From Hypomyces perniciosus (Eukaryota > Ascomycota > Sordariomycetes > Hypocreales > Hypocreaceae), in contig SPDT01000007.1 of NCBI GenBank assembly GCA_008477525.1, positions 3,844,001 through 3,908,000 of the forward strand: a DNA stretch of 64,000 bases, read 5' to 3'. Positions 1 through 64,000 of this stretch are shown here, one piece after another (the first letter of the stretch is position 1; each line of letters opens with the position of its first letter). The notes below the pieces were generated by a model. That model saw only the letters and a program-made list of their open reading frames with translations, was not told the DNA's origin and did no database searches. The position numbers and the translations under genes were made by a program.

Positions 1-1610
1 GAAGTCTAATGACGACCGCGAGCGCCTAATCAAAAAGGCAATCGAAAAAAATCGATAATGGTGCCTATATTGCTCCCACAAGCCGAGAGTTTGGAATTCC
101 AGCGTCAACTCTACGTGACCGATGGAAAGGCGCGCAGCCTATCCAAGAAGCGAAAGAAGATTCCCAAAAACTATCCAAAGTTCAAGAGAAATCCCTTGTA
201 GACTGGATTCTATCAGAGGAAGCTGCTGGCCGGGCCCCGGCCCATAGCCAGGTCCAGTCATTTGCACAGCTTATTCTATCGCATAATGGCTCTGACGAAC
301 CCCTTGGCCGCCATGGGGGTTGACCGCTTCCTTAAGCGCAATCAAGAGGTCAAGATGAAGATGTCTCGATGAAGATGTCTCGAGGCGCTGATGCTATTCG
401 AACCTCTAAGACAACAGAAGACGAGCTTCGGGATTTCTACCGCCGACTTGATGAGCAAATTAACACCAAGATTGTTGGAACCAGTCGAGTTTATAATATA
501 GATGAAACTAGGCTCGTAAAAGGGGAAACTAAATCCGGCAAAGTCATCGGCAGCAGTATAACGAAAGGATCTACGGTATCTACAAACAGTCCTTAACTTT
601 GGGTCACAGTTATCGAGTGTATCAATGCTGCCGGCGACCGGATCAAGCCCTATATAGTGCTTTCAGGATCAACACTTCAAGGACAGTGGTTTCCTGATAA
701 ATTCCCTAATTAGGCATACGATTCGAGCCTAACAGGCTGGTCTAACACTAAGATCGCACAGAAATGGCTAGAGAAGGTGTTTTTTCCAGAAACACAGCCA
801 TTTGACCGCACAATGTGGAGGATCTTAATTATAGACCAACTTTCCATACATTTAACAATTGAATTTATGTATACGGCTTGGATCAACTGTGTACAGCTTT
901 TTTATTTACTGGCACATAGCTCTCATATTACATAACCGCTGGATATTGCTGTCTTTAATCCCTTAAAGACCTATTTCCGCCAAAATACCCTTAGTTTTGC
1001 TTCCTTTACTACATCTGCCCTAATCCAGAAGCAACGTTTCCTCAAAGTATATTAAGACGCAGCAGAAAAGGCCTTTTCTACTTCAAATATTAAATCAGGG
1101 TTTCGTGCCGCCGGCATTTGGCCTGCTGATATAGAGAAGGTCTTGCAATAGGTTATCCATATTAACCAACCCCCAGCAGTGCCTAGTACACCTAAGAGAC
1201 GGAGGATTGAGAAGGGCCAGCTATGGTATACGCCTAAGAATAGTATTAACGTCAAATCACAAGCAAATTTAGTAAAAAGGGACTTTAATTATATTAATCG
1301 TGGTATCAGGACTTTGGCACAGAAAGCCGGCAAGGAATTAGACCGGAAGAATAGCATAGTAGCAGCACTTACGAGCAAGAATAGCTATCTTAAAGCCAAG
1401 CTAGCCTCAAGGGAGCCGACTAGCCGTAAAGCAGTCGATTATAATCCCAGTAAGAGCTTCGCTACGATCCCAGAAATTGGCAAAGCTCACTACGAGGCTA
1501 AACAAGCAGGCCAAAGATACCAGCAGTCCCATGGCTCACATCTTGAAGAAGAAGCTTTGGAAATTGCACGAACTTCTCAGGAGGAAATGATGTATGAGTT
1601 CCAGATTTAG
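1..1610 (+). mobile_element. Degenerate pogo/Fot-type DNA transposon (DDE transposase relic), 5' end outside the window
   Basis: Fragments of a CENP-B/pogo-type transposase can be followed across this stretch in shifting frames. An N-terminal DNA-binding part is read from base 1 and broken near 320. A piece at 369-596 carries the YNIDET motif that begins the DDE catalytic core. Further pieces continue to about 1150, and a basic C-terminal tail is open at 1179-1610. In-frame stops occur near 596, 711, 1051 and 1149, and the frame changes near 320, so no functional transposase can be made. I could not identify terminal inverted repeats; a TIR-like GGGTCACG sequence near 1693-1720 is only suggestive, and the left end lies before the window. 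Family assignment rests on recognised motifs and order, not on an alignment. Confidence 0.8.
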
Positions 1611-2199
1611 TTTTTTAATTGAATTGAATTTCGTTGAGAAATGCGGTCGTGAAGATGGGGGGTTGTTTTTTGAACACGTAGCGGTCTTGTGGGGGTCACG
1701 GTGTTATGGTGGGTCACGTTACCATTTCATTACTTCGTATCTACTAGATGTGTTCATTCATAGATTTACGAGCTATACGGCTCACGTCAGTTCTGCATAT
1801 ATTAGACTTGCGGCTATTTAAAGAACACACCTTCTTCTTATTCAAGCTTACAATGACTTCATGTGCTCTCGGATATCAATCGAGTAGTCGAGGCTTGACA
1901 AATGAAATACATCATATTGTCTACTCTACTTCACCGATAATACAAAAAAGTCTTGTGGTGGTAGAAGAAGAAGAAGATATCAAGACCAATAGACAAGTTC
2001 CCAACGCCATTGGGTGGCGAGTTCAGTGGCTTCAGCCATCCCAGTCCCTCTTCCATATCCCATTCCCTATCCCGATCCTATTTCCCGACCATAATTCCCG
2101 ACCCGAATTCCCGATCCCAATCATAATCCTAATCCTAATCCCAAGCATCAAAGTAACATCATAAGCCGTCCATCATCACCAACAAAAAGGTTGGTAAAG
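1611..2199. other. Intergenic: transposon 3' flank and degenerate TTCCCGATCCC-type repeats
   Basis: No gene is supported here. 2040-2150 is pyrimidine-rich with imperfect repeats built from variants of CCCGATCCC and CCTAATCC. The CCTAATCC run is not the fungal telomere repeat (CCCTAA)n. Confidence 0.5.
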
Positions 2200-2541
2200 T
2201 CATGACTCATTGGGCTTCGGGCCCTGGAAGCGAGCAATGCTATTCCGGATGCCCTTGTCCACACCTTTGGCCATCCTCTCGAGAGGCAACTTATCGTCGA
2301 TACGCTGTACAGCCCTGGCAACGGGGGGCTCGATGCGCTGGACAGTACGCTCGACACGGGGTGTGAAGTAGCTGATGTTTCGCTCCCAGCGGGGAGCCCA
2401 CTTGGTGGTCTGGCGGGCGAGCTGCTCCTCTGCGCCGGGCATGACGAGGTAGAGAGGGGTGAGGACGCCTACACCTGCAGCGCCGACGCAGAGAATCTCC
2501 GAGGTCTTGGCCTTGGGGAGACGAGAAATGCGAGGAGGCAT
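2200..2541 (-). CDS. Small single-pass membrane protein, possibly mitochondrial (113 aa)
   Basis: An intronless ORF starts with ATG at 2541 and encodes a basic N-terminus (MPPRISRLPKAKTSE), one hydrophobic segment at about residues 15-34 and a soluble helical C-terminal part with repeated Val-Gln-Arg-Ile units (two VQRI motifs near residues 65-85). Small size, basic N-terminus and one membrane segment suggest an inner-membrane mitochondrial protein, but I do not recognise the family. Composition is normal for a conserved fungal protein and the ORF is not mirrored by another candidate. The promoter side carries a (TTG)n tract at 2558-2591. Confidence 0.65.
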   Translation of the reverse strand: MPPRISRLPKAKTSEILCVGAAGVGVLTPLYLVMPGAEEQLARQTTKWAPRWERNISYFTPRVERTVQRIEPPVARAVQRIDDKLPLERMAKGVDKGIRNSIARFQGPKPNES

Positions 2542-3986
2542 GGCGATTGTGTGTTTGTGTTGTTGTTGGTGGTGTTGTTGTTGTTGTTGTGGGGTGGAAG
2601 AGGATGGACGACGTGTCTGTTGATAGACTAACTAGTTAGCAAGGAAGGATAATCGAGGTAAGATGGAACAACTGATGGTGATTGAGCCACGTACAGAGGA
2701 GGTTTGGTGAGTGATTCACGGTGTTTCTGAGGAACAGAGGTGAAGGGAGATGATGGTAAAGATGGTGAAGATGATGAAGACGATGATGAAGATGATGAAG
2801 ATGGAGGAATGAACTGCAATCGGTCAGTGGCGTCTGACCTCCTCACTTTATATACATGCTGATGTACTCCGTACTTCGTACTCTTTAGGTACCGCTCACA
2901 CAGCCCAAGGCCATGTACCTATTCAGTACCGCTGCCATTGGGTCTGAGGTGTAAGACGGTGGCGAGCGGGGTAAATGAGAATGAGACGCTACTTGATGAA
3001 TGGCTTGGATTCACGTCTCGTTTCGTGCGGAGAAGCTGGTCTAGATACCTAGAAGGAAGATGGCTGTACCCCTTGATGGCGTGTTGATGCAAAGTTACAC
3101 GGCAGCCATGCAGTCATCAGGTGTGGCACCCATTGGGTCAGGCACCATCAGATGCTTCGTGCCTGTATTCACATTCACTAAGGTGCTATAGCTACTCTAA
3201 CTGGCACATCTCTGGCTTCCCTTTTCCTTCTCCTTTCACCTCTTTTTTGGCATCTTTTCCACCCTTTTTCCCCATTGTTCAAGGTATTATCTACCCGCCT
3301 TATTCCTCTCGGGGCAACTCTGCACACGACTTAGCGCTCAGCCCCGCCCCCAGACAAAGCCAACGACCCACTGGCCCACTTCCCCAGACGGCATACAAAT
3401 CGTTTGCTGATGCAGACTCTCTGTTCAGTGCCCCCATAGGTAGGCATTAGTGAGTCCACTTGGTGGCTCTTCGTGTTCCTCACACCGAACCGAACTCACC
3501 GGTCTTCGGGCATCAGCATCAGCATCAGCATCATCATCCACTAAGAGGCCTCCTATTTCTCAGCAGCAACATTGTATGATCACCATCACAGCATTCATCA
3601 GATCAGGAGACTTGTCGATAAGCAAATGCCCACTGCCACTGTCATCACGCCATCAGTGGACGGTCGCAGCCACAGTGTACGAGCACGAAGCAAGTATGTA
3701 GTAATCGCTACGGAGTAGTGTCGCTTTAGGCGCCTAGAAGTGGCGCAATCTAGCTTATGAATATAATACACAGACAAACGCTGATTGGATATACTGCCTG
3801 CAGTATGTCCTAGGTATGTAGGGGGTACATAAATGCAACGCAAAAACAGGCTTTTGCAGCGTGTACAAGGATGTACATGTACACGCAACATGCAACCGAG
3901 GCAACGTCACGTTCGCTGCTCACGCTCAACGGAACAACCTTCTCCCTGACACGAAACCACCAGGGCTATCAATGCCATACGAGTAT
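2542..3986. other. Intergenic with (TTG)n and (GAT/GAA)n tracts
   Basis: Contains a (TTG)n tract at 2558-2591, a GAT/GAA-rich tract at 2750-2806, a CATCAG/CATCAT run near 3513-3540, and two copies of the TACTCCGTA motif (2865-2873 and 3709-3717 in reverse). The short ORFs on both strands look random. No gene is supported. Confidence 0.5.
2750..2806. repeat. GAT/GAA trinucleotide microsatellite
   Basis: Imperfect run of GAT and GAA triplets, outside any supported gene. Confidence 0.8.
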
Positions 3987-5162
3987 TCATCCCCTCGCCT
4001 GAGGACCATCATGGAGCAGCCACCTCACTCGAACTCCAGGCACCTCCTCCCCGTTCGACTCCTCCTCTTCCTCTTCCTCTTCCTCTTCCTCTTCCTCTTC
4101 CTCTTCCTCTTCCTCTTCCTCTTCCTCGTCCTCGTCCTCCTCGTCCCTTTCCAAGCTCTCCAAATCGACTCTGGAGCCACCAAGGTGCTTTGTTATCAGG
4201 TATTTCCAACTCAACACCTCCAACAGATGATTACCCAGACGCGAAAACACCAATGCGCTCTCCTCATCTTCCAACCGATCGAAGACCGGATACCCCCATA
4301 GGTAATTGTCATTGCTCTCGTCCGTGCCGACAAAACACGCCCCATCGCCTGATTTAAGGTCTTTGCACTCCTGATCAGTGCATTTCAGAAGGAGAATTGA
4401 CTCGCGGAGGTCATCAATCATCAAGCTCATCAATGCCAGATCGTGATAGTTCAACTCTGCCGGCCCAAGGCCATCCGTCACCATGCCAACGATTTCCCCC
4501 ATCATATCCCAGTCAGAGCATTCACTCCTCTGTGCATGTAAGGAGTCCCAGGCTATGCGTCCGCGTCCAATCATGGGCCCCCTCCGGTTCACTGGTCGAG
4601 AAATCAGGTAAATGTGCGACAGGGCTTCGAACCGCGCCATGTGCCGCTGGAACTGCTCAGTCAACGACATTGGATATGACATCCACTTCAAATTCCAGCT
4701 CTGTATCTCCACCCCAACGTTTTGAACTTCGCTCATCCACCGCATCTCCGATGATGGCGGTGGTGGCGGTGATGGTCGTGATGGTGACCTTTCTGGCGCT
4801 GCACGGGCCCAGGTAGTCAGGTAGGCGAGGCAAATCACATCCTCTCGCGCATTGTACCGTAGCACTCCGCCGCCCATGAGGGGAATCTCATTTGGCAGAA
4901 TCTCCTTTGCGATACGGCGGGACTCCTTGCAAGTTGATAAAGCCGCTCGGATATTGTCCGTGGAGCGGCAAAGGGTTGTGGTGGGATGAACCCCATCACC
5001 ATTGAAGTCAACTCTAACCCGATGTACGCGGGGCTCATCCAGGACTTGTTCCCATATCATCAGACGAACCTCTGGTGGGAGCATGCCCAGGCCAGTCCTT
5101 GAGGTGTTGAGCTGGACCAGACCTTGGTCCATGCCACCAGGCTGGTTCATGTGGTCCCCCAT
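3987..5162 (-). CDS. 2EXR-domain protein with acidic C-terminal tract (391 aa)
   Basis: The ATG at 5162 opens an intronless ORF. The N-terminal part contains the 2EXR-type signature: a LPPEVRLMIWEQVL helix near residue 28, then a basic/hydrophobic segment ending in STCKESRRIAKE. This family is greatly expanded in filamentous ascomycetes and has no defined biochemical role; it resembles F-box-like adaptors in its first helix. Residues of about 338-370 form an almost pure glutamate run encoded by a GAGGAA hexanucleotide expansion, followed by a short tail. The acidic run is probably variable in length between strains. The opposite strand of the expansion gives spurious Arg-Gly or Leu-rich ORFs. 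Confidence 0.75.
   Translation of the reverse strand: MGDHMNQPGGMDQGLVQLNTSRTGLGMLPPEVRLMIWEQVLDEPRVHRVRVDFNGDGVHPTTTLCRSTDNIRAALSTCKESRRIAKEILPNEIPLMGGGVLRYNAREDVICLAYLTTWARAAPERSPSRPSPPPPPSSEMRWMSEVQNVGVEIQSWNLKWMSYPMSLTEQFQRHMARFEALSHIYLISRPVNRRGPMIGRGRIAWDSLHAQRSECSDWDMMGEIVGMVTDGLGPAELNYHDLALMSLMIDDLRESILLLKCTDQECKDLKSGDGACFVGTDESNDNYLWGYPVFDRLEDEESALVFSRLGNHLLEVLSWKYLITKHLGGSRVDLESLERDEEDEDEEEEEEEEEEEEEEEEEEEEEEESNGEEVPGVRVRWLLHDGPQARG
4061..4140. repeat. (CTTCCT)n hexanucleotide expansion inside a CDS
   Basis: About eleven near-perfect CTTCCT units followed by CTCGTC variants. It is read on the minus strand as GAA/GAG codons and forms the poly-Glu tract of the 2EXR protein. Confidence 0.9.
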
Positions 5163-6042
5163 TGAATCCTCCTTGATAGGGAGGTGTGGGATTTAGCAAT
5201 GAGGTTTGTTGTGATGTAATATATGTGCAATGAAGAGATTGATATGATGTGCAGTGAGGAGGGATTGGTGGTGAGGCTTATTAGAGGGTCTTGATCTAAA
5301 CTGACAATATGTCCAAGGAGTATTCCTCCGACAGACAGCATGGATGATGGGGGGGACGTGAAAGAATTAAATAGCTTGGGGACATCCCCTTTGTCAGACA
5401 AACTCATCGTTTAGGTTGGACATACTACATATATGAGTACGAAGTATAACTCTGTTTTGTTGTTGTAGTTGACACTCTTGCATGAGTGTGCATAGGCGGC
5501 CAACTCAATTTGTCTGGAGTAGGAGGGGGGAAATGGAGTTCATGGAATCGCACCGACATCTTAAGAAAAAGATAACACAGAGGGGAATGCATTGGTGCTT
5601 TGTAATTATTACACTGCTTGCTTGATAGAGTGTACCAAGATCAAGGTGTCAATACAGTCATGGTTGAGCTGGAGTTGATAGATAGCTGCGCTGCTATGAG
5701 AGGCATGTGCTGATGTCCGAAAAGACAAAACAGAAAATCACTTTCAACAAAGACAATGCAAAATAGAGCACACTTCACACGAGATACAGAGACGAGCAGA
5801 ATTATGATGAATCATCGTTAAATGTGCATTGGACTTTTGTAAGTCATCGTGACAAGACATTAAATATACCGCATAAGGTATGAAACAAGAAAGACATCCA
5901 AACTATATCCTACTCCAAAATGTACCGTGTTATTTACCAGATGTCCCAAACTTCGACTGACACCAGATGCCGCTCAGATCATGCAACAATAGGATTATAT
6001 ATCGAAAGTCGATTTGAGAATCGCAATGCCCCAGAGAGCTTC
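5163..6042. other. Intergenic, AT-rich; nothing recognisable
   Basis: Holds the 5' side of the 2EXR gene and the 3' side of the hydrophobin gene. No ORF with coding character; a TACGAAGTA motif lies near 5438-5446. Confidence 0.5.
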
Positions 6043-6719
6043 TTAAGCGCCAACGACGTCAACGCAGAGGATGCCTTGTCCAAGCTAAAGAAGGCATGTT
6101 AGCCAGGAGCAAAATAGTTGATAGAACTGAGAATACTCACAATAGGGATGACACAGCACTTGGCCGCGCCACCACCGGCGGCACAGATGGCCTTGAAGTC
6201 CTTGGCATCCTTGGGAGTCTTGGAAGCTGCATGGTGTTAGCCGGGTTCACCTCGTGAATATCATGGCAAGGGTGAATGCTTACGGTTCGCGCAGTCGAGT
6301 GCGGCAAGACCCAGGACATCGGTGGCACAGCATTGAGGATTGGAGTAGAGGAGGCCTTTAGGACAGAGAGATTTGCCGCCGTTGTTACCGCCATTGTTGC
6401 CGCCGTTGTTGCCTCCGTTGTTGCCTCCGTTGTTGCCGCCATTGTTGCCTCCGTTGTTACCGCCGTTGTTGCCGCCGTTGTTGCCTCCATTGTTGCCGCC
6501 GTTGTTGCCTCCGTTGTTACCTCCATTGTTACCTCCATTGTTGCCGCCATTGTTGCCGCCATTGTTGCCGCCGTTATGGCCTCCGTTGTTGCCGCCATTG
6601 CCTCCGGGAGGGGTATAGGTATTTGAAGGAGGAGTGTAAAGCTCGCAGGCGCCGCAGTTGGTGGGAGCAGCCAAGCCAGAAGAAGCGAGGAAGAGAGCAG
6701 CAACAGCGATGAACTTCAT
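6043..6719 (-). CDS. Class II hydrophobin with long Asn/Gly repeat, complement(join(6043..6084,6141..6226,6284..6719)), 187 aa
   Basis: Hydrophobins are small secreted amphipathic proteins that coat spores and hyphae. A signal peptide (about residues 1-17) is followed by a short segment with two extra cysteines (Cys22, Cys25). Next comes a 77-residue tract (about 39-115) of NNGG units, then the hydrophobin core. The core cysteine spacing is C-x10-CC-x11-C-x16-C-x8-CC-x10-C, which is class II. The two introns have GTAAGC and GTGAGT donors, a CTAAC branch point upstream of each acceptor, and keep the frame; the last exon adds the final cysteine and ends VDVVGA. Asn/Gly-rich extensions are known in some hypocrealean hydrophobins (for example in Claviceps), so the architecture is rare but has precedent. 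A TATAAATA box lies about 150 bp upstream. Confidence 0.93.
6373..6606. repeat. 12-bp minisatellite encoding NNGG units in the hydrophobin
   Basis: About 19 tandem copies of a 12-bp unit (plus strand GCCGCCGTTGTT with third-position variants). Because the length is a multiple of three, copy-number change keeps the frame. Confidence 0.9.
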
Positions 6720-6864
6720 CTTGAATGTAGTTGTTGTGTGAGTGTTGGAGAGTTGTGGAAGATTGATGTGGTAGTGGTGAGGTTGAGAGTGTAGTTGATG
6801 AGTGAGCTGATTGTGTTGTGAGTGATGATGAGAAAAGTTTGGTTTGACAGGAGAGGACCATGGA

Positions 6865-6872
6865 TATTTATA
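6865..6872 (-). promoter_or_regulatory. TATA box of the hydrophobin gene
   Basis: TATAAATA on the minus strand, 146-153 bp upstream of the hydrophobin ATG, a usual position for a strongly expressed fungal gene. Confidence 0.6.
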
Positions 6873-9800
6873 TTCGATGAGGTCGGTAGATTTGGTCTGT
6901 CGTATCGTATCCCATACCAGTCCTCACAGGATCCTCTCCAACAGACGTTCCCAACCTCTGGCCAGCAACTCCACCGTCAAGGCCGCCCTCGTCTCAGGTA
7001 CCCCTAACCCAACTCGCAACTCATACTCCATAGATGGGTCTAGATGGCACAGCAGACTGACATGGCGACGACAGCCTGCAGTCCTCAACCCACCATCACG
7101 AGAAAGACCGCGGTCTCCCTGCTTGTCTCAGTTCGCAAAAGAGTTAACTTGGCAATTGGGTCTGCTAAAGGTGGTCGGTCCCCTGCATTGCCAAGCACTC
7201 ATCCTACGAGGTGTGAATGTGGCTTGAAGCCTCAAATACCCGTACGTATCGTGAGGTGGAGGTGGAGCTCAAGAGGAGCCAAAGGGAGGGGCGGAAAAGC
7301 AAAGGGACAGCCATTCCGGAGCCACATCTCAGGTCAGGCACCAGACCTACATATTTGCTGAATGTACACCGTATCTTTACACACAATTCGTACATCTCTT
7401 ATATTCACTGTCTGTTGGTGGGATTATTGGATCATTACTGTGACTTTCCGTTTGTGATGAAAATCTCACTGCCTATTCTCTGTCCTCTCCTCTGGAGAAT
7501 GAACATGGTAACGCCAGCGTTCATCAATGCAGGCATGCTGGCTTAGAATAGGGCATTATGGAGACATGCTATCACTTCGTACTACCGGCTTAGTATCATG
7601 CATGGGTACTCCGTACCTAGATCCCGGTTCCCGTCCATTTATAGTAATGCCCCGTACTCCGTACTATTTCGTACATACGGAATATAGGCCAAGGGGTATA
7701 CCACTCCCAGATACTACTATTATCATTTGTACGGAGTACTACGCAGCACGAGTGAGATGGTGGCTGAGTTGCCAACTTGTCAAGGCAGATGCCATTACAC
7801 CGAGCATGCATGCGTAGCTGCTTTTTCTCCGATATCCTACAGCTTTGACCTCAGCCAACACTGAGGGCTGAAGACCGGGTTTGTGTATTAGGCCGATGAA
7901 CATGAATCAATATTACTATTCCAAGCATACAGCCGACCGCCCTTCTGCATTATGAGGAGAGACACACATTAACCTCAGTCATTGAGGCCGAGACTGGTGG
8001 CAGGAGAACCGTTGCCAAACACTGGGAGTATACGGAGTACTGCTTCATGGTAGAGACAGTGTTGCTTCGTACAGCAATACAGCAACGCTAGTTGTTAGCG
8101 TAATGGGGGCTATCTGCCATAACAAACTCAGCCAAAAAAAAAGTAAGAGTTTCCAAAGACGATACTAGTACTCCGTACTAATACTAATACTATCAAGACT
8201 CTAAAAACACCCTTGCGTCAATACTATTGCCACGATAATCACCGCTGGATACTCGTACTTGTAGTCGCAGAAGTCCGAGCGGTGCGAGCGATTGTACCCA
8301 TCACCGAGTCATGATCGCCTGTGGTGGAACTTGAGAAAGCAGACCCCTATGCGCCAGCGGCTCTGCCCCGGATATCCTGTCTCTGCTCTCCCTGTGACAT
8401 GACACAGACGGGCTGACAATACTAGACTCGATTCGTATAGTATTGCTTCAACTGAGCATCAACAATGAGTCTTTTTTTAACCATATTCATGCATAGATGA
8501 GCGGTGACAATGTCTTTCCTATGTCTAACAACACATACATGGCATACGAGTATTAAGCGCAGCAATTGTAGCAAAGGCTGAAGCCATCCACCCACTCATC
8601 CGCTGACATCAAAGCGCCCCCCTTAAGCCTTGGAAGCCATTATTTCGTCCGATCGTCCGATGATCCGGGATTAGATGATCCCCGGACTCCGTTTGCTTCC
8701 CGCGGGAGACTCGCATTAGCGGGGAGACGGCGCAAACAAACCCCTGTTTACCAACATAGCGCAGAAGAAAACCTTTCCCCCTGGCTAAGATCTATTCGCC
8801 AAGGCAATAATCACATAACATTGGTATTTGGAATACGAGTACAGGTAGTAAGTAGTAGCATGTTGGAGCGTGGCAAGGCACTGATTTGTACGACAACTTC
8901 ACACCACGAGGGGTCCGAGAGTAGTACGAGTAGTATACTATATAGTATTGACTCCCGTGTTACACAACTCCGATCATCTGCCTAACCGAGCGGTAAAGGC
9001 CAGGCGGCGGGTGTCCTATTTTGGAAAGTCAGTCACACATATCGTATCGGAGGTGCCACGCCCGCATCGGGTGGAAATGAGCCGCAAGACACAAACAAAA
9101 AGAAAGAAAGTAAACAAGCCACATGCAACCGCAGTCAGTCTAGGCCTCTCTATGTCTCATGCAACCCCAATGCAGTGAGCTGAAACCCCTGGCCCGGATA
9201 GGTGATACGCCGCCAGCCCTTGTACTCGGGATATCGGTCCGTCAAACCGGGCATCATTGCATTTGCCAGCGGGTGTGCTGAGAGAACAGCGCAGTTGCCT
9301 ACCGAAAATATCTGCCTCATGGAGTCGTAGAAGAGAGGACAGACGATGAAAATAAACTAATAAATATACTAAAATGAATGCATATTAAAGGGCTTCAACT
9401 GCTACAAGACTAATAAATGATAAAGCGTAACAGCAATCACATTGATTTGTCTCGACAAGATGTTCTAAAGGCATTTGTACAAGTCGTAGATCTTAGGGTG
9501 TGTTTTATGTCAGTATCACCTCAAGGGTGGTCCTTCATAACTACCCTGCAACCAAGTAATTTCACATCTCCGTGACTTTCATCGCGTTCCCCTACTAATT
9601 CAAATGATTCGCCATAGTTACTCGTAGAATGAAACGCCTCGGACATGGATTTGTGTAACACACGGTCTCATTCATGCGTGCGGCGTGTTGTTTGTCTCAC
9701 GGGCCAAGAGATGCTCTCGCTCGGCCATGCACAAAAATGTATAGCAGGCTGATCACATTTTAGGTTTTGTACAAAGTACAGACTAATTAAATGCTTCAAG

Positions 9801-11877
9801 ACCCTGCATGTATTATTATGTATAGCATTATACTACTCCATATGCTTCGTCGAGTGGGTGTGATGCTCCCACGTGGATTAGATTGCTATGGCCGATTCAA
9901 AATGCGTACTATCCTGTTCGGACAGGTGCACAAGATAGAAGTGAGAAAGTACTCCGTATACAACTATGGAAAAACGACAACGAAATTAGTAAAATGTAAC
10001 ACCTTTGTTAATCTCCGCATCTCAGCTGCGGATCTCTGTTATTTCCTGCATTTTGCATGTTGTACAACGGTCATAGCTTTGCTTTGTTCTACTTCGCATA
10101 CTAGGTATGTACATTTGCCCACCATCAAACAAAAACAATTGTGTCACTACTCCAGAGTGCACCAAGACAAGTTCAACAGGGATCGGGAGGACACGAGAAA
10201 CAGTATCCATCACGGTGAGTCAAAAAGGTTAAAAATGTCTAATTTGGTTCTGCAGGGAGGAAAAAAGGGGAAATAGTTGAGCCAAAAGCAAGCTTGCGTG
10301 CTTTCAGGAAAAGCAAACGCGATTCTACCTCCGGGAGTTCTCTGACGCCTTTTTTTTTTCAGCTTCTTGTCACCAAAGAATACGGAGTACTCGTACTGTT
10401 GATCAAGAATCTCCGACGCGCTGTCCTCCCCCAGTGGAATGACAATGTCGTATTTTTCATGGCATTGCCTCTCTCTTGGCCGCGTGTGTGAATACCCCCT
10501 TTCAAGTACATCTGAGCACACACTTTGATCCTCATGCCACAAGCCACAATCTTCTCTCTACTTCTGGACACCAGTCAGGTCTCAAGCTTTCATGCGTCAA
10601 AAAGATGATGGGTCTTCAGTCATAGTACTAGTAAGTCAATATATTCAGTGGTAAATTTTCGTGTCTCAACCCGGTTGACGCAACAACCCGGTCATTCTCA
10701 TGAAATTCTAATCGTCTGTCTTTGTGTATTTTCTACCGTCTGTTATACAAACGATGTAAATGTAAGAAATGAAGTTAGCTGTCTTCACTGAGGTAGTTAA
10801 CCCATCACAAACGACCTCTCAGACTCTTACTCCGTACTCTCCAAATATATATGCTGTCAGCTCCGTCATCCTCGTCATTGTGGTGCTAATTACTCCCAGT
10901 CAAAGGCAGTCAAGCTCGTGATATAGGTGTCGGAAAGACGGTCTCTTGCTGTCCCAAGGGCTTCCCACATTGCTCTGGCGGTATTTCCATCCCCGACCTT
11001 TGCAAAGGGGATGTGTGCTGCACGCGATCACAACGCGCAAGTGGCTTGAAATGTAAATGATGTTAATTCATAAGCTGACGGCCTAGGTGAGCATGTTATA
11101 TGTGTCGCATTTGGTGGTGTCGGCATGTCACTATTAGTATCCTGATCATAGTGATTCGGCCTATTCACTACTCTATCCGCAATGGGTATGGAAGTGTGTT
11201 CATTCCCGTTAGGACGTACTCCGTAAAGTTCACTTCAATGAAACGTTGCGATTATTGAGACTGTGATTGATGATATGTGTGACCCTTGTTTTCTGAAGCA
11301 GGTGATGATGATTAAGCTCACCGATCACCAAACATCGTACCTACGTCATCGTCAATGCTCCGTGTAGGAACGGCACCCACTAACAAGGATACCTAAACTC
11401 TACAAATTTGACATTTTTAGCAACGTGTTTTCCATCAATCAATTGGCCGCCTGCCTTGGTATTTCTGAAATCGAGAGATTTGTACGAAGTGCAGGGTAAA
11501 AGGGCCATGACCAATCAAGCACTGCCGTACGGAGTACTCTGTACAGAGGAGATACATCCCCGTTGAGTGGAACTACAGGGGACAATCAGCTCGGCCAAGC
11601 CTCAGCCGCTCAGCCTCTACAGTGTACTGACGGAGTACACCAGACTTCCCGCGGCTAGGGACGGAGTACTTCTGGACCTTTTGGTGATCTGCCGACTCTG
11701 CAAACTTAATCCTCTTTTCTTACTCCTTACATCTTCATCATCGCCCTTCACTGTTCCCCCGCTTCAAAGGCCGTGAATTGACGTCGGTGCATCCATCTGC
11801 GATGGCCAACAGACACCCGCCGTGATAAAGAAACAAATTCTATTTCCTTGTGCTCTTTTATACTCGATTCTCCCATC
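6873..11877. other. Long gene-poor region (5 kb) rich in TACTCCGTA motifs
   Basis: No complete gene is supported. ORFs here (for example on the plus strand at 9791-10276) lack coding character. The stretch holds about ten perfect copies of TACTCCGTA or its complement (7607, 7655, 7730, 8031, 8169, 9950, 10381, 10828, 11217, 11528) and partial copies near 11633 and 11661. A cysteine-rich open segment preceded by a plausible acceptor lies at 10900-11060 (separate entry). It also includes the 5' region of the transporter gene. Confidence 0.5.
10900..11060 (+). other. Possible orphan exon of a cysteine-rich secreted peptide
   Basis: An acceptor-like sequence (GCTAAT branch, then ACTCCCAG) precedes an open segment ending with TGA at 11058-11060. 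The translation has seven cysteines in its last ~37 residues (SCCPKGFPHCSGG, then LCKGDVCC, then a final C). There is no methionine in frame, and I found no convincing upstream exon with a signal peptide. It could be a relic of an effector-like gene or chance. Confidence 0.25.
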
Positions 11878-13758
11878 ATGTCGGAACCTGTTGCCTCGTT
11901 TGAAGGCCCGGATAGTCTGCGACGACAGGCCGCAATCCTCGGTCAACACCTTCCGGAGGGCTATTCAGCTGATCCTGAAGTCAGTCTGGCTACTGAACCC
12001 GTGGAAGTCGTCCCATCATCGGTCTCCGCATCGGCTGACCAAAACCCGCCTGTCTCACCATCAACCTCCACTTCCGGATCCGGCTCCGACTCCGGCCCCG
12101 GCTTCTCTAACAATGGCGTGTCCCCAATCCCCGAGACACTAGAATCGTCGTTGAAGCTCCAGGGGGGTGACATCCATAGGGACATGTTCATGATCAAGGC
12201 CAAAGCCAGCTCTCTCCGCCGGTCAAACACGTTTTCCGGAGAGCCCTTGCCTCAGCTCGGCCCTGCCGATGGCTTGAGCCATTCCGAGCAGCTTGAGCCC
12301 GGTGGTTTCAGGCGTCAACATTTACTGCGTCAGGCCCGACAGCGACGACATAGCGGAACCCTCAATGTTGCAGACAGCTTTGTTGATTTCCTTCACCTTT
12401 ACGGCAGCTTTGCAGGTGAAGCATTGGAGGATACCGACGATGAGGACGAAGCCGTCATTGATGACCGCATCACCGATGAGACTTTTGAGGATGATGTGTC
12501 TGGCGAAAACCGCCCGCTCTTGGGGCGACCCAAGGTCGGCCGCCGGAAAAGCTCGCGAAGACTCGACAGTCAGGGTGACGCCAGCACAGTCAAGACCTTC
12601 TTCACGCTGATCAAGGCTTTCATCGGCACAGGAATTCTGTTTCTTCCCAAGGCTTTCCGCAATGGCGGCATCCTCTTTTCTTCGATGACACTCGTAGTCG
12701 TTTCGATAATCAGCTGTTTCTGCTTCCGCCTTCTGCTGGACTGTCGCAAGAGGTACGGCGGTGGCTATGGAGAACTTGGAGAGGCCATTGTTGGACCTCG
12801 GTTCCGAAGCCTTATTCTCGCATCCATTACTTTGTCTCAACTTGGTTTCGTTTGCTCTGGAGTCATATTCACCGCTCAAAACCTATTTTCCTTCTTGGAC
12901 GCTGTTACCGGGGGCAAGAACAACATTACCGCGGCGGGCCTCATTGCTATCCAGATCCTTCCCCTCATTCCTCTGGCCCTGATTCGCAACATCTCCAAGC
13001 TTGGCCCGGTTGCTTTGGTCGCGGATGCTTTCATCCTTGTGGCGTTGGTGTATATCTGGTACTACGATATTGGAAGTCTCGTTAGAAATGGCCTGGAGCC
13101 CAGCGTCAAGTTGTTCAATCCATCCGACTTCCCACTGACCGTCGGGTCTGCGATTTTCACATTTGAGGGCATTGGTTTGATACTACCAATTCAGTCGAGC
13201 ATGAAGAAGCCTCATCAGTTCCGCGGACTGCTCTACTTGGTCATGTTCATCATCACCATCATCTATACCTCAGTCGGCGCGCTATGCTATGCAACCTTTG
13301 GCGAAAACACCAAGATCCAAGTCATCTCCAACTTCCCCCAGGACTCGCCCATCGTCAACGGAGTGCAATTCCTCTACTCAATGGCTGTGCTGGCGGGCGA
13401 ACCCGTGCAGCTGTTCCCGGCGGTGCGTATCCTAGAGACGTCCATCTTTGGGGAACGGGCTACGGGGAAGAAGAGCGCGGCTATCAAGTGGAAGAAAAAC
13501 GGTCTCCGCACCCTCGCCATCGGGGTGTGCGTAGGCGTCAGTCTTGTCGGAGCAAGCGACCTGGATAAGTTCGTAGCACTTATCGGAGGGTTTGCGTGTG
13601 TTCCGCTGGTGTATATCTACCCGGCCTACCTGCATTACACGGCAATTGCAGAAGGGCCTTTGGCTAAGGGATTGGACATTGTAACTATGGTGGTTGGGTT
13701 GATTGCCATGTTTTACACGACTACTGTGACTGTAGTCCAGTGGATTGGGGGTGTGTAG
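11878..13758 (+). CDS. Vacuolar amino-acid transporter, AVT3/AVT4 type (626 aa)
   Basis: Member of the AAAP (amino acid/auxin permease) family, which moves neutral amino acids across the vacuolar membrane. The start is ATG 11878; the ten codons upstream in frame lack an ATG. Residues 1 to ~235 are a hydrophilic, Ser- and acid-rich cytosolic N-terminus, as in AVT3/AVT4. The transporter domain then begins with the family signature TFFTLIKAFIGTGILFLPKA and continues with about ten membrane segments to the C-terminus. A GGYGELGEAIVG segment follows the second membrane helix. The gene is intronless. Direction of transport (export from the vacuole in yeast Avt3/4) is inferred from family. Confidence 0.9.
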   Translation: MSEPVASFEGPDSLRRQAAILGQHLPEGYSADPEVSLATEPVEVVPSSVSASADQNPPVSPSTSTSGSGSDSGPGFSNNGVSPIPETLESSLKLQGGDIHRDMFMIKAKASSLRRSNTFSGEPLPQLGPADGLSHSEQLEPGGFRRQHLLRQARQRRHSGTLNVADSFVDFLHLYGSFAGEALEDTDDEDEAVIDDRITDETFEDDVSGENRPLLGRPKVGRRKSSRRLDSQGDASTVKTFFTLIKAFIGTGILFLPKAFRNGGILFSSMTLVVVSIISCFCFRLLLDCRKRYGGGYGELGEAIVGPRFRSLILASITLSQLGFVCSGVIFTAQNLFSFLDAVTGGKNNITAAGLIAIQILPLIPLALIRNISKLGPVALVADAFILVALVYIWYYDIGSLVRNGLEPSVKLFNPSDFPLTVGSAIFTFEGIGLILPIQSSMKKPHQFRGLLYLVMFIITIIYTSVGALCYATFGENTKIQVISNFPQDSPIVNGVQFLYSMAVLAGEPVQLFPAVRILETSIFGERATGKKSAAIKWKKNGLRTLAIGVCVGVSLVGASDLDKFVALIGGFACVPLVYIYPAYLHYTAIAEGPLAKGLDIVTMVVGLIAMFYTTTVTVVQWIGGV

Positions 13759-16510
13759 GGAGCGAAGTGTTGGATATATGACATTTAAGACTTTGATAGC
13801 CGGCAACGGTGATGGATCTGCGTCTTGTTACTTTCTGGACCGATCAAGAATGTGATTCTTATTTTCAGATTTTAAAGTGTTGAGTTTGCCACTATTATGG
13901 TGACCCACTACTTTGTACACTGTGTCTACTGCAACAGTATAGGAAGACGGCTGAGAAAACGGACACTGATGAAATAAGAAAGACACGAATGGATACCAGC
14001 TGGCTAGCAAGTTGCATTTGCATTTGCATTTGCATATAGAATTAGAGTCCCAGATGAGTCCGAGTAGTATTAAGTAGTAATATTAAGTAGTAGGTGGTGT
14101 TGTGGCCCAGAGACAAGCTTTTAGCGGAAAGCTTGGCGCTCAGCCGACTGCTGAAAAGGGGAAACCGGACGAGGCGGGGCAAAAAGGTCTAGAATCTCTG
14201 AATAGAATCTCTGAACTGCAACTCCAACATACCATCTCGTATGTTCAGGTCCTTTGGTTCCAAGACAGAGGGTGAAACGTAGTAAATGGTCATTTCCTAG
14301 GCATTGGAGGTGGCAGTGCATTTACGCTTGCTCAGTCAGATTAACTCATGCTTCAAGATATAGGCCTGATGTGCATACCCTACGTACTGGAAAAATAACG
14401 GGAACCAAATCAGCGCTTTTTTGTTTCCTGTGGTGAATAGCCTCAAGTCTCAATCTACTACTATGACAGTTGATCAATCGTGATGAATTGGAAAGATATC
14501 TACACGCATCCATGATGTAGTCGTTACGATAGCCAAGCTCATGGAGCATCTTCTGATCAACAAATCTCGATGGCCAAGTCTCATAGATATTGTAAACCTG
14601 CCGCTTATGGCCTCCAACACCACCACCATCTCGCCATCTTGGCTGAGGACCAAAGCAGGACATCTTCTTTAGTAGGGCAACACAAAGGCCGCGACAGCCT
14701 CTCCCTCCCGCTCCACAATTTCTCCTCATTGCCCCGACATCTTTTTTTTTGTCCCTTTGTGTATCTTATGTGATACTGCGTGGCCGCGCCATGCCCAAGG
14801 CGTCCACACCGAGCCTGCCTCACCGACATGGAAGGGAAGTTGAAGGAAAGAAAAATCCTCCCAGTCATGCGAACAAACACTAAAAAAAAAAATACAAAAA
14901 GAACCTAGGTTGAGAACCCCCTCAGAATCTTGATTTTTGGCTCCGTGGCATCGTGGACCCTGAATCTTACCGCATTTGGAAAACCCGTGGTGGTGGCTGC
15001 TCCTATGTATTTCGCGAAATGGGCAATCTGATAGAGACACTCCAAGCGTAAACACCCGCTTTTCTTTGCATGTATGTATGTATGTGCCCCGTACTCGTAG
15101 AAACTAAAATTGAGATAAAAGAGAGAGAGAGAGAGAGTCAGATGAGCTTTTTTTGGGGGCCGGGGAATTGGTTCCAGAATCGAGACGCTTCTCCTCTGAG
15201 GGTAGCAATGCAGCAGAGCTTGGCTTTCACACAGGTGTGAGTCGGCCGTATAGAGCGATGATCTTTGCCTCTGTTGGGCTTCAAGCAGTGGGAAAGCCTT
15301 CCCCACAGGAATTCCAGAACACGCAAGCTCAAACGCATGCAGGGCCAATGCAATAGTCATCGCTACGGAATAGGTGTGCGCATCCATCGCCTAGCTAGCC
15401 GACATGGAGAGGATAGACACGGAGTCCGGCTCAATGGCATCAACGTGGTTCTGCCTCCATCGAACAAATCGAGATCCATGTTTCTCAATGACTCAATATT
15501 CAAAGCCTCGGCCGACTGAAAGCGGCAACAACCATAAGCACGCAACGCAGCAGGCACTCTCACGATCGACAGAGCATCATATCTTGGTGCTTCGTGTAGT
15601 TCCCTGTTCCGTGGTCATGGGATCACCTTCATCCCCTATAACAAGCATTACGATCTGATATCCCATGCGAAGTACCTTGCAGCAATTATGGATAACGTTA
15701 GACTTCTGGAGACAGCAAATCTCGAGACGATGGACCTTCAACCACCTGGAAAACATGGATACTCCGGAGGCGGACTGTAGCGGCGGTTAGTGCTTGCAGA
15801 TACGCCCCTCCGCCAGGGCCGGGCCACCCCCTCCGGCTAACCCTTGAGGGTAATCCGAGGCTCGAATCTACCCGTAATTGAATGCACTCCATGTCGTTTC
15901 TTCTCCATAATCAATCCATGATTTGGCTTCGGATCTATTCCACTGCATTGAAGATTGGGCTCCAGCTGGCAATCTGGCCACGCGCGCTCCCCCTCCACAT
16001 TTATTTTTCATTCTCCCCGTTTCCGGAGCTGCAGAAGCCAGCCGACGACCCTGGCCTTCACAGACTCGCCCAGAGCTCTCAATGTGTGCCCCGAGTTCCA
16101 GATCCAGACCGAGCTCGCATCTCCTTGCCCACACTTTCCCAAGCTTTCCAATCTCTTGTCCGTGTAAGCCATTCGCCCTCGCCACACCCCCAATTCCACT
16201 CCCATGTCTGTTCTTGTGTTCTCGTGACGACCTGCGCTTGGCCACGACGGTCTTGCCCGCCTTCGTGATGTGGTTGTTCGTATCGATCTTGTCCGCCGCC
16301 ACCGCGTTTCCCCCGCAGCCCAACCAACGGTAGCATGGCTGGCTCTCGTAGAATTTAAACCCAATTCCCATCCGCCTTCATTTGACTTTTGGACCATCCA
16401 TCTTCACTCCTCCTCACCTCCTCTTAGCCAGCCGAAGCTTCATATAGCTCCAACCCACGATTCCAAAGTCTGCCACACCAAGCTTCATATCCAACTCCTC
16501 ACATTAAACA
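13759..16510. other. Intergenic (2.7 kb) with short simple repeats
   Basis: Contains (CATTTG)4 at 14014-14034, (TATG)n at 15071-15084 and (GA)n at 15121-15137. From about 15900 the plus strand becomes pyrimidine-rich, as expected for the promoter and 5' UTR of the dehydrogenase gene. No coding ORF is supported; those present on the two strands overlap and have random composition. Confidence 0.5.
14014..14034. repeat. (CATTTG)n hexanucleotide tandem repeat
   Basis: Three to four perfect units of GCATTT/CATTTG in non-coding DNA. Confidence 0.8.
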
Positions 16511-17592
16511 ATGTCTCGATTTGCTCCCGCCTTGAGGCTGCTGGCCAGACAGCCCCTCGCTGCCAGAGCACCAGCAAGACGTGGCGCGATGCTGGCCACC
16601 ACCTCCGCCCGAACCCTTCACACAACAACAGCCCGCCAATCCCCTCCCCTTGATCCCGTCAGCCGCCCTCACTTGCTGCCAGAGTTCAGCCTGAAGGACA
16701 AGGTAGTCGTCATCACCGGAGGTGGAAGAGGATTGGGTCTGGTTCAAGCCGAGGCCTTGCTCGAGGCCGGTGCCATCGGTAAGCGCCATATCACTCCGCC
16801 ATCCAGCATTTATCCTTGAAACTAACGCCCCTGCAACAGTCCATTGCATTGACAGGCTCCCAAGTCCTGATACGGATCCAGACTCAGACTTCACTCGCGT
16901 CGCTCAGCGTGCAAAGGAGCAACTTGATACGAGCTTGACGTACCACCAATTGGACGTTCGAGATGTCCCAGAGGTGAACAAAGTCATGGAGGGAATTGCC
17001 GACCAGCGGGGTCGTCTTGATGGACTCATTGCCGCTGCCGGAATCAACTTTGAGACTCCGGCGCTCGAATATACCCCCGAAGATTCTGACAGGATGATGA
17101 GCATCAACGTCTCAGGCGCCTTCATGACGGCTCAAGCCGCCGCTCGCCAGATGATTCGACTGAAGACGCCCGGAAGCATCTGCATGATTGCAAGCATGAG
17201 CGGTACTATTGCCAACCGGGGCATGTACGCTGCGTAAGTGACCCAAAAGAACTCCTGCTCCAATTCCAAGTTACTGACGTGGATAAAACTGCAGTCCATA
17301 CAATGCCTCCAAGGCTGGTGTCATCCAGCTGGCCCGAAGCCTGGCAGCCGAATGGGGCCAGCACGGCATTCGTGTTAACACAATCTCGCCAGGCTACATC
17401 CTGACGCAGATGTTGCTGAACCTGTTCCCGGAATACCCTGAGCGCAAGGAGCAATGGCCCAAGGAGAACATGCTCGGCCGATTTAGTCTGCCCAAGGAGT
17501 ACCGAGGCGCCGCCGTGTTCCTGCTCAGCGATGCCAGCAGCTTCATGACGGGTAGTGACCTCCGCATTGATGGTGGCCACGCTGCTTGGTGA
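16511..17592 (+). CDS. Short-chain dehydrogenase/reductase, join(16511..16778,16840..17233,17295..17592), 319 aa
   Basis: Classical SDR. The first ~55 residues are Arg/Ala/Ser/Thr-rich without acids, like a mitochondrial presequence. The Rossmann cofactor motif TGGGRGLG is at residues 69-76, an AAAG version of the NNAG motif follows, then a catalytic Ser in IASMSG and the YNASK motif with Tyr223/Lys227. The C-terminal region (SPGYILTQ, then SSFMTGSDLRIDGGHAAW) is closest in style to fungal polyol dehydrogenases such as D-arabinitol 2-dehydrogenase or mannitol dehydrogenase, but substrate cannot be settled. Both introns have GTAAGC/GTAAGT donors and CTAAC/CTGAC branch points, and all phases join. 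Confidence 0.88.
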
Positions 17593-17833
17593 TTGACCAA
17601 GACAACAGCCTGTTGGTGAATCCAAGCGGCTACGTCCATAAATGCTGCGGGGACGGAGCGAGACAAGTTATCTTGGATTTGGCTGCTGGCCAGCCATGAT
17701 GAACAAAACCATATTTCCTAATGGCCTTGATACTCGGCGTTTTCTTCTTCTTCTTATCTGTTGGGAATGGTCGGAGTGAGGAGTAGGTAGACAATATAAT
17801 GCATCAATTCAACGCCAGTCCAAAAGACCTCAA

Positions 17834-18469
17834 TTAATCAGATGAAATGCGCGACAATATGCTGGATGGACCGAGTTTGCTAATCATGTTCGGCTCAAGC
17901 CTTAAGCGTGTCTCGATTTCAGCAGCTGGCAGGCCGCGGTTGCGAAGCTCAATGGCATCAAGCAAGGTTCTCATGTCGACGAGTCGGCGGCGGCTCCCGT
18001 TGCGGCCCATGGCCTCGAAGTCCTCTTCAGCTCGTTGCTGCAGCCGTCGCCGCGCCTCGAGAGCGGAGAGGGTGGTATTGTGCTTGACTGAAGGAAATAG
18101 CGGCCCTGCCGGCATGTCCAACGACTCGGGCGACAGATGGGGTGAGGCTCTGGACGAGGGCGAATAGGTCGGATTTGGCTCCACGATGCCCATCTGATGT
18201 AGGCGGCGAGAGAAGTCGCCCGGAGTAAAGTCGGGATCCATGGCATCAGCGTGGATAGCTGTAATTGAGAATATGTTAGCTCACTGGATAGAAAGTAATA
18301 CGGACAAGAATCAGGCGAATTTACCATCGTCCTTGGATCCATTTCCTCGAGGAGTGGGCTGTGGTTTGCTTCTGGACGTTGCTTGGGGTACAGCTCCTGG
18401 AGCTCTGGTGGGATATTTTCGAGCAGCTCCAACAGCGCCGCGCGCAGCCTTGGAGGACGATGACCCCAT
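17834..18469 (-). CDS. N-myristoylation-type conserved fungal protein, complement(join(17834..18258,18325..18469)), 189 aa
   Basis: The correct reading is found only by splicing: donor GTAAAT at 18324, branch GCTAAC, acceptor TTACAG ending at 18259, phase 1. It joins an N-terminal exon starting MGSSSSKAARG to a C-terminal exon that runs through MDPDFTPGDF to the stop. The N-terminus is a textbook N-myristoylation sequence (Gly2, Ser6) followed by basic residues, so membrane attachment is expected. The C-terminal ~70 residues (RRRLVDMRTLLDAIELRN and GLPAAEIETRLRL) look like a small helix-turn-helix fold. Longer ORFs in the other two frames of exon 1 end at the intron and are shadows. Function unknown. 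Confidence 0.75.
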
Positions 18470-19330
18470 ATTGATCGACTGTTGGGAGACTGAATGGGCT
18501 CAATTGAAGTGTGTGGGTTGAAGGGTAGAAGCTTCTGCGGAGGGTCATATATGTAAAAAAGTGTGCGGGATGGATCGTCGTGATAGCGAGGCATTTCCTA
18601 AGAGGTTCCACATGCTGGCGCTAAAAAAAAAAAAGTGCTGGCAGCGCCTAAAGACGCGCTGTGACGTCGTTCCTCACAGGGCCTCCTCCAGCTACACCCC
18701 ACTGTACCACCTCAGTAACTGCTCTGAATGGGCGCTATTAAAGACGCGATAGACAACAAACGTGGACATGGATCACCATCTCCATCTCCATCTGCATCTG
18801 ATGCCCCATCGTCCCGCTGAATTCAACATCTTTAGGCTCGGATAACCCAATTCTGCCCACTGCCCGACCCGTGTATTCTGCGGGGGACTGAAAATGGACT
18901 CGGAAAGATCGACATTGGGCCTGCACACCATTCTTCCACATGAGGAGAGGTGAAACATGCGGTATGAGTGTATGTCAAACTTGTCAATTGTTCTATTAAG
19001 CATGGTTGACTAAGGAGTACCATGGGTCCTATTCTTCATAGCTTACTGCTAGTACCATGAAGTCCCTATTCCTCATGGCCTAATGCCATGGAACTCATTT
19101 GGATGCTCTCAGCATCACTCAAGAGCTGCCTATCTTCCTCAAGCAGCTTCAACAAAGCTATATCCAGCCTCATGGGCCTTCCTCAAAGTTATATACGGCC
19201 TCATGGGCCTTTGTAGCGTATCCGAGAAACCAAACGAAACCCAGAGAGAACCAGGTATGGTATGCGCAATGCAGTTCAATGCATCCAGAATAAGAAACTG
19301 AAGCGCGTTTCCAGCATTCTGGATTTCTTC
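18470..19330. other. Intergenic with short direct repeats
   Basis: Holds a 31-bp imperfect tandem duplication at 19153-19214 and two looser related units at about 19015-19085 (each with GTACCATG...TCCCTATTC-like content). No gene is supported. Confidence 0.5.
19153..19214. repeat. 31-bp imperfect direct repeat, two copies
   Basis: Copies 19153-19183 and 19184-19214 share CAAAG-TATAT, then CCTCATGGGCCTT, with only a few differences. Confidence 0.75.
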
Positions 19331-20919
19331 TCAGAAGTTACATGTTTGAAGCAACTGATCCCAAAACTTGTCTCCATCCCAATCTGGGACATGAGGAGAC
19401 AGCTCAGGACGCCAAATGGTAAGAAGATCCTCAGGCTGTGATTCATAAGAAGTGTCCAACACTGCATCGTCGGATATCGGTTGGAAAGCAGATATATCCT
19501 GAGTCTCAGGGCGGAAAGCCTCATCGCGATCAGCGCTCTGAATAAAGATGGGAGGCGGCACAATGCTGTCATCTCCCAGAAGTCCGAAGAACGAACCATC
19601 GGCGTTGCTCAACGGTTCTCCAGACAACTCCGTCTTGTTGTCCGACTCGGGGATGCGGCAGCCAGTGAACATGTTGCGCCATCCGTGGCCCTCTTCCGCC
19701 TTATGGTCTCGCTGGCCCACTTTGATGACTTGTCCCGTCGCGCCATCGACTTGAGTGAGGAAGTCGCCGACTTCATAGGGCCCTTGGACACCAGTATACG
19801 AGAGGTGTCGTGCCATGCGGATCTGCCATTCAAGAGCGCCATTTGGCTTCAGCATGCTCTTGGGAGATGGAGGCTCCGGAGCGCTGGCCAAGCTAGTCCA
19901 GTTGGGAGGAGGAATGGGCTGCGTCATCTGCTCAGCAGACATGGTCTGAGTTTGCTCCTTGAGACTGAGACCAACGGCATCTGCTTTGGCCTTGGCATTC
20001 AACACCTTGGTCTGGAACACTGGTGTGTTGTGAGAAGCATTGGAATGGTAGGAGTGTTGGCAGTGGCCTGAATGTTCTCCTTGATGCAGAGATCAATGGC
20101 CTTCGCCTTCGACACCTTGGTCTGGGACACCGATGTGCTATGAGAAGCATTGGGCTTGGTAGGGGTGTTGCCATTGGCCTGAATGTTCTCCTCTATGCAG
20201 AGATCAATGACCTTCGCCTTGCCTTCGAATCTTGGCCTGGGACACCGGCGTGTTTTGGGCGACATTGCGCTTGGGAGGAGTTTGGCCTGTGGCGTCGGGG
20301 TTGCGCGAGAAGCATTGCCATTGGCAGCGGCATTGCCCTTGGAGGCGACCTTGCTCTTCGGAGAGGACTTCTTGGTCACCTTCGATGGGTGCTGGGCAGC
20401 CAGGGGCTTGCTCTCCCGTCGGGGGGTTGGCGAATTGCCACCTTGGTAAGGAGGCGAGACAGTGAAAGACTGGCGGCTTCTGTTGGCCGAAGGACCTCCG
20501 TTGCCACAGGCTCGATAGTTGTAGGGAGATGATCGTGGGGTCAATGGCATTGGCATTGCCCTGGGATCATACCCAAACGGAGGGACCACATCCATAGGAG
20601 GATGGGGCATGGAAGGATAGGGATGACGAGGATGGGCATAGAATGAAGGAGGGGGAGGAGGAGGATAGTATGGCATAGGCGGTCCAACTGTGTTGCTGTG
20701 GTCAGCTTATCGTTCAGTCATGGCCAGAGATGAGAGCGTACCCTAAGGAGCACCATAAGCCATTCCCGGCTCCATCTCATAGCCCATCTCATAGCCCATT
20801 CCATAGGGCGCTGGGGGCATCGGATGCATTGGGTACATGGGGCGCATAGTGGGCATGTAGCCGCCCTGGGATCTTGTCAGTAGCTGCGATTTATGGCAGA
20901 AAGGGGATGGAATTACCAT
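19331..20919 (-). pseudogene. Decayed Pro/Met/Tyr-rich protein gene with 111-bp repeats, frameshifts and an in-frame stop
   Basis: Best reconstruction: ATG at 20919-20917 directly before an intron (donor GTAATT, acceptor CCCAG), exon 20865-20742 encoding a Met/Pro/Tyr-rich segment, an intron, then exon 20687 to 19331. Exon 20865-20742 ends with an in-frame TAG (20745-20743) just before donor GTACGC. A weaker in-frame donor GTGCTC 12 bp earlier would skip it. The third exon encodes PYYPPPPPPSF, a Lys/Ser-rich linker, then three repeats with 111-bp period (about 19993-20310) whose copies differ by single-base indels. The last indel moves the frame from one ORF (ending at 19999) to another (19331-20020). 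No known domain is recognised. It may be a pseudogene, a fast-evolving disordered protein with assembly errors, or both. Confidence 0.55.
19993..20310. repeat. Three ~111-bp tandem repeats with single-base indels
   Basis: Anchors such as ATGCAGAGATCAAT recur at 20084 and 20195 (period 111 bp, 37 codons); a third, more diverged copy follows on the 3' plus-strand side. Copy alignment by eye shows single-base deletions in the outer copies relative to the middle one. Confidence 0.75.
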
Positions 20920-21777
20920 GTAGGCCTCATCAGTGTCGTGGAAAGACGGAATTGGTCGATTCTCCGATGGGAACTCATGATGAATGTGATTCTGAACAAG
21001 TTTCCAAAGGAAGAGATGGAAGAACCGTGCTGCTTGGGCGAGTTGAGATGAATCAAGTGTATCAGACTGTAACGTCGATGAGGATGAAGTTTGCCAACGC
21101 AATTGCGATGCGAATTGAGGGAATTGACGATGATCCTGATGGACGAAAGTTTGGGTGGGAAAGGAAGAAAGAAGAAGAGGGTGGGAGGAGAATTTCTTCA
21201 AAAGAAGAAGTGAGAATTTCACCTTTGCCTGTCCGCCTTTAGTGCGCTTCACATGTGAAAAAGGGGGAGGCTGGTGAGGGCATCCCCACTTCAATGTGCC
21301 AACTGCCACGAAGTGAATGCGCATCACTTCGCAAAGTGAGCTGAAATTCGGAAGTTCTGAACAGCTACAGCGTAAAAGAAGAATCTATTATTTATAGCAA
21401 GACTGTCCAAATGGATAGAAGCATTGTAATGTGCATTTCTGAAGAGATTTCAAGCATTTTACCCCTTTTTCGACGGTTTTCAGGGGGGAAGTGAAGTGAA
21501 GCGACTCGCTCACATTCACAACTACTCTCAGAATCTTCTCACGTTGATCCGGCCACGAAAAATTTCTCAATTCACATTACCTAAATAACAAAATTTCCAA
21601 AATTCAACATTGAGGAGCGACATGTATACAAGATCGGCACATCGTACATTCATTAATAGCAAACCCCAGGTTCGTAGCATCAGACTTTCGCCCCCTTTTC
21701 ATCCGTAAAGACCGTCAAGAAGTATTACAACAACCACTTCTAATTTTCCCCATTATTTTCAAGTGATATTTTCGCCA
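20920..21777. other. Intergenic; upstream region of the repeat gene, AT-rich from 21330
   Basis: An open frame on the minus strand (to 21327) has no supported start or domain and probably is 5' UTR of the repeat gene. Nothing else is recognisable. Confidence 0.45.
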
Positions 21778-22835
21778 TTAACAAACAGTGATGTACAACC
21801 CAATAGGTGACGGGTTGTAGTCCTGGAAGTACCTGAGGCAAGTATCGCCTCCACCCTCCGAGATCTCAAAAGCAATAGCCTCGCCAGCCGGACAATCAAA
21901 CGTCGCAATCGTGTAGCTATGTCCAGGAGCCACCGTTGTAACGCCAAAGTCTTGTTTCTTACCAGGCTGGTTGTTCCAAGTGGTGTCCTGCGTGGCAGGC
22001 GAACTGAGCCACGAGAAGTCGAGCGCGCCAGAGCCGGAGAAGGTGTACGACGACGTCTGCAGGTCCTTCTGCTCAGGGAAGAGGAAGACTAGGCTGCATT
22101 TCTTGCCCTGATCTCCACTGGGAATGTCAAAGTTGAAGATGGAGGACACGGTGCTTGAGATCTCGCCAAAGTAGGATGTTCCAGGGGCGTGGTCTGGCTG
22201 GGACTGGTCCACGGGAATGATCAGGTGCGGGAACTCATATGGTCCATTGAGATTATCAGGACATGTCTCTGACTGAGGCGGAGGCGGAGGCGGAGGAGGA
22301 GGTGATGGTGTTGGACATCCAGAGTGGCAGCCGTCAGCGTTGAGTGTGATCTTGCCGCAGTTGATACCGTGGCCGTCCTGAAGGTAGACGTTGTACTGGC
22401 CACTCTCTCCGGTCTCACACTGCAAGAACTCAGTCTGTCCCTGATACGAGACCGAGCCGTCGCAGGCAACCTTGAAACCACGGTCTGGGGTTTGGTTCGT
22501 GTCGCATTGGAGGACATATGTGGGAGCTAGTTACACGATAGTGAGTGAGCAACACCATCAAAATTGAAAAGGGGCAAGACATGTCTCTCGACAGAATACG
22601 TACGGGTCCACCAGCAGCCACGACTGATGTCATCCCAGAGCTGATCTCCCTCAAGTGTAAAGGTAGTAGAGGTGATGTCCGGACCAGCTCTGACCTGGCC
22701 ACTCGAAATCTCGCCAACAGGACCAGAAATGGTCCCTCCAGCAGTGAAGTGTAACTGGCAGCCAGAGCCACCACGAATAGCAACGGACTCAGTCAGAGTC
22801 ACGCCGAGACTAACAAGAAGCAATGAGGATAACAT
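21778..22835 (-). CDS. Secreted But2-domain protein, complement(join(21778..22526,22604..22835)), 326 aa
   Basis: The ATG at 22835 begins a signal peptide (MLSSLLLVSLGVTLTES). An N-terminal Cys-containing module (about 20-140) is followed by a proline run (PPPPPPPPP) and a C-terminal domain of about 150 residues. The latter has the But2 C-terminal (ubiquitin 3-binding protein) features: FPHLIIPVDQSQPD, SSTVSSIFNFDIPS, CSLVFLFPEQ, TSSYTFSGSGALDF, and a final cysteine pair. This domain is common in secreted or cell-wall proteins of filamentous fungi; despite its name an extracellular role is likely. The single intron has donor GTACGT and acceptor CTAG, phase 1. A TATATAAT box lies about 135 bp upstream. 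Confidence 0.88.
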
Positions 22836-22965
22836 GATGGGCAGCTACCCCTTGAGGATGTGTGTTATGTTGCTGTGATCGGAATGATGTATAATGTGCA
22901 GGAGAGCTGTGGATCTCTTGTTGAGTCTGCTGCTGGAGAACAAATTCTACCGGAACGACGCCATC

Positions 22966-22973
22966 ATTATATA
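22966..22973 (-). promoter_or_regulatory. TATA box of the But2-domain gene
   Basis: TATATAAT on the minus strand, 131-138 bp upstream of the ATG. Confidence 0.5.
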
Positions 22974-24523
22974 CCTGAGAGAGACAGCCTTGCCTAGACC
23001 AAACCACCACCTCCCGAAACCAAGCATCCCGAAGGCCAGCCACTGACTCAATGAAGCCAGTCTTCCCTGTTCGGCACATCGCGAAATCACCCAACACCGG
23101 TCAGGATCAACACTGGTCTGAATACGAGAAAGGCCAATGCATCCTAAGGCCAGTCGATCCCAAACTTGTCCAACACCACACACCGAGGGGAACCCAAAAA
23201 CAAGACGCCCGAGGTGGCAATGAGACAAAAGGTCGATGACAAATGGCTCTCGCAATGGCTGATTGGGCCAAAAGGAGACACAAACACAGGAGAGCTCACG
23301 TACTACAACATGTCCATTGTGAGATGGGCTCGGCAACCCACTGCTTCCATCCGGCTCCGTTTCTTGCAGATCCTTGGGTCGTCCAAAAGCTTAGAGTTAA
23401 CCTAAACGGTGACCCGACCAACCGCGCTCTCGCCGACCAGCGACGATCCGTTCAGCTGGACAGCCTTGACCCAGAGCCAAATCTGCCAAGGCAACAAGTG
23501 TGTACTCCGTAGCACAGATGAAGAAGTTGTCGTGTGAAGTTGCTCGTATTGATAGTTTGGACTCCCTCCTCATCGGAGACATGCAGTTCAAAACCGTATC
23601 CTAATTCCTGATGCAAGTCAAACCTTGTGTGCCGTGTGAGCCGGCCAACTCATGATACATTGCAGGATGAATCACTAACAACTACCAGAAGGGAGGGAAT
23701 AGCAAGCAAGGGAGGAGGTCTCTAGACGTTCTAACCAGTTACATCACGGAACTCAGCAAATGATACACCATGTTGAAGTGTCATAATCTTTTTTTGTATT
23801 GACCGCTGTCGGTAATTGTCGTAAGGGCCGCCAAAGTCGGCATCAATCATGTCATAGTAGTGGCATTACTTTCCCGAGTGCCCCGGGTGGCCTGGGTGGC
23901 ATCAATCGGCATTATGGCTTTGTGGGGTGTCCACCCCACAGCCTTCTTTCATCATAGTGTCCTAGTTGCAAGGACGCCATAGGTTGGTCATATCCGATTG
24001 CTTTCCCATTGTGGACAATTGCGCAGCCTAATGACTCGGAATCCCAGTAAGGGACGAGGATGTGGCTTCACTAGGTTTTGGCACATTTCAGTGACGTTTG
24101 TGGCAGACACATAGCTAACATCAAGATGCAGTTGTTGCGACATGCTGATACGACGTCACCCAGGAAGCAAAGAGCCGTTGTGGAGGTTGACCAGAGCAAA
24201 GCCACTCAAAGCCCAGTGTGACAATGGCTAGTCATCGCGGCTCAAAGGCGCGATCAATTTTTCACTAGCCATTGCTCAAGGTTTGGGACCTCGCCACCTC
24301 CGATACAACGGGAATGCCACTGTGCTTTGTGTCAAAATGTTGGTGCTCACCTGGCTGGTAAGACTGGCTTCAGAGCCCGGTGGCTAGTGAGAGCCATCCT
24401 TTCTCCGCCGCTGTTACAATAGGCAACCGCCAAAGGACCAGGCTTGATGTCTATCCTGCAGATCTGGGGAGCGGACCAGCCATTCTCCGGAAATGTAGAT
24501 CAGTCAGACCCATGTCCCCCGCT
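22974..24523. other. Intergenic with two inverted repeats
   Basis: A perfect 9-bp palindrome arm pair with a 2-bp spacer lies at 23921-23940, and an 11-bp inverted repeat with a 31-bp loop at 24222-24274. One TACTCCGTA copy is at 23503. No gene is supported; the region also includes the NOG2 3' flank. Confidence 0.5.
24222..24274. repeat. Inverted repeat, 11-bp perfect arms, 31-bp loop
   Basis: CAATGGCTAGT at 24222-24232 and its complement ACTAGCCATTG at 24264-24274. Confidence 0.75.
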
Positions 24524-26750
24524 TCACTTTCGCTGTCGCTTGTTGGGTCGATTGACCTTGGATGAAATTTGAGCCTTACCAGCGGAAACACGATCAGCCG
24601 AGCCAGGGCCCTCAGCATCTTCCTCTGATCCACCAATGGATAATACGTCGTCCGAATCGCTCTCCGCATCGCTGTCCACACCAGTGGTGGCCCCGAATGA
24701 CGGGTTCCTCGAGGGTGCTTCTTCGGTGTCACTTCCGAACCCTTCAAATTCTTCGTCATCCGTCTCGTCATCCTGGTCAGCCTTCTCTGCAATAGCTTCA
24801 GGCTCAGCTGCATCGGCATCTTCCACTACCTCGGAAATCGGACGCTTCCGGGGCATCTCGCCTAGCTTGCCGCTACGGCCGTTAAGCCTACTTTCACCAT
24901 CCTCCTCACCGTTATTCACTCTTGGAGCAGGAGTGTACCACGGGATCTTGCCTCTCATGAAGTCATTCAGGATCATCTTGGCCACACCGTCCAGGTCGGC
25001 TTCTCCTCCTCGAAGGAGACGGCCTCCCTTCCTGGCCAGAATCTCGAGGAGCTCAGTCGCGTTCTGCCACCCCTTGATATCGTATGTCTTCTCCATGTGA
25101 TGTCGCTTGACCTTGTCAAGTACAGCCGAGATGTATTGCTCAGGATGTTCTACCTTCTCCACTCGCACAACACCACGCAGGACGAGGTCTGTTGGCGTAT
25201 CAGTGCTTGATGGGGGTACGATACCAGGGCAGTCGATGAGGTAGATGCGCTTCATCAGGGTGACATACTGCCACACCTTGGTTTCGCCAGGAATTGGTGC
25301 CACAGTGCACACCTTCTTCTTCAGGAGGGTATTGATGATAGAAGACTTTCCGGTATTCGGACCACCAATCAGGCCGACGGAGATCTGTTTTCTGTCGGAG
25401 TGAAGAGCCGAGAACTGCCTAAGGAGCTGGATCAAGGATCCTTTACCAAGGAATTGTTGATGCTTGCGTGAAACGCCAATGTCGGGTATTCTTTGGAGAG
25501 AGCCCGCACCCATGCGGCCTATCATCGTGTTAGGCTGTGTCTTTCCCAATGCGATAATTGAAATAGCAAACTCAAATGCAAGAATGTGTGTGTCTTCACT
25601 AAGAAGCTCCTGTGGATGCCTGGTATGGCGAAGGAAGGCTTCAACTCATCAGACTCACAGCCCTCTCGGATAAGTAACCAAAACGGCACTCATAAGCCAA
25701 CGACATGACGCCGAGGCAGGTTGAGAGGGCAATTGATCTCCCAATGTTGTAACAGACGATCCTCCACGGAAAAGTAGGTGAGGTGTCCTGACAAAAAACA
25801 TTGGGGCCTCGAAAGGCAGAAAGTAGAAACATTGAAAAACAGTGAAATAGGAAAAGAAAAAAACTTACTGCAACACTGGTGGGAACCAAATCGCACTTGT
25901 TCAAGACAAAGATCAAGTGCTTGTGGGGTGCCTCCTCCTTGAGATACTTCTCAACACTCCTACACCGGGTGTTGATTGGATCTCTGGCGTCCAGAACGTG
26001 AATGACCACATCTGAAGAGTCGATAACCTTGTAAAGCTCGTTCCAGATACGCTTACTCTGGCCCTTGTCGAACACCGGCTCGATAGCCATGGTAAGCACA
26101 TCCTCCTCGGGATCATTGCCAGAGTTGCCACTCAGCAATTTGGCATGGTCCAAACGCTCTTGGTATGTTTCCATGCTCTTCTCAGTGTCACCAGCTAGAT
26201 CAGTAAGACTACTGACACCAAGCTTGACACGGTTCCTCTGAGCCTTGGGCCCAAAGACGCCCGAGAATGGTGCAGTCTCAATGGTCATCTTGGCCTTGTG
26301 CTGCTTGATGCCATTGGTGGTGTCGGCACCACCATCCTGGATCAGACTCATAGGAAGCTTGTTTGTCTTGAGGAGAACCTGGTAAGGATCCTTCGCCTTC
26401 TCAGCCATGGCCTCGCGAAAGGACGTCAGAGTATCTTGAGAGATGACGCGGGTGTTGGTGAACCACTTGCGGTTCGGCTCGATTCGGGCATTGGGGATTT
26501 CTCTTGACTGATAACTCGCAGCCTTGACGATCTTCCCGTCTGCATTCCTCTGTGCCTTGCCATCCTTGTACATGTTCACGACCTTGACCTTCTTCGCATC
26601 GCTTTGGGTCCTGTTAGCTCTCGCTGGAACCAGGACAATGAGCTGCACCTACCGATAGAAGTTCTCGCCCTTAACCCGAACATTGCCCAAGCCATCGCCA
26701 GTCTTGCCCTGGCGGACACGCCTGGTGGCTTCCTTTTTCCCGGTGCCCAT
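24524..26750 (-). CDS. NOG2: Nucleolar GTP-binding protein 2, with an apparent one-base frame break at ~25448
   Basis: NOG2 is an essential circularly permuted GTPase that acts late in 60S subunit assembly in nucleus and nucleolus. Exons: 26750-26653 ([18 protein letters not shown]), 26601-25869 (acceptor could be 9 bp earlier), and 25518 to 24524. Permuted G motifs are visible: NKCD (G4) in exon 2, GGPNTGKSS (G1) and DCPG (G3) in exon 3, followed by an acidic Ser/Asp-rich tail. The second intron (25519-25868, 350 bp) is long for this window. Exon 3 opens with [19 protein letters not shown]; the conserved GKGSLIQLL follows in another frame. One base is missing near 25447-25449 relative to the conserved reading. 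As NOG2 is essential in yeast, an assembly error is the likeliest cause. Confidence 0.88.
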
Positions 26751-27054
26751 GGTTGGAGGATTCGGGCTCGTTGTCGAGCACAAGGGAACTGCAAAGGAAA
26801 AGATGCAAAAGATGCGAGAACAAAGAAATTTATGCCAGTCGCCTCTTATCACGAACTTTTTTTTCCCGGGAACCCCACCTTTCTGCAGGCGGTGGCTGGG
26901 CGACCACGTTAGTCAAGCAGGGGGGTAAACGGGTTCTCGGAGGCAAATAATCCGGATAGCTTCACAATTGACAATTTTCAATGAGAGTCGGCATCGCGCG
27001 ATTACCGGTTTGATATCTCAGCGCATCGTCATTGTGCCGAGTAGACACTGCAAG
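26751..27054. promoter_or_regulatory. Shared divergent promoter of NOG2 and mS26
   Basis: 304 bp separate the two opposite start codons, so both genes must be driven from here. One codes for a cytosolic ribosome assembly factor, the other for a mitoribosomal protein. No motif is singled out. Confidence 0.6.
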
Positions 27055-27966
27055 ATGTCGTTCAATTCTACATGGTCCTGCCTAAGGCCATCAGTACGGC
27101 ACTTAGCGTCGCGAAGCTTCTCAACAACACCGGCAATCCTCTCGAACGCTGTGCCTCCCGAATCACCCTCATATATCCGACTTCCTACCCCCCCTCAGTC
27201 CCAATCCGATGAAGTAAAGCCTCCCCGCGTGAGGGGTCATCTACCCGTACCGCGCGAGGTCTTCCCTCGCTCAGAAGGCGATCGCAAAATCCAGCCCGAA
27301 TACATTCAAAAGACTGCGCCAAAGCCGGCCAACGAGCGGGAACCGTCAAACGAAGCCCAGCGATGGAAGACCGAAATGGCCAACAACCGACGAGAAAACC
27401 TGGAGCAGGGTTTGAAGGCGCTCTGGGACCGGCGCAATAAGAAGGATGCTGTCCGGAATGCTCGCGTGAGGGGCAAATTTGAGGAGCACAACAAGGCGGC
27501 CGCCGCGCCAGAACGGGAGGATGATCGACTTACTCGAAGCACCGTCCAGGATGGCATCATGGACACCAAGGTGCATCCCGATCCAGATCGCTTTTCCCGC
27601 GCAGACCGCAGCCGCACAAAGGTCGCAGCAAAAGAAAAAGTCAAATACGAGGCTCGACGAGACTCTCTCATGGAGATGTACATTAATGCCTCCAACTTCA
27701 TCGTTCAGGAGAGTGAGCTCAAGGCAGAGATTGAAAAGATCTTCACAGAGGATTACTTCAGAAAGCAGAGCCAGGCCTTCGGTCGCCACGGCGCCACTGA
27801 GAACACTTGGGGCATATATGGCAAACCACCTTCAATTGCCAACATGCTGGAAACCACCACTGGAACATCTACCAAGGTTATGGACTACTATGAGTCCGAA
27901 TACGATCGCTCCGTCAAGAGGCAGAAGAGAATTGCCGAGGAGTTTACAGGAGGAAAAATGGAGTAA
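27055..27966 (+). CDS. Mitochondrial small-subunit ribosomal protein mS26 (PET123-like), 303 aa
   Basis: The ATG at 27055 opens an intronless ORF with a mitochondrial presequence (MSFNSTWSCLRPSVRHLASR, then SFSTTPA). The rest is very basic with long helical, Lys/Arg/Glu-rich stretches, a VRGHLPVPREVFP motif near residue 60 and a conserved C-terminal part (AEIEKIFTEDYFRKQSQAFG). This pattern matches fungal mS26/Pet123 proteins of the 37S subunit as I know them; no alignment was possible. It diverges from NOG2. The upstream in-frame extension to 26968 is not needed. Confidence 0.72.
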   Translation: MSFNSTWSCLRPSVRHLASRSFSTTPAILSNAVPPESPSYIRLPTPPQSQSDEVKPPRVRGHLPVPREVFPRSEGDRKIQPEYIQKTAPKPANEREPSNEAQRWKTEMANNRRENLEQGLKALWDRRNKKDAVRNARVRGKFEEHNKAAAAPEREDDRLTRSTVQDGIMDTKVHPDPDRFSRADRSRTKVAAKEKVKYEARRDSLMEMYINASNFIVQESELKAEIEKIFTEDYFRKQSQAFGRHGATENTWGIYGKPPSIANMLETTTGTSTKVMDYYESEYDRSVKRQKRIAEEFTGGKME

Positions 27967-28391
27967 CAATGTTGGGATCCAGTGCATATGTAGAATATGA
28001 TGCCTTGTTCAAACGCACTGCATGTATAGTAACGTTGGCATCTACGAAAAAAGACCATATTTCATGAACACACACGCGCGCTCACCCTCCAAAGGGACCT
28101 GCCTAGTCAGACCTCTATAAATTGGCATGAGTAAACCGAGATGGATAGTAAAGTCAACTAACTAGATTTGCAATACATTCTCTCTTCACATTATGCTTCA
28201 ATTCGTACAGTTGGGTAGACAAAGAAAACGCAGCATAATTCCAAATCCCACGCCTAAAACGCCGAAGCAGCAAGAGAAGACGATCAAGTACGCCTCTTGC
28301 CGAGTATGTACGTCTAAGAGGCTGCATATGTCTCATTATCCTTTGCAGCTTGTTCTGCCAAAACATTCGAAAAGTCTGTCTAGGCAACGCT
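27967..28391. other. Short convergent intergenic region
   Basis: 3' flanks of the mS26 and ABC transporter genes; nothing else seen. Confidence 0.5.
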
Positions 28392-31300
28392 CTATCGCTT
28401 TTCAACTAGAAGAACGTGCATCGCACCATAAGCCAGAACGATGAAGGCAGCCGCGAAGATACCCAGGTTTCTGATATCCGACCAAAGTGCGCCATTTTCG
28501 AAACCAAAGGAACTGAGAATCGCAGCACCCGGGACTGTAATGTCTAGGCCATATTTCTTGTCCACAAGGGTGAGTTCTAGCACTTCATTGACGATGAGTG
28601 ACTCGAAACCGTAGTGGAAAATGGACAACGTTTGTAGCCACAAGGCACCTTTCGGTGTTGCATCGTGATTGAGCAGGAAGCCAGCAAAGAGGAGACTGAA
28701 TAGCATGACCAGGCTACCAATCAGGTTCGCTACACCGCCGTCTTTGCAGACGATACCAATGAAGAGGCAAATAGCGGCAGCCGCGAGGTTGAACAACACC
28801 AAGACCAGCATGAACTTGAAGAAATGCGCGCCGTCAGGCACAAGGCCGGTCATGGGGTAGATGATGGAGCCCATCAAAATTGGCGGGATGATTCTCAGTG
28901 GGATGATATCGAAAAGAACCTTCGCAGCGAAATAGGTGGCTGGGGAATAGTAGCCGTTGGCTCGTTCACGAACGAAGAGGAGCCGTTCACTAGCAAACAC
29001 GTTCAAACTCGTAAGGGTGCTAAAGCCGAATAGAGCCAGGAGGAAGAAGAACAGACCGAGACGATTCTGGAAGCCAGGAATATCATCAGTAAGACCGTAA
29101 AAGAGGTATCCGGAAAACACAGCGAGGATGATGGCGATAGCATAGTGAGTAAGCATCAGCATCGGATTCCGATACAAGTTCTTCCATGTCCTCTGAGATA
29201 AAATCACAAATTGGCGGAGATAGCCAACTCGATCGTAGCCCTTTCCAACCGCGCTGGTATAAATGTTGGGTCCATCTGGAGTATATCCGTTGGAAGAGTT
29301 AGGTCCATTCGCTCTCTCTGCTCCAGCAATTGCTTGCTGGATTTCTTCATGGGTGGAAATCGCAATATCTGACTGAGAAAATGATTGAGTAATAATATCC
29401 AGATCTGTTCCTGCGACAGCCGCCGGAGGCAGGTCGTGAGGGTCCTCGGGTAGATGATTTGGCAGTGAGCTGGTTGGATTCGTCTGGAGCCGGTAAGCGC
29501 CTTGAATCTCGCCGCCAGCGTCTGAAGAAGCGGCAGTATCGGCATGGTGCTTTCTGCGAGTAAACAACTCCCGTTCCTGACGTACTTTGACGGAATCGCG
29601 GCGTCGGTTCTTAGGCCGTAATGACGGTTCAGCGCCACTGTCCTCGGCGGTACTGCCGCCGGATATGCTAGCAATGGACTTCACTGCCCTTGTGCTACTT
29701 GGTCCGACACTCGCGGAATCAGTGGCAATCGTGCCATCGTCGACAGATTCAGTTTTTCCCGCGTGCATAGTGAGATCAACGAGGTAATCAGCGATATTGA
29801 AGCCAGCAGGGCATTCGTATCCAATTTCGTCAAAATATGGCTGACAGTGTGCAAACGGCCCGGAGTAAACCATTTTCCCTCGTGCCAAAAGGATGAGTCT
29901 GTCGAAAAGTGCCACGATGTTTGAGCGAGGTTGATGAATAGTGAAGATGACGGTTCGCTTGTAACTCTTTGCCATAGTAACCAGGCACTCAATGACATTG
30001 TATGCGTTGTAGGCATCCAGTCCGCTTGTTGGTTCATCGAGAAATAGAATGGAAGGGCTGGTCACTAACTCGCAGGCAATTCCCACTCGTCGCTTTTCGC
30101 CACCAGATATTCCTCGGCCTTTCCCTTCCTCGGATCCAATGAGCGAGTCACGAATATGATAAATTCCCAGTTCCTTTTCAACTTCCACAACTCTCTGTTC
30201 TTTCGCGAGACGACTCATGTCACGCGGAAGACGAAGAAGGGCGCTGTTAAGAATTGTCTCATGGACCGTAAGCGTAGGTAGCATTGTATCCTCCTGGTCA
30301 ACGAAGCCGACAACATTTTTATAGTCGGAATCGTTAACCTTTTCACCATTGACGTGGAAATCTCCACTGACGTGGCCACGCTTGTTCTTGCGAGCAAGAA
30401 TGTCCAAGAATGTCGTCTTGCCGGCACCTGAGGCACCCATGATTGCAGTAACTTCCCCTGGGTGACATACCCCTTGAATTCCGGACAGAATATTCTTACC
30501 GTTAAGAGAGTAGGCGACTTTTTCAAAGTACAAAGCCGCTGGCTTGTGGTCAGCCATGAGCTTGGTGCTTTCATCGTCGGAATCATCCAGACGGATAGCC
30601 CCATCTCGTAATTTGCGCCGAGATAGGTACCAGGTAAGAACAATAACTGCGGCCAAGAAAAGCGCACAACCAGCGATCACTCCAGCGATGAGAGGTGTGT
30701 TGATCTGCTTCACCGGACGTCTGTAACCTGGTACCTCGGTCTCGTACAAGCATTCACCTGCCTGGCAACCCAGAAGGATGCTGGTGTCGCCAATCAGGCT
30801 GATGATGAGATTGTCCATTTCCGGTTCACTAAAAGCGCAATCATGTGCACCACCACCTTTCTGGGTACAGTCGAATCGACCAGGACCTTTGATCGCCTGG
30901 TCCAAGAAGTCACTAAGGTCAAGCGAACCGTCCTTGCCGCACATCATGCGGCCGGGAATACAGCTGCAACTTATGCGATCGCATTTATACGAGGTGCTGT
31001 TTTGGGTCGTGCCGAACTGTGCGCTGGATTCGCAATCGGAAAGGTGACAGTAGAAGGATTCGACCTTGTCAACCCAGACTAAGAGCGGTCAGTGGATACG
31101 TGGGATGGGAGCGATATGGGTAGAACCGACATTGAAAGTCGCAGGTCGCGTCTTCTTCCTTGCATGTAAACGTAACTTCAGGCTTCTGCTTGCCAAGCAG
31201 GTCGGTGATCTTCCTGTTGGTGACATCGCAAATCTGGTGGTTGTACTTGATGAGCTCGCCGTTCTGGTAGCAGACACCGCCACTTCCCGTCTCCATCAAG

Positions 31301-31847
31301 GCATTGCAAGCTTTGTTCGAGGTACAGACGTTGCAGTTGATACCGGTCCAGCCTTCATCACATTCGCAGGAATCGCCAGACCGCATTGGCCGGTCTCGGC
31401 CACGGCCAAGAGAGCCGCACACTGAGGGCACCCGAGGTTAGCAGGAGCCGGTAGAGATTGTGATGTGGGATGCGACGCAAACGCAAACGCGGTATGATTG
31501 CGATCGGTTGACATACATGGCTCAAGACAGTCATCGCCACCGAACCCATCGGGGCAGTCACACTTCCCGTTGAACTCGTTGCAGCCAGCGTACTGAGTGC
31601 AGGTGTGGGCGGGCAACAGACAGTTAAAGCTGCGACATCCATCAGCATTGATCCTCCACACAGCCGCAGAGCGAAAACGGCATGGCTCTTACCATGGCGG
31701 GCAGTCTTTGGGGCGGCCATCCATGAGCGCGAGCTGGGCACGCAGCATGTCGACGTTGGAGTAACTCGAGTTCGCATAGGCCGCCGCCAGGGAGGGCAAA
31801 ACAGCCGCAGCCCAGGCGAGCAGGCTCCTACAGCTCCGAGGAGCCAT
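28392..31847 (-). CDS. ADP1: ADP1-type ABCG transporter, complement(join(28392..31078,31131..31421,31517..31629,31693..31847)), 1081 aa
   Basis: Half-size ABCG transporter with a long extracellular N-terminus, as in yeast Adp1; the substrate is unknown. Order: signal peptide ([20 protein letters not shown]), Cys-rich EGF-like region ([14 protein letters not shown], then [12 protein letters not shown], then [12 protein letters not shown]), a membrane segment near residue 315, the ATPase domain and a C-terminal membrane domain. The ATPase has Walker [10 protein letters not shown] (about 400), signature ISGGEKRR and Walker [14 protein letters not shown] ~170-residue hydrophilic linker follows, then six or so membrane segments. 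Three introns near the 5' end were placed by phase: donors GTAAGA, GTATGT and the unusual GTCGGT, each with a usable acceptor. Length agrees with ADP1 proteins (about 1050-1100). Confidence 0.93.
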
Positions 31848-32971
31848 GACGATTGGCGTGCAAATGCGACAGCGTCTGCGACAGATGGCGCTGGTGGCAG
31901 GGCTGTGATGGCAGCTCGTCCTAGAGCATCGAAGGTGTGTCGGTGGGAAGAGTGACGACGTCGACCGGCTCCTCAAGTCGGCCTGGAGGCTGGAGCTCGG
32001 ACGGGGTACGTACCGCTTCCGGGGTTCCTGGCGCCCTGTCCCGCCGTCATCGTCGTGTCTGGGGCAACCTTGGCAGCCCTGAACCCTGCCCTGAGGCTGC
32101 TATTGGCACGCAAACCTGTGAATCCCCGCACCGAGCTCATGAATGTTGGGCCGCGATTTGATTGGGGAGTTGAGTTGGGAGTTGGGGGAGCTTCAAGGCT
32201 GGCTGCTGCAACGCCAAATGTTACGGATGCACGTGGCTCTACGACAAAAAAATATGCAAGATGCCTTGGGCGTCGTTTGGTTTCCAGTCATTGCTAGGCT
32301 CATACACTGAACCGATGAGGCGATCTGCCAAGTTCCCAGCCCGTGTGTCAGGCTGGGGCCGAAACGACCGGCTCTATGTACGTCAAACATGGGCAAACTC
32401 TGATAATAACAGCGCGACTGACGGTGATGAAAATCGCATGTGCTTGCAGGTTGGCGATACTCGTAATTTATTAATATTACTTAGATACTACGAGTAGATG
32501 TTATGGATGGGGTGTGGTTGAGAAGATGAGAAACCCATCCAAGTCGACTTTTCATATTAGTATCCCGAATCTCTTGAAAACACCAGCGCATCATCTGTTT
32601 CGTGACGTGAGACAGACTGGATGATAGAATGCATGAATCATCCCATATCAACCTTGCAAAGCTTCCTACCTTGGTGGCTATCTTTATTCGCTTCAGGGAT
32701 AAGGTCACGGGTCGTTCCGAAATCCGAATCCATAGCAAGCCCTCTGCTACGAGTAGGTACCTTAGTCGGACACTGCTCCGCACATAAGGTATTAAGGTAA
32801 GGTAGTGACAGGTAGACTCCCTCCCAACTTGGCTGGCGCCCATACTTGCCTAAGATGGGTAATAAAGTGCATCAATAGTACTACTTTGTACCACCCCATT
32901 TGATCTTGACAAGGCGCGCCTTGAGTTGACCTCCTGGGTTTGTATTTCGTACCCAATTAACCTTGACTGTG
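31848..32971. other. Intergenic; no gene supported
   Basis: GC-rich near the ABC gene start, then mixed composition with no recognisable coding ORF. Upstream region of both neighbours. Confidence 0.5.
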
Positions 32972-32979
32972 TATTTAAG
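32972..32979 (+). promoter_or_regulatory. TATA-like element of the aminotransferase gene
   Basis: TATTTAAG, 108 bp upstream of the ATG. The same octamer sits at a similar distance before the aspartic protease gene downstream. Confidence 0.45.
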
Positions 32980-33079
32980 CAATGGTTCCTACGAGACGAA
33001 GAAGACTTGTGAGCAGTCCATAATCATTCGCACTCTTATCAACTTACAATTATCTTCATTTTGAATAGTAACAGCAAGG

Positions 33080-34358
33080 ATGGTGCGGTTCGAGCCGTTC
33101 GAGGTGGAGAAATGGATGGACGCCTATGAGACCACGCCTGGGGTCCTCAACGTCGCCGAGACTTGCGCGGCATCTATTTCCGTCGATGAGTTGGTCCAGC
33201 TGTCGAAAGATGAGCATGCCATCAGTCCGCTTAAGACCGGCACCAGACTCACATATGGAGCAATTCGAGGCTCATCGGCTCTTCGGGAACGAGTGGCGTC
33301 TCTGTACAGCCACGCCAAACCAGCACTGCCTGCGGACAACGTTCTCATTACCCAAGGTGCTATCGCTGCAAATTTTCTGATCTTCTATACCTTGGTTGGG
33401 CCGGGTGACCATGTAATTTGCGTTTATCCTACCTATCAACAGCTCTACGCAGTCCCCGAGAGCCTTGGGGCTGAGGTTTCCCTCTGGCGCCTCCGGGCGG
33501 AAGACGGCTTTGTTCCAGATATTGACGAGCTGGAGGGTCTGGTCAAGACGAACACCAAGGTAAGTAGCATCAGTGGCAAGGTCCCATTGCATCACTCGCT
33601 CGCTGACAAGCACATGAAAAAGATGATTGTTATCAACAATCCTAACAATCCGACAGGAGTGCCCATTCCCCAGGCTACTCTGCACAAGATTGTAGATTTC
33701 GCTAAACAGAGGGGAATCATTATTCTCTCTGACGAGGTCTACCGCCCATTATTTCATGATGGGTTAGTGAACAATCCAAACATGCCGCCATCCGAACATG
33801 CCGCCATCCGCTGTGGAGCTGGGGTACGAAAAGACCATCGTGACCGGGTCAATGTCCAAGGCATACGCACTCGCAGGCATTCGTATTGGCTGGATTGCCT
33901 CGAATGACAAAGCTATCATTGACGAGCTGGCAGAGGCCCGCGACTATACAACCATTAGCGTCTCCCAACTGGACGACCAGGTGGCGAGCTTTGCGCTCTC
34001 CCCGGCTGTGCTGGGGCCGCTGCTTGCGCGGAACATCAGCCTTGCGAAGCGGAATGTCGATATGCTGAAGACGTTTGTGGCGCAGCACAGCGACCTTTGC
34101 ACCTGGGTAGCGCCAACCGCCGGCACTACGGCCTTTATCCAGTTCTGGGCGGGAGGAAAACCAGTGGACGATGTTTCGTTCTGTAGAGACCTCTTGGACA
34201 AGACAAAGGTCTTCTTCGTGCCCGGCTCACACTGTTTCGGGCAAGGTCAAGATTTCCCAGGCTATGTCCGGGTGGGATACGTCTGCGCAACGGAAGTGCT
34301 GGAGGAAGCGTTGCTGAAGCTAGGTGCGTACGTACAAGAGAGCCTCACTCCGCCTTGA
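33080..34358 (+). pseudogene. PLP-dependent class I/II aminotransferase broken by a 16-bp tandem duplication
   Basis: Exon 1 is 33080-33559 and exon 2 starts at 33611 (51-bp intron, GTAAGT donor, CTGAC branch, CAAG acceptor). The protein has the fold-type I landmarks: substrate/cofactor segment TYGAIRGSSALR, the NNPNNPTG motif, the DEVYRPLF motif and the PLP-lysine motif TGSMSKAYALAG. Between the last two, AACATGCCGCCATCCG is present twice in tandem (33779-33794, 33795-33810). With one copy the frame runs straight through to the stop at 34358; with two it shifts and ends at 33907, before the PLP lysine. The closest style is fungal aromatic/kynurenine-type aminotransferases, but substrate is unknown. 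No usable intron removes the duplication. Confidence 0.85.
33779..33810. repeat. Perfect 16-bp tandem duplication inside the aminotransferase CDS
   Basis: Two identical adjacent 16-mers; 16 is not a multiple of three, so the copy shifts the reading frame. Confidence 0.95.
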
Positions 34359-34945
34359 GACGGGTGTGGAATCAGTCAATCAATTTTATTCAGGTCGACA
34401 ACTCAAGCAAAACCAGCAACTATACTCCGTATACGAGTAAGACTCCATAGTACTAGTAGGCCTGTGGGGAAAGACGGGGGCTGTATGAAAGCATATGTAT
34501 GCCAAGGCAGATCAGGTATGGAGAAGAAGTTAAAGCACGCGACTAATATAGTCGTATCTACTTCGTAGTACTACTTCGTAATTACAGTACTATCACGATC
34601 CCCCATACAATATTAGGTAACAAACAAGTCGGGCTAATCGGCAATGAATACCGCCAAGCAATAATAAATTTGATATCTGAAATCGGCGCTTCGGCTGCGG
34701 GAGTGCCGAACCTCACGCTAATGACGGTGTCTGATGTCTGTCTGGTTAACAACACACCCTGAAGACCCTTGTCTCAGTAGCTTCAAAGCATTAGTTGTCT
34801 CGACTCTTCAGGCGTCACAGCCAGCACTAATATTTATTATTAATAGTACCTTAGAGTTTGTTCCTGTTGCAGTCGATTCGTTTCCTAATTACGGAGTACT
34901 ACCTTCTTGTTCCTATTCTCGCTCTCCTTTCGAGCCTTTTGTTTG
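34359..34945. other. Intergenic, AT-rich, with TACTCCGTA and TACTTCGTA motifs
   Basis: Perfect motif copies at 34423-34431 and 34890-34898, and TACTTCGTA variants near 34559-34580. No gene seen. Confidence 0.5.
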
Positions 34946-34953
34946 TATTTAAG
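34946..34953 (+). promoter_or_regulatory. TATA-like element of the aspartic protease gene
   Basis: TATTTAAG, 125 bp upstream of the ATG. Confidence 0.45.
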
Positions 34954-35070
34954 TCTCCGCAACCCCCTCCAACGACGTGACGACGCTCCTCAACCTGTGA
35001 CCCTATTCAGCGAATTCATCGCGCTACCCAAGATCGATATTCTTTGCCTATATTTCTCGTCTTCTCCACC

Positions 35071-36601
35071 ATGAAGGCCTCTCCATTGGCCCTTGCCGGC
35101 GTGGCATTGGTCTCTACGGCGCAAGCCCAAGTTGTTCATTTCGATATTGAGAAACGCCATCTTGCTCCCGGCCAAGGACTCACCCGTCGCGCTCCGGTCG
35201 ACACCACGATAGCGAATAACCAGGATCAAGGCGGCTACTTCATCGACGTCAGTGTCGGAACCCCGGGCCAAAAGCTGTCGCTGCAACTAGATACAGGCAG
35301 CAGCGATGTTTGGGTTCCTTATTCGCAAGCCTCAATCTGCGTCGAGAAGTCAAGCGATAACCCTGGTTGCACATTGGGAAGCTGTATGACGATCTGAAAA
35401 TACTCTGCATTCGTGTGACTTGCTAACACCCATGGTAGTCGATCCTAATAAATCTTCGACGTTTCGTGACGTTGGGCGCGGCTCGTTCGACATCTCCTAT
35501 GTCGATAAGAGCGGTTCCAAGGGCGACTATATCCAAGATCAATTCGAGATCAGTGGCGTTACAGTGCAGAACCTCACTATGGGCCTGGGCCTGGACACGA
35601 CTATTCACTACGGTCTAATGGGAGTGGGCTATGCTGCCAACGAAGCCTCCTTGGGAACTATACATTCCACCTATCCGAATCTTCCCATTGTTATGCAACA
35701 GCAAGGGTTGATCAATACAGTTGCCTACAGCCTATGGCTGAACGACTTGGGGGCTAGCAAGGGTAGTCTCCTGTTTGGCGGCATTGACACCGGCAAGTAT
35801 GTTGGCGACCTGGCAAAGCTGAACCTCGTCCTCGCCAAAGACGCCACTAACTTCACTGAATTTTCTGTGGACTTGTATTCGCTCCAAGCTGTCAGCCCCA
35901 GCGGAACGGATGACTTGAGAACGTCACGCCCACCTGTGGTGGCCGTTCTGGACTCAGGTACAACTCTGACGTATCTGCCACAGGATATGGCCAGTCAGGC
36001 ATGGCAGGAAGTTGGGGCTATCTACAATAGTGAGGTCGGCGCGGCTGTGCTCCCCTGCTCATATAGGGACCATGCTGGTTACTTCTCCTTTCGCTTTGCC
36101 GGCCCGAACGGTCCCAAGATCAACGTTACCATGGACGAGCTCGTCCTCGACCTGAGTAGCGGTGGGCAACCACCCCAGTTCCAATCCGGACCATACCGCG
36201 GCGAGACCGTCTGTGAGTTTGGTATCCAAAACCAGACCTCTGCTCCCTATCTCCTTGGCGACACTTTCCTCCGATCTGCCTACGTTGTCTACGACCTGGT
36301 GAACAACGCAGTTGCCATTGCTCCCACCAACTTCAACTCTACCAAGTCCAACATTGTGGCTTTTCCAAGCCAAGGTGCTCCGATTCCATCGGCCACTCTC
36401 GTAGCGGATTCCACCTCTCCGCCACCTGCCCCTACGAGCACGAACCTCGCTGCTGCGAGCGGTTTCCAGGCAAACTCCAAAGGAAAGGATAGTGCTGCTG
36501 CTTCAACGAGCATCTTCTCAGGTCCTGGTATGATTGTTGTCGGAATGACTATGGTGTATACCCTAGCGGGCGGCGCTATATTCGGCATTGGGTGGTTGTA
36601 A
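35071..36601 (+). CDS. GPI-anchored yapsin-like aspartic protease, join(35071..35383,35439..36601), 491 aa
   Basis: Pepsin-family (A1) endoprotease expected at the cell surface. Signal peptide MKASPLALAGVALVSTAQA is followed by a propeptide with dibasic sites (EKRH, TRRA), then the two catalytic motifs DTGSSDVW (about residue 80) and DSGTTLTYLP. A Ser/Thr/Pro-rich stalk precedes a C-terminal hydrophobic segment that would serve as GPI-attachment signal. This order is that of fungal yapsins and OpsB. The intron (donor GTATGA, CTAAC branch, GGTAG acceptor, phase 1) restores GSFDPNKSSTF, typical for the family. Confidence 0.92.
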
Positions 36602-37083
36602 TCGCCTCCAACGCCTGCATCATGCCCTTTTACTTTGTTACGCATTTTCCTTTCAAAAAATATGGATTGGACATTCCATGGCGCATTTTGGTGGGTTTGG
36701 TGTTTAGCATCTTGGGAAGCACAAGTCTAGGGTGTTAAGATGGTGTTCTGAGAGGAGATGCTTCCGCTTCTTCATTTAATACCCTGCCTTAGTAGGTAGA
36801 CAACGTTGTTAGATCGCGAATAAATGTACATGCGAGCCCAAAAGCTCAGTGCCATGTCCATCTTCCAGAAGTCTCTCTCAATCTTCAAAAATTAAATGCA
36901 CTGAAAAGATGGACCTTTGGGGGTTGAAAAGGTGTCTGCCAATGGCAAGTTGTGCGTTTCACTGCTGCACGTGAGATCGCGAGGCGCCAATTGGACGAGC
37001 GGGAAAAAAAAAGTTTCGAATAAGTCCAGGGCCTATCTCGAAGTGCCACCAACACCCATTTTGCCCGCGAACAAGCTCGCACC
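36602..37083. other. Intergenic; nothing recognisable
   Basis: 3' flank of the protease gene and promoter of MEF1. Confidence 0.5.
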
Positions 37084-39628
37084 ATGAGGGCGTTTGGGAC
37101 GGCCAGATGGCTTAATTGCCATCTGTTTTCGGATGCCCAGAAGGCAACTTCTGGCATTCGTGATTTCAAGGCGTCCATTCTTCCTCTGGCCTACCAAAGC
37201 CAGCGAGCCTTTAGCGGAACATCGCAACGATTCAGCGCAGCGCAAGAAGCGTAAGATCCCCATTAACCCTTCTCATCGCAAGCATTACATTGCTAAATCT
37301 AAGCGGGAAACAGTTTAAAGAAGGCACAAAACGATGCTGCTAGTCTAACGCCCAAGTATGTTGCTGCCAATATGGCGCCTGAAGAGGCTCAGCGGCTATC
37401 CAGAGTTCGGAACATCGGTATTGCGGTATGAATTGCTGCCAATTGCGAAAGGCAAGGACATGTAGAGCTGATGGAGCGCATTCAGGCACACATTGACAGT
37501 GGTAAAACAACGGTCACGGAACGAGTTCTTTTCTACACCGGTCGAATCAAGGCGATCCACGAGGTTCGAGGCAAAGATTCAGTCGGCGCCAAGATGGACT
37601 CTATGGAACTGGAACGAGAAAAAGGTATCACCATTCAGTCTGCAGCCACGTTCTGCGATTGGAACAAAACGGTAGACGGCAAAGACGAATTGTATCACAT
37701 CAACCTGATCGACACCCCCGGCCACATCGACTTCACCATCGAGGTCGAACGTGCTCTGCGCGTTCTTGATGGTGCGGTCATGATCCTTTGTGCAGTCAGC
37801 GGTGTTCAGTCCCAAACTATCACAGTGGATCGGCAAATGAAGCGTTACGATGTCCCGAGAATCTCCTTTGTCAACAAGATGGATCGCATGGGCGCCAACC
37901 CTTGGAAGGCTGTCGAGCAGATCAACACCAAGCTCAAGATTCCCGCTGCTGCTATTCAGATCCCAATTGGCGCCGAGGACGAATTCGAGGGCGTGGTTGA
38001 CCTTATCGGGATGAAGGCTATGTATTTTGAGGGCCCCCGTGGCACCAAAATCAGGGTCGCCGATCAGATTCCAAGCACCCTCAAAGAATTGGCTGCCGAG
38101 AAGCGACAAGTCTTGATTGAGAAGCTGGCGGATGTCGACGATGAGATTGCCGAGCTTTACCTTGACGAGCAGGAACCGACCAATGCCCAGATCAAAGCCG
38201 CTATCCGACGTGCAACGATTGCTCGCAAGTTTTCACCTGTCATGATGGGCTCTGCTTTGGCCGATAAGGGTGTTCAGCCTATGCTGGATGCTGTCTGCGA
38301 CTACCTGCCGAATCCTGGCCAGATCGAGAACATGGGTCTGGATAAGGCCCAGGGGGAGAAGTCAGTCAAGCTGGTGCCTTACAACTCCCTCCCTTTCGTC
38401 GGACTGGCCTTCAAGCTGGAAGAGAACAACTACGGCCAGCTCACCTACATCCGAGTCTACCAGGGAATGCTCACCAAGGGTACCTATTTATACAACTCGC
38501 GAACCGACAAGAAGGTTCGAATCCCGCGTATTGTCCGCATGCACTCCAATGAAATGGAGGATGTCAGCGAGGTTGGAGCTGGTGAGATCTGCGCTGTGTT
38601 CGGCGTCGATTGCGCCTCTGGAGATACCTTCACCGACGGTGGCCTTCCCTACACCATGTCGTCTATGTTTGTACCTGATGCCGTCATGTCCTTGTCGATC
38701 AAGCCGAAGCGAACCGGCGATGCCGACAACTTCAGTAAGGCGATGAACCGATTCCAGCGCGAAGATCCAACCTTCCGAGTCCACGTTGATGCCGAGAGTG
38801 AGGAGACGATTATTTCCGGAATGGGTGAATTGCACCTGGAAGTTTACGTCGAGCGTTTAAAGAGAGAGTACAAGACAGAATGTGTTACCGGCCAGCCTCG
38901 TGTCGCCTACCGAGAGACGATTTCACGCCGTGCTGATTTCGATTATCTTCTCAAGCGACAGAGCGGCGGTCCTGGTGATTTCGCTCGTGTTGCTGGCTGG
39001 ATTGAGCCCAATGATGAGCCCGAGCAGAACCACTACGAAAGCCAGGTTGTTGGTGGACATATCCCTGACAAGTTCCTGTCTGCCTGTTCCAAGGGTTTCG
39101 AGCTTTCCTGCGAGAAGGGACCTCTGCTGGGCCACCGAGTCATTGGGTCCAAGATGATCATCAATGATGGTCAGACTCACGTCACTGATTCCTCCGACTA
39201 TGCCTTTAACTTGGCTACGCAGATGGCCTTCCGCAAGGCATTCACAGATGCTGGCGGTCAGGTCCTGGAGCCCTTGATGAAGACGACCATCACCGCCCCC
39301 AATGAATTCCAGGGTAACATTCTTATGCTTATGAACAAGCGCAACGCGACCATCCACGACACCGAGATTGGCAGCGAGGACTTTACCCTTATTTGCGACT
39401 GCAGTCTGAACGCCATGTTTGGCTTCAGCTCACAGCTGCGTGCTGCTACTCAAGGCAAGGGTGAATTCAGCATGGAGTTCAGCCACTATGCGCCCGCGCC
39501 TCCTCACTTGCAGTACGTTGACCCCCAATGAATGGATTTCAAGTGTGAATACAGAAACTAACTGGTTATGTAGGAAAGAGTTGATCGCTAAGTACCAGGC
39601 TGAGCTTGATGCCAAGCGAACCAAGTAA
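37084..39628 (+). CDS. MEF1: Mitochondrial elongation factor G, join(37084..37250,37314..37425,37486..39512,39574..39628), 786 aa
   Basis: GTPase that translocates mitoribosomes. The first ~60 residues are a mitochondrial presequence ([17 protein letters not shown]). G1 is AHIDSGKTT (residues 94-102), split from RNIGIA by an intron, then the effector region with GITIQSAA, G3 DTPGH, G4 NKMD, and domains II-V. Domain IV has the GGPGDFARV form of the conserved loop. The final exon is only 55 bp and adds [17 protein letters not shown]. All four exons join in phase (279, 2027 and 55 nt). Length fits fungal mtEF-G1 (about 760-800). Confidence 0.95.
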
Positions 39629-41099
39629 AGTGTCGGTTTGATGGCAGGGTAGGTGACTGAAGTAAGCGATTACCAATAATGTATGATGGTGATCGTTTTG
39701 CTGTGTAAAATACAAACGGGCCAAACTTTTATGTCTTGCATAAGATATGGATTATGAGCGGCCCCGAAGGATTTCAAAAGGATAGGTATATGATGGACAA
39801 GATGGATGTGGATACGGAGTAGAGAAGTTGGGAATGTAAAGAAAAAAAAACATACATAGATGAAGATAGACGTGGGACGTGCATTCAAAACTATGACTTC
39901 ACTCAAGACAGCCAGCGACCACGATGCCGCGTCGACAAGTTCGTGTTGTTTTTCTTTTGATGGTCCCGATCCAACGTGCTGTTATTATGTCGCACCTGTT
40001 GCCGGGGCACATTTCGCTTGATGGACTGCGTACCGGGGAATCCGTGTCAAATCTGGATGATTTCATTAAACACGGAGCAATGACGGACATATCCGAGAAT
40101 CATGGTATTATTAGACTTCCCGCTCGTGCCGTGATTTCAGATATGCACTCCGCATAGCACTCGTATTACTAGTAGTAGTGCGAGTACCTATGTACTACGA
40201 CTAGTATTCAAAAGCATGTGCTTGCTGCATACTGATTCCCATGAATAGCAATGCATATGTATGCATCCATGCATGATGGGGTTGACCCCATAGTCATGCT
40301 GCGGCACCACTGTTTGACCTTGGTGAAGAATCCAATTAATATCTACCCCATACGAGTACGAGCATGTACTTTCTGCCCAAGCTCCGGTCAGAGTAATTCG
40401 CCTAGCTATGGCAGGGAGATTACAGGCACTCTGGTTCATCAATGAGGACCCCGAGCCAATCGGTTCCCCTTGCGTTATATCGCCGATTGGCATTCTCATC
40501 CTGTCCTGTCCTGTCCTGCAGTCCTGCAGCAGACCAGTCAGTGTCTTTATTATTATTAGTACTCGTAGAGCTAGCCGCCAGCAAACGCCTTCTGCTGGGG
40601 GGACCCTTTGTGTGTTAGTTATTAATTATGGAACTGGAGAGGGAGGCAGCGTTGTTTTGTCTTGTGATGTGGTTTGTTATTACTGGCCTCGCGGAGTTAT
40701 GGGCTCGGTTTGATTGTTTGATTGATTGATGGCCGTGACTTTTGCTGTAGGCAGTCCCCAGGCCAGCCAGCAGGTACTATTAAATGAGGTTTCCGGTGGC
40801 CTGGCCTCTCCGCTGAGCCAGCCAGCCAGCCAGCCCCTGATTTCACGACTGGCCAGTGACCCGTGTCGCGCCATGCATGGAGTCTGTGGTTATGTACTGC
40901 CTTGCTCGCCTCTCCCTTATTATTACGACTGTTTTATCATTTTCCCTACCGCTGACCAGCCAACATTACTGCTCTCCTCTGCCATCTTCCCCTTCCACCA
41001 CCTGTTAGCATCGATATCGACACACAGCCTGATTGCGATTGCGCGCCTCGGCCGACTTTCTCTCCCCGCAGCCGCGGACGCTGTTCATTGTTCATCACC
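39629..41099. other. Intergenic with CCTGT and CAGC simple repeats
   Basis: (CCTGT)n with CCTGCAG at 40499-40528, (CAGC)n at 40816-40835, a TACGGAGTA at 39813. The last ~150 bp are pyrimidine-rich, as in fungal promoters. No gene is supported. Confidence 0.5.
40816..40835. repeat. (CAGC)n tetranucleotide tract
   Basis: Five tandem units in non-coding DNA. Confidence 0.75.
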
Positions 41100-43286
41100 A
41101 TGAGCCAGGTCAAGAACCTGCGAGCCATGTTCGAGAACAAAGGGGACACGAGCCCACCTGACGAAAGAGGTAGATCTCTTGGTGTCTCAACCCCATCCCC
41201 GACCCCGGCAGGTAAGCTTCTCAGCTTGCCAATAATTTTTTTTTCCTTCTCTTTCTTGTTTTCTTTCGTCAGCCTCCTTCTTTCTCCTTGCTTCCACCCC
41301 CATTATACAATACATTCCAACAACAACAACACCAACACCATCACCACAAAAGCTCTGCAGCTTTCGTCTGTTGGATTGGAATCCATTCACTTTCGCACCA
41401 CCTACTACTTACCACCACCACTGCTGTTGCTGCATTACATCTTCCACGCATCGCTACCTCTACCGCAACCTCTGCGACCTAGACACTGACCCTAAGCTCC
41501 ACCAACAGGCCTCAACGGCTCGCCCAGACCGCTCTCCAAAGTTCGAACCAACTTCGTCGCAGTAGAACGGAACGGCCAAATTGGTCTGCGAAGAGAACAC
41601 AGCCTCGAATCAGAGAGACGGCGCATGAGCAACGGGACAGACACCGCATCGACCTCAAACTCCGACAAAGCAATGATGGCCTCAATCGAAGACGTCAGCC
41701 ATGCTATGGGCAAGCTGTCCGTCAGCGACACGCCGCCAATGAGGCCTGCCATTGTGGAAGCTGTTCCCGAAAAATGGAATCTAAATTCCTCCTTCAAGGT
41801 GGAGGAAGAGACATCGACCGGCTCCTCGGTGCCTGCAGATGCGACCACACAGCCCTCTAAAACCCCAGAGCCCAAGCCGGACTCCAGCACCAGCAATGGC
41901 GCACACAAAACCGACAAGGCCAAGGCAACTGCCGCCTCACCTACCTCAAAAACCACAACTGCAAAGACGGCCACCAAAGCGCCTGTGAAGGCTGCAGCTT
42001 CAAAGGCAACTACAGAAGCTCCCAAGAAGGCGGTCGCCAAGTCAGCGCATCCTCCTGTCAAGAGGGAGACCTCTACAACAGCCAGGGCGAGCACCACTGC
42101 ACTGAAGACGACTTCCACTACTGTCAAGAAACCCCAGCCCATCAAGACAGACAATACTACTGGCTTTGTGAGACCCAAGGTCAAGTCCCCGACCAAACCC
42201 GTCAACCTCCCTTCCTCTCTCATGGCACCTACCGCCTCGTCTGTTTCCAAGGTTACTACTGTCGCTCCACAGCCCCAACCCAGGCAATCCAACTCAAGAC
42301 AGTCTCTCAGCAGACAGAGCCTCCACACCCCCAACCATTCCTCCACTACCGTGCAATCCATCAGGCGGCAGAACTCCACAATTGGTCATGCACGGCCAAG
42401 TCTGGGGCCTCCACCCAAGAAGTCTGTTCAGGAGCCGCCTAAGAAGCTCAAGGAAGTCGATGAGGACTTCCTGGCTCGCATGATGAGGCCGACACAAGCT
42501 TCATCGAGCAAAACAGCAGAGAAGCCACCATCCACGCCACCTAAGAAAGCGACATCACGGCCTTCCCTCTCCGGGACCGATCGTAGCCCGCACGCTACTG
42601 CAAAGAGCCCTCCACTCAGAAAACTCGCATCGAAGGACTTGGGAGCTGCAGCCAAGAAGCCAATCGCTAAAGCACCTGTCGTCAAGTCAGCTGAGAAGCC
42701 TGCATCCCCTGTTCAAGAAACTGAACAAATCCAATCATCAGTAGAAACACTGGTCGCCCAGCCTGACGCCAAGCCTGAACCTGAACCAGTAAAGGAAATC
42801 GTCACTGAGACTGCCAAGGTGGATACCGCCGAAGAAGTCGCCGATCTTGCTCATCAAGCCGACCTGGATGAGTCACCAGTGCAGCCCAATAAGGAGCTCG
42901 AATCTGAACCTGAGCCAACGGAGGAGGTTGCTCCTGAGGTCACCGATGGCAAACCTGCTGAGGAGGTTCCAATTCCTCAGGAAGCCGATGTACGGGAACT
43001 CGAGCCAGTCTCCGAGACTGAGACAAAAGAACCTGATATTACTGATGTCCCCGAAGAGTCAACTGTAGAAATTGAGGCGGAATCGACCCTTGTTGGGGAG
43101 GACAAGCAGGAAGAGGAGCAGGAGGAGAAGACCACAGGGGAGTCTGTTGAAGAAGCTGTTGAATTGACACCTGAGAAAATTAGTGAGCAGACGAAGCCGG
43201 AGGCGGCAAACGGTTCGGCGAATGGTCATGCAACTACCGGCGAAACCTCTCACACAGAGGCCAATGAAGCGATTGAGACTGCATAA
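41100..43286 (+). CDS. Intrinsically disordered conserved fungal protein, join(41100..41211,41509..43286), 629 aa
   Basis: Exon 1 encodes MSQVKNLRAMFENKGD and the intron (41212-41508, donor GTAAGC, CTGAC branch, ACAG acceptor, 297 bp) leads to GLNGSPRPLSKVRTNFVAVE. The motif LSKVRTNFVAVERNGQIG in exon 2 looks conserved and is probably the functional part. The remainder is low-complexity: Lys/Thr/Ala/Pro-rich to about residue 400, then Glu/Pro/Val-rich to the end, consistent with a disordered scaffold. A long antisense ORF (41492-42379) is a shadow of this composition. No enzyme domain is seen and I do not name a function. Confidence 0.75.
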
Positions 43287-43714
43287 GAGCTACCGATTGG
43301 TAGATTTTGAGAGGAAGGACAAATCATTGGATGTGAGAAGCTGTAGGATGGCATTGTCGGTCAACTTGAGCGGAGGTAGGCTTCAAGATTGAAAAAAGTA
43401 TGGAGAGAGGCCTTCAGGGCGGTTTTGAAAAGGTGATATGTCCTAGTCATTAAGATACCTTAGATACCTGTTTTTAGCGACCATTGGGTGAATTCTGGGA
43501 GTTTGGGAGTATGGATACCAACTATGTATCCTCAAAAGCCTGCCCAGACGGCCGTTCACACCCACACAGGCGTCTCACAATTCTGGGTGGTTATTCAATT
43601 TTTTATCTAGTCATACAAAAGGTTCCGATGTGTGTATTGCGACATGGCAATAATAAACATCGTGAACACATGATATTCCACGCTCCTGATTCATCTATTC
43701 CCCCTCATTCAAGA
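43287..43714. other. Convergent intergenic region
   Basis: 3' flanks of two converging genes; nothing else seen. Confidence 0.5.
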
Positions 43715-44215
43715 TCATGATACCCGGCAAATCAACAACCCACCAACTTTCCTCGACAAAGCCTCTCTCGCCTCGAGAACACCTCTCGACGTCGCCACAA
43801 ACATACACTCTCCTAAATTCAGTCCTTGCACCACACCACCCTCGAGTTTCGTGGGAAACCCCCTCGTCAACCTAGCCAACTCATCAATATTCGCCGTCAT
43901 GAGCCTCGAGGGCTTGCTGATGACAGTGGCCCTTGACAGCACGGGCTTTCCGTCCCAGTACTTCAGGCCGAGCCACAGGCGCATGGTGGCGACATTGACG
44001 TTAGTGACGAGCTCCGGGGTTTGGGAGACCATTTGTTCGGGCGTGGGCGGGTTGGGCCCGGCGCGGTAGACGGAGGAGAAGAAGCCGGAGCGGTGCATGG
44101 CGAGGGCGAGGTGTAGGTTGTATTTGGTGTTTTTGATGGATGTGAGGCCGAGGCGGGCTTTGGAGGCGTTTTGGAGGTGGGAGCACATGTGTGCGATGTT
44201 GAGGATGGACGGCAT
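43715..44215 (-). CDS. Mitochondrial small-subunit ribosomal protein uS8m (166 aa)
   Basis: The start is ATG 44215 (MPSILNIAHMCSHLQNAS); the frame upstream has no ATG. The N-terminal helix region (NIAHMCSHLQNASKARL), followed by a second helical segment with GFFSSVYR and a C-terminal domain ending in GGLLICRVS, corresponds to uS8 proteins: the end of bacterial S8 has an analogous GGEVLCYV-like strand. In mitoribosomes it binds 15S rRNA in the central domain. Intronless. Confidence 0.82.
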   Translation of the reverse strand: MPSILNIAHMCSHLQNASKARLGLTSIKNTKYNLHLALAMHRSGFFSSVYRAGPNPPTPEQMVSQTPELVTNVNVATMRLWLGLKYWDGKPVLSRATVISKPSRLMTANIDELARLTRGFPTKLEGGVVQGLNLGECMFVATSRGVLEAREALSRKVGGLLICRVS

Positions 44216-44940
44216 GATGGGCGGGTTGTTCAAGGAATCGATGCGAGCGAGATGCGGAGGGTTTATGGCGGAGAGGTTGGAGGGCCTCTAGTATATAGAT
44301 ATTTAAATATGTCCGTTTGAAGTTCGATTCTCGGGAGGTTATGGTCGCATGGGCCGTCGTTCTGAGGTTCTGTTAGCGATGAGCCGAAGATGTGGATGGA
44401 GCTGGCGCATACCTTTTGGCGGACTACCCCTACCAGGCCAATTATCCCGCTGGTTGGTCGCCTATCCCTTAGGAAACGAGCTAGCAGGAGATCCTCCTTT
44501 CGCTGTTGACGGTCAGAGGAATTGGTCGCTTGAGATTGTCGTGATAGGTGACGATGGGTGTGCCATTCGAGTAGGCCAAAATTTTGGGATGAGGGTGACT
44601 AAGCCACTTTTTGAGGTTGAATTACGCCACACTTCAGTCTCTATAGAGTACAGCCACACCACATAGTATACACAATTGTATTATCAGGGGGAGATTTAGG
44701 GAGATTTATTTCTATTATGGTTCCATGTCCATTCTATTGCATCGAAAATGGACTTGCTTTTGTGGTATGAATTGTGATGTTGTCTATACACTCTCAACGC
44801 CGATGCCCTGATATGCTCAGTTTCCAGCATCAGATGATGGGTTTATCACCTAATGCCTTGATTTGTTTTGATCACATGCCGAAGCTCCCTCCCAAAACCG
44901 ACGTGGCGTTACCTCTATGGCGTTCATGAGCTTGTCGATC
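44216..44940. other. Intergenic; no gene supported
   Basis: Promoter side of uS8m and 3' flank of the monooxygenase. Plus-strand ORF 44349-44666 has no recognisable content. Confidence 0.45.
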
Positions 44941-46798
44941 TTATTTAAAACCGAAAAGCCCAAGGGCAGCAGACAGAAGTGACCGACGGTGTCTGAAGAC
45001 CAAGAAAGCCCCCGCCAGAGCAAACGGACTGGCGACAAGTCCAACGAAACTTTGCACCAGAATTTTGCCCTGGTGATCACTCTTGCGGACAATGTCTGAG
45101 TATCCTTCGTTGCTGAAGCTGACTCTTGCATACTTGGTTTGCCAGCCCCAGGAGGGGAAGTGAACGCTCATAAACTCCTCTAGGAACTTGCGAAGTTTGT
45201 ACCGCTTCGATAGGACAGAAGATCTCATCTCGACATAGTTTTGCAGCGCTAGGTTGTTGATTGCATAGGCGTCCGGAGCCCGTACCGCAGAGTACTCGGC
45301 CAATGCGAGTCCTCTTTGGAAAGACGCGGTTTCGGCAGAGGTGATGAGTTCGCCATCCGGATTGTTGCTCTCTTCCAACTGGACATGCTTGTCGAGGATG
45401 GAAAACAAGATGCGAACATCCTCCATACCCGCGTTCATGCCTTGGCCGTAGAAAGGCACCATGGCATGTGCAGCATCGCCGACGATGACACCCGAAGAGC
45501 CATGGTGGTAGGGCTTGCACTTGAGACTAATCAATGGAAGGTGCGGGTTCGTGTTGAATGACTTGATCAAGTCCTCCCCTGGTATCAAAGACGTGACGCC
45601 TGGGAAGTGCTGATCAAAGAAAGCTGGGAGACCAGAGGGATTGCTCTCCAGTTCAGCAAGCTCTCCGCTAGGCATAAAGAGAGTGCAGGTGAAAGAGCCG
45701 TCCTAAAAGGAGAAATCAGCATTTCCACAACTACTATATGTTGGTGGTATAGGCCCGGCCTTACCTCACTCGGAATAGCAATGAACATGAAGTCCGTGCC
45801 CGGCCAAATATGTAAATGGTTGGGCGAGATCCGAAACTTGGACCCAGCATCGTTTTCCTTGGAAGCACGAGGAGGTAGGTGGAATTCACACCACAGGGTA
45901 TCAATATATTCTTGCTGATAATCCATCCTGGAGAACTTCATCATGTGATACCGGACAGCAGAATGAGCGCCGTCGGCTCCAATCATGAGATCAAAGGTAA
46001 TCTCAATCTCCTTGGGACGCCCATTGGCGACGAAGTCTTTGTCCCGGGCTTCGAACCACGCTTTGCACGTGTTGAAATCAGCTCCGGTGAGCTTGTGGTT
46101 GAAGCAGAGTTTCACATTGGGCATAGTCTCCAGGATGTCGAGAAGTCGCGAGTTGAGCCCTCCTCTGTCAATGGCATGGATCGCCTGTCTGTGTCAGCAC
46201 GTACTTTTACCCTTTACGGACGCGCCGGTAACGGAGCCGGAGTTGAGCCTTCATACTCGTCCTTTGACATCATAATCCTGAGATTGCTCAAAGAGACCTC
46301 CCGTTGGAGACCTTCCATGGATCATTCGGCCTCTCATGGGGATGGTTGCACCCATGACATGGTCCAAGAGCCTTGGCTCGTCAGAATGTTGCATAGCATT
46401 GATGCCTCGCTCGGACAGGGCCAAGTTGATGGACTTTGTGAAGTTGAGAGGCACAATGTTTGGATCACGAAGATCTAGGGCCGATTAGCGGACTTCTTGG
46501 CAACCATGTGAAAAAGACAAAGTATCGCTCCATTGAGGGCCTTGCAAAGTGGGAAGGCAATGTAGTTGTGCGAAAATAACTGAGATGCCATTTTCGCATC
46601 TTCAATTGCATGATGCCGTGGCACATGATGGAAGAACGCGAGGGTGACACAGAATACAGGAGAAAAATGATTCATGTTCCACGTACCTGGTCGCAACTCA
46701 TAGACTTCAACCTGGTATCCTCGTTTGGCAGCATAGAGCGCGGCTAATGACCCAACAGGGCCAGCGCCAACAACAACAATCTTCTGATCTGTCGCCAT
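44941..46798 (-). CDS. BNA4: Kynurenine 3-monooxygenase, complement(join(44941..45702,45765..46184,46257..46474,46687..46798)), 503 aa
   Basis: FAD/NADPH monooxygenase that converts L-kynurenine to 3-hydroxykynurenine in de novo NAD synthesis, located on the mitochondrial outer membrane. The Rossmann motif VVGAGPVGS is at residues 9-17. Exon 2 contains [14 protein letters not shown], diagnostic of KMO, and exon 3 the [15 protein letters not shown] motif. Exon 4 carries [21 protein letters not shown] (FAD binding) and ends with a hydrophobic anchor before GLFGFK. The first intron is 212 bp, the other two 72 and 62 bp; all phases join to a length typical for fungal KMO. Confidence 0.94.
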
Positions 46799-47395
46799 TC
46801 TTTGGCCGAATAAGCCGGTTTGAGCTTTGCCAGAGTTTTGAAGGAGGCAAGTCAGAAATTAGGCTGAGATAAAAGACCTCGGCGGAAGCGGCCATTATGA
46901 TGGCTGCGGTTACGAGAAGGCGACTAAGTGAATAATCTAGCCCGCCATTACAAGATCACATCATGTTACCGAGAACGAACACACCCAGGCAAGGCAGCCA
47001 CACCACCATTTCCGTATCGATTAGTATAGAGCCTTGTTTCGAAGCAGACGGAGGTACGGAGTACGGAGTAGTACTAATACTACCACTCTACTTATCTGCT
47101 CTAGGGATACCTGCCAAGCTGCTTACATGCTCAGCAACCTATGGGTAGAAAAAAAAAAACTTATCGGGGGACTTTTTTCCGCCACCCCGCGGTATCTTGC
47201 ATCCGGGTTGGCTCCTGTGTGTTGAACCACGCTTCTGCAAGCTCACGACACCCACTATAGTTTGGAAAACAAGCTTGTGGTGATTATTCTAGTCTCGTCA
47301 CCAGCAATTCAAGCACTTAGACTGCTTTATTCTCAGTTTATTTCCCTACATTTCTTGCATTTTGCACGCCGCCCGCACTGCCGACCGTCACAGCC
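46799..47395. other. Divergent promoter region of BNA4 and MAP1
   Basis: About 600 bp between two opposite start codons, containing a double, overlapping TACGGAGTA motif (47055-47070). No ORF is supported. Confidence 0.5.
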
Positions 47396-48803
47396 ATGAC
47401 CTCCGAGCCCCCGGCCAAGAAGAAATGTTTGGGTGCGGACTGTGAGAACGAGGCGGGAGCTCTGCAATGCCCAACCTGCTTGAAGCTTGGTGTCAAAGAC
47501 AGCTTCTTCTGCTCGCAGGACTGCTTCAAGAGGAACTGGGTATGAGGACTCCTGACTGCCCCCCTTCGCATGTTGCGACGCAAAGAGAGGCCACAGACCT
47601 GACCTTACGTGTGTAGAGCAACCACAAGAGCATGCACAAGACACAAAGTAATATCCTCCACCACATCATTCCTCCGAAAGCAATCTTACCAGATCCAGCT
47701 ACCGGCTACTACAACCCGTTCCCCAGCTTCCCCTTCTCCGGTTCGCTGCGCCCTGTCTATCCCCTGTCCGACCACCGCACCGTGCCCAAGTCGATCCCCC
47801 ATCCCGTCTGGTGGGAAGATGGCAACCCCAAGTACAACCGTTCGCTTGCGAGCCGCAACAAGATCGATATTCACGACAGCAAGGGCATTGCGGCTATGCG
47901 CAAAGCTTGCAAGCTGGCGCGCGAGGTGCTCGACATTGCTGCAGCTGCCGCCAAGCCCGGTGTTTCGACCGATTACATCGATGAAATTGTTCACAAGGCC
48001 TGCGTAGAGCGCAATGTATGTCACAAGAGCCGCACGCCCTTTTTTCTTGTGCCGAGAGTTTGGAGAATAGAGTGCTTACAAGTGGATTTCTAGTCTTACC
48101 CGTCACCCTTGAACTACAACCACTTCCCCAAGTCCTGCTGCACGTCCGTCAACGAAGTCATCTGCCACGGCATACCTGATCAGCGAATCCTGCTTGATGG
48201 CGATATTCTCAACATTGATATTAGTCTGTACCATGACGGATACCACGCCGATCTCAACGAGACATACTACATTGGCGACAAGGCCAAGGCAGACCCTGAC
48301 AATGTTCGAGTTGTGGAAGCCGCACGTGAGTGTCTCGACGAGGCAATCAAGGCCGTCAAGCCTGGCGTCCTGATACGGGAGTTTGGCAATATCATTGAGA
48401 AGGTTGCGAAGCAGAAGAACTGCAGTGTCATCAGGACATACTGCGGTCACGGCATTGGAAAGCTCTTCCATTGCCCTCCCAATGTTCCTCACTACGCCAA
48501 GAACAAGGCTGTCGGCGAGTGCAAGCCTGGCATGACATTTACGATTGAACCCATGATTGCGCTGGGCAAGTATAGGGATATCACATGGCCCGACAACTGG
48601 ACGAGTACCACCATTGACGGAAAACGGACGGCTCAATTTGGTACGTTGACTTTGTACAGGCCTGCCGCGCTGAAAACATTATGCTAATTGAATGTACGAC
48701 AGAGCACACCCTGCTCATCACAGAAGATGGTTGCGAGATTCTCACAGCCAGAACGGCCGACTCTCCCGGAGGCCCTGTGCCCATGCCTAACACCGAAAAC
48801 TGA
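47396..48803 (+). CDS. MAP1: Methionine aminopeptidase 1, join(47396..47539,47617..48015,48094..48640,48703..48803), 396 aa
   Basis: Removes initiator methionine co-translationally at the ribosome. The N-terminus is the type 1 zinc finger ([26 protein letters not shown]) that binds ribosomes; it is interrupted by the first intron after KRNW. The pitta-bread catalytic domain follows with metal ligands in [19 protein letters not shown] (two Asp), YCGHGIGK (His), TFTIEPM (Glu) and the C-terminal [12 protein letters not shown]. The introns have donors GTATGA, GTATGT and GTACGT. All phases join, and length fits eukaryotic MetAP1. Confidence 0.95.
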
Positions 48804-49092
48804 GGCATCTGCAGCGTGAAAATGGATTTACTTTGTAATACCGGGATCATAAAGCGGGTTTACGAGACACCATTTTCGGATCTGGAACATAATGGTAGTC
48901 TGTCGCCTAGTGCAGCGAAGTTTGAAGCCGCCGGATGCAGGTGCATTTCTTCGAGCCGTTTGGGCTCTGCATGTCGTATGTAGATAGATACGCTACACAT
49001 ACCCCCATGTTGGACTAACCAAACCATGAGATAGAATTGCTATTTATAGGGGGTTTCAATGGAACTGCCGGAGTGAAACACGCATTTCTCTG

Positions 49093-49155
<63 letters not shown>

Positions 49156-49735
49156 CGTACATCACAGACTTTGAGAGAGAGAGGCCATGTGATAGAGGCT
49201 TCGTCAATGGCACATTGATAACCTCGGAATTGTAGATAAGGTGCTGTATCGTATGTACTACTAGTGGTACAGTACTAGGTAGTCTATGAGCATTTATTAG
49301 CAGGGCAGCGGTGCATCAGGTAGCGCAGATTGCAAATTCTCCACTGCATTCAGCCAAACACGGGACGGCAGAATCGGACTGGTTGGCTGGAGTCTTCCAT
49401 CATCGCCACTAAATCCAAGGTCACCACCTCCAGTCCACCACCACCACCTTTCATGCCTTGCAAATCAAATCCACCACACAACAATACTCCCACCTCTCCA
49501 CGTCGCAGCCACAGGCTTGAAGCCACCTCGCCTCTCCTCTCTTCCGCGTGCTCTGTCGTCACCATCCCAAATTACCTATAAGCATCTGCCCTCGCGCGCG
49601 CGCCGGTTCTCTCCCTTTTGCGCATCCACCAAAAGCTCGTGACAGAGCTTCTTGACCACTTCGCCCAACGGTGATAACGCCTATTTCTGCGTCTCTGCCA
49701 ACCCGTTTCTAGCTTGATCCGTCGAGAAAACAGCC
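48804..49735. other. Intergenic with a 60-bp (TAC)n microsatellite
   Basis: (ACT/TAC)20 at 49095-49154 runs directly into TACTCCGTAC (49151-49160). From 49400 to the ERV14 start the plus strand is pyrimidine-rich, probably promoter and 5' UTR. Confidence 0.55.
49095..49154. repeat. (ACT)20 trinucleotide microsatellite
   Basis: Twenty perfect units, immediately followed by the TACTCCGTA motif. Confidence 0.95.
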
Positions 49736-50388
49736 ATGATGTCCGGAGAAGCATGGCTCTTCCTGTTATCAGTGTTGATCAACGCTGTCAACCTGTTTCT
49801 CCAGGTTTTCTTCACCATCATGTATAGCGATCTGGAATGGTATGCCCCTCCCTCAGCTCTCGGACGAAACCAGCACCCCTTCTCGGCGGCAGCCGACGCG
49901 CGCATATGATATTTCCCGTGTCAATGCGCTCCCTTCTACTTGTTTACTGAAGCTGACGTATCTGTTATAGTGACTACATCAACCCCATCGATCTCTGCAA
50001 CCGTCTGAACACCTACATTATCCCCGAGGCCGCTGTTCATGGATTCCTGACCTTCTTGTTCCTGATCAACGGATACTGGGTGGCCCTCATTCTCAACCTG
50101 CCCCTCCTTGTATGGAACGTCAAGAAGTAAGACCCCGCATGGATGCATTGCGCAAACGGTTGGCTGACTGGGTTCTAGGATTGTCGACAACACCCACCTG
50201 CTGGACGCCACCGAGATCTTCCGCAAGCTGAACGTCCACAAGAAGGCACGTTATCCTGCATATCTCAGCTCTACACGTTGCTAACAGCCAAATAGGAGTC
50301 GTTTATCAAGCTGGCCTTCCACTTGCTCATGTTCTTCTTCTACCTCTACAGCATGATCGTCGCGCTCATCCGTGATGAGTCCTCGTAA
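49736..50388 (+). CDS. ERV14: ER vesicle cargo receptor of the cornichon family, join(49736..49839,49971..50126,50179..50245,50296..50388), 139 aa
   Basis: COPII cargo receptor that loads membrane proteins into ER-to-Golgi vesicles. Two adjacent ATGs exist (49736 and 49739); the second gives 138 aa, the length of yeast Erv14. The order is typical: first membrane helix LLSVLINAVNLFLQVFF, then CDYINPIDLCNRLN, second helix, the LNVHKKESF motif and the last helix ending SMIVALIRDE. Introns are phase-consistent. The third intron needs a GC donor (AAG|GCACGT, 50246) because a GT donor would break the conserved HKKESF sequence. Confidence 0.95.
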
Positions 50389-51078
50389 ACCGCCTCGGCC
50401 GGTTCGCGAATAACCCTAACCCACCGTATGATACCAATATCTCTGGCAGGACCGATGGACCGGGTTCAGCGGAAAAAAACTCATGGGGTCAACAAGTTAA
50501 ATAGGGCATGGGAAAATGGACCTTGAGGTTCAAGTATATGATGAGTAGATGGTGGGACGGCATAGCAATGATGGGGAAGAGATGGGCTTGGACCATAGCT
50601 TTCGGGCACAGCGTCTGGTGGCACACTGGCGTTTGGGGCTTCATGTAGAGCGACTGTTCTCTGAGAGACAAACATCGCAACCTGGTTGTACGGTCTTTTC
50701 TGCTATTTTGCAGGGGCGGCTGGCTTGTGTCGAGAATTTTTGACTTGAGTAATGATAAAATCTAAAAGATATGGAACTTGATGCAACGTAACTGTCAAGT
50801 AAAGTCCTCCGATATTGCGATTTCTCTCTTATTTACTAACATTTACTCAGTATTCCACAAGAACAGTGCGCAAAGAGTCATTCGTGCCCCTAGCATTGGG
50901 TTGTGAGCCGGCAAACTGCGGGATGTCGTCGATAATTTCATCCGATCTACTGTATCACGTGATCCGGTCTTCGGTGTAGACGCGCCGCGGTTCAGCGTCT
51001 TCCAAGTCTGTGTTCTTGCGCATCCAAAAATTTCCGTCATCAGCACAGACAGCGACGAGCTGTCGCAACAATCCAAAC
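50389..51078. other. Intergenic; nothing recognisable
   Basis: 3' flank of ERV14 and promoter of PRP17. No coding ORF seen. Confidence 0.5.
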
Positions 51079-52668
51079 ATGGCGGACTTTGGGGAATATC
51101 CGCCAAATATGGCGCCGCAGGATGCGCTTATAGTCCGACAACAAGCCGAACCCGATCATGCAGTCGTTCCGTACACCGCTGAAGATCTCTCGCGACCAAA
51201 AGTTGGCCCGTCCAATCCGTTCAAGGACGATGCAACCGTTCTCAAGCGCAAGAATATCCTTACCGGCCATGCTGAGGAGATGTTCCTGAGCGAGCACACC
51301 TTTCGAAGCAAACATCGGGCTGTTGAGAGGAGAGGGGGCCCAGAACGAGAACACCAGAGCAGCGCGGCGCTGAAGGAGGAAGCAGCGCGGATACGAGCAA
51401 GGAGAGAGGGCAAAGGCAGTGCGACAATTGCCGAGGGGCCCGGGTCTTATGTTGGACCATGGGCGAAATACAAGGCGGATGAATATGAGATCGTTGGAGA
51501 TGATGAAGAACTGGCCAGCGACGAGGAGTACGGGATCGTCGAGGAGGAAGACGATGTGATTGAGAGCGGAACGGTGTTACAAGCCCCAGTGGGGGCAATC
51601 GCTCGACGGAAAGAAGTCGAGGAAATGGGAGAGGAAACGACAACATTCCATGGCTCGCAAGAGTACGATTACCAAGGCCGGACGTACATGCACATTCCGC
51701 AGGACTTGGATGTGGATTTGCGAAAAGAGATTGGGAGCGTCACCAATTTTATCCCCAAGAAGCAGATCCATGGCTGGAGAGACCATTCTGCGGCTGTTAC
51801 GGCTTTGCGATTCTTCCCCAGGTCAGGACACTTGCTCCTATCGGCCAGCGCCGATACGACGATCAAGATCCGGGACGTCTATCACGAGAGGGAGCTGCTG
51901 CGGACATATTCGGGCCACGCCAAGTCGCTTTCAGATATTTGCTTCAACAACTCCGGAACCCAATTTTTGTCTGCCTCATATGATCGCATGATGAAGCTCT
52001 GGGACACTGAGAAGGGTGTCTGTATCAGCAAGTTCACGACGGGCAAGACGCCCCATGTTATTAAATTCAACCCCGATCCAGAGCATTCAAACGAGTTCCT
52101 GGCCGGCATGTCGGATAAGAAGATTGTCCAATTTGACATCCGTACGCCAAACGAGGTGGTGCAGGAGTATGACCATCACTTGGCAGCTATCAACACCATC
52201 ACCTTTGTCGACCAGAATCGTCGTTTCATAACCACTTCAGACGATAAATCACTCCGCGCCTGGGACTACAATATTCCTGTGCCGATCAAGTACATTGCCG
52301 AGCCAGATATGTATCCCATGACGCGTGCAGCGTTGCACCCCTCTGGCAAATACGTCGCCTATCAAAGCTCAGACAACCAGATTCTCGTCTACGGCGCTAA
52401 TGACAAGTTCCGACAGAACAGGAAGAAGAGTTACCGTGGGCATAATAACGCTGGTCTGGCGATTGATCTGGACTGCAGTCCTGACGGCCAGTTCCTGGCT
52501 TCGGGTGACCAAGCTGGATACGTCTGCTTCTGGGATTGGAAGACCTGCAAGATGTATCACAAATTGAAGGCGGACAACCAGGCCGTGACTTGCGTGCAGT
52601 GGCACCCACAAGAAACAAGCAAGGTGGTGACGGCTGGTTTAGACGGAGACATCAGATACTGGGATTAA
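51079..52668 (+). CDS. PRP17: Pre-mRNA splicing factor PRP17/CDC40 (529 aa)
   Basis: WD40 protein of the spliceosome, needed for the second step of splicing. The start is ATG 51079 (MADFGEYPPNMAPQDAL). The N-terminal ~230 residues include the family motifs GPSNPFK and MHIPQDLDVDL. After IPKKQIHGWRDHSAAV come about seven WD repeats, with clear units ending LWD, AWD, WDW and IRYWD at the very C-terminus. Intronless here; length fits fungal orthologues. Confidence 0.94.
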   Translation: MADFGEYPPNMAPQDALIVRQQAEPDHAVVPYTAEDLSRPKVGPSNPFKDDATVLKRKNILTGHAEEMFLSEHTFRSKHRAVERRGGPEREHQSSAALKEEAARIRARREGKGSATIAEGPGSYVGPWAKYKADEYEIVGDDEELASDEEYGIVEEEDDVIESGTVLQAPVGAIARRKEVEEMGEETTTFHGSQEYDYQGRTYMHIPQDLDVDLRKEIGSVTNFIPKKQIHGWRDHSAAVTALRFFPRSGHLLLSASADTTIKIRDVYHERELLRTYSGHAKSLSDICFNNSGTQFLSASYDRMMKLWDTEKGVCISKFTTGKTPHVIKFNPDPEHSNEFLAGMSDKKIVQFDIRTPNEVVQEYDHHLAAINTITFVDQNRRFITTSDDKSLRAWDYNIPVPIKYIAEPDMYPMTRAALHPSGKYVAYQSSDNQILVYGANDKFRQNRKKSYRGHNNAGLAIDLDCSPDGQFLASGDQAGYVCFWDWKTCKMYHKLKADNQAVTCVQWHPQETSKVVTAGLDGDIRYWD

Positions 52669-52806
52669 AACTTGGGTTGATATCAATATTATGGTTTGAC
52701 GAGCATGGTACATGGCGTTAAGTCAGGAAATGGACGAAGACGGGGCACGAGAATGACCGTAACGAACGGTTTCAATCATTATTCAACAATTACTACCTAA
52801 TTACTA
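52669..52806. terminator. Short convergent 3' region of PRP17 and the PARP-like gene
   Basis: Only about 140 bp separate two converging stop codons, so the transcripts' 3' ends must lie here and may overlap. No specific signal is claimed. Confidence 0.35.
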
Positions 52807-54381
52807 TCAACCGAACGAACGTCGATTGCTGGTCTTCTTCACATCCTCGTGTCGAGCCTTCTGATACTGGTCCAGGAACAACCCTGGCTTCCGCTTTGTG
52901 ACCATCTTGCCCTCTTCTTCATCCCAACTGGAATAATACTCTTCTTCATCATCTTCTGGCTCATCGCGGGGAATATAGGCATGTTTATCTGCTTGCCACT
53001 CTCCATACTCTTCCTCATCTTCAGATACCTCGCCAATCTCCTCAATCACGAAATTGGTACCAGATGCAGAACCGAAGCCATAGGGGAACCACTTCATTGC
53101 GGCCGCCTTCTTTGCAAGTTGTTCTCGCTTTACGTCCCCTGGCGAGGGAGCAGGGTTATTGTCCAGCTTCGGATGCGTCTTTTCCTTCTTGATAAAGTCG
53201 TCATGGAATGCCATGGGATCCCGCTGGGCGGCCTTGACTGCGCGCTGCGCCTCGAGAGATCCGAGATCTAAATGGAACACATAGCACGGCAGCATCGCCC
53301 GCTCGTCGTGGGCGATGTACTCGAAATATCCATCAAAGTGTGAGTCATGCCCTTCCAGCAATGGCCCATGGACCGCTGGATCCCGCCTGGAAGAGTAGGT
53401 CCTACCCATGACAGTGGCACAAACGAAGAGTCGCATACTAGGGAGTGCTCCCAAGGGCGTCATTTCGCGCTGCCCGCTGGCGTAGGACATGGCATACATG
53501 GCGGATTGAGAGGAGTAGATGCCGCGATTGAATGCAACGCCCGAGCGAGGAGATTCTATGCGCTTCCCGTCGATTACCTTGCCTGGGAGGAGGAATCCGT
53601 GGCGGATGATGGAGCGGACGGATTTGATCGGCGTGCCGTGGAAGGTCAGCCGAGGCTTGACCATATCGTCGATGATGTCCGCACTGGGGATTTTGGCCCT
53701 GACGCGGCCTTCTAGCTTGGAATTAGGTGGGAGCTTCGGGCGCAGGCCGTTGGGGTCCTTTTGGAGGGCTTCACGGAGGGAGCCCTGGTACCGCCTAAAG
53801 CGTGATAAGAGGTCTTCACGGATGACGCATTCCATGTGGATTACTCTCCACTGCGAGGAGAGCTCTCTCATGATCTGTGCCGGATTCATACCGAGTATAT
53901 CTGAGGCCTCATCACGAATGGTAGAAATGTCGAGGCCATGGGGATTATTGACAACGTCGTTCCAGTCAGAAATCTCGTCGGCGGCCCAGCCACTTTCATA
54001 CTTGGGGCCTCTAACTTCCTTTTCCTTGAGGCATGAATTGTGGTGCTCTGCTAGCCTCTCAAGAGCTTGCAGAATGGCAATCTGGATATCTGAGTCCTTT
54101 AACCGGCCACGCGAGTTGCCGTGGTATAGACTGCGAAAGATGGAGCGAACCTCATGTCGCAAGGGGTCGAGGACGCGCCGCCGGATAGAGCCGTTGGTAT
54201 CTCGGAGCTCGCATGATAGAAGTTCTTGGTGGTCGGAGGAGAGGCATAGGTGAAAGATGAGGCTGGGGAGGTGGAATTGGAAGAGGTGCTCATCAACGTC
54301 GTCAGATAATTCGTGTGACCAACTTGTTATTGCCGAGGGACAATGCTGGGCAATGAGGCCGCCGCCGCCCTGGAGGGCCAT
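52807..54381 (-). CDS. PARP-like ADP-ribosyltransferase-fold protein (524 aa)
   Basis: Intronless from ATG 54381. Residues 1 to ~240 are helical with no recognised domain. From about residue 240 the motifs resemble the PARP catalytic fold: LTFHGTP (the H of the NAD-binding His-Gly-Thr), then RHGFLLPG, then GVAFNRGIYSSQSAMYAMSYA (the Tyr of the second motif and the GIY-S box). It lacks WGR or zinc-finger domains of canonical PARP1. The C-terminal ~90 residues are acidic, with a Lys/Arg-rich end. Catalytic activity is not certain: I could not identify the third-position Glu with confidence. It may be an active mono-ADP-ribosyltransferase or a binding-only member. Confidence 0.68.
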   Translation of the reverse strand: MALQGGGGLIAQHCPSAITSWSHELSDDVDEHLFQFHLPSLIFHLCLSSDHQELLSCELRDTNGSIRRRVLDPLRHEVRSIFRSLYHGNSRGRLKDSDIQIAILQALERLAEHHNSCLKEKEVRGPKYESGWAADEISDWNDVVNNPHGLDISTIRDEASDILGMNPAQIMRELSSQWRVIHMECVIREDLLSRFRRYQGSLREALQKDPNGLRPKLPPNSKLEGRVRAKIPSADIIDDMVKPRLTFHGTPIKSVRSIIRHGFLLPGKVIDGKRIESPRSGVAFNRGIYSSQSAMYAMSYASGQREMTPLGALPSMRLFVCATVMGRTYSSRRDPAVHGPLLEGHDSHFDGYFEYIAHDERAMLPCYVFHLDLGSLEAQRAVKAAQRDPMAFHDDFIKKEKTHPKLDNNPAPSPGDVKREQLAKKAAAMKWFPYGFGSASGTNFVIEEIGEVSEDEEEYGEWQADKHAYIPRDEPEDDEEEYYSSWDEEEGKMVTKRKPGLFLDQYQKARHEDVKKTSNRRSFG

Positions 54382-56025
54382 TGTTGTCCGTATTGGTTTG
54401 GGCCTATGGAAGTGATAAATAGTGAGGTGGAAATGAGTCTATTATAACGTAGAGTGTACCGATAGAGATTATTAGTTACACGAGCAAGGTCATCGTTGTC
54501 TAATAAATTGTAGCGTTATAATCCGAGCTGTGAGTCAAGGAGAGCGGGCTTACATGGCTATGTTTGCACTGAGAGCCTTACATGTGGCTTGGCTATTCTA
54601 AAGAACAAGAGTCATCGCGAAGAACCAATCATGTTATATTATCTTTAAACTTGTGATATATCCAATGGTCTCCCCTGCATATTTGAAGAATACATGCATG
54701 TAATAGTTTTCGACTAGTCTTTTTCAGGCTTGTAAAGAAGATCATCCTTCCGGCATCGAGTCATCGGTCATATGGGGATGTGATTCGGCATTTGCAGACA
54801 GTGGCGCAGCTCAATGAAATTTAAGCCGGGCATCGAAAACGGATATATTTTTCAATCTCCAAATATCAGGAACCTGTAAAACGCTCATGACTTTAGGGGC
54901 TAGTAACTACAGCGAACAACCCTACATGTATGTATTCGAGAATAAAAATCCGCTGTGTTTGGTCGGCCGAGCTTAAACTCTGCAGGGAACTCCATACAAC
55001 GACCAAAAGCAATATCCACCTCTAACAAATTAGAATGCAGCAGTGTGTACTTCGTATACAATAAACTATACTGTATTTCATATAGGTATTCAGGATTGTC
55101 GTCTCTTTCAAGATCAATCTTCATCGCACTAAAATTTCCAAGGCGATTAGCATATAAGAAGCAAACAAGACTCGTCTCCACACGAGAGTTGCTACTTATC
55201 GTACACCTGGGCCAGGCATACTGCACCCGTAGGTAAACTTATGGAGGCAGTCCTTGGGATGAACTGGTTCGAGTATGAGGTTAACACGCTAGAAGAAGTT
55301 AGTAAATGTTAACTTGAAGATACAGAGCTGGGAAGACTTGCAAGTTGGACAGTGTCTAGCCTTTGGCGATATCGCAATTCGACATATGCATTGCAGAGAG
55401 AATGCCCCGTGGCGGTTGCCTCATGCAGGTATTTTCTCGAGAGATCTGTATTCTCGACCTTCAAGAATAGCATCTAAAACTACCGGAATGGGACAGAAAT
55501 ACTGTGACGTACAGAGTGCATTTTAACAGATGAGTAATTGATTACTGAATGAAGACAAGTTAGTCTAAGTGCTATTTTAACAAGACATGTCTTAGCCCGT
55601 ATGGCCTAGGTATACTACTGCTTGTAGATCCTATTACACTAGTATACAGGGCCGGAGCATCGCTTAAAAAAACCTGGTTATTATTAGCATCTGACTACGA
55701 GGAGCATGCTCTCGCAACAATGCAAGATAGAGAGAGGCTAACATCTGCAAGGGAGCATTCAGTCGCATCTTGAATGTGTTGATCTTGTCTACCTTGAGCC
55801 GAGGGTGCTTAGCTAGTTCATATACTATTCACTCCCTGCATTTTTACGATTGGGTTGCATTAGGCATCTACCAGTATAAGGGCACATTGGTGACTAAAGG
55901 ACGATTATATTCAGGACTCTTCGACACTATTGCTGATGCCAGGAAGAAGCTGCTACTTAGATACACTATATCTGGGTTTCCCCAGTGTAACAAAATGAAC
56001 AACCGCAGAGGGATAAAAGCGCAGC
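54382..56025. other. AT-rich intergenic region (1.6 kb) with possible gene relics
   Basis: A minus-strand open segment (54900-55226) has protein-like composition (LVCFLYANRLGNFSAMKIDL) but no supported start or domain; it may be a decayed gene. The plus-strand ORF at 55770-56048 is not convincing. Nothing else seen. Confidence 0.4.
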
Positions 56026-57563
56026 CTACTTGTCAGCAGGCTCTTTAACAGGAGTCGCAATCATAAGATCAAGGATTGAATGCGCAATCTCGGCAGCAAC
56101 TAGGGCGGTGATCTCTCCGTTATCATCATAAGCTGGCGCGACTTCAACGACATCTCCTCCAATTATGTGAAGGCCTTCTAGCCCAGTTAAGATCGTCAAA
56201 AGCTCACGCGAACTCCAGCCACCCGGCTCTGGGGTTCCAGTTGCTGTAGTTGTCAGTCTGCCTGTAATAACCAGCGAGAGTGTCACGAGGATCTCATACC
56301 AGGCGCAAATGCAGGGTCCAACACATCAATATCGATGCTGATGTAAACTTTAGTATCACCGACCCGCTCGCGGATTTTGTCAATGATGACTTGGGTGCCG
56401 TTGGTGTCGATCTCGCGGGCGGTTATGGTCTGGAAGCCGCATCGTCTGTCGTTCCTCATATCTGCTTTGCGCCTTGTGAGTGGAGCGCGGATGCCAGCAT
56501 GGATCGACGTGTTGAGAATGAGATGCTGAGGGGAATGAGTAAGTAATTCAGGTCGCAACACTTTTGATGATGGTGATACTCACCTCTTCATGGGCAATGT
56601 GCAAAAAGGTACCATGGTTCAAGCCGCTGGAAACATGATCAGTCTTCCTATTCAAGATGGTCAAGTGGCCGACTCACGCATAATCTGAAATACCACCGCC
56701 TTGTCCATTATTAGCATTACTGGTATGACGGATAAGGTTCCATCGTCTGCCTCATACCTAAAACTGCTGGATCCCATGTATCTAGTGAGTGCCCGCAAGT
56801 CAGCCATCAAATATGGTATGTATTTCAAGTCATTTCATCCCTCACCAATATGGCTGTCGAAGTGAATAACAGATACTGGGCCCCATCGCGTATAAGTCGA
56901 CCGCAAGGCAGAGAGTGTCGTCGTGTGATCACCACCCAAAGCCAAGATTCGCGGAATACTCGACTTCTCTGAATGTGCAGCTGGTCTTCCAGACACGGCT
57001 TTGTGAGCCTGGTCCAGCGTCTTGAGCGCTACACGATTGTCTAGCCAGGTCAGTGGCGCATCACCACAATCGACGATTCTGGCCCAGTCGTGAACCGGGT
57101 CACGACCTAGGTAGAGAAAGATTGACAATTAGCAGTCACATTAACAAACTGATGGATTTTTTTTTCTTACTGGTAAAAACGCTATATCCATATGCCTTCC
57201 GCTGGCTCGCGCTCCGAATAGCATTCGGTCCAAATCGAGCACCTGGACGAGCTGTAACTGTCTGTCTAGACATTAGCGATGTGTCTCGGATGCAAAACAG
57301 GCGGCACAAACGGTATCATGCGGGGCGCCGAGAACGGCAATGTCGTATCTTCTTTCTCGAGAATCATCATTGGCAAAACAGTTCTCATATGGAACTTTGG
57401 CAAAAGTATTGGGGCCAGAGAAGTCATATGTTGACAAGTCCACTTCGTCGTGGCCATCAGCGTTGTGAACCCAGAACGGGAGTTGGTCGCCACTAGAGGG
57501 CGTGAATCGGTGGGCAGACACCTGAAGCAGTGATGCTAAGGCAAAGGAAAGTAGGCGATGCAT
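56026..57563 (-). CDS. Secreted agmatinase (ureohydrolase), 8 exons, 378 aa
   Basis: Exons: complement(join(56026..56243,56300..56525,56584..56626,56678..56699,56758..56781,56846..57106,57171..57261,57312..57563)); every phase joins. A manganese ureohydrolase: GGDHTTT (first metal His), DSHIDTWDP (Asp-x-His-x-Asp, restored by splicing), SIDIDVLDPAFAP (Asp-x-Asp) and the GTPEPGGWSSREL loop with Glu are all present. The N-terminus (MHRLLSFALASLLQVSA) is a signal peptide, as in a fungal branch of putative secreted agmatinases. Expected reaction: agmatine to putrescine and urea, or a related guanidino substrate. Two micro-exons of 22 and 24 bp supply the GGGISDYA segment. One donor is GTTTGT and one acceptor ACAAG, both weaker than usual. 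Confidence 0.9.
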
Positions 57564-57988
57564 TATAAATGAACCACCACTTTGATTCAATTGATTTGGT
57601 GTTGTATTTATGTGTGTTTATGTGTTTGTGTATGTTAATGAGGTGAAGACGCGGTTCATTCAATCTTTTATTTGTGTCGGGCTGTTTCCGTGCAAGCCAA
57701 GCCAATTCTGGTGCAGCTGACGTGACTCTCTCTCAATACGGGCATTAAGATGAGAATACCGCATGTGCTGTGTACTCTGCGGTAAAATATCTAACCTGGA
57801 ACAAAATTGATGAGTTACTCACCTCTACAAGATCTAGGATTAAGGACATAGCATTCATCCAATTAAACGGTCTCCATTCAATTAGACATTGTTATCTGAT
57901 GAAGGATTGAGACGGATGTTGTGCATCCATCTTACACTCATAGTAGTAGTTGGTGACAGTAACTACCCATATTCTTTTACGTAAATGG
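57564..57988. other. Intergenic; nothing recognisable
   Basis: Promoter side of the agmatinase gene and 3' flank of the AP4A phosphorylase locus. No ORF supported. Confidence 0.5.
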
Positions 57989-58963
57989 TCAACTCATGGG
58001 CAAAACACCAAACTCCTCGAGAGCTTTCGCTGGTCCAACATCTCGCCAATGCTGTAATTGATCATGGTTCAATATTGTGGGCATTCCCATCATCCCAGCT
58101 GCATTCACCATTAAGCCCTTGTAGTTGCCAGACTTGCGTGGAATTATCACCATTCACTCCCTGGTGAAAACGACATTGTGAGGACACAGTGTTGTGGTGT
58201 CATTTTCGTTGACGCCCAAGGATTGTCTGCATTTCTTCAGAAGATTCTCATAAATCCCAAACACCTGAGCTTCCATGGGCGTTGACGCTGGTTCGGTGCC
58301 TTGGAATCGATGAATGAAGTACACATAAGGCACTTTAACACCCGTGGTATCTGGAAAGAACTGAAACCCGCTTGATTTGCTGTCGTCCAGCGGCTGCGGT
58401 TTCGGAACAACCTGTATATGTTTATGATTTCTGCTGCAGCCCGCTGTTGGGGTGCAATTGTACATGGCGTATAAAGGCATGTCAACGCTGTGAAGAAATG
58501 TCCATGTTGCTGCAATGTCCTGGAGTTCCATCGGGTGATTCTGGGATCGGAAGGAATCGATGCTGAGGAGCAAATACTGTGGTCTAAACACTGGATAAAT
58601 GTTAAACGCGACGATATGAGTGTCGTTTATGTGGCCGATGACTTGATCCGGATGGCTCTTGTTGATGTCGCTCCCCGGCCCAAACATTTCTGCCTCTGGC
58701 TCTGGTCGGTTGTCATCGCTCACTGTTAACGGTTTCTTAGACCAATTGCGGCATATGTGAAACTCAAACTGGCCGCGTTGCAAGGCAATGTGATATCAGC
58801 GATTTTGTGTGCTGAGATACAATATTCAGGGGTGTCTCACGGGAAAATCCTGGTCGACAAGAGGTACTACCACAGACTCAGCATAGTGAATAATGTTCAG
58901 CTTTACCAGTTTGTCGAATACAGCAAACACTTCTTTCTGATTGAATCCAAAAGTTGAAGACAT
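57989..58963 (-). pseudogene. AP4A phosphorylase (ATP adenylyltransferase) with a Trp-to-stop change, join of 58841..58963 and 58768 downwards
   Basis: Enzyme of the HIT-like GalT/APA fold that cleaves diadenosine tetraphosphate with phosphate. Exon 1 (58963-58841) encodes MSSTFGFNQKEVFAVFDKLV and ends FP; after the 72-bp intron the frame continues FEFHICRNWSKKP. The catalytic motif NHKHIQVVPKP is intact. The conserved sequence HNVVFTREW is changed to HNVVFTRE-stop: TGA at 58156-58154 stands where TGG is expected. The same frame then runs on for 54 codons (MVIIPRKSG, MVNAAGMMGMP, EEFGVLPMS) to TGA at 57991-57989. The short product is 245 aa, the full one would be about 300, the usual length. 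The lost C-terminus is conserved, so the allele is probably impaired. Confidence 0.85.
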
Positions 58964-59170
58964 GTTTAGTTGCGGCCAACGTGGTGATCAAACAGTGTAG
59001 ATAGGTTGGTAATGACAGAGCTCTCTTTGGGCTCCAGGGAAAGGTGATAAGGGGTACCAACCACTTTCCCGTGCACAATGTTAAGAGGGTGGTGGTTAAA
59101 GGGCGGGCCTCAGCCCTAGCTATATAATCCAAAAAGTATGTAACCATTTCATATATCCTGTCATATATAC

Positions 59171-59261
59171 GCCGCAGTCGTCTAGGGGTCAGGACATTAG
59201 TTTGTGGACCAATTTGAATTGAGAAACACTGAAAACCGAGGTTCGAGTCCTCGCTGTGGCA
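59171..59261 (+). tRNA. tRNA-His (GTG) with an intron of about 19 nt
   Basis: A full cloverleaf folds: acceptor GCCGCAG/CTGTGGC, D stem GTCT/GGAC, anticodon stem TTAGT/ACTGA, T arm CGAGG-TTCGAGT-CCTCG, discriminator A at 59261. The anticodon GTG is at 59204-59206 with T33 before it. The intron lies after position 37, about 59208-59226, the usual place. Box B GGTTCGAGTCC is perfect. The gene overlaps no CDS. Confidence 0.93.
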
Positions 59262-59267
59262 CATTTC

Positions 59268-59273
59268 TTTTTT
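59268..59273 (+). terminator. RNA polymerase III terminator of tRNA-His
   Basis: T6 run starting 7 bp after the tRNA, followed by a second T5 run at 59276-59280. Confidence 0.8.
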
Positions 59274-59280
59274 ACTTTTT

Positions 59281-60526
59281 GCACTAAAATTGGTTACCGG
59301 TTTTTTTATCTTTCTTTTTTATATGAAGCAATCGTGTACCAAAAATAGGTTTTTGGCCTTCTCGACGGAGTACTTCGTACTTCGTAGTTTTATCAGACTT
59401 ATTGTCGAGACATTGCTCTTCTTGGTTGTCCATGTACCGTTGTAGCCGAGATGGTTGACATAAGTATGATGTTATTCCTGCGAGAGTCAGCATGTGCTTT
59501 GTATGAAGAAGTTGAAATGTTCGGTTAAAATTCCACTAGGATAAATTGAAACATAAATGAAATCTCTATATACAATTTTGATGTTTTGTTATCTTCTCTA
59601 TCGATAGAAAGTACTGTCTGATCTGACCTCTGGCGTCTGGTGACTACCCGGGAGGCCGATAATATGGAACAGCATATTGCGGATTGCGGAGTAGTAGTAC
59701 GAGCATTACGGCGACAACACATGGGGGCTCGCGAGGGAGGAGACGTTGGATTTAGGGCGGTAGGCATACAAATTGCAGATGGCCTTTGATTGGATGCTTT
59801 GATTACATCCATATCGACTAAACTCCGTCGGTGCATTCGGTTAGAGGGACGCTTGTTGATTGGATTTCCCGATCCCCGAATGCACGAAGTTTTCTCCCTC
59901 ACGCAGTGGACGCTTCCAGAACACAAGTATGTGTACGAAGTACTTCGTACATCAATCAATACAGTATTATCTATGAAATACGTAATAAGACATTCCATGC
60001 TAGGCACTGATGCTCTACTTGGGAAGAAATTATAGCGATTTTTCTATTGCTTCGTAGTGACTACCTCCTCAGTATACTCCGTGCTCCGTACTTCGTACTT
60101 CGTATCTACTACGGAGCAGCCCGAACCGGATCTCCGATGGATTTGTCGGTCCTTAGCAAAGCTTTTGCTAAGCTGCACAGAAACCAGAAACCCCACTCAG
60201 TGCCCCGCTACCCGTATGCGGGTCCCTCTTCTCAAACTGTTTTGTCAGGCTCAAGTAATCCTCCCGCGCGTCTATCACTAACACCTTGAAAATACCTACG
60301 GGTATTGCTGAGAAATGTTGAGTACTGCTATTATGCGTCCCTTGCGTCGCAGTATGTACGGTGTAGGATCTAGAGCTGAGACAGATTGTCTTTTTCATGA
60401 TTACAAACACAGCCAAGCCACCCCGGGCCCGGACATGGGCATTACAAGCCATTGGCTAGCTGAAGCTTGGAACTCTGATGTTGTAAAGGGATGATGCCAT
60501 ACTTCGTACTTTGTACTGGCCCCAGC
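59281..60526. other. Intergenic rich in TACTTCGTA / ACGGAGTA motifs
   Basis: Contains clustered motif variants near 59364-59388, 59935-59952, 60072-60118 and 60499-60517. No coding ORF is supported. The last part is the quinone reductase promoter. Confidence 0.5.
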
Positions 60527-60534
60527 TATAAGAG
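60527..60534 (+). promoter_or_regulatory. TATA box of the quinone reductase gene
   Basis: TATAAGAG, 153-160 bp upstream of the ATG, followed by CAAACA/ACAAACACA-rich leader typical of strongly expressed fungal genes. Confidence 0.5.
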
Positions 60535-60686
60535 CTTCTCTTGGCCCTCTCAAGTTTGAACTTTTGACTACTTCGCATCATCACTCAGCTTCCTCTCAAC
60601 GAACAAACACTTGCTTCCACATCCCCCCTTGACAGCAACCCTCAGTCCCCAAGACTCAGACACAAACACAAACACAAACAATCACA

Positions 60687-61487
60687 ATGGCTCCCAAGAT
60701 TGCTATCGTCTACGTAGGTCGACCCCTCTTCAGCCGCTGAGCTTTACATGCTCAACCTCAAAACTCAACCGAGTCTTCCGGCATTACATCAATGCATCCC
60801 TACTGACTCAGCGCCCATCTAGTACTCCATGTACGGCCACATCCGGCAGCTGGCCGAGGCCGAGAAGAAGGGCATCGAGAAGGCCGGCGGCAAGGCCGAC
60901 ATCTACCAGCTCCCCGAGACCCTCTCCGACGACGTCCTTTCCAAGATGCACGCTCCTCCCAAGGACAGCGACATCCCCGTCTTGGAGGACCCAACCATTC
61001 TCGAGAAGTACGATGGCTTCCTGTTCGGCATCCCCACGCGATACGGCAACTTCCCCGCCCAGTGGAAGGTACGCAACTAATCCCCCTCTCTACCCCCTCT
61101 CTCTCTCCCTTCGACCTATGCAGGCAGAGCATCGGTGTTAACATACTATCCTTGCAGACTTTCTGGGACAAGACCGGCGGCATCTGGGGCAAGGGTGGCT
61201 ACTGGGGCAAGAAGGCCGGTGTCTTCATCTCCACTGGCACCCTTGGCGGTGGCCAGGAGTCGACTGCCATTGCTGCCATGTCCACCCTCGCCCACCACGG
61301 CATCTCCTTCGTTCCCCTGGGCTACGCCAAGACCTTCCCCCAGTTGTCCAACCTGTCCGAGATCCACGGTGGCAGCCCCTGGGGTGCTGGCACCTTCGCT
61401 GCTGGTGATGGCTCTCGCCAGCCTTCCGCTCTCGAGCTCGAGATCGCCACTATCCAGGGCGAGGAGTTCTACAAGAGCTTCAACTGA
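60687..61487 (+). CDS. Flavodoxin-like NAD(P)H:quinone reductase (Pst2/Ycp4/Alt a 7 family), join(60687..60713,60823..61068,61158..61487), 200 aa
   Basis: WrbA-type FMN enzyme that reduces quinones by two electrons and protects membranes from oxidative stress. Exon 1 encodes only MAPKIAIVY; exon 2 starts [17 protein letters not shown] (FMN phosphate loop), then [15 protein letters not shown]; exon 3 has the flavin-binding [12 protein letters not shown] and [32 protein letters not shown] segments, highly conserved. Introns: GTAGGT, GTACGC donors, good acceptors. The stop is TGA at 61485-61487, followed by CTA, then 53 more sense codons in frame (see next entry). Codon use is strongly C-biased at third positions, which suggests high expression. 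Confidence 0.93.
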
Positions 61488-61652
61488 CTACATGGCAGTA
61501 CGCCTAAGAAGGAGGAGCCAGCCAAGCCCGCGGCGACTAACGGAGCTCAGCGTAATGTTGGATCAGTGGCGACCAGCGACAGGGAGCAGGTGAAGGAGGG
61601 GAGAGTAAAGGAGGGCCCCTGTGGACTTCCAGTCAAATGCACCATTATGTGA
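61488..61652 (+). other. In-frame readthrough extension with CaaX box after the quinone reductase stop
   Basis: Immediately after the TGA the same frame has 54 sense codons and then TGA at 61650-61652. The sequence begins LHGSTPKKEEPAKPAATNGA and ends GPCGLPVKCTIM. CTIM is a CaaX motif (farnesylation type), with a second Cys seven residues before it and basic residues around, like the lipid anchors of Ras proteins. TGA CTA is the known leaky stop context that gives readthrough in fungi and animals. A spliced route is unlikely: the only in-frame donor/acceptor pair would define a 33-bp intron. So the extension is either a readthrough isoform or a remnant of a formerly longer protein. Confidence 0.6.
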
Positions 61653-61777
61653 AAGCGTCAGATATCCCATTGCAAACTGTCCATCTTACTCTAATGCATA
61701 GATAAAAAAACAATTTGAAGCAAATTCCTATTAGCAAGAGAGACTTCATCTGCTGATGCCGAGTCCTCAGCACCTCA

Positions 61778-62572
61778 TTACTTTGAACCTTCTTCCTTCT
61801 TCCGTAACGCACAAATCTCAGCCATGCAGTCCATCGACCGCACATCGTGACTGATCGGCTTGACATTCCTCCCGATCATCAAATCATCGAGGACTTGGTA
61901 TATGTACTTCATCGCCGTGTGCTTTGCTGGGTTCTTTGTTGACGGGTCTCCACCAAACGTGTCCCAAAAGCTGGTTTGCAAATCTTCAATCACGTATAGA
62001 CCACCAGGTTTGACGATTCGCCAGAGATACTCGAGAGAGGTGATTTGCTGGTTCATCGTGTGACCACCATCATCAATGATGACGTCAAATAACCCATCTG
62101 TTGTCGACTCTGTGGAAAACTGCGTCAAAAAGACAGCATCTGCCTGGTCTCCGATGAAGACATGGGCGTTTGCAGTCTTGTCTTGGTACTTTTTGGCGCA
62201 TTGGGCATCGTATTCGATAAAGTACAAGTCGACCTGTGGGAGATACTCCAACCACGTGTAGTAGGATGCTCCGGGACCATAATCCTGTCTTGTCAGGACG
62301 GATCAATGATCAATGATCAAGAGGACGCTTACCATATTACAACCGAGCCCAATTTCTAGTGCCTTTAGGGGTTTGTCCCGAATGCCCGAGAGATACTTGT
62401 CGTACATGAACTGGTACTTGTGGGTGGTGACTTTGTCGGTGCCGTATTTGAGGGCGACCTGCTCAAAAACTCGGGGGCGAGTGGGAGCTGTCTGTGGCTT
62501 CATTGTTCGATCCGCTTCTAGTGATGAGCGCCATGTACATCCATCATCAGCGTGGTTGGAGGCGGAGAACAT
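61778..62572 (-). CDS. Class I SAM-dependent methyltransferase, complement(join(61778..62284,62333..62572)), 248 aa; 5' end uncertain
   Basis: Motifs of the Rossmann methyltransferase fold: YGTDKVTTHKYQFMYDKYL, PLKALEIGLG (SAM loop), YFIEYDAQC (acidic end of beta-2), FDVIIDDGGHTMNQQ (motif like that of MycE/cephalosporin-hydroxylase-like enzymes), then GGLYVIEDLQTSFWDTFGG. The intron (donor GTAAGC, CTGAC branch, ACAG) is phase 0. The start at ATG 62572 is the simplest choice. However, an ATG at 62699 opens a frame with a membrane anchor (LNLVFSLSAILFICAAIHQW) and a GTATGT...CACTAG intron that would join but for one base. So a type II membrane form, with an indel or error, is possible. Substrate unknown. 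Confidence 0.7.
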
Positions 62573-62699
62573 ACAAGTGAGAGGTCAGCTTTTGCTGCAA
62601 AACCTGGGTGGTGATGTTCCCCCATTGATGGATAGCAGCACAGATGAACAGGATTGCTGACAAGGAGAAAACCAAATTCAAGGTCCGGTTGGTGGCCAT

Positions 62700-63131
62700 T
62701 ATGATGGCGGTTGCGTTGGGCTTCGCTACTCGAGGAGAACAGGGATTGTGGATTATAGAGGGAGATAAAAGTTATGGTGGACAATGAGAGAGAGATATGG
62801 TGTTGAGAAATTGGTTGAAAAATCTACAGAGTACCTGGTAGTACTTTGAGTATTCAAAGAAGGATCGAAGCTTCACGTTCTTGCCTTGCTGTTGAACAAC
62901 TTGCGGTCAGACCAATCCAGTTACTGCTGAGGTACCAAGGCAGCCAGACCCTCCTTTAGTCTCTCTCATCACTTCTAGAGGAGAAGAAGACGAGAAAATC
63001 CATCCCAAAGTCTTGTTTCTATTCATTGCTGAAGCTACGTCTCTCTATATAATTCCTTCTGACTCTACAACACACACACACACACACAACACCAAGAAAA
63101 TCCTCTCCCACCCGATGCGGTCCACCATTGT
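62700..63131. other. Intergenic with a (CA)n tract
   Basis: Promoter of the methyltransferase and 3' flank of the membrane protein gene. (CA)n at 63069-63088. Nothing else seen. Confidence 0.5.
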
Positions 63132-64000
63132 TCATTGCTCCCTACCCCCTCCTTTCCTCTCAAAGAGATCTGTCTCAGAGCCAAAGAATGGGTTGGGCTG
63201 GAACGAGCTGTGGATCTGCGGGTTTGACTGCAGTTCTCCATCATAGAGCCGCTGCCGGCTGTCCTGAACAGGTGGTGCCACCTTGATATCGCCTCTGTAT
63301 ATCTCCACAACTGATATGAGTGGCATAATCAGCAGAAGTATTGACAGCAACTGTCCAAAGCTCCACCCCTTCTCTCCCTCGTCGCTGAGCTTCACTGAAG
63401 GATTCCCGAATGCTTGGGAGAGCAAAATGATGCGTACCCCGGCTCCAATAGCAATGGCCATCATGAGAACCAACCCGACTATCTGCACTGCTTTATAGAA
63501 CTTCTGGTCACGGCTATGCAAGTACCACGTCGCAAGTGCGAAAATAACACAATTGCCCGCGATTGCGGCAATGGTCCCGACGTACGACAGCCCGGCATTG
63601 GACGGAGCCCCCTCTCCATTAACTGTCCAGACGCAAGCGATGGGCAGAGTTTGATTCTCCAGCCCCTTGGATACCGCTTGAAGCACAAAGATGCCAGAAA
63701 CGGACGACAATGCCAAGTTGACGAACATGAGGAGTTGCCGCATCCATCTGAGCACCCAGTCACGACGGTAGTCATGAACCAAAGCCAGAAGCGTAGCGTT
63801 ATGCGTTGCCATGGACAAGAGGGACAGCATCCAGATCAAGAAGAAATGATATGGCACAAGCGAATTCATCTTGGCCAGCCCAACACCTGCGAGTCTCTCT
63901 TTAGCAAAAATGTCGTCGGGTCTTTCCAGAATCATGCAACTCACTCTGGATGCCAATCCCCTGCATGATCTGGGAGTCACTGTATCCATTGAGCAGCTTG
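63132..64000 (-). CDS. Multipass membrane protein, 3' part only, complement(join(63132..63886,63945..>64000))
   Basis: The window ends inside this gene. The upstream exon reads KLLNGYSDSQIMQGIGIQ, then a 58-bp intron (donor GTGAGT, acceptor CGCAG, phase 1) and VGLAKMNSLVPYHFFLIWML. About five membrane segments follow: FFLIWMLSLLSMATHNATL, the LLMFVNLALSSVSGIFVL region, AAIAGNCVIFALATWYL, VGLVLMMAIAIGAGVRIIL and LLSILLLIMPLISVVEIY. The C-terminus is hydrophilic. The DSQIMQGIGIQ motif and layout are those of a family of uncharacterised fungal integral membrane proteins. I do not assign a function. Confidence 0.75.
   Translation of the reverse strand, partial: SCSMDTVTPRSCRGLASRVSCMILERPDDIFAKERLAGVGLAKMNSLVPYHFFLIWMLSLLSMATHNATLLALVHDYRRDWVLRWMRQLLMFVNLALSSVSGIFVLQAVSKGLENQTLPIACVWTVNGEGAPSNAGLSYVGTIAAIAGNCVIFALATWYLHSRDQKFYKAVQIVGLVLMMAIAIGAGVRIILLSQAFGNPSVKLSDEGEKGWSFGQLLSILLLIMPLISVVEIYRGDIKVAPPVQDSRQRLYDGELQSNPQIHSSFQPNPFFGSETDLFERKGGGREQ

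Follow-up and report, generated by a model that had tools for sequence, protein, structure and literature searches.

Targeting signals added by stop-codon readthrough have been described in both fungi and animals (PMC4973966, PMC9549241; these and the other papers are cited for the passages on which we draw). In Ustilago maydis, a CUA placed behind UGA is sufficient for readthrough, and the screen for genes with TGA CT in this fungus targeted PTS1 motifs (PMC4207609). The fungal isoforms that gain a targeting signal by readthrough in the passages cited carry peroxisome signals (PMC4973966), and among fungi a mosaic of splicing and readthrough serves the same peroxisome signal (PMC4973966, PMC9549241). 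The readthrough extension of yeast PDE2 leads to degradation of PDE2 (PMC4973966), and in Drosophila a farnesylation signal has been predicted in the readthrough extension of Syx17 (PMC3840789). As regards quinone reductases of the flavodoxin-like family, Candida Ycp4 is longer by about 90 residues, with a CAAX box at the end, and occurs beside family members such as Pst2; all four tagged family proteins were found at the plasma membrane, and these enzymes protect against lipid peroxidation (PMC4556627).

The locus described here lies in a stretch of 64,000 nucleotides of Hypomyces perniciosus DNA (contig SPDT01000007.1, positions 3,844,001 to 3,908,000), referred to below as the window. It encodes a flavodoxin-like quinone reductase whose TGA stop is followed by CTA and by an open frame with a CaaX box at its end. 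The locus resembles Tpi1, Art1 and Rpe1 of Ustilago, which undergo peroxisomal readthrough, in the UGA CU(A) context, in an extension bearing a targeting signal and, as we propose, in yielding a dual-located metabolic enzyme; it differs from them in that the signal is a CaaX lipid anchor rather than PTS1 and in that the extension has a homologous tail in annotated proteins of relatives. Candida Ycp4 belongs to the same family and likewise has a C-terminal extension ending in CAAX, but it is the product of a separate gene whose main frame includes the tail, whereas the window has one gene with a stop before the tail. In Pezizomycotina, the quinone reductases of the Alt a 7 type that are annotated as long forms are homologous enzymes with the tail GPCGLPxKCxxx; they differ from the window gene in reaching this tail without a stop, probably by splicing. 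Syx17 also has its prenylation signal in a readthrough extension, although it is an animal protein, its signal is predicted only, and the cited passages mention no homologous tail in its relatives. An earlier note on this DNA had regarded a readthrough-generated prenylation signal as a new idea, which is not wholly the case in view of the farnesylation predicted for the Syx17 extension (PMC3840789). In searches of the open-licence PMC literature, no paper turned up that describes a fungal CaaX made by readthrough or two alternative ends of this quinone reductase. The tail itself is already present in relatives' annotated proteins.

The gene is composed of the following parts:

60687..60713, + strand: exon 1, encoding MAPKIAIVY; spliced translation gives the full WrbA/Pst2 protein
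60714..60822, + strand: intron 1, phase 0, with donor GTAGGT, branch-like CTGAC and acceptor CTAG
60823..61068, + strand: exon 2, from the spliced translation
61069..61157, + strand: intron 2, phase 0, with donor GTACGC and acceptor GCAG
61158..61484, + strand: coding part of exon 3 up to the first stop; the short isoform ends GEEFYKSFN
61485..61487, + strand: first stop, TGA, proposed to be leaky; the CTA next to it (61488-61490) makes up the UGA CUA context
61488..61649, + strand: in-frame extension of 54 codons, homologous to the C-terminal tail of relatives
61614..61649, + strand: conserved end GPCGLPVKCTIM, with a second Cys (61620-61622) and the CaaX box CTIM (61638-61649)
61650..61652, + strand: second stop, TGA

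Joining exons 60687-60713, 60823-61068 and 61158-61487 yields a complete WrbA/Pst2-type quinone reductase of 200 residues, and removal of intron 1 restores the conserved IVYYSMYGH. Residues 4-194 match TIGR01755 (WrbA-type NAD(P)H:quinone oxidoreductase) with 199.4 bits, where the curated cut-off is 132.5, and the structure of yeast Pst2 (5mp4) matches residues 3-198 of the 200-residue core. The identification as a flavodoxin-like quinone reductase, made from the letters alone, is thus borne out and narrowed to the Pst2/Ycp4 type; judged by the extent of these matches, the core enzyme is complete without the tail. The genome (44.0 Mb, 23 contigs) contains a single locus for the quinone reductase at E<=10, and a separate anchored paralog was rejected, none being found at that threshold.

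As to the surroundings, short reiterated words like CCGTACTTCGTACTTCGTA were seen by eye upstream of the gene (60080-60120 and 60500-60520). On the minus strand, a convergent neighbour spans 61778-62699 in three reading frames (61778-62251, 62303-62572 and 62547-62699), with its stop about 125 bases from that of the extension; frame 61778-62251 has a methyltransferase match just below cut-off (PF13578, 25.4 vs 26.3 bits). Further along the same strand, a frame of 285 residues (63132-63989) shows several hydrophobic-looking stretches by eye and no Pfam match.

Upon re-translation the TGA CTA, the 54 open codons, the CaaX end and the second Cys all proved to have been placed, framed and counted correctly. 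The extension (61488-61649) translates as LHGSTPKKEEPAKPAATNGAQRNVGSVATSDREQVKEGRVKEGPCGLPVKCTIM and ends in KEGPCGLPVKCTIM; a C-terminal Cys-a-a-X box, CTIM, occurs in the extended form only, and the second Cys (TGT 61620-61622) stands six residues before the CaaX Cys. Two marks of the readthrough class are present, namely UGA followed by CU(A), the context described in the cited passages of PMC4207609, and an in-frame extension with a conserved signal. Peptides specific to the extended form would be NVGSVATSDR, EEPAKPAATNGAQR and the stop-spanning SFN[W/R/C/S]LHGSTPK. With respect to coding character, the extension has a hexamer score of 0.31 per codon. This is a typical value, which ranks at the 44th percentile among 506 coding chunks and exceeds those of both other forward frames; of 74 post-stop segments, a set that includes the quinone reductase gene itself, 3 reach it. 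Openness of the frame alone is weak evidence for the extension: at least 54 codons stay open after the stop at 14 of the 74 ORF ends (quinone reductase gene included), some of which are stops inside introns, one of them demonstrated. RNA structure over 101 nt from the stop was not unusual (z=+1.75), and Rfam gave no matches over 60600-61800.

The reality of the tail was assessed through its homology. Whole-length protein searches returned 6538 and 6086 matches at E<=0.001, 120 being listed for each, and the 187 distinct proteins among the matches listed form our set of relatives, picked by similarity to the query, tail included. In length they comprise 106 proteins of 198-210 residues, 44 that end in CGLPxKCxxx and 37 others (32 of 388-466 residues and five odd-length records of 212-288). 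Across the 33 sequences aligned (the window and 32 long relatives), the tail end never varies in its G, CGLP, K and C, so that the CaaX Cys and the K before it are conserved throughout, and the X position is Q, L or M in all 44 long relatives, which were picked by their CGLPxKCxxx end. A profile of the 44 tails, from which the window was excluded, retrieved the frame starting at 61488 with E=3.8e-8 when run against 264 kb translated in six frames (11,743 ORFs); the second-best match had E=1.1, and none of 2000 shuffled extensions reached the score of the extension. On this evidence a chance open frame was rejected. Judged by its homology, the extension is a genuine protein tail, conserved and furnished with both the CaaX box and the further Cys, in agreement with the earlier proposal of a meaningful C-terminal tail. 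The extended protein runs 60 residues beyond the last conserved Phe, compared to 46-71 in the long relatives (38 of 44 measurable), so that nothing is missing without splicing. A protein search with the tail only gave one candidate and none at E<=1, which reflects a limit of word-based search, the homology having come from the whole-length search. As to the DNA of fungal relatives, none turned up in the collections covered: prokaryote genomes contained no tail pattern and eight bacterial WrbA loci at 45-49% identity; 274 plasmid records were all below 60% identity (five of the 274 listed); and the viral contigs, with 9 and 110 pattern stretches, held no relative's gene.

Within the set of relatives, short and long forms stand side by side. 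The annotated short forms (106 of the 187 listed) stop 6-12 residues past the same conserved Phe. The cores of P0137 (Podospora, AKAFGA-stop) and P0064 (metagenome, AKAFGGIANG continuing to the tail) are identical at 190 of 190 residues, those of the Colletotrichum records P0157 (short) and P0055 (long) are 99.5% identical, and both pairs diverge at the short form's stop or no more than two residues from it. In the core tree, the long form of Neonectria magnoliae is nested inside short forms of Neonectria, Thelonectria and Cylindrodendrum (98/92). Since short and long models thus exist for practically the same gene, the making of a short and an anchored form by one gene seems to be an arrangement that these fungi share, and the gene models suggest that the long form of the relatives is probably spliced. 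Six of the 44 long models (P0031, P0062, P0124, P0127, P0130 and P0135) skip the FY helix end and join the IQG region straight to the tail. Fusarium models (P0091, P0107, P0106, P0124 and P0127) join the core to the same tail at differing junctions, which in the gene models read VAN|QAK, VAN|SQAK, T|AAPEV, QGD|SQAK and QGD|QAK.

The short forms bear on whether the TGA is genuine. A sequencing or assembly error, or a variant of this strain, might be suspected of a TGA that is known from one genome; we hold this very improbable, as the majority of the listed relatives stop close to the window's stop and the CTA context would be a coincidence. It is also conceivable that the TGA is a recent nonsense change, the tail a vanishing relic and the short enzyme, which is complete by itself, the only product. 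A weakly supported tree would agree with this, grouping the window with annotated short forms of Trichoderma, Cordyceps, Beauveria and Escovopsis (fork 16/89), which stop 6-8 residues past the same Phe compared to 5 in the window. Against a relic, however, all invariant residues of the tail, its frame and its length are intact, and TGA CTA occurs only once among the 73 other ORF ends, a random nonsense change having CTA behind it in about 1/64 of cases. We regard such a relic as distinctly unlikely.

A stop that lies where relatives appear to splice could also be skipped by splicing, with an intron over the TGA removed in some transcripts and retained in those for the short form. The features concerned are:

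61466-61498, + strand: candidate 33-nt intron with donor GTTCTA, branch CTGAC and acceptor GGCAG
61484..61498, + strand: CTGACTACATGGCAG, a putative branch-site-like CTGAC holding the TGA plus an acceptor-like AG, phase 2

The most compact version of such splicing is the 33-nt intron, which would join IQGE to D-TPKKEEP in frame, similar to the jump made by the six long models above. The near-identical cores of P0137/P0064 and P0157/P0055 likewise speak for splicing, as does the position of the TGA inside a sequence that resembles a branch site plus acceptor, the distance between the two being 10, where 76 intron candidates have a median of 12. TGA CTA occurs in one other case among the 74 ORF ends. 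There it belongs to the branch site of an intron, which means that splicing signals can produce the motif incidentally. In-frame pairs that skip the TGA are at hand as well: over 30-330 nt there are 62 GT-AG pairs, of which the shortest is 33 nt and the next 111 nt (all others being at least that long), and 181 GC-AG pairs from 45 nt upwards. Their donors, however, are poor. None of the 14 GTs in exon 3 fits GTRNGY, so a consensus donor upstream of the stop is missing; GTTCTA agrees with the donor consensus at little beyond its GT; GTGATG and GTGCTG reach the 61497 acceptor out of frame only; and GCTTCA, GCTCGA, GCCACT and GCGAGG, with which the short GC-AG pairs begin, are not GCAAGT-like, GCGAGG at 61459 coming nearest. 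Moreover, the unspliced length already agrees with that of the relatives. A length of 33 nt is below what is usual for fungal introns, and together with the poor donor this makes the 33-nt splice unlikely. Splicing around the TGA in general we consider unlikely too, although it is the chief rival of readthrough.

The same resemblance to splicing signals may instead tell of the origin of the stop. CTGACTACATGGCAG resembles a fungal branch site plus acceptor, which suggests that it could be an intron remnant turned leaky stop; the base after its acceptor-like AG falls on the third position of a codon (phase 2). The other TGA CTA noted above is one real case of such a branch site. It lies in the plain intron at L030:3941-4012 (donor GTAAGA) of what is presumably a ubiquitin protease gene, spells TGA CTA when the upstream frame is read on, and is followed by a frame that stays open. 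This case is also a caution for readthrough scans that rely on TGA CTA alone. We hypothesize that relatives would obtain the anchored form by removing an intron whose retention supplies the stop of the short form; in the lineage of the window, this old intron would have been deprived of its 5' part. Its branch site, CTGAC with TA after it, would have remained in the exon and in frame, where it reads UGA CUA, and what had been a switch by splicing would have become a leaky stop for a prenylated enzyme. Such an exchange of one means of making isoforms for another is a tentative idea, possible but doubtful. Some long relatives keep the residue of the short-form end (VGA|VPAQ in P0017 and FGA|AETP in P0059, compared to GA-stop), and this would fit a phase-2 intron with the donor NN|GTAAGT or NN|GTGAGT, which gives a stop when retained. 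The closest pairs (P0137 with GA-stop vs P0064 with GG; P0157 with VG-stop vs P0055 with DG) misfit a phase-2 junction after the last residue. The terminal residue of the short form can be encoded by an NNG codon in 102 of the 106 short relatives, but as a test of the splice-donor idea this is only suggestive, because the sequences compared are related to one another and roughly three quarters of all residues could be so encoded in any case. The absence of TA after CTGAC in all 33 CTGAC branch candidates of the sample does not favour the remnant idea.

Editing is another way in which a stop may be lost. Stop codons are edited in perithecia of filamentous ascomycetes (PMC11156358), and A-to-I change of the mRNA during sexual development could turn UGA into UGG. 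In the cited passages, however, all 323 of 323 stop-loss events of F. graminearum are UAG to UGG, U stands at -1 in 85.7% of edited sites (the later review gives more than 70%), and editing of GAC triplets is rare (PMC4817773, PMC11156358). The window has UGA in place of UAG and GAC as the triplet, without the U at -1, and we consider editing here extremely improbable.

Cumulatively, readthrough appears to fit the anatomy of the locus best among these mechanisms. We propose, and on balance hold it probable by a little, that one gene gives through one mRNA two products, a soluble enzyme and an enzyme anchored by readthrough. Most ribosomes would stop at the UGA (61485) and release the complete soluble enzyme of 200 residues, and a minority would pass UGA CUA by means of a near-cognate tRNA, adding a tail of 55 residues that ends in CTIM. 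The Cys of CTIM would then be farnesylated, farnesyl being preferred where the X of CaaX is Met, and the Cys six residues upstream could be palmitoylated. The lipidated tail may place part of the enzyme at a membrane, as in yeast Ycp4, which is lipid-modified at its C-terminal CaaX. The occurrence and level of readthrough, the lipidation and the membrane location are thus what we infer from the arrangement of the locus. The genome does contain PPTA repeats, the kind found in the alpha subunits of prenyltransferases. The standing of UGA CUA as a readthrough context, on which the earlier note had relied, agrees with the sufficiency of CUA after UGA in Ustilago, as given in the cited passages of PMC4207609. 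Against readthrough, the three genes checked here for a peroxisome tag of this origin (GAPDH, PGK and ribulose-5-phosphate epimerase) end in TAA and have none, and the RNA behind the quinone reductase stop has no notable structure; the pattern of TGACTA with a short PTS1-like end had three matches.

If true, a readthrough-made lipid anchor, on a tail whose homology is established, would widen the known uses of leaky stops, and a single gene would achieve what takes two genes of the yeast type, Pst2 without and Ycp4 with the CAAX tail. If the intron-remnant route is true as well, branch-site remnants would be a ready source of fungal readthrough stops. Both the UGA CUA stops and the mosaic in which fungi use either splicing or readthrough, described in the passages of PMC4973966 cited above, would then have an origin that can be tested.
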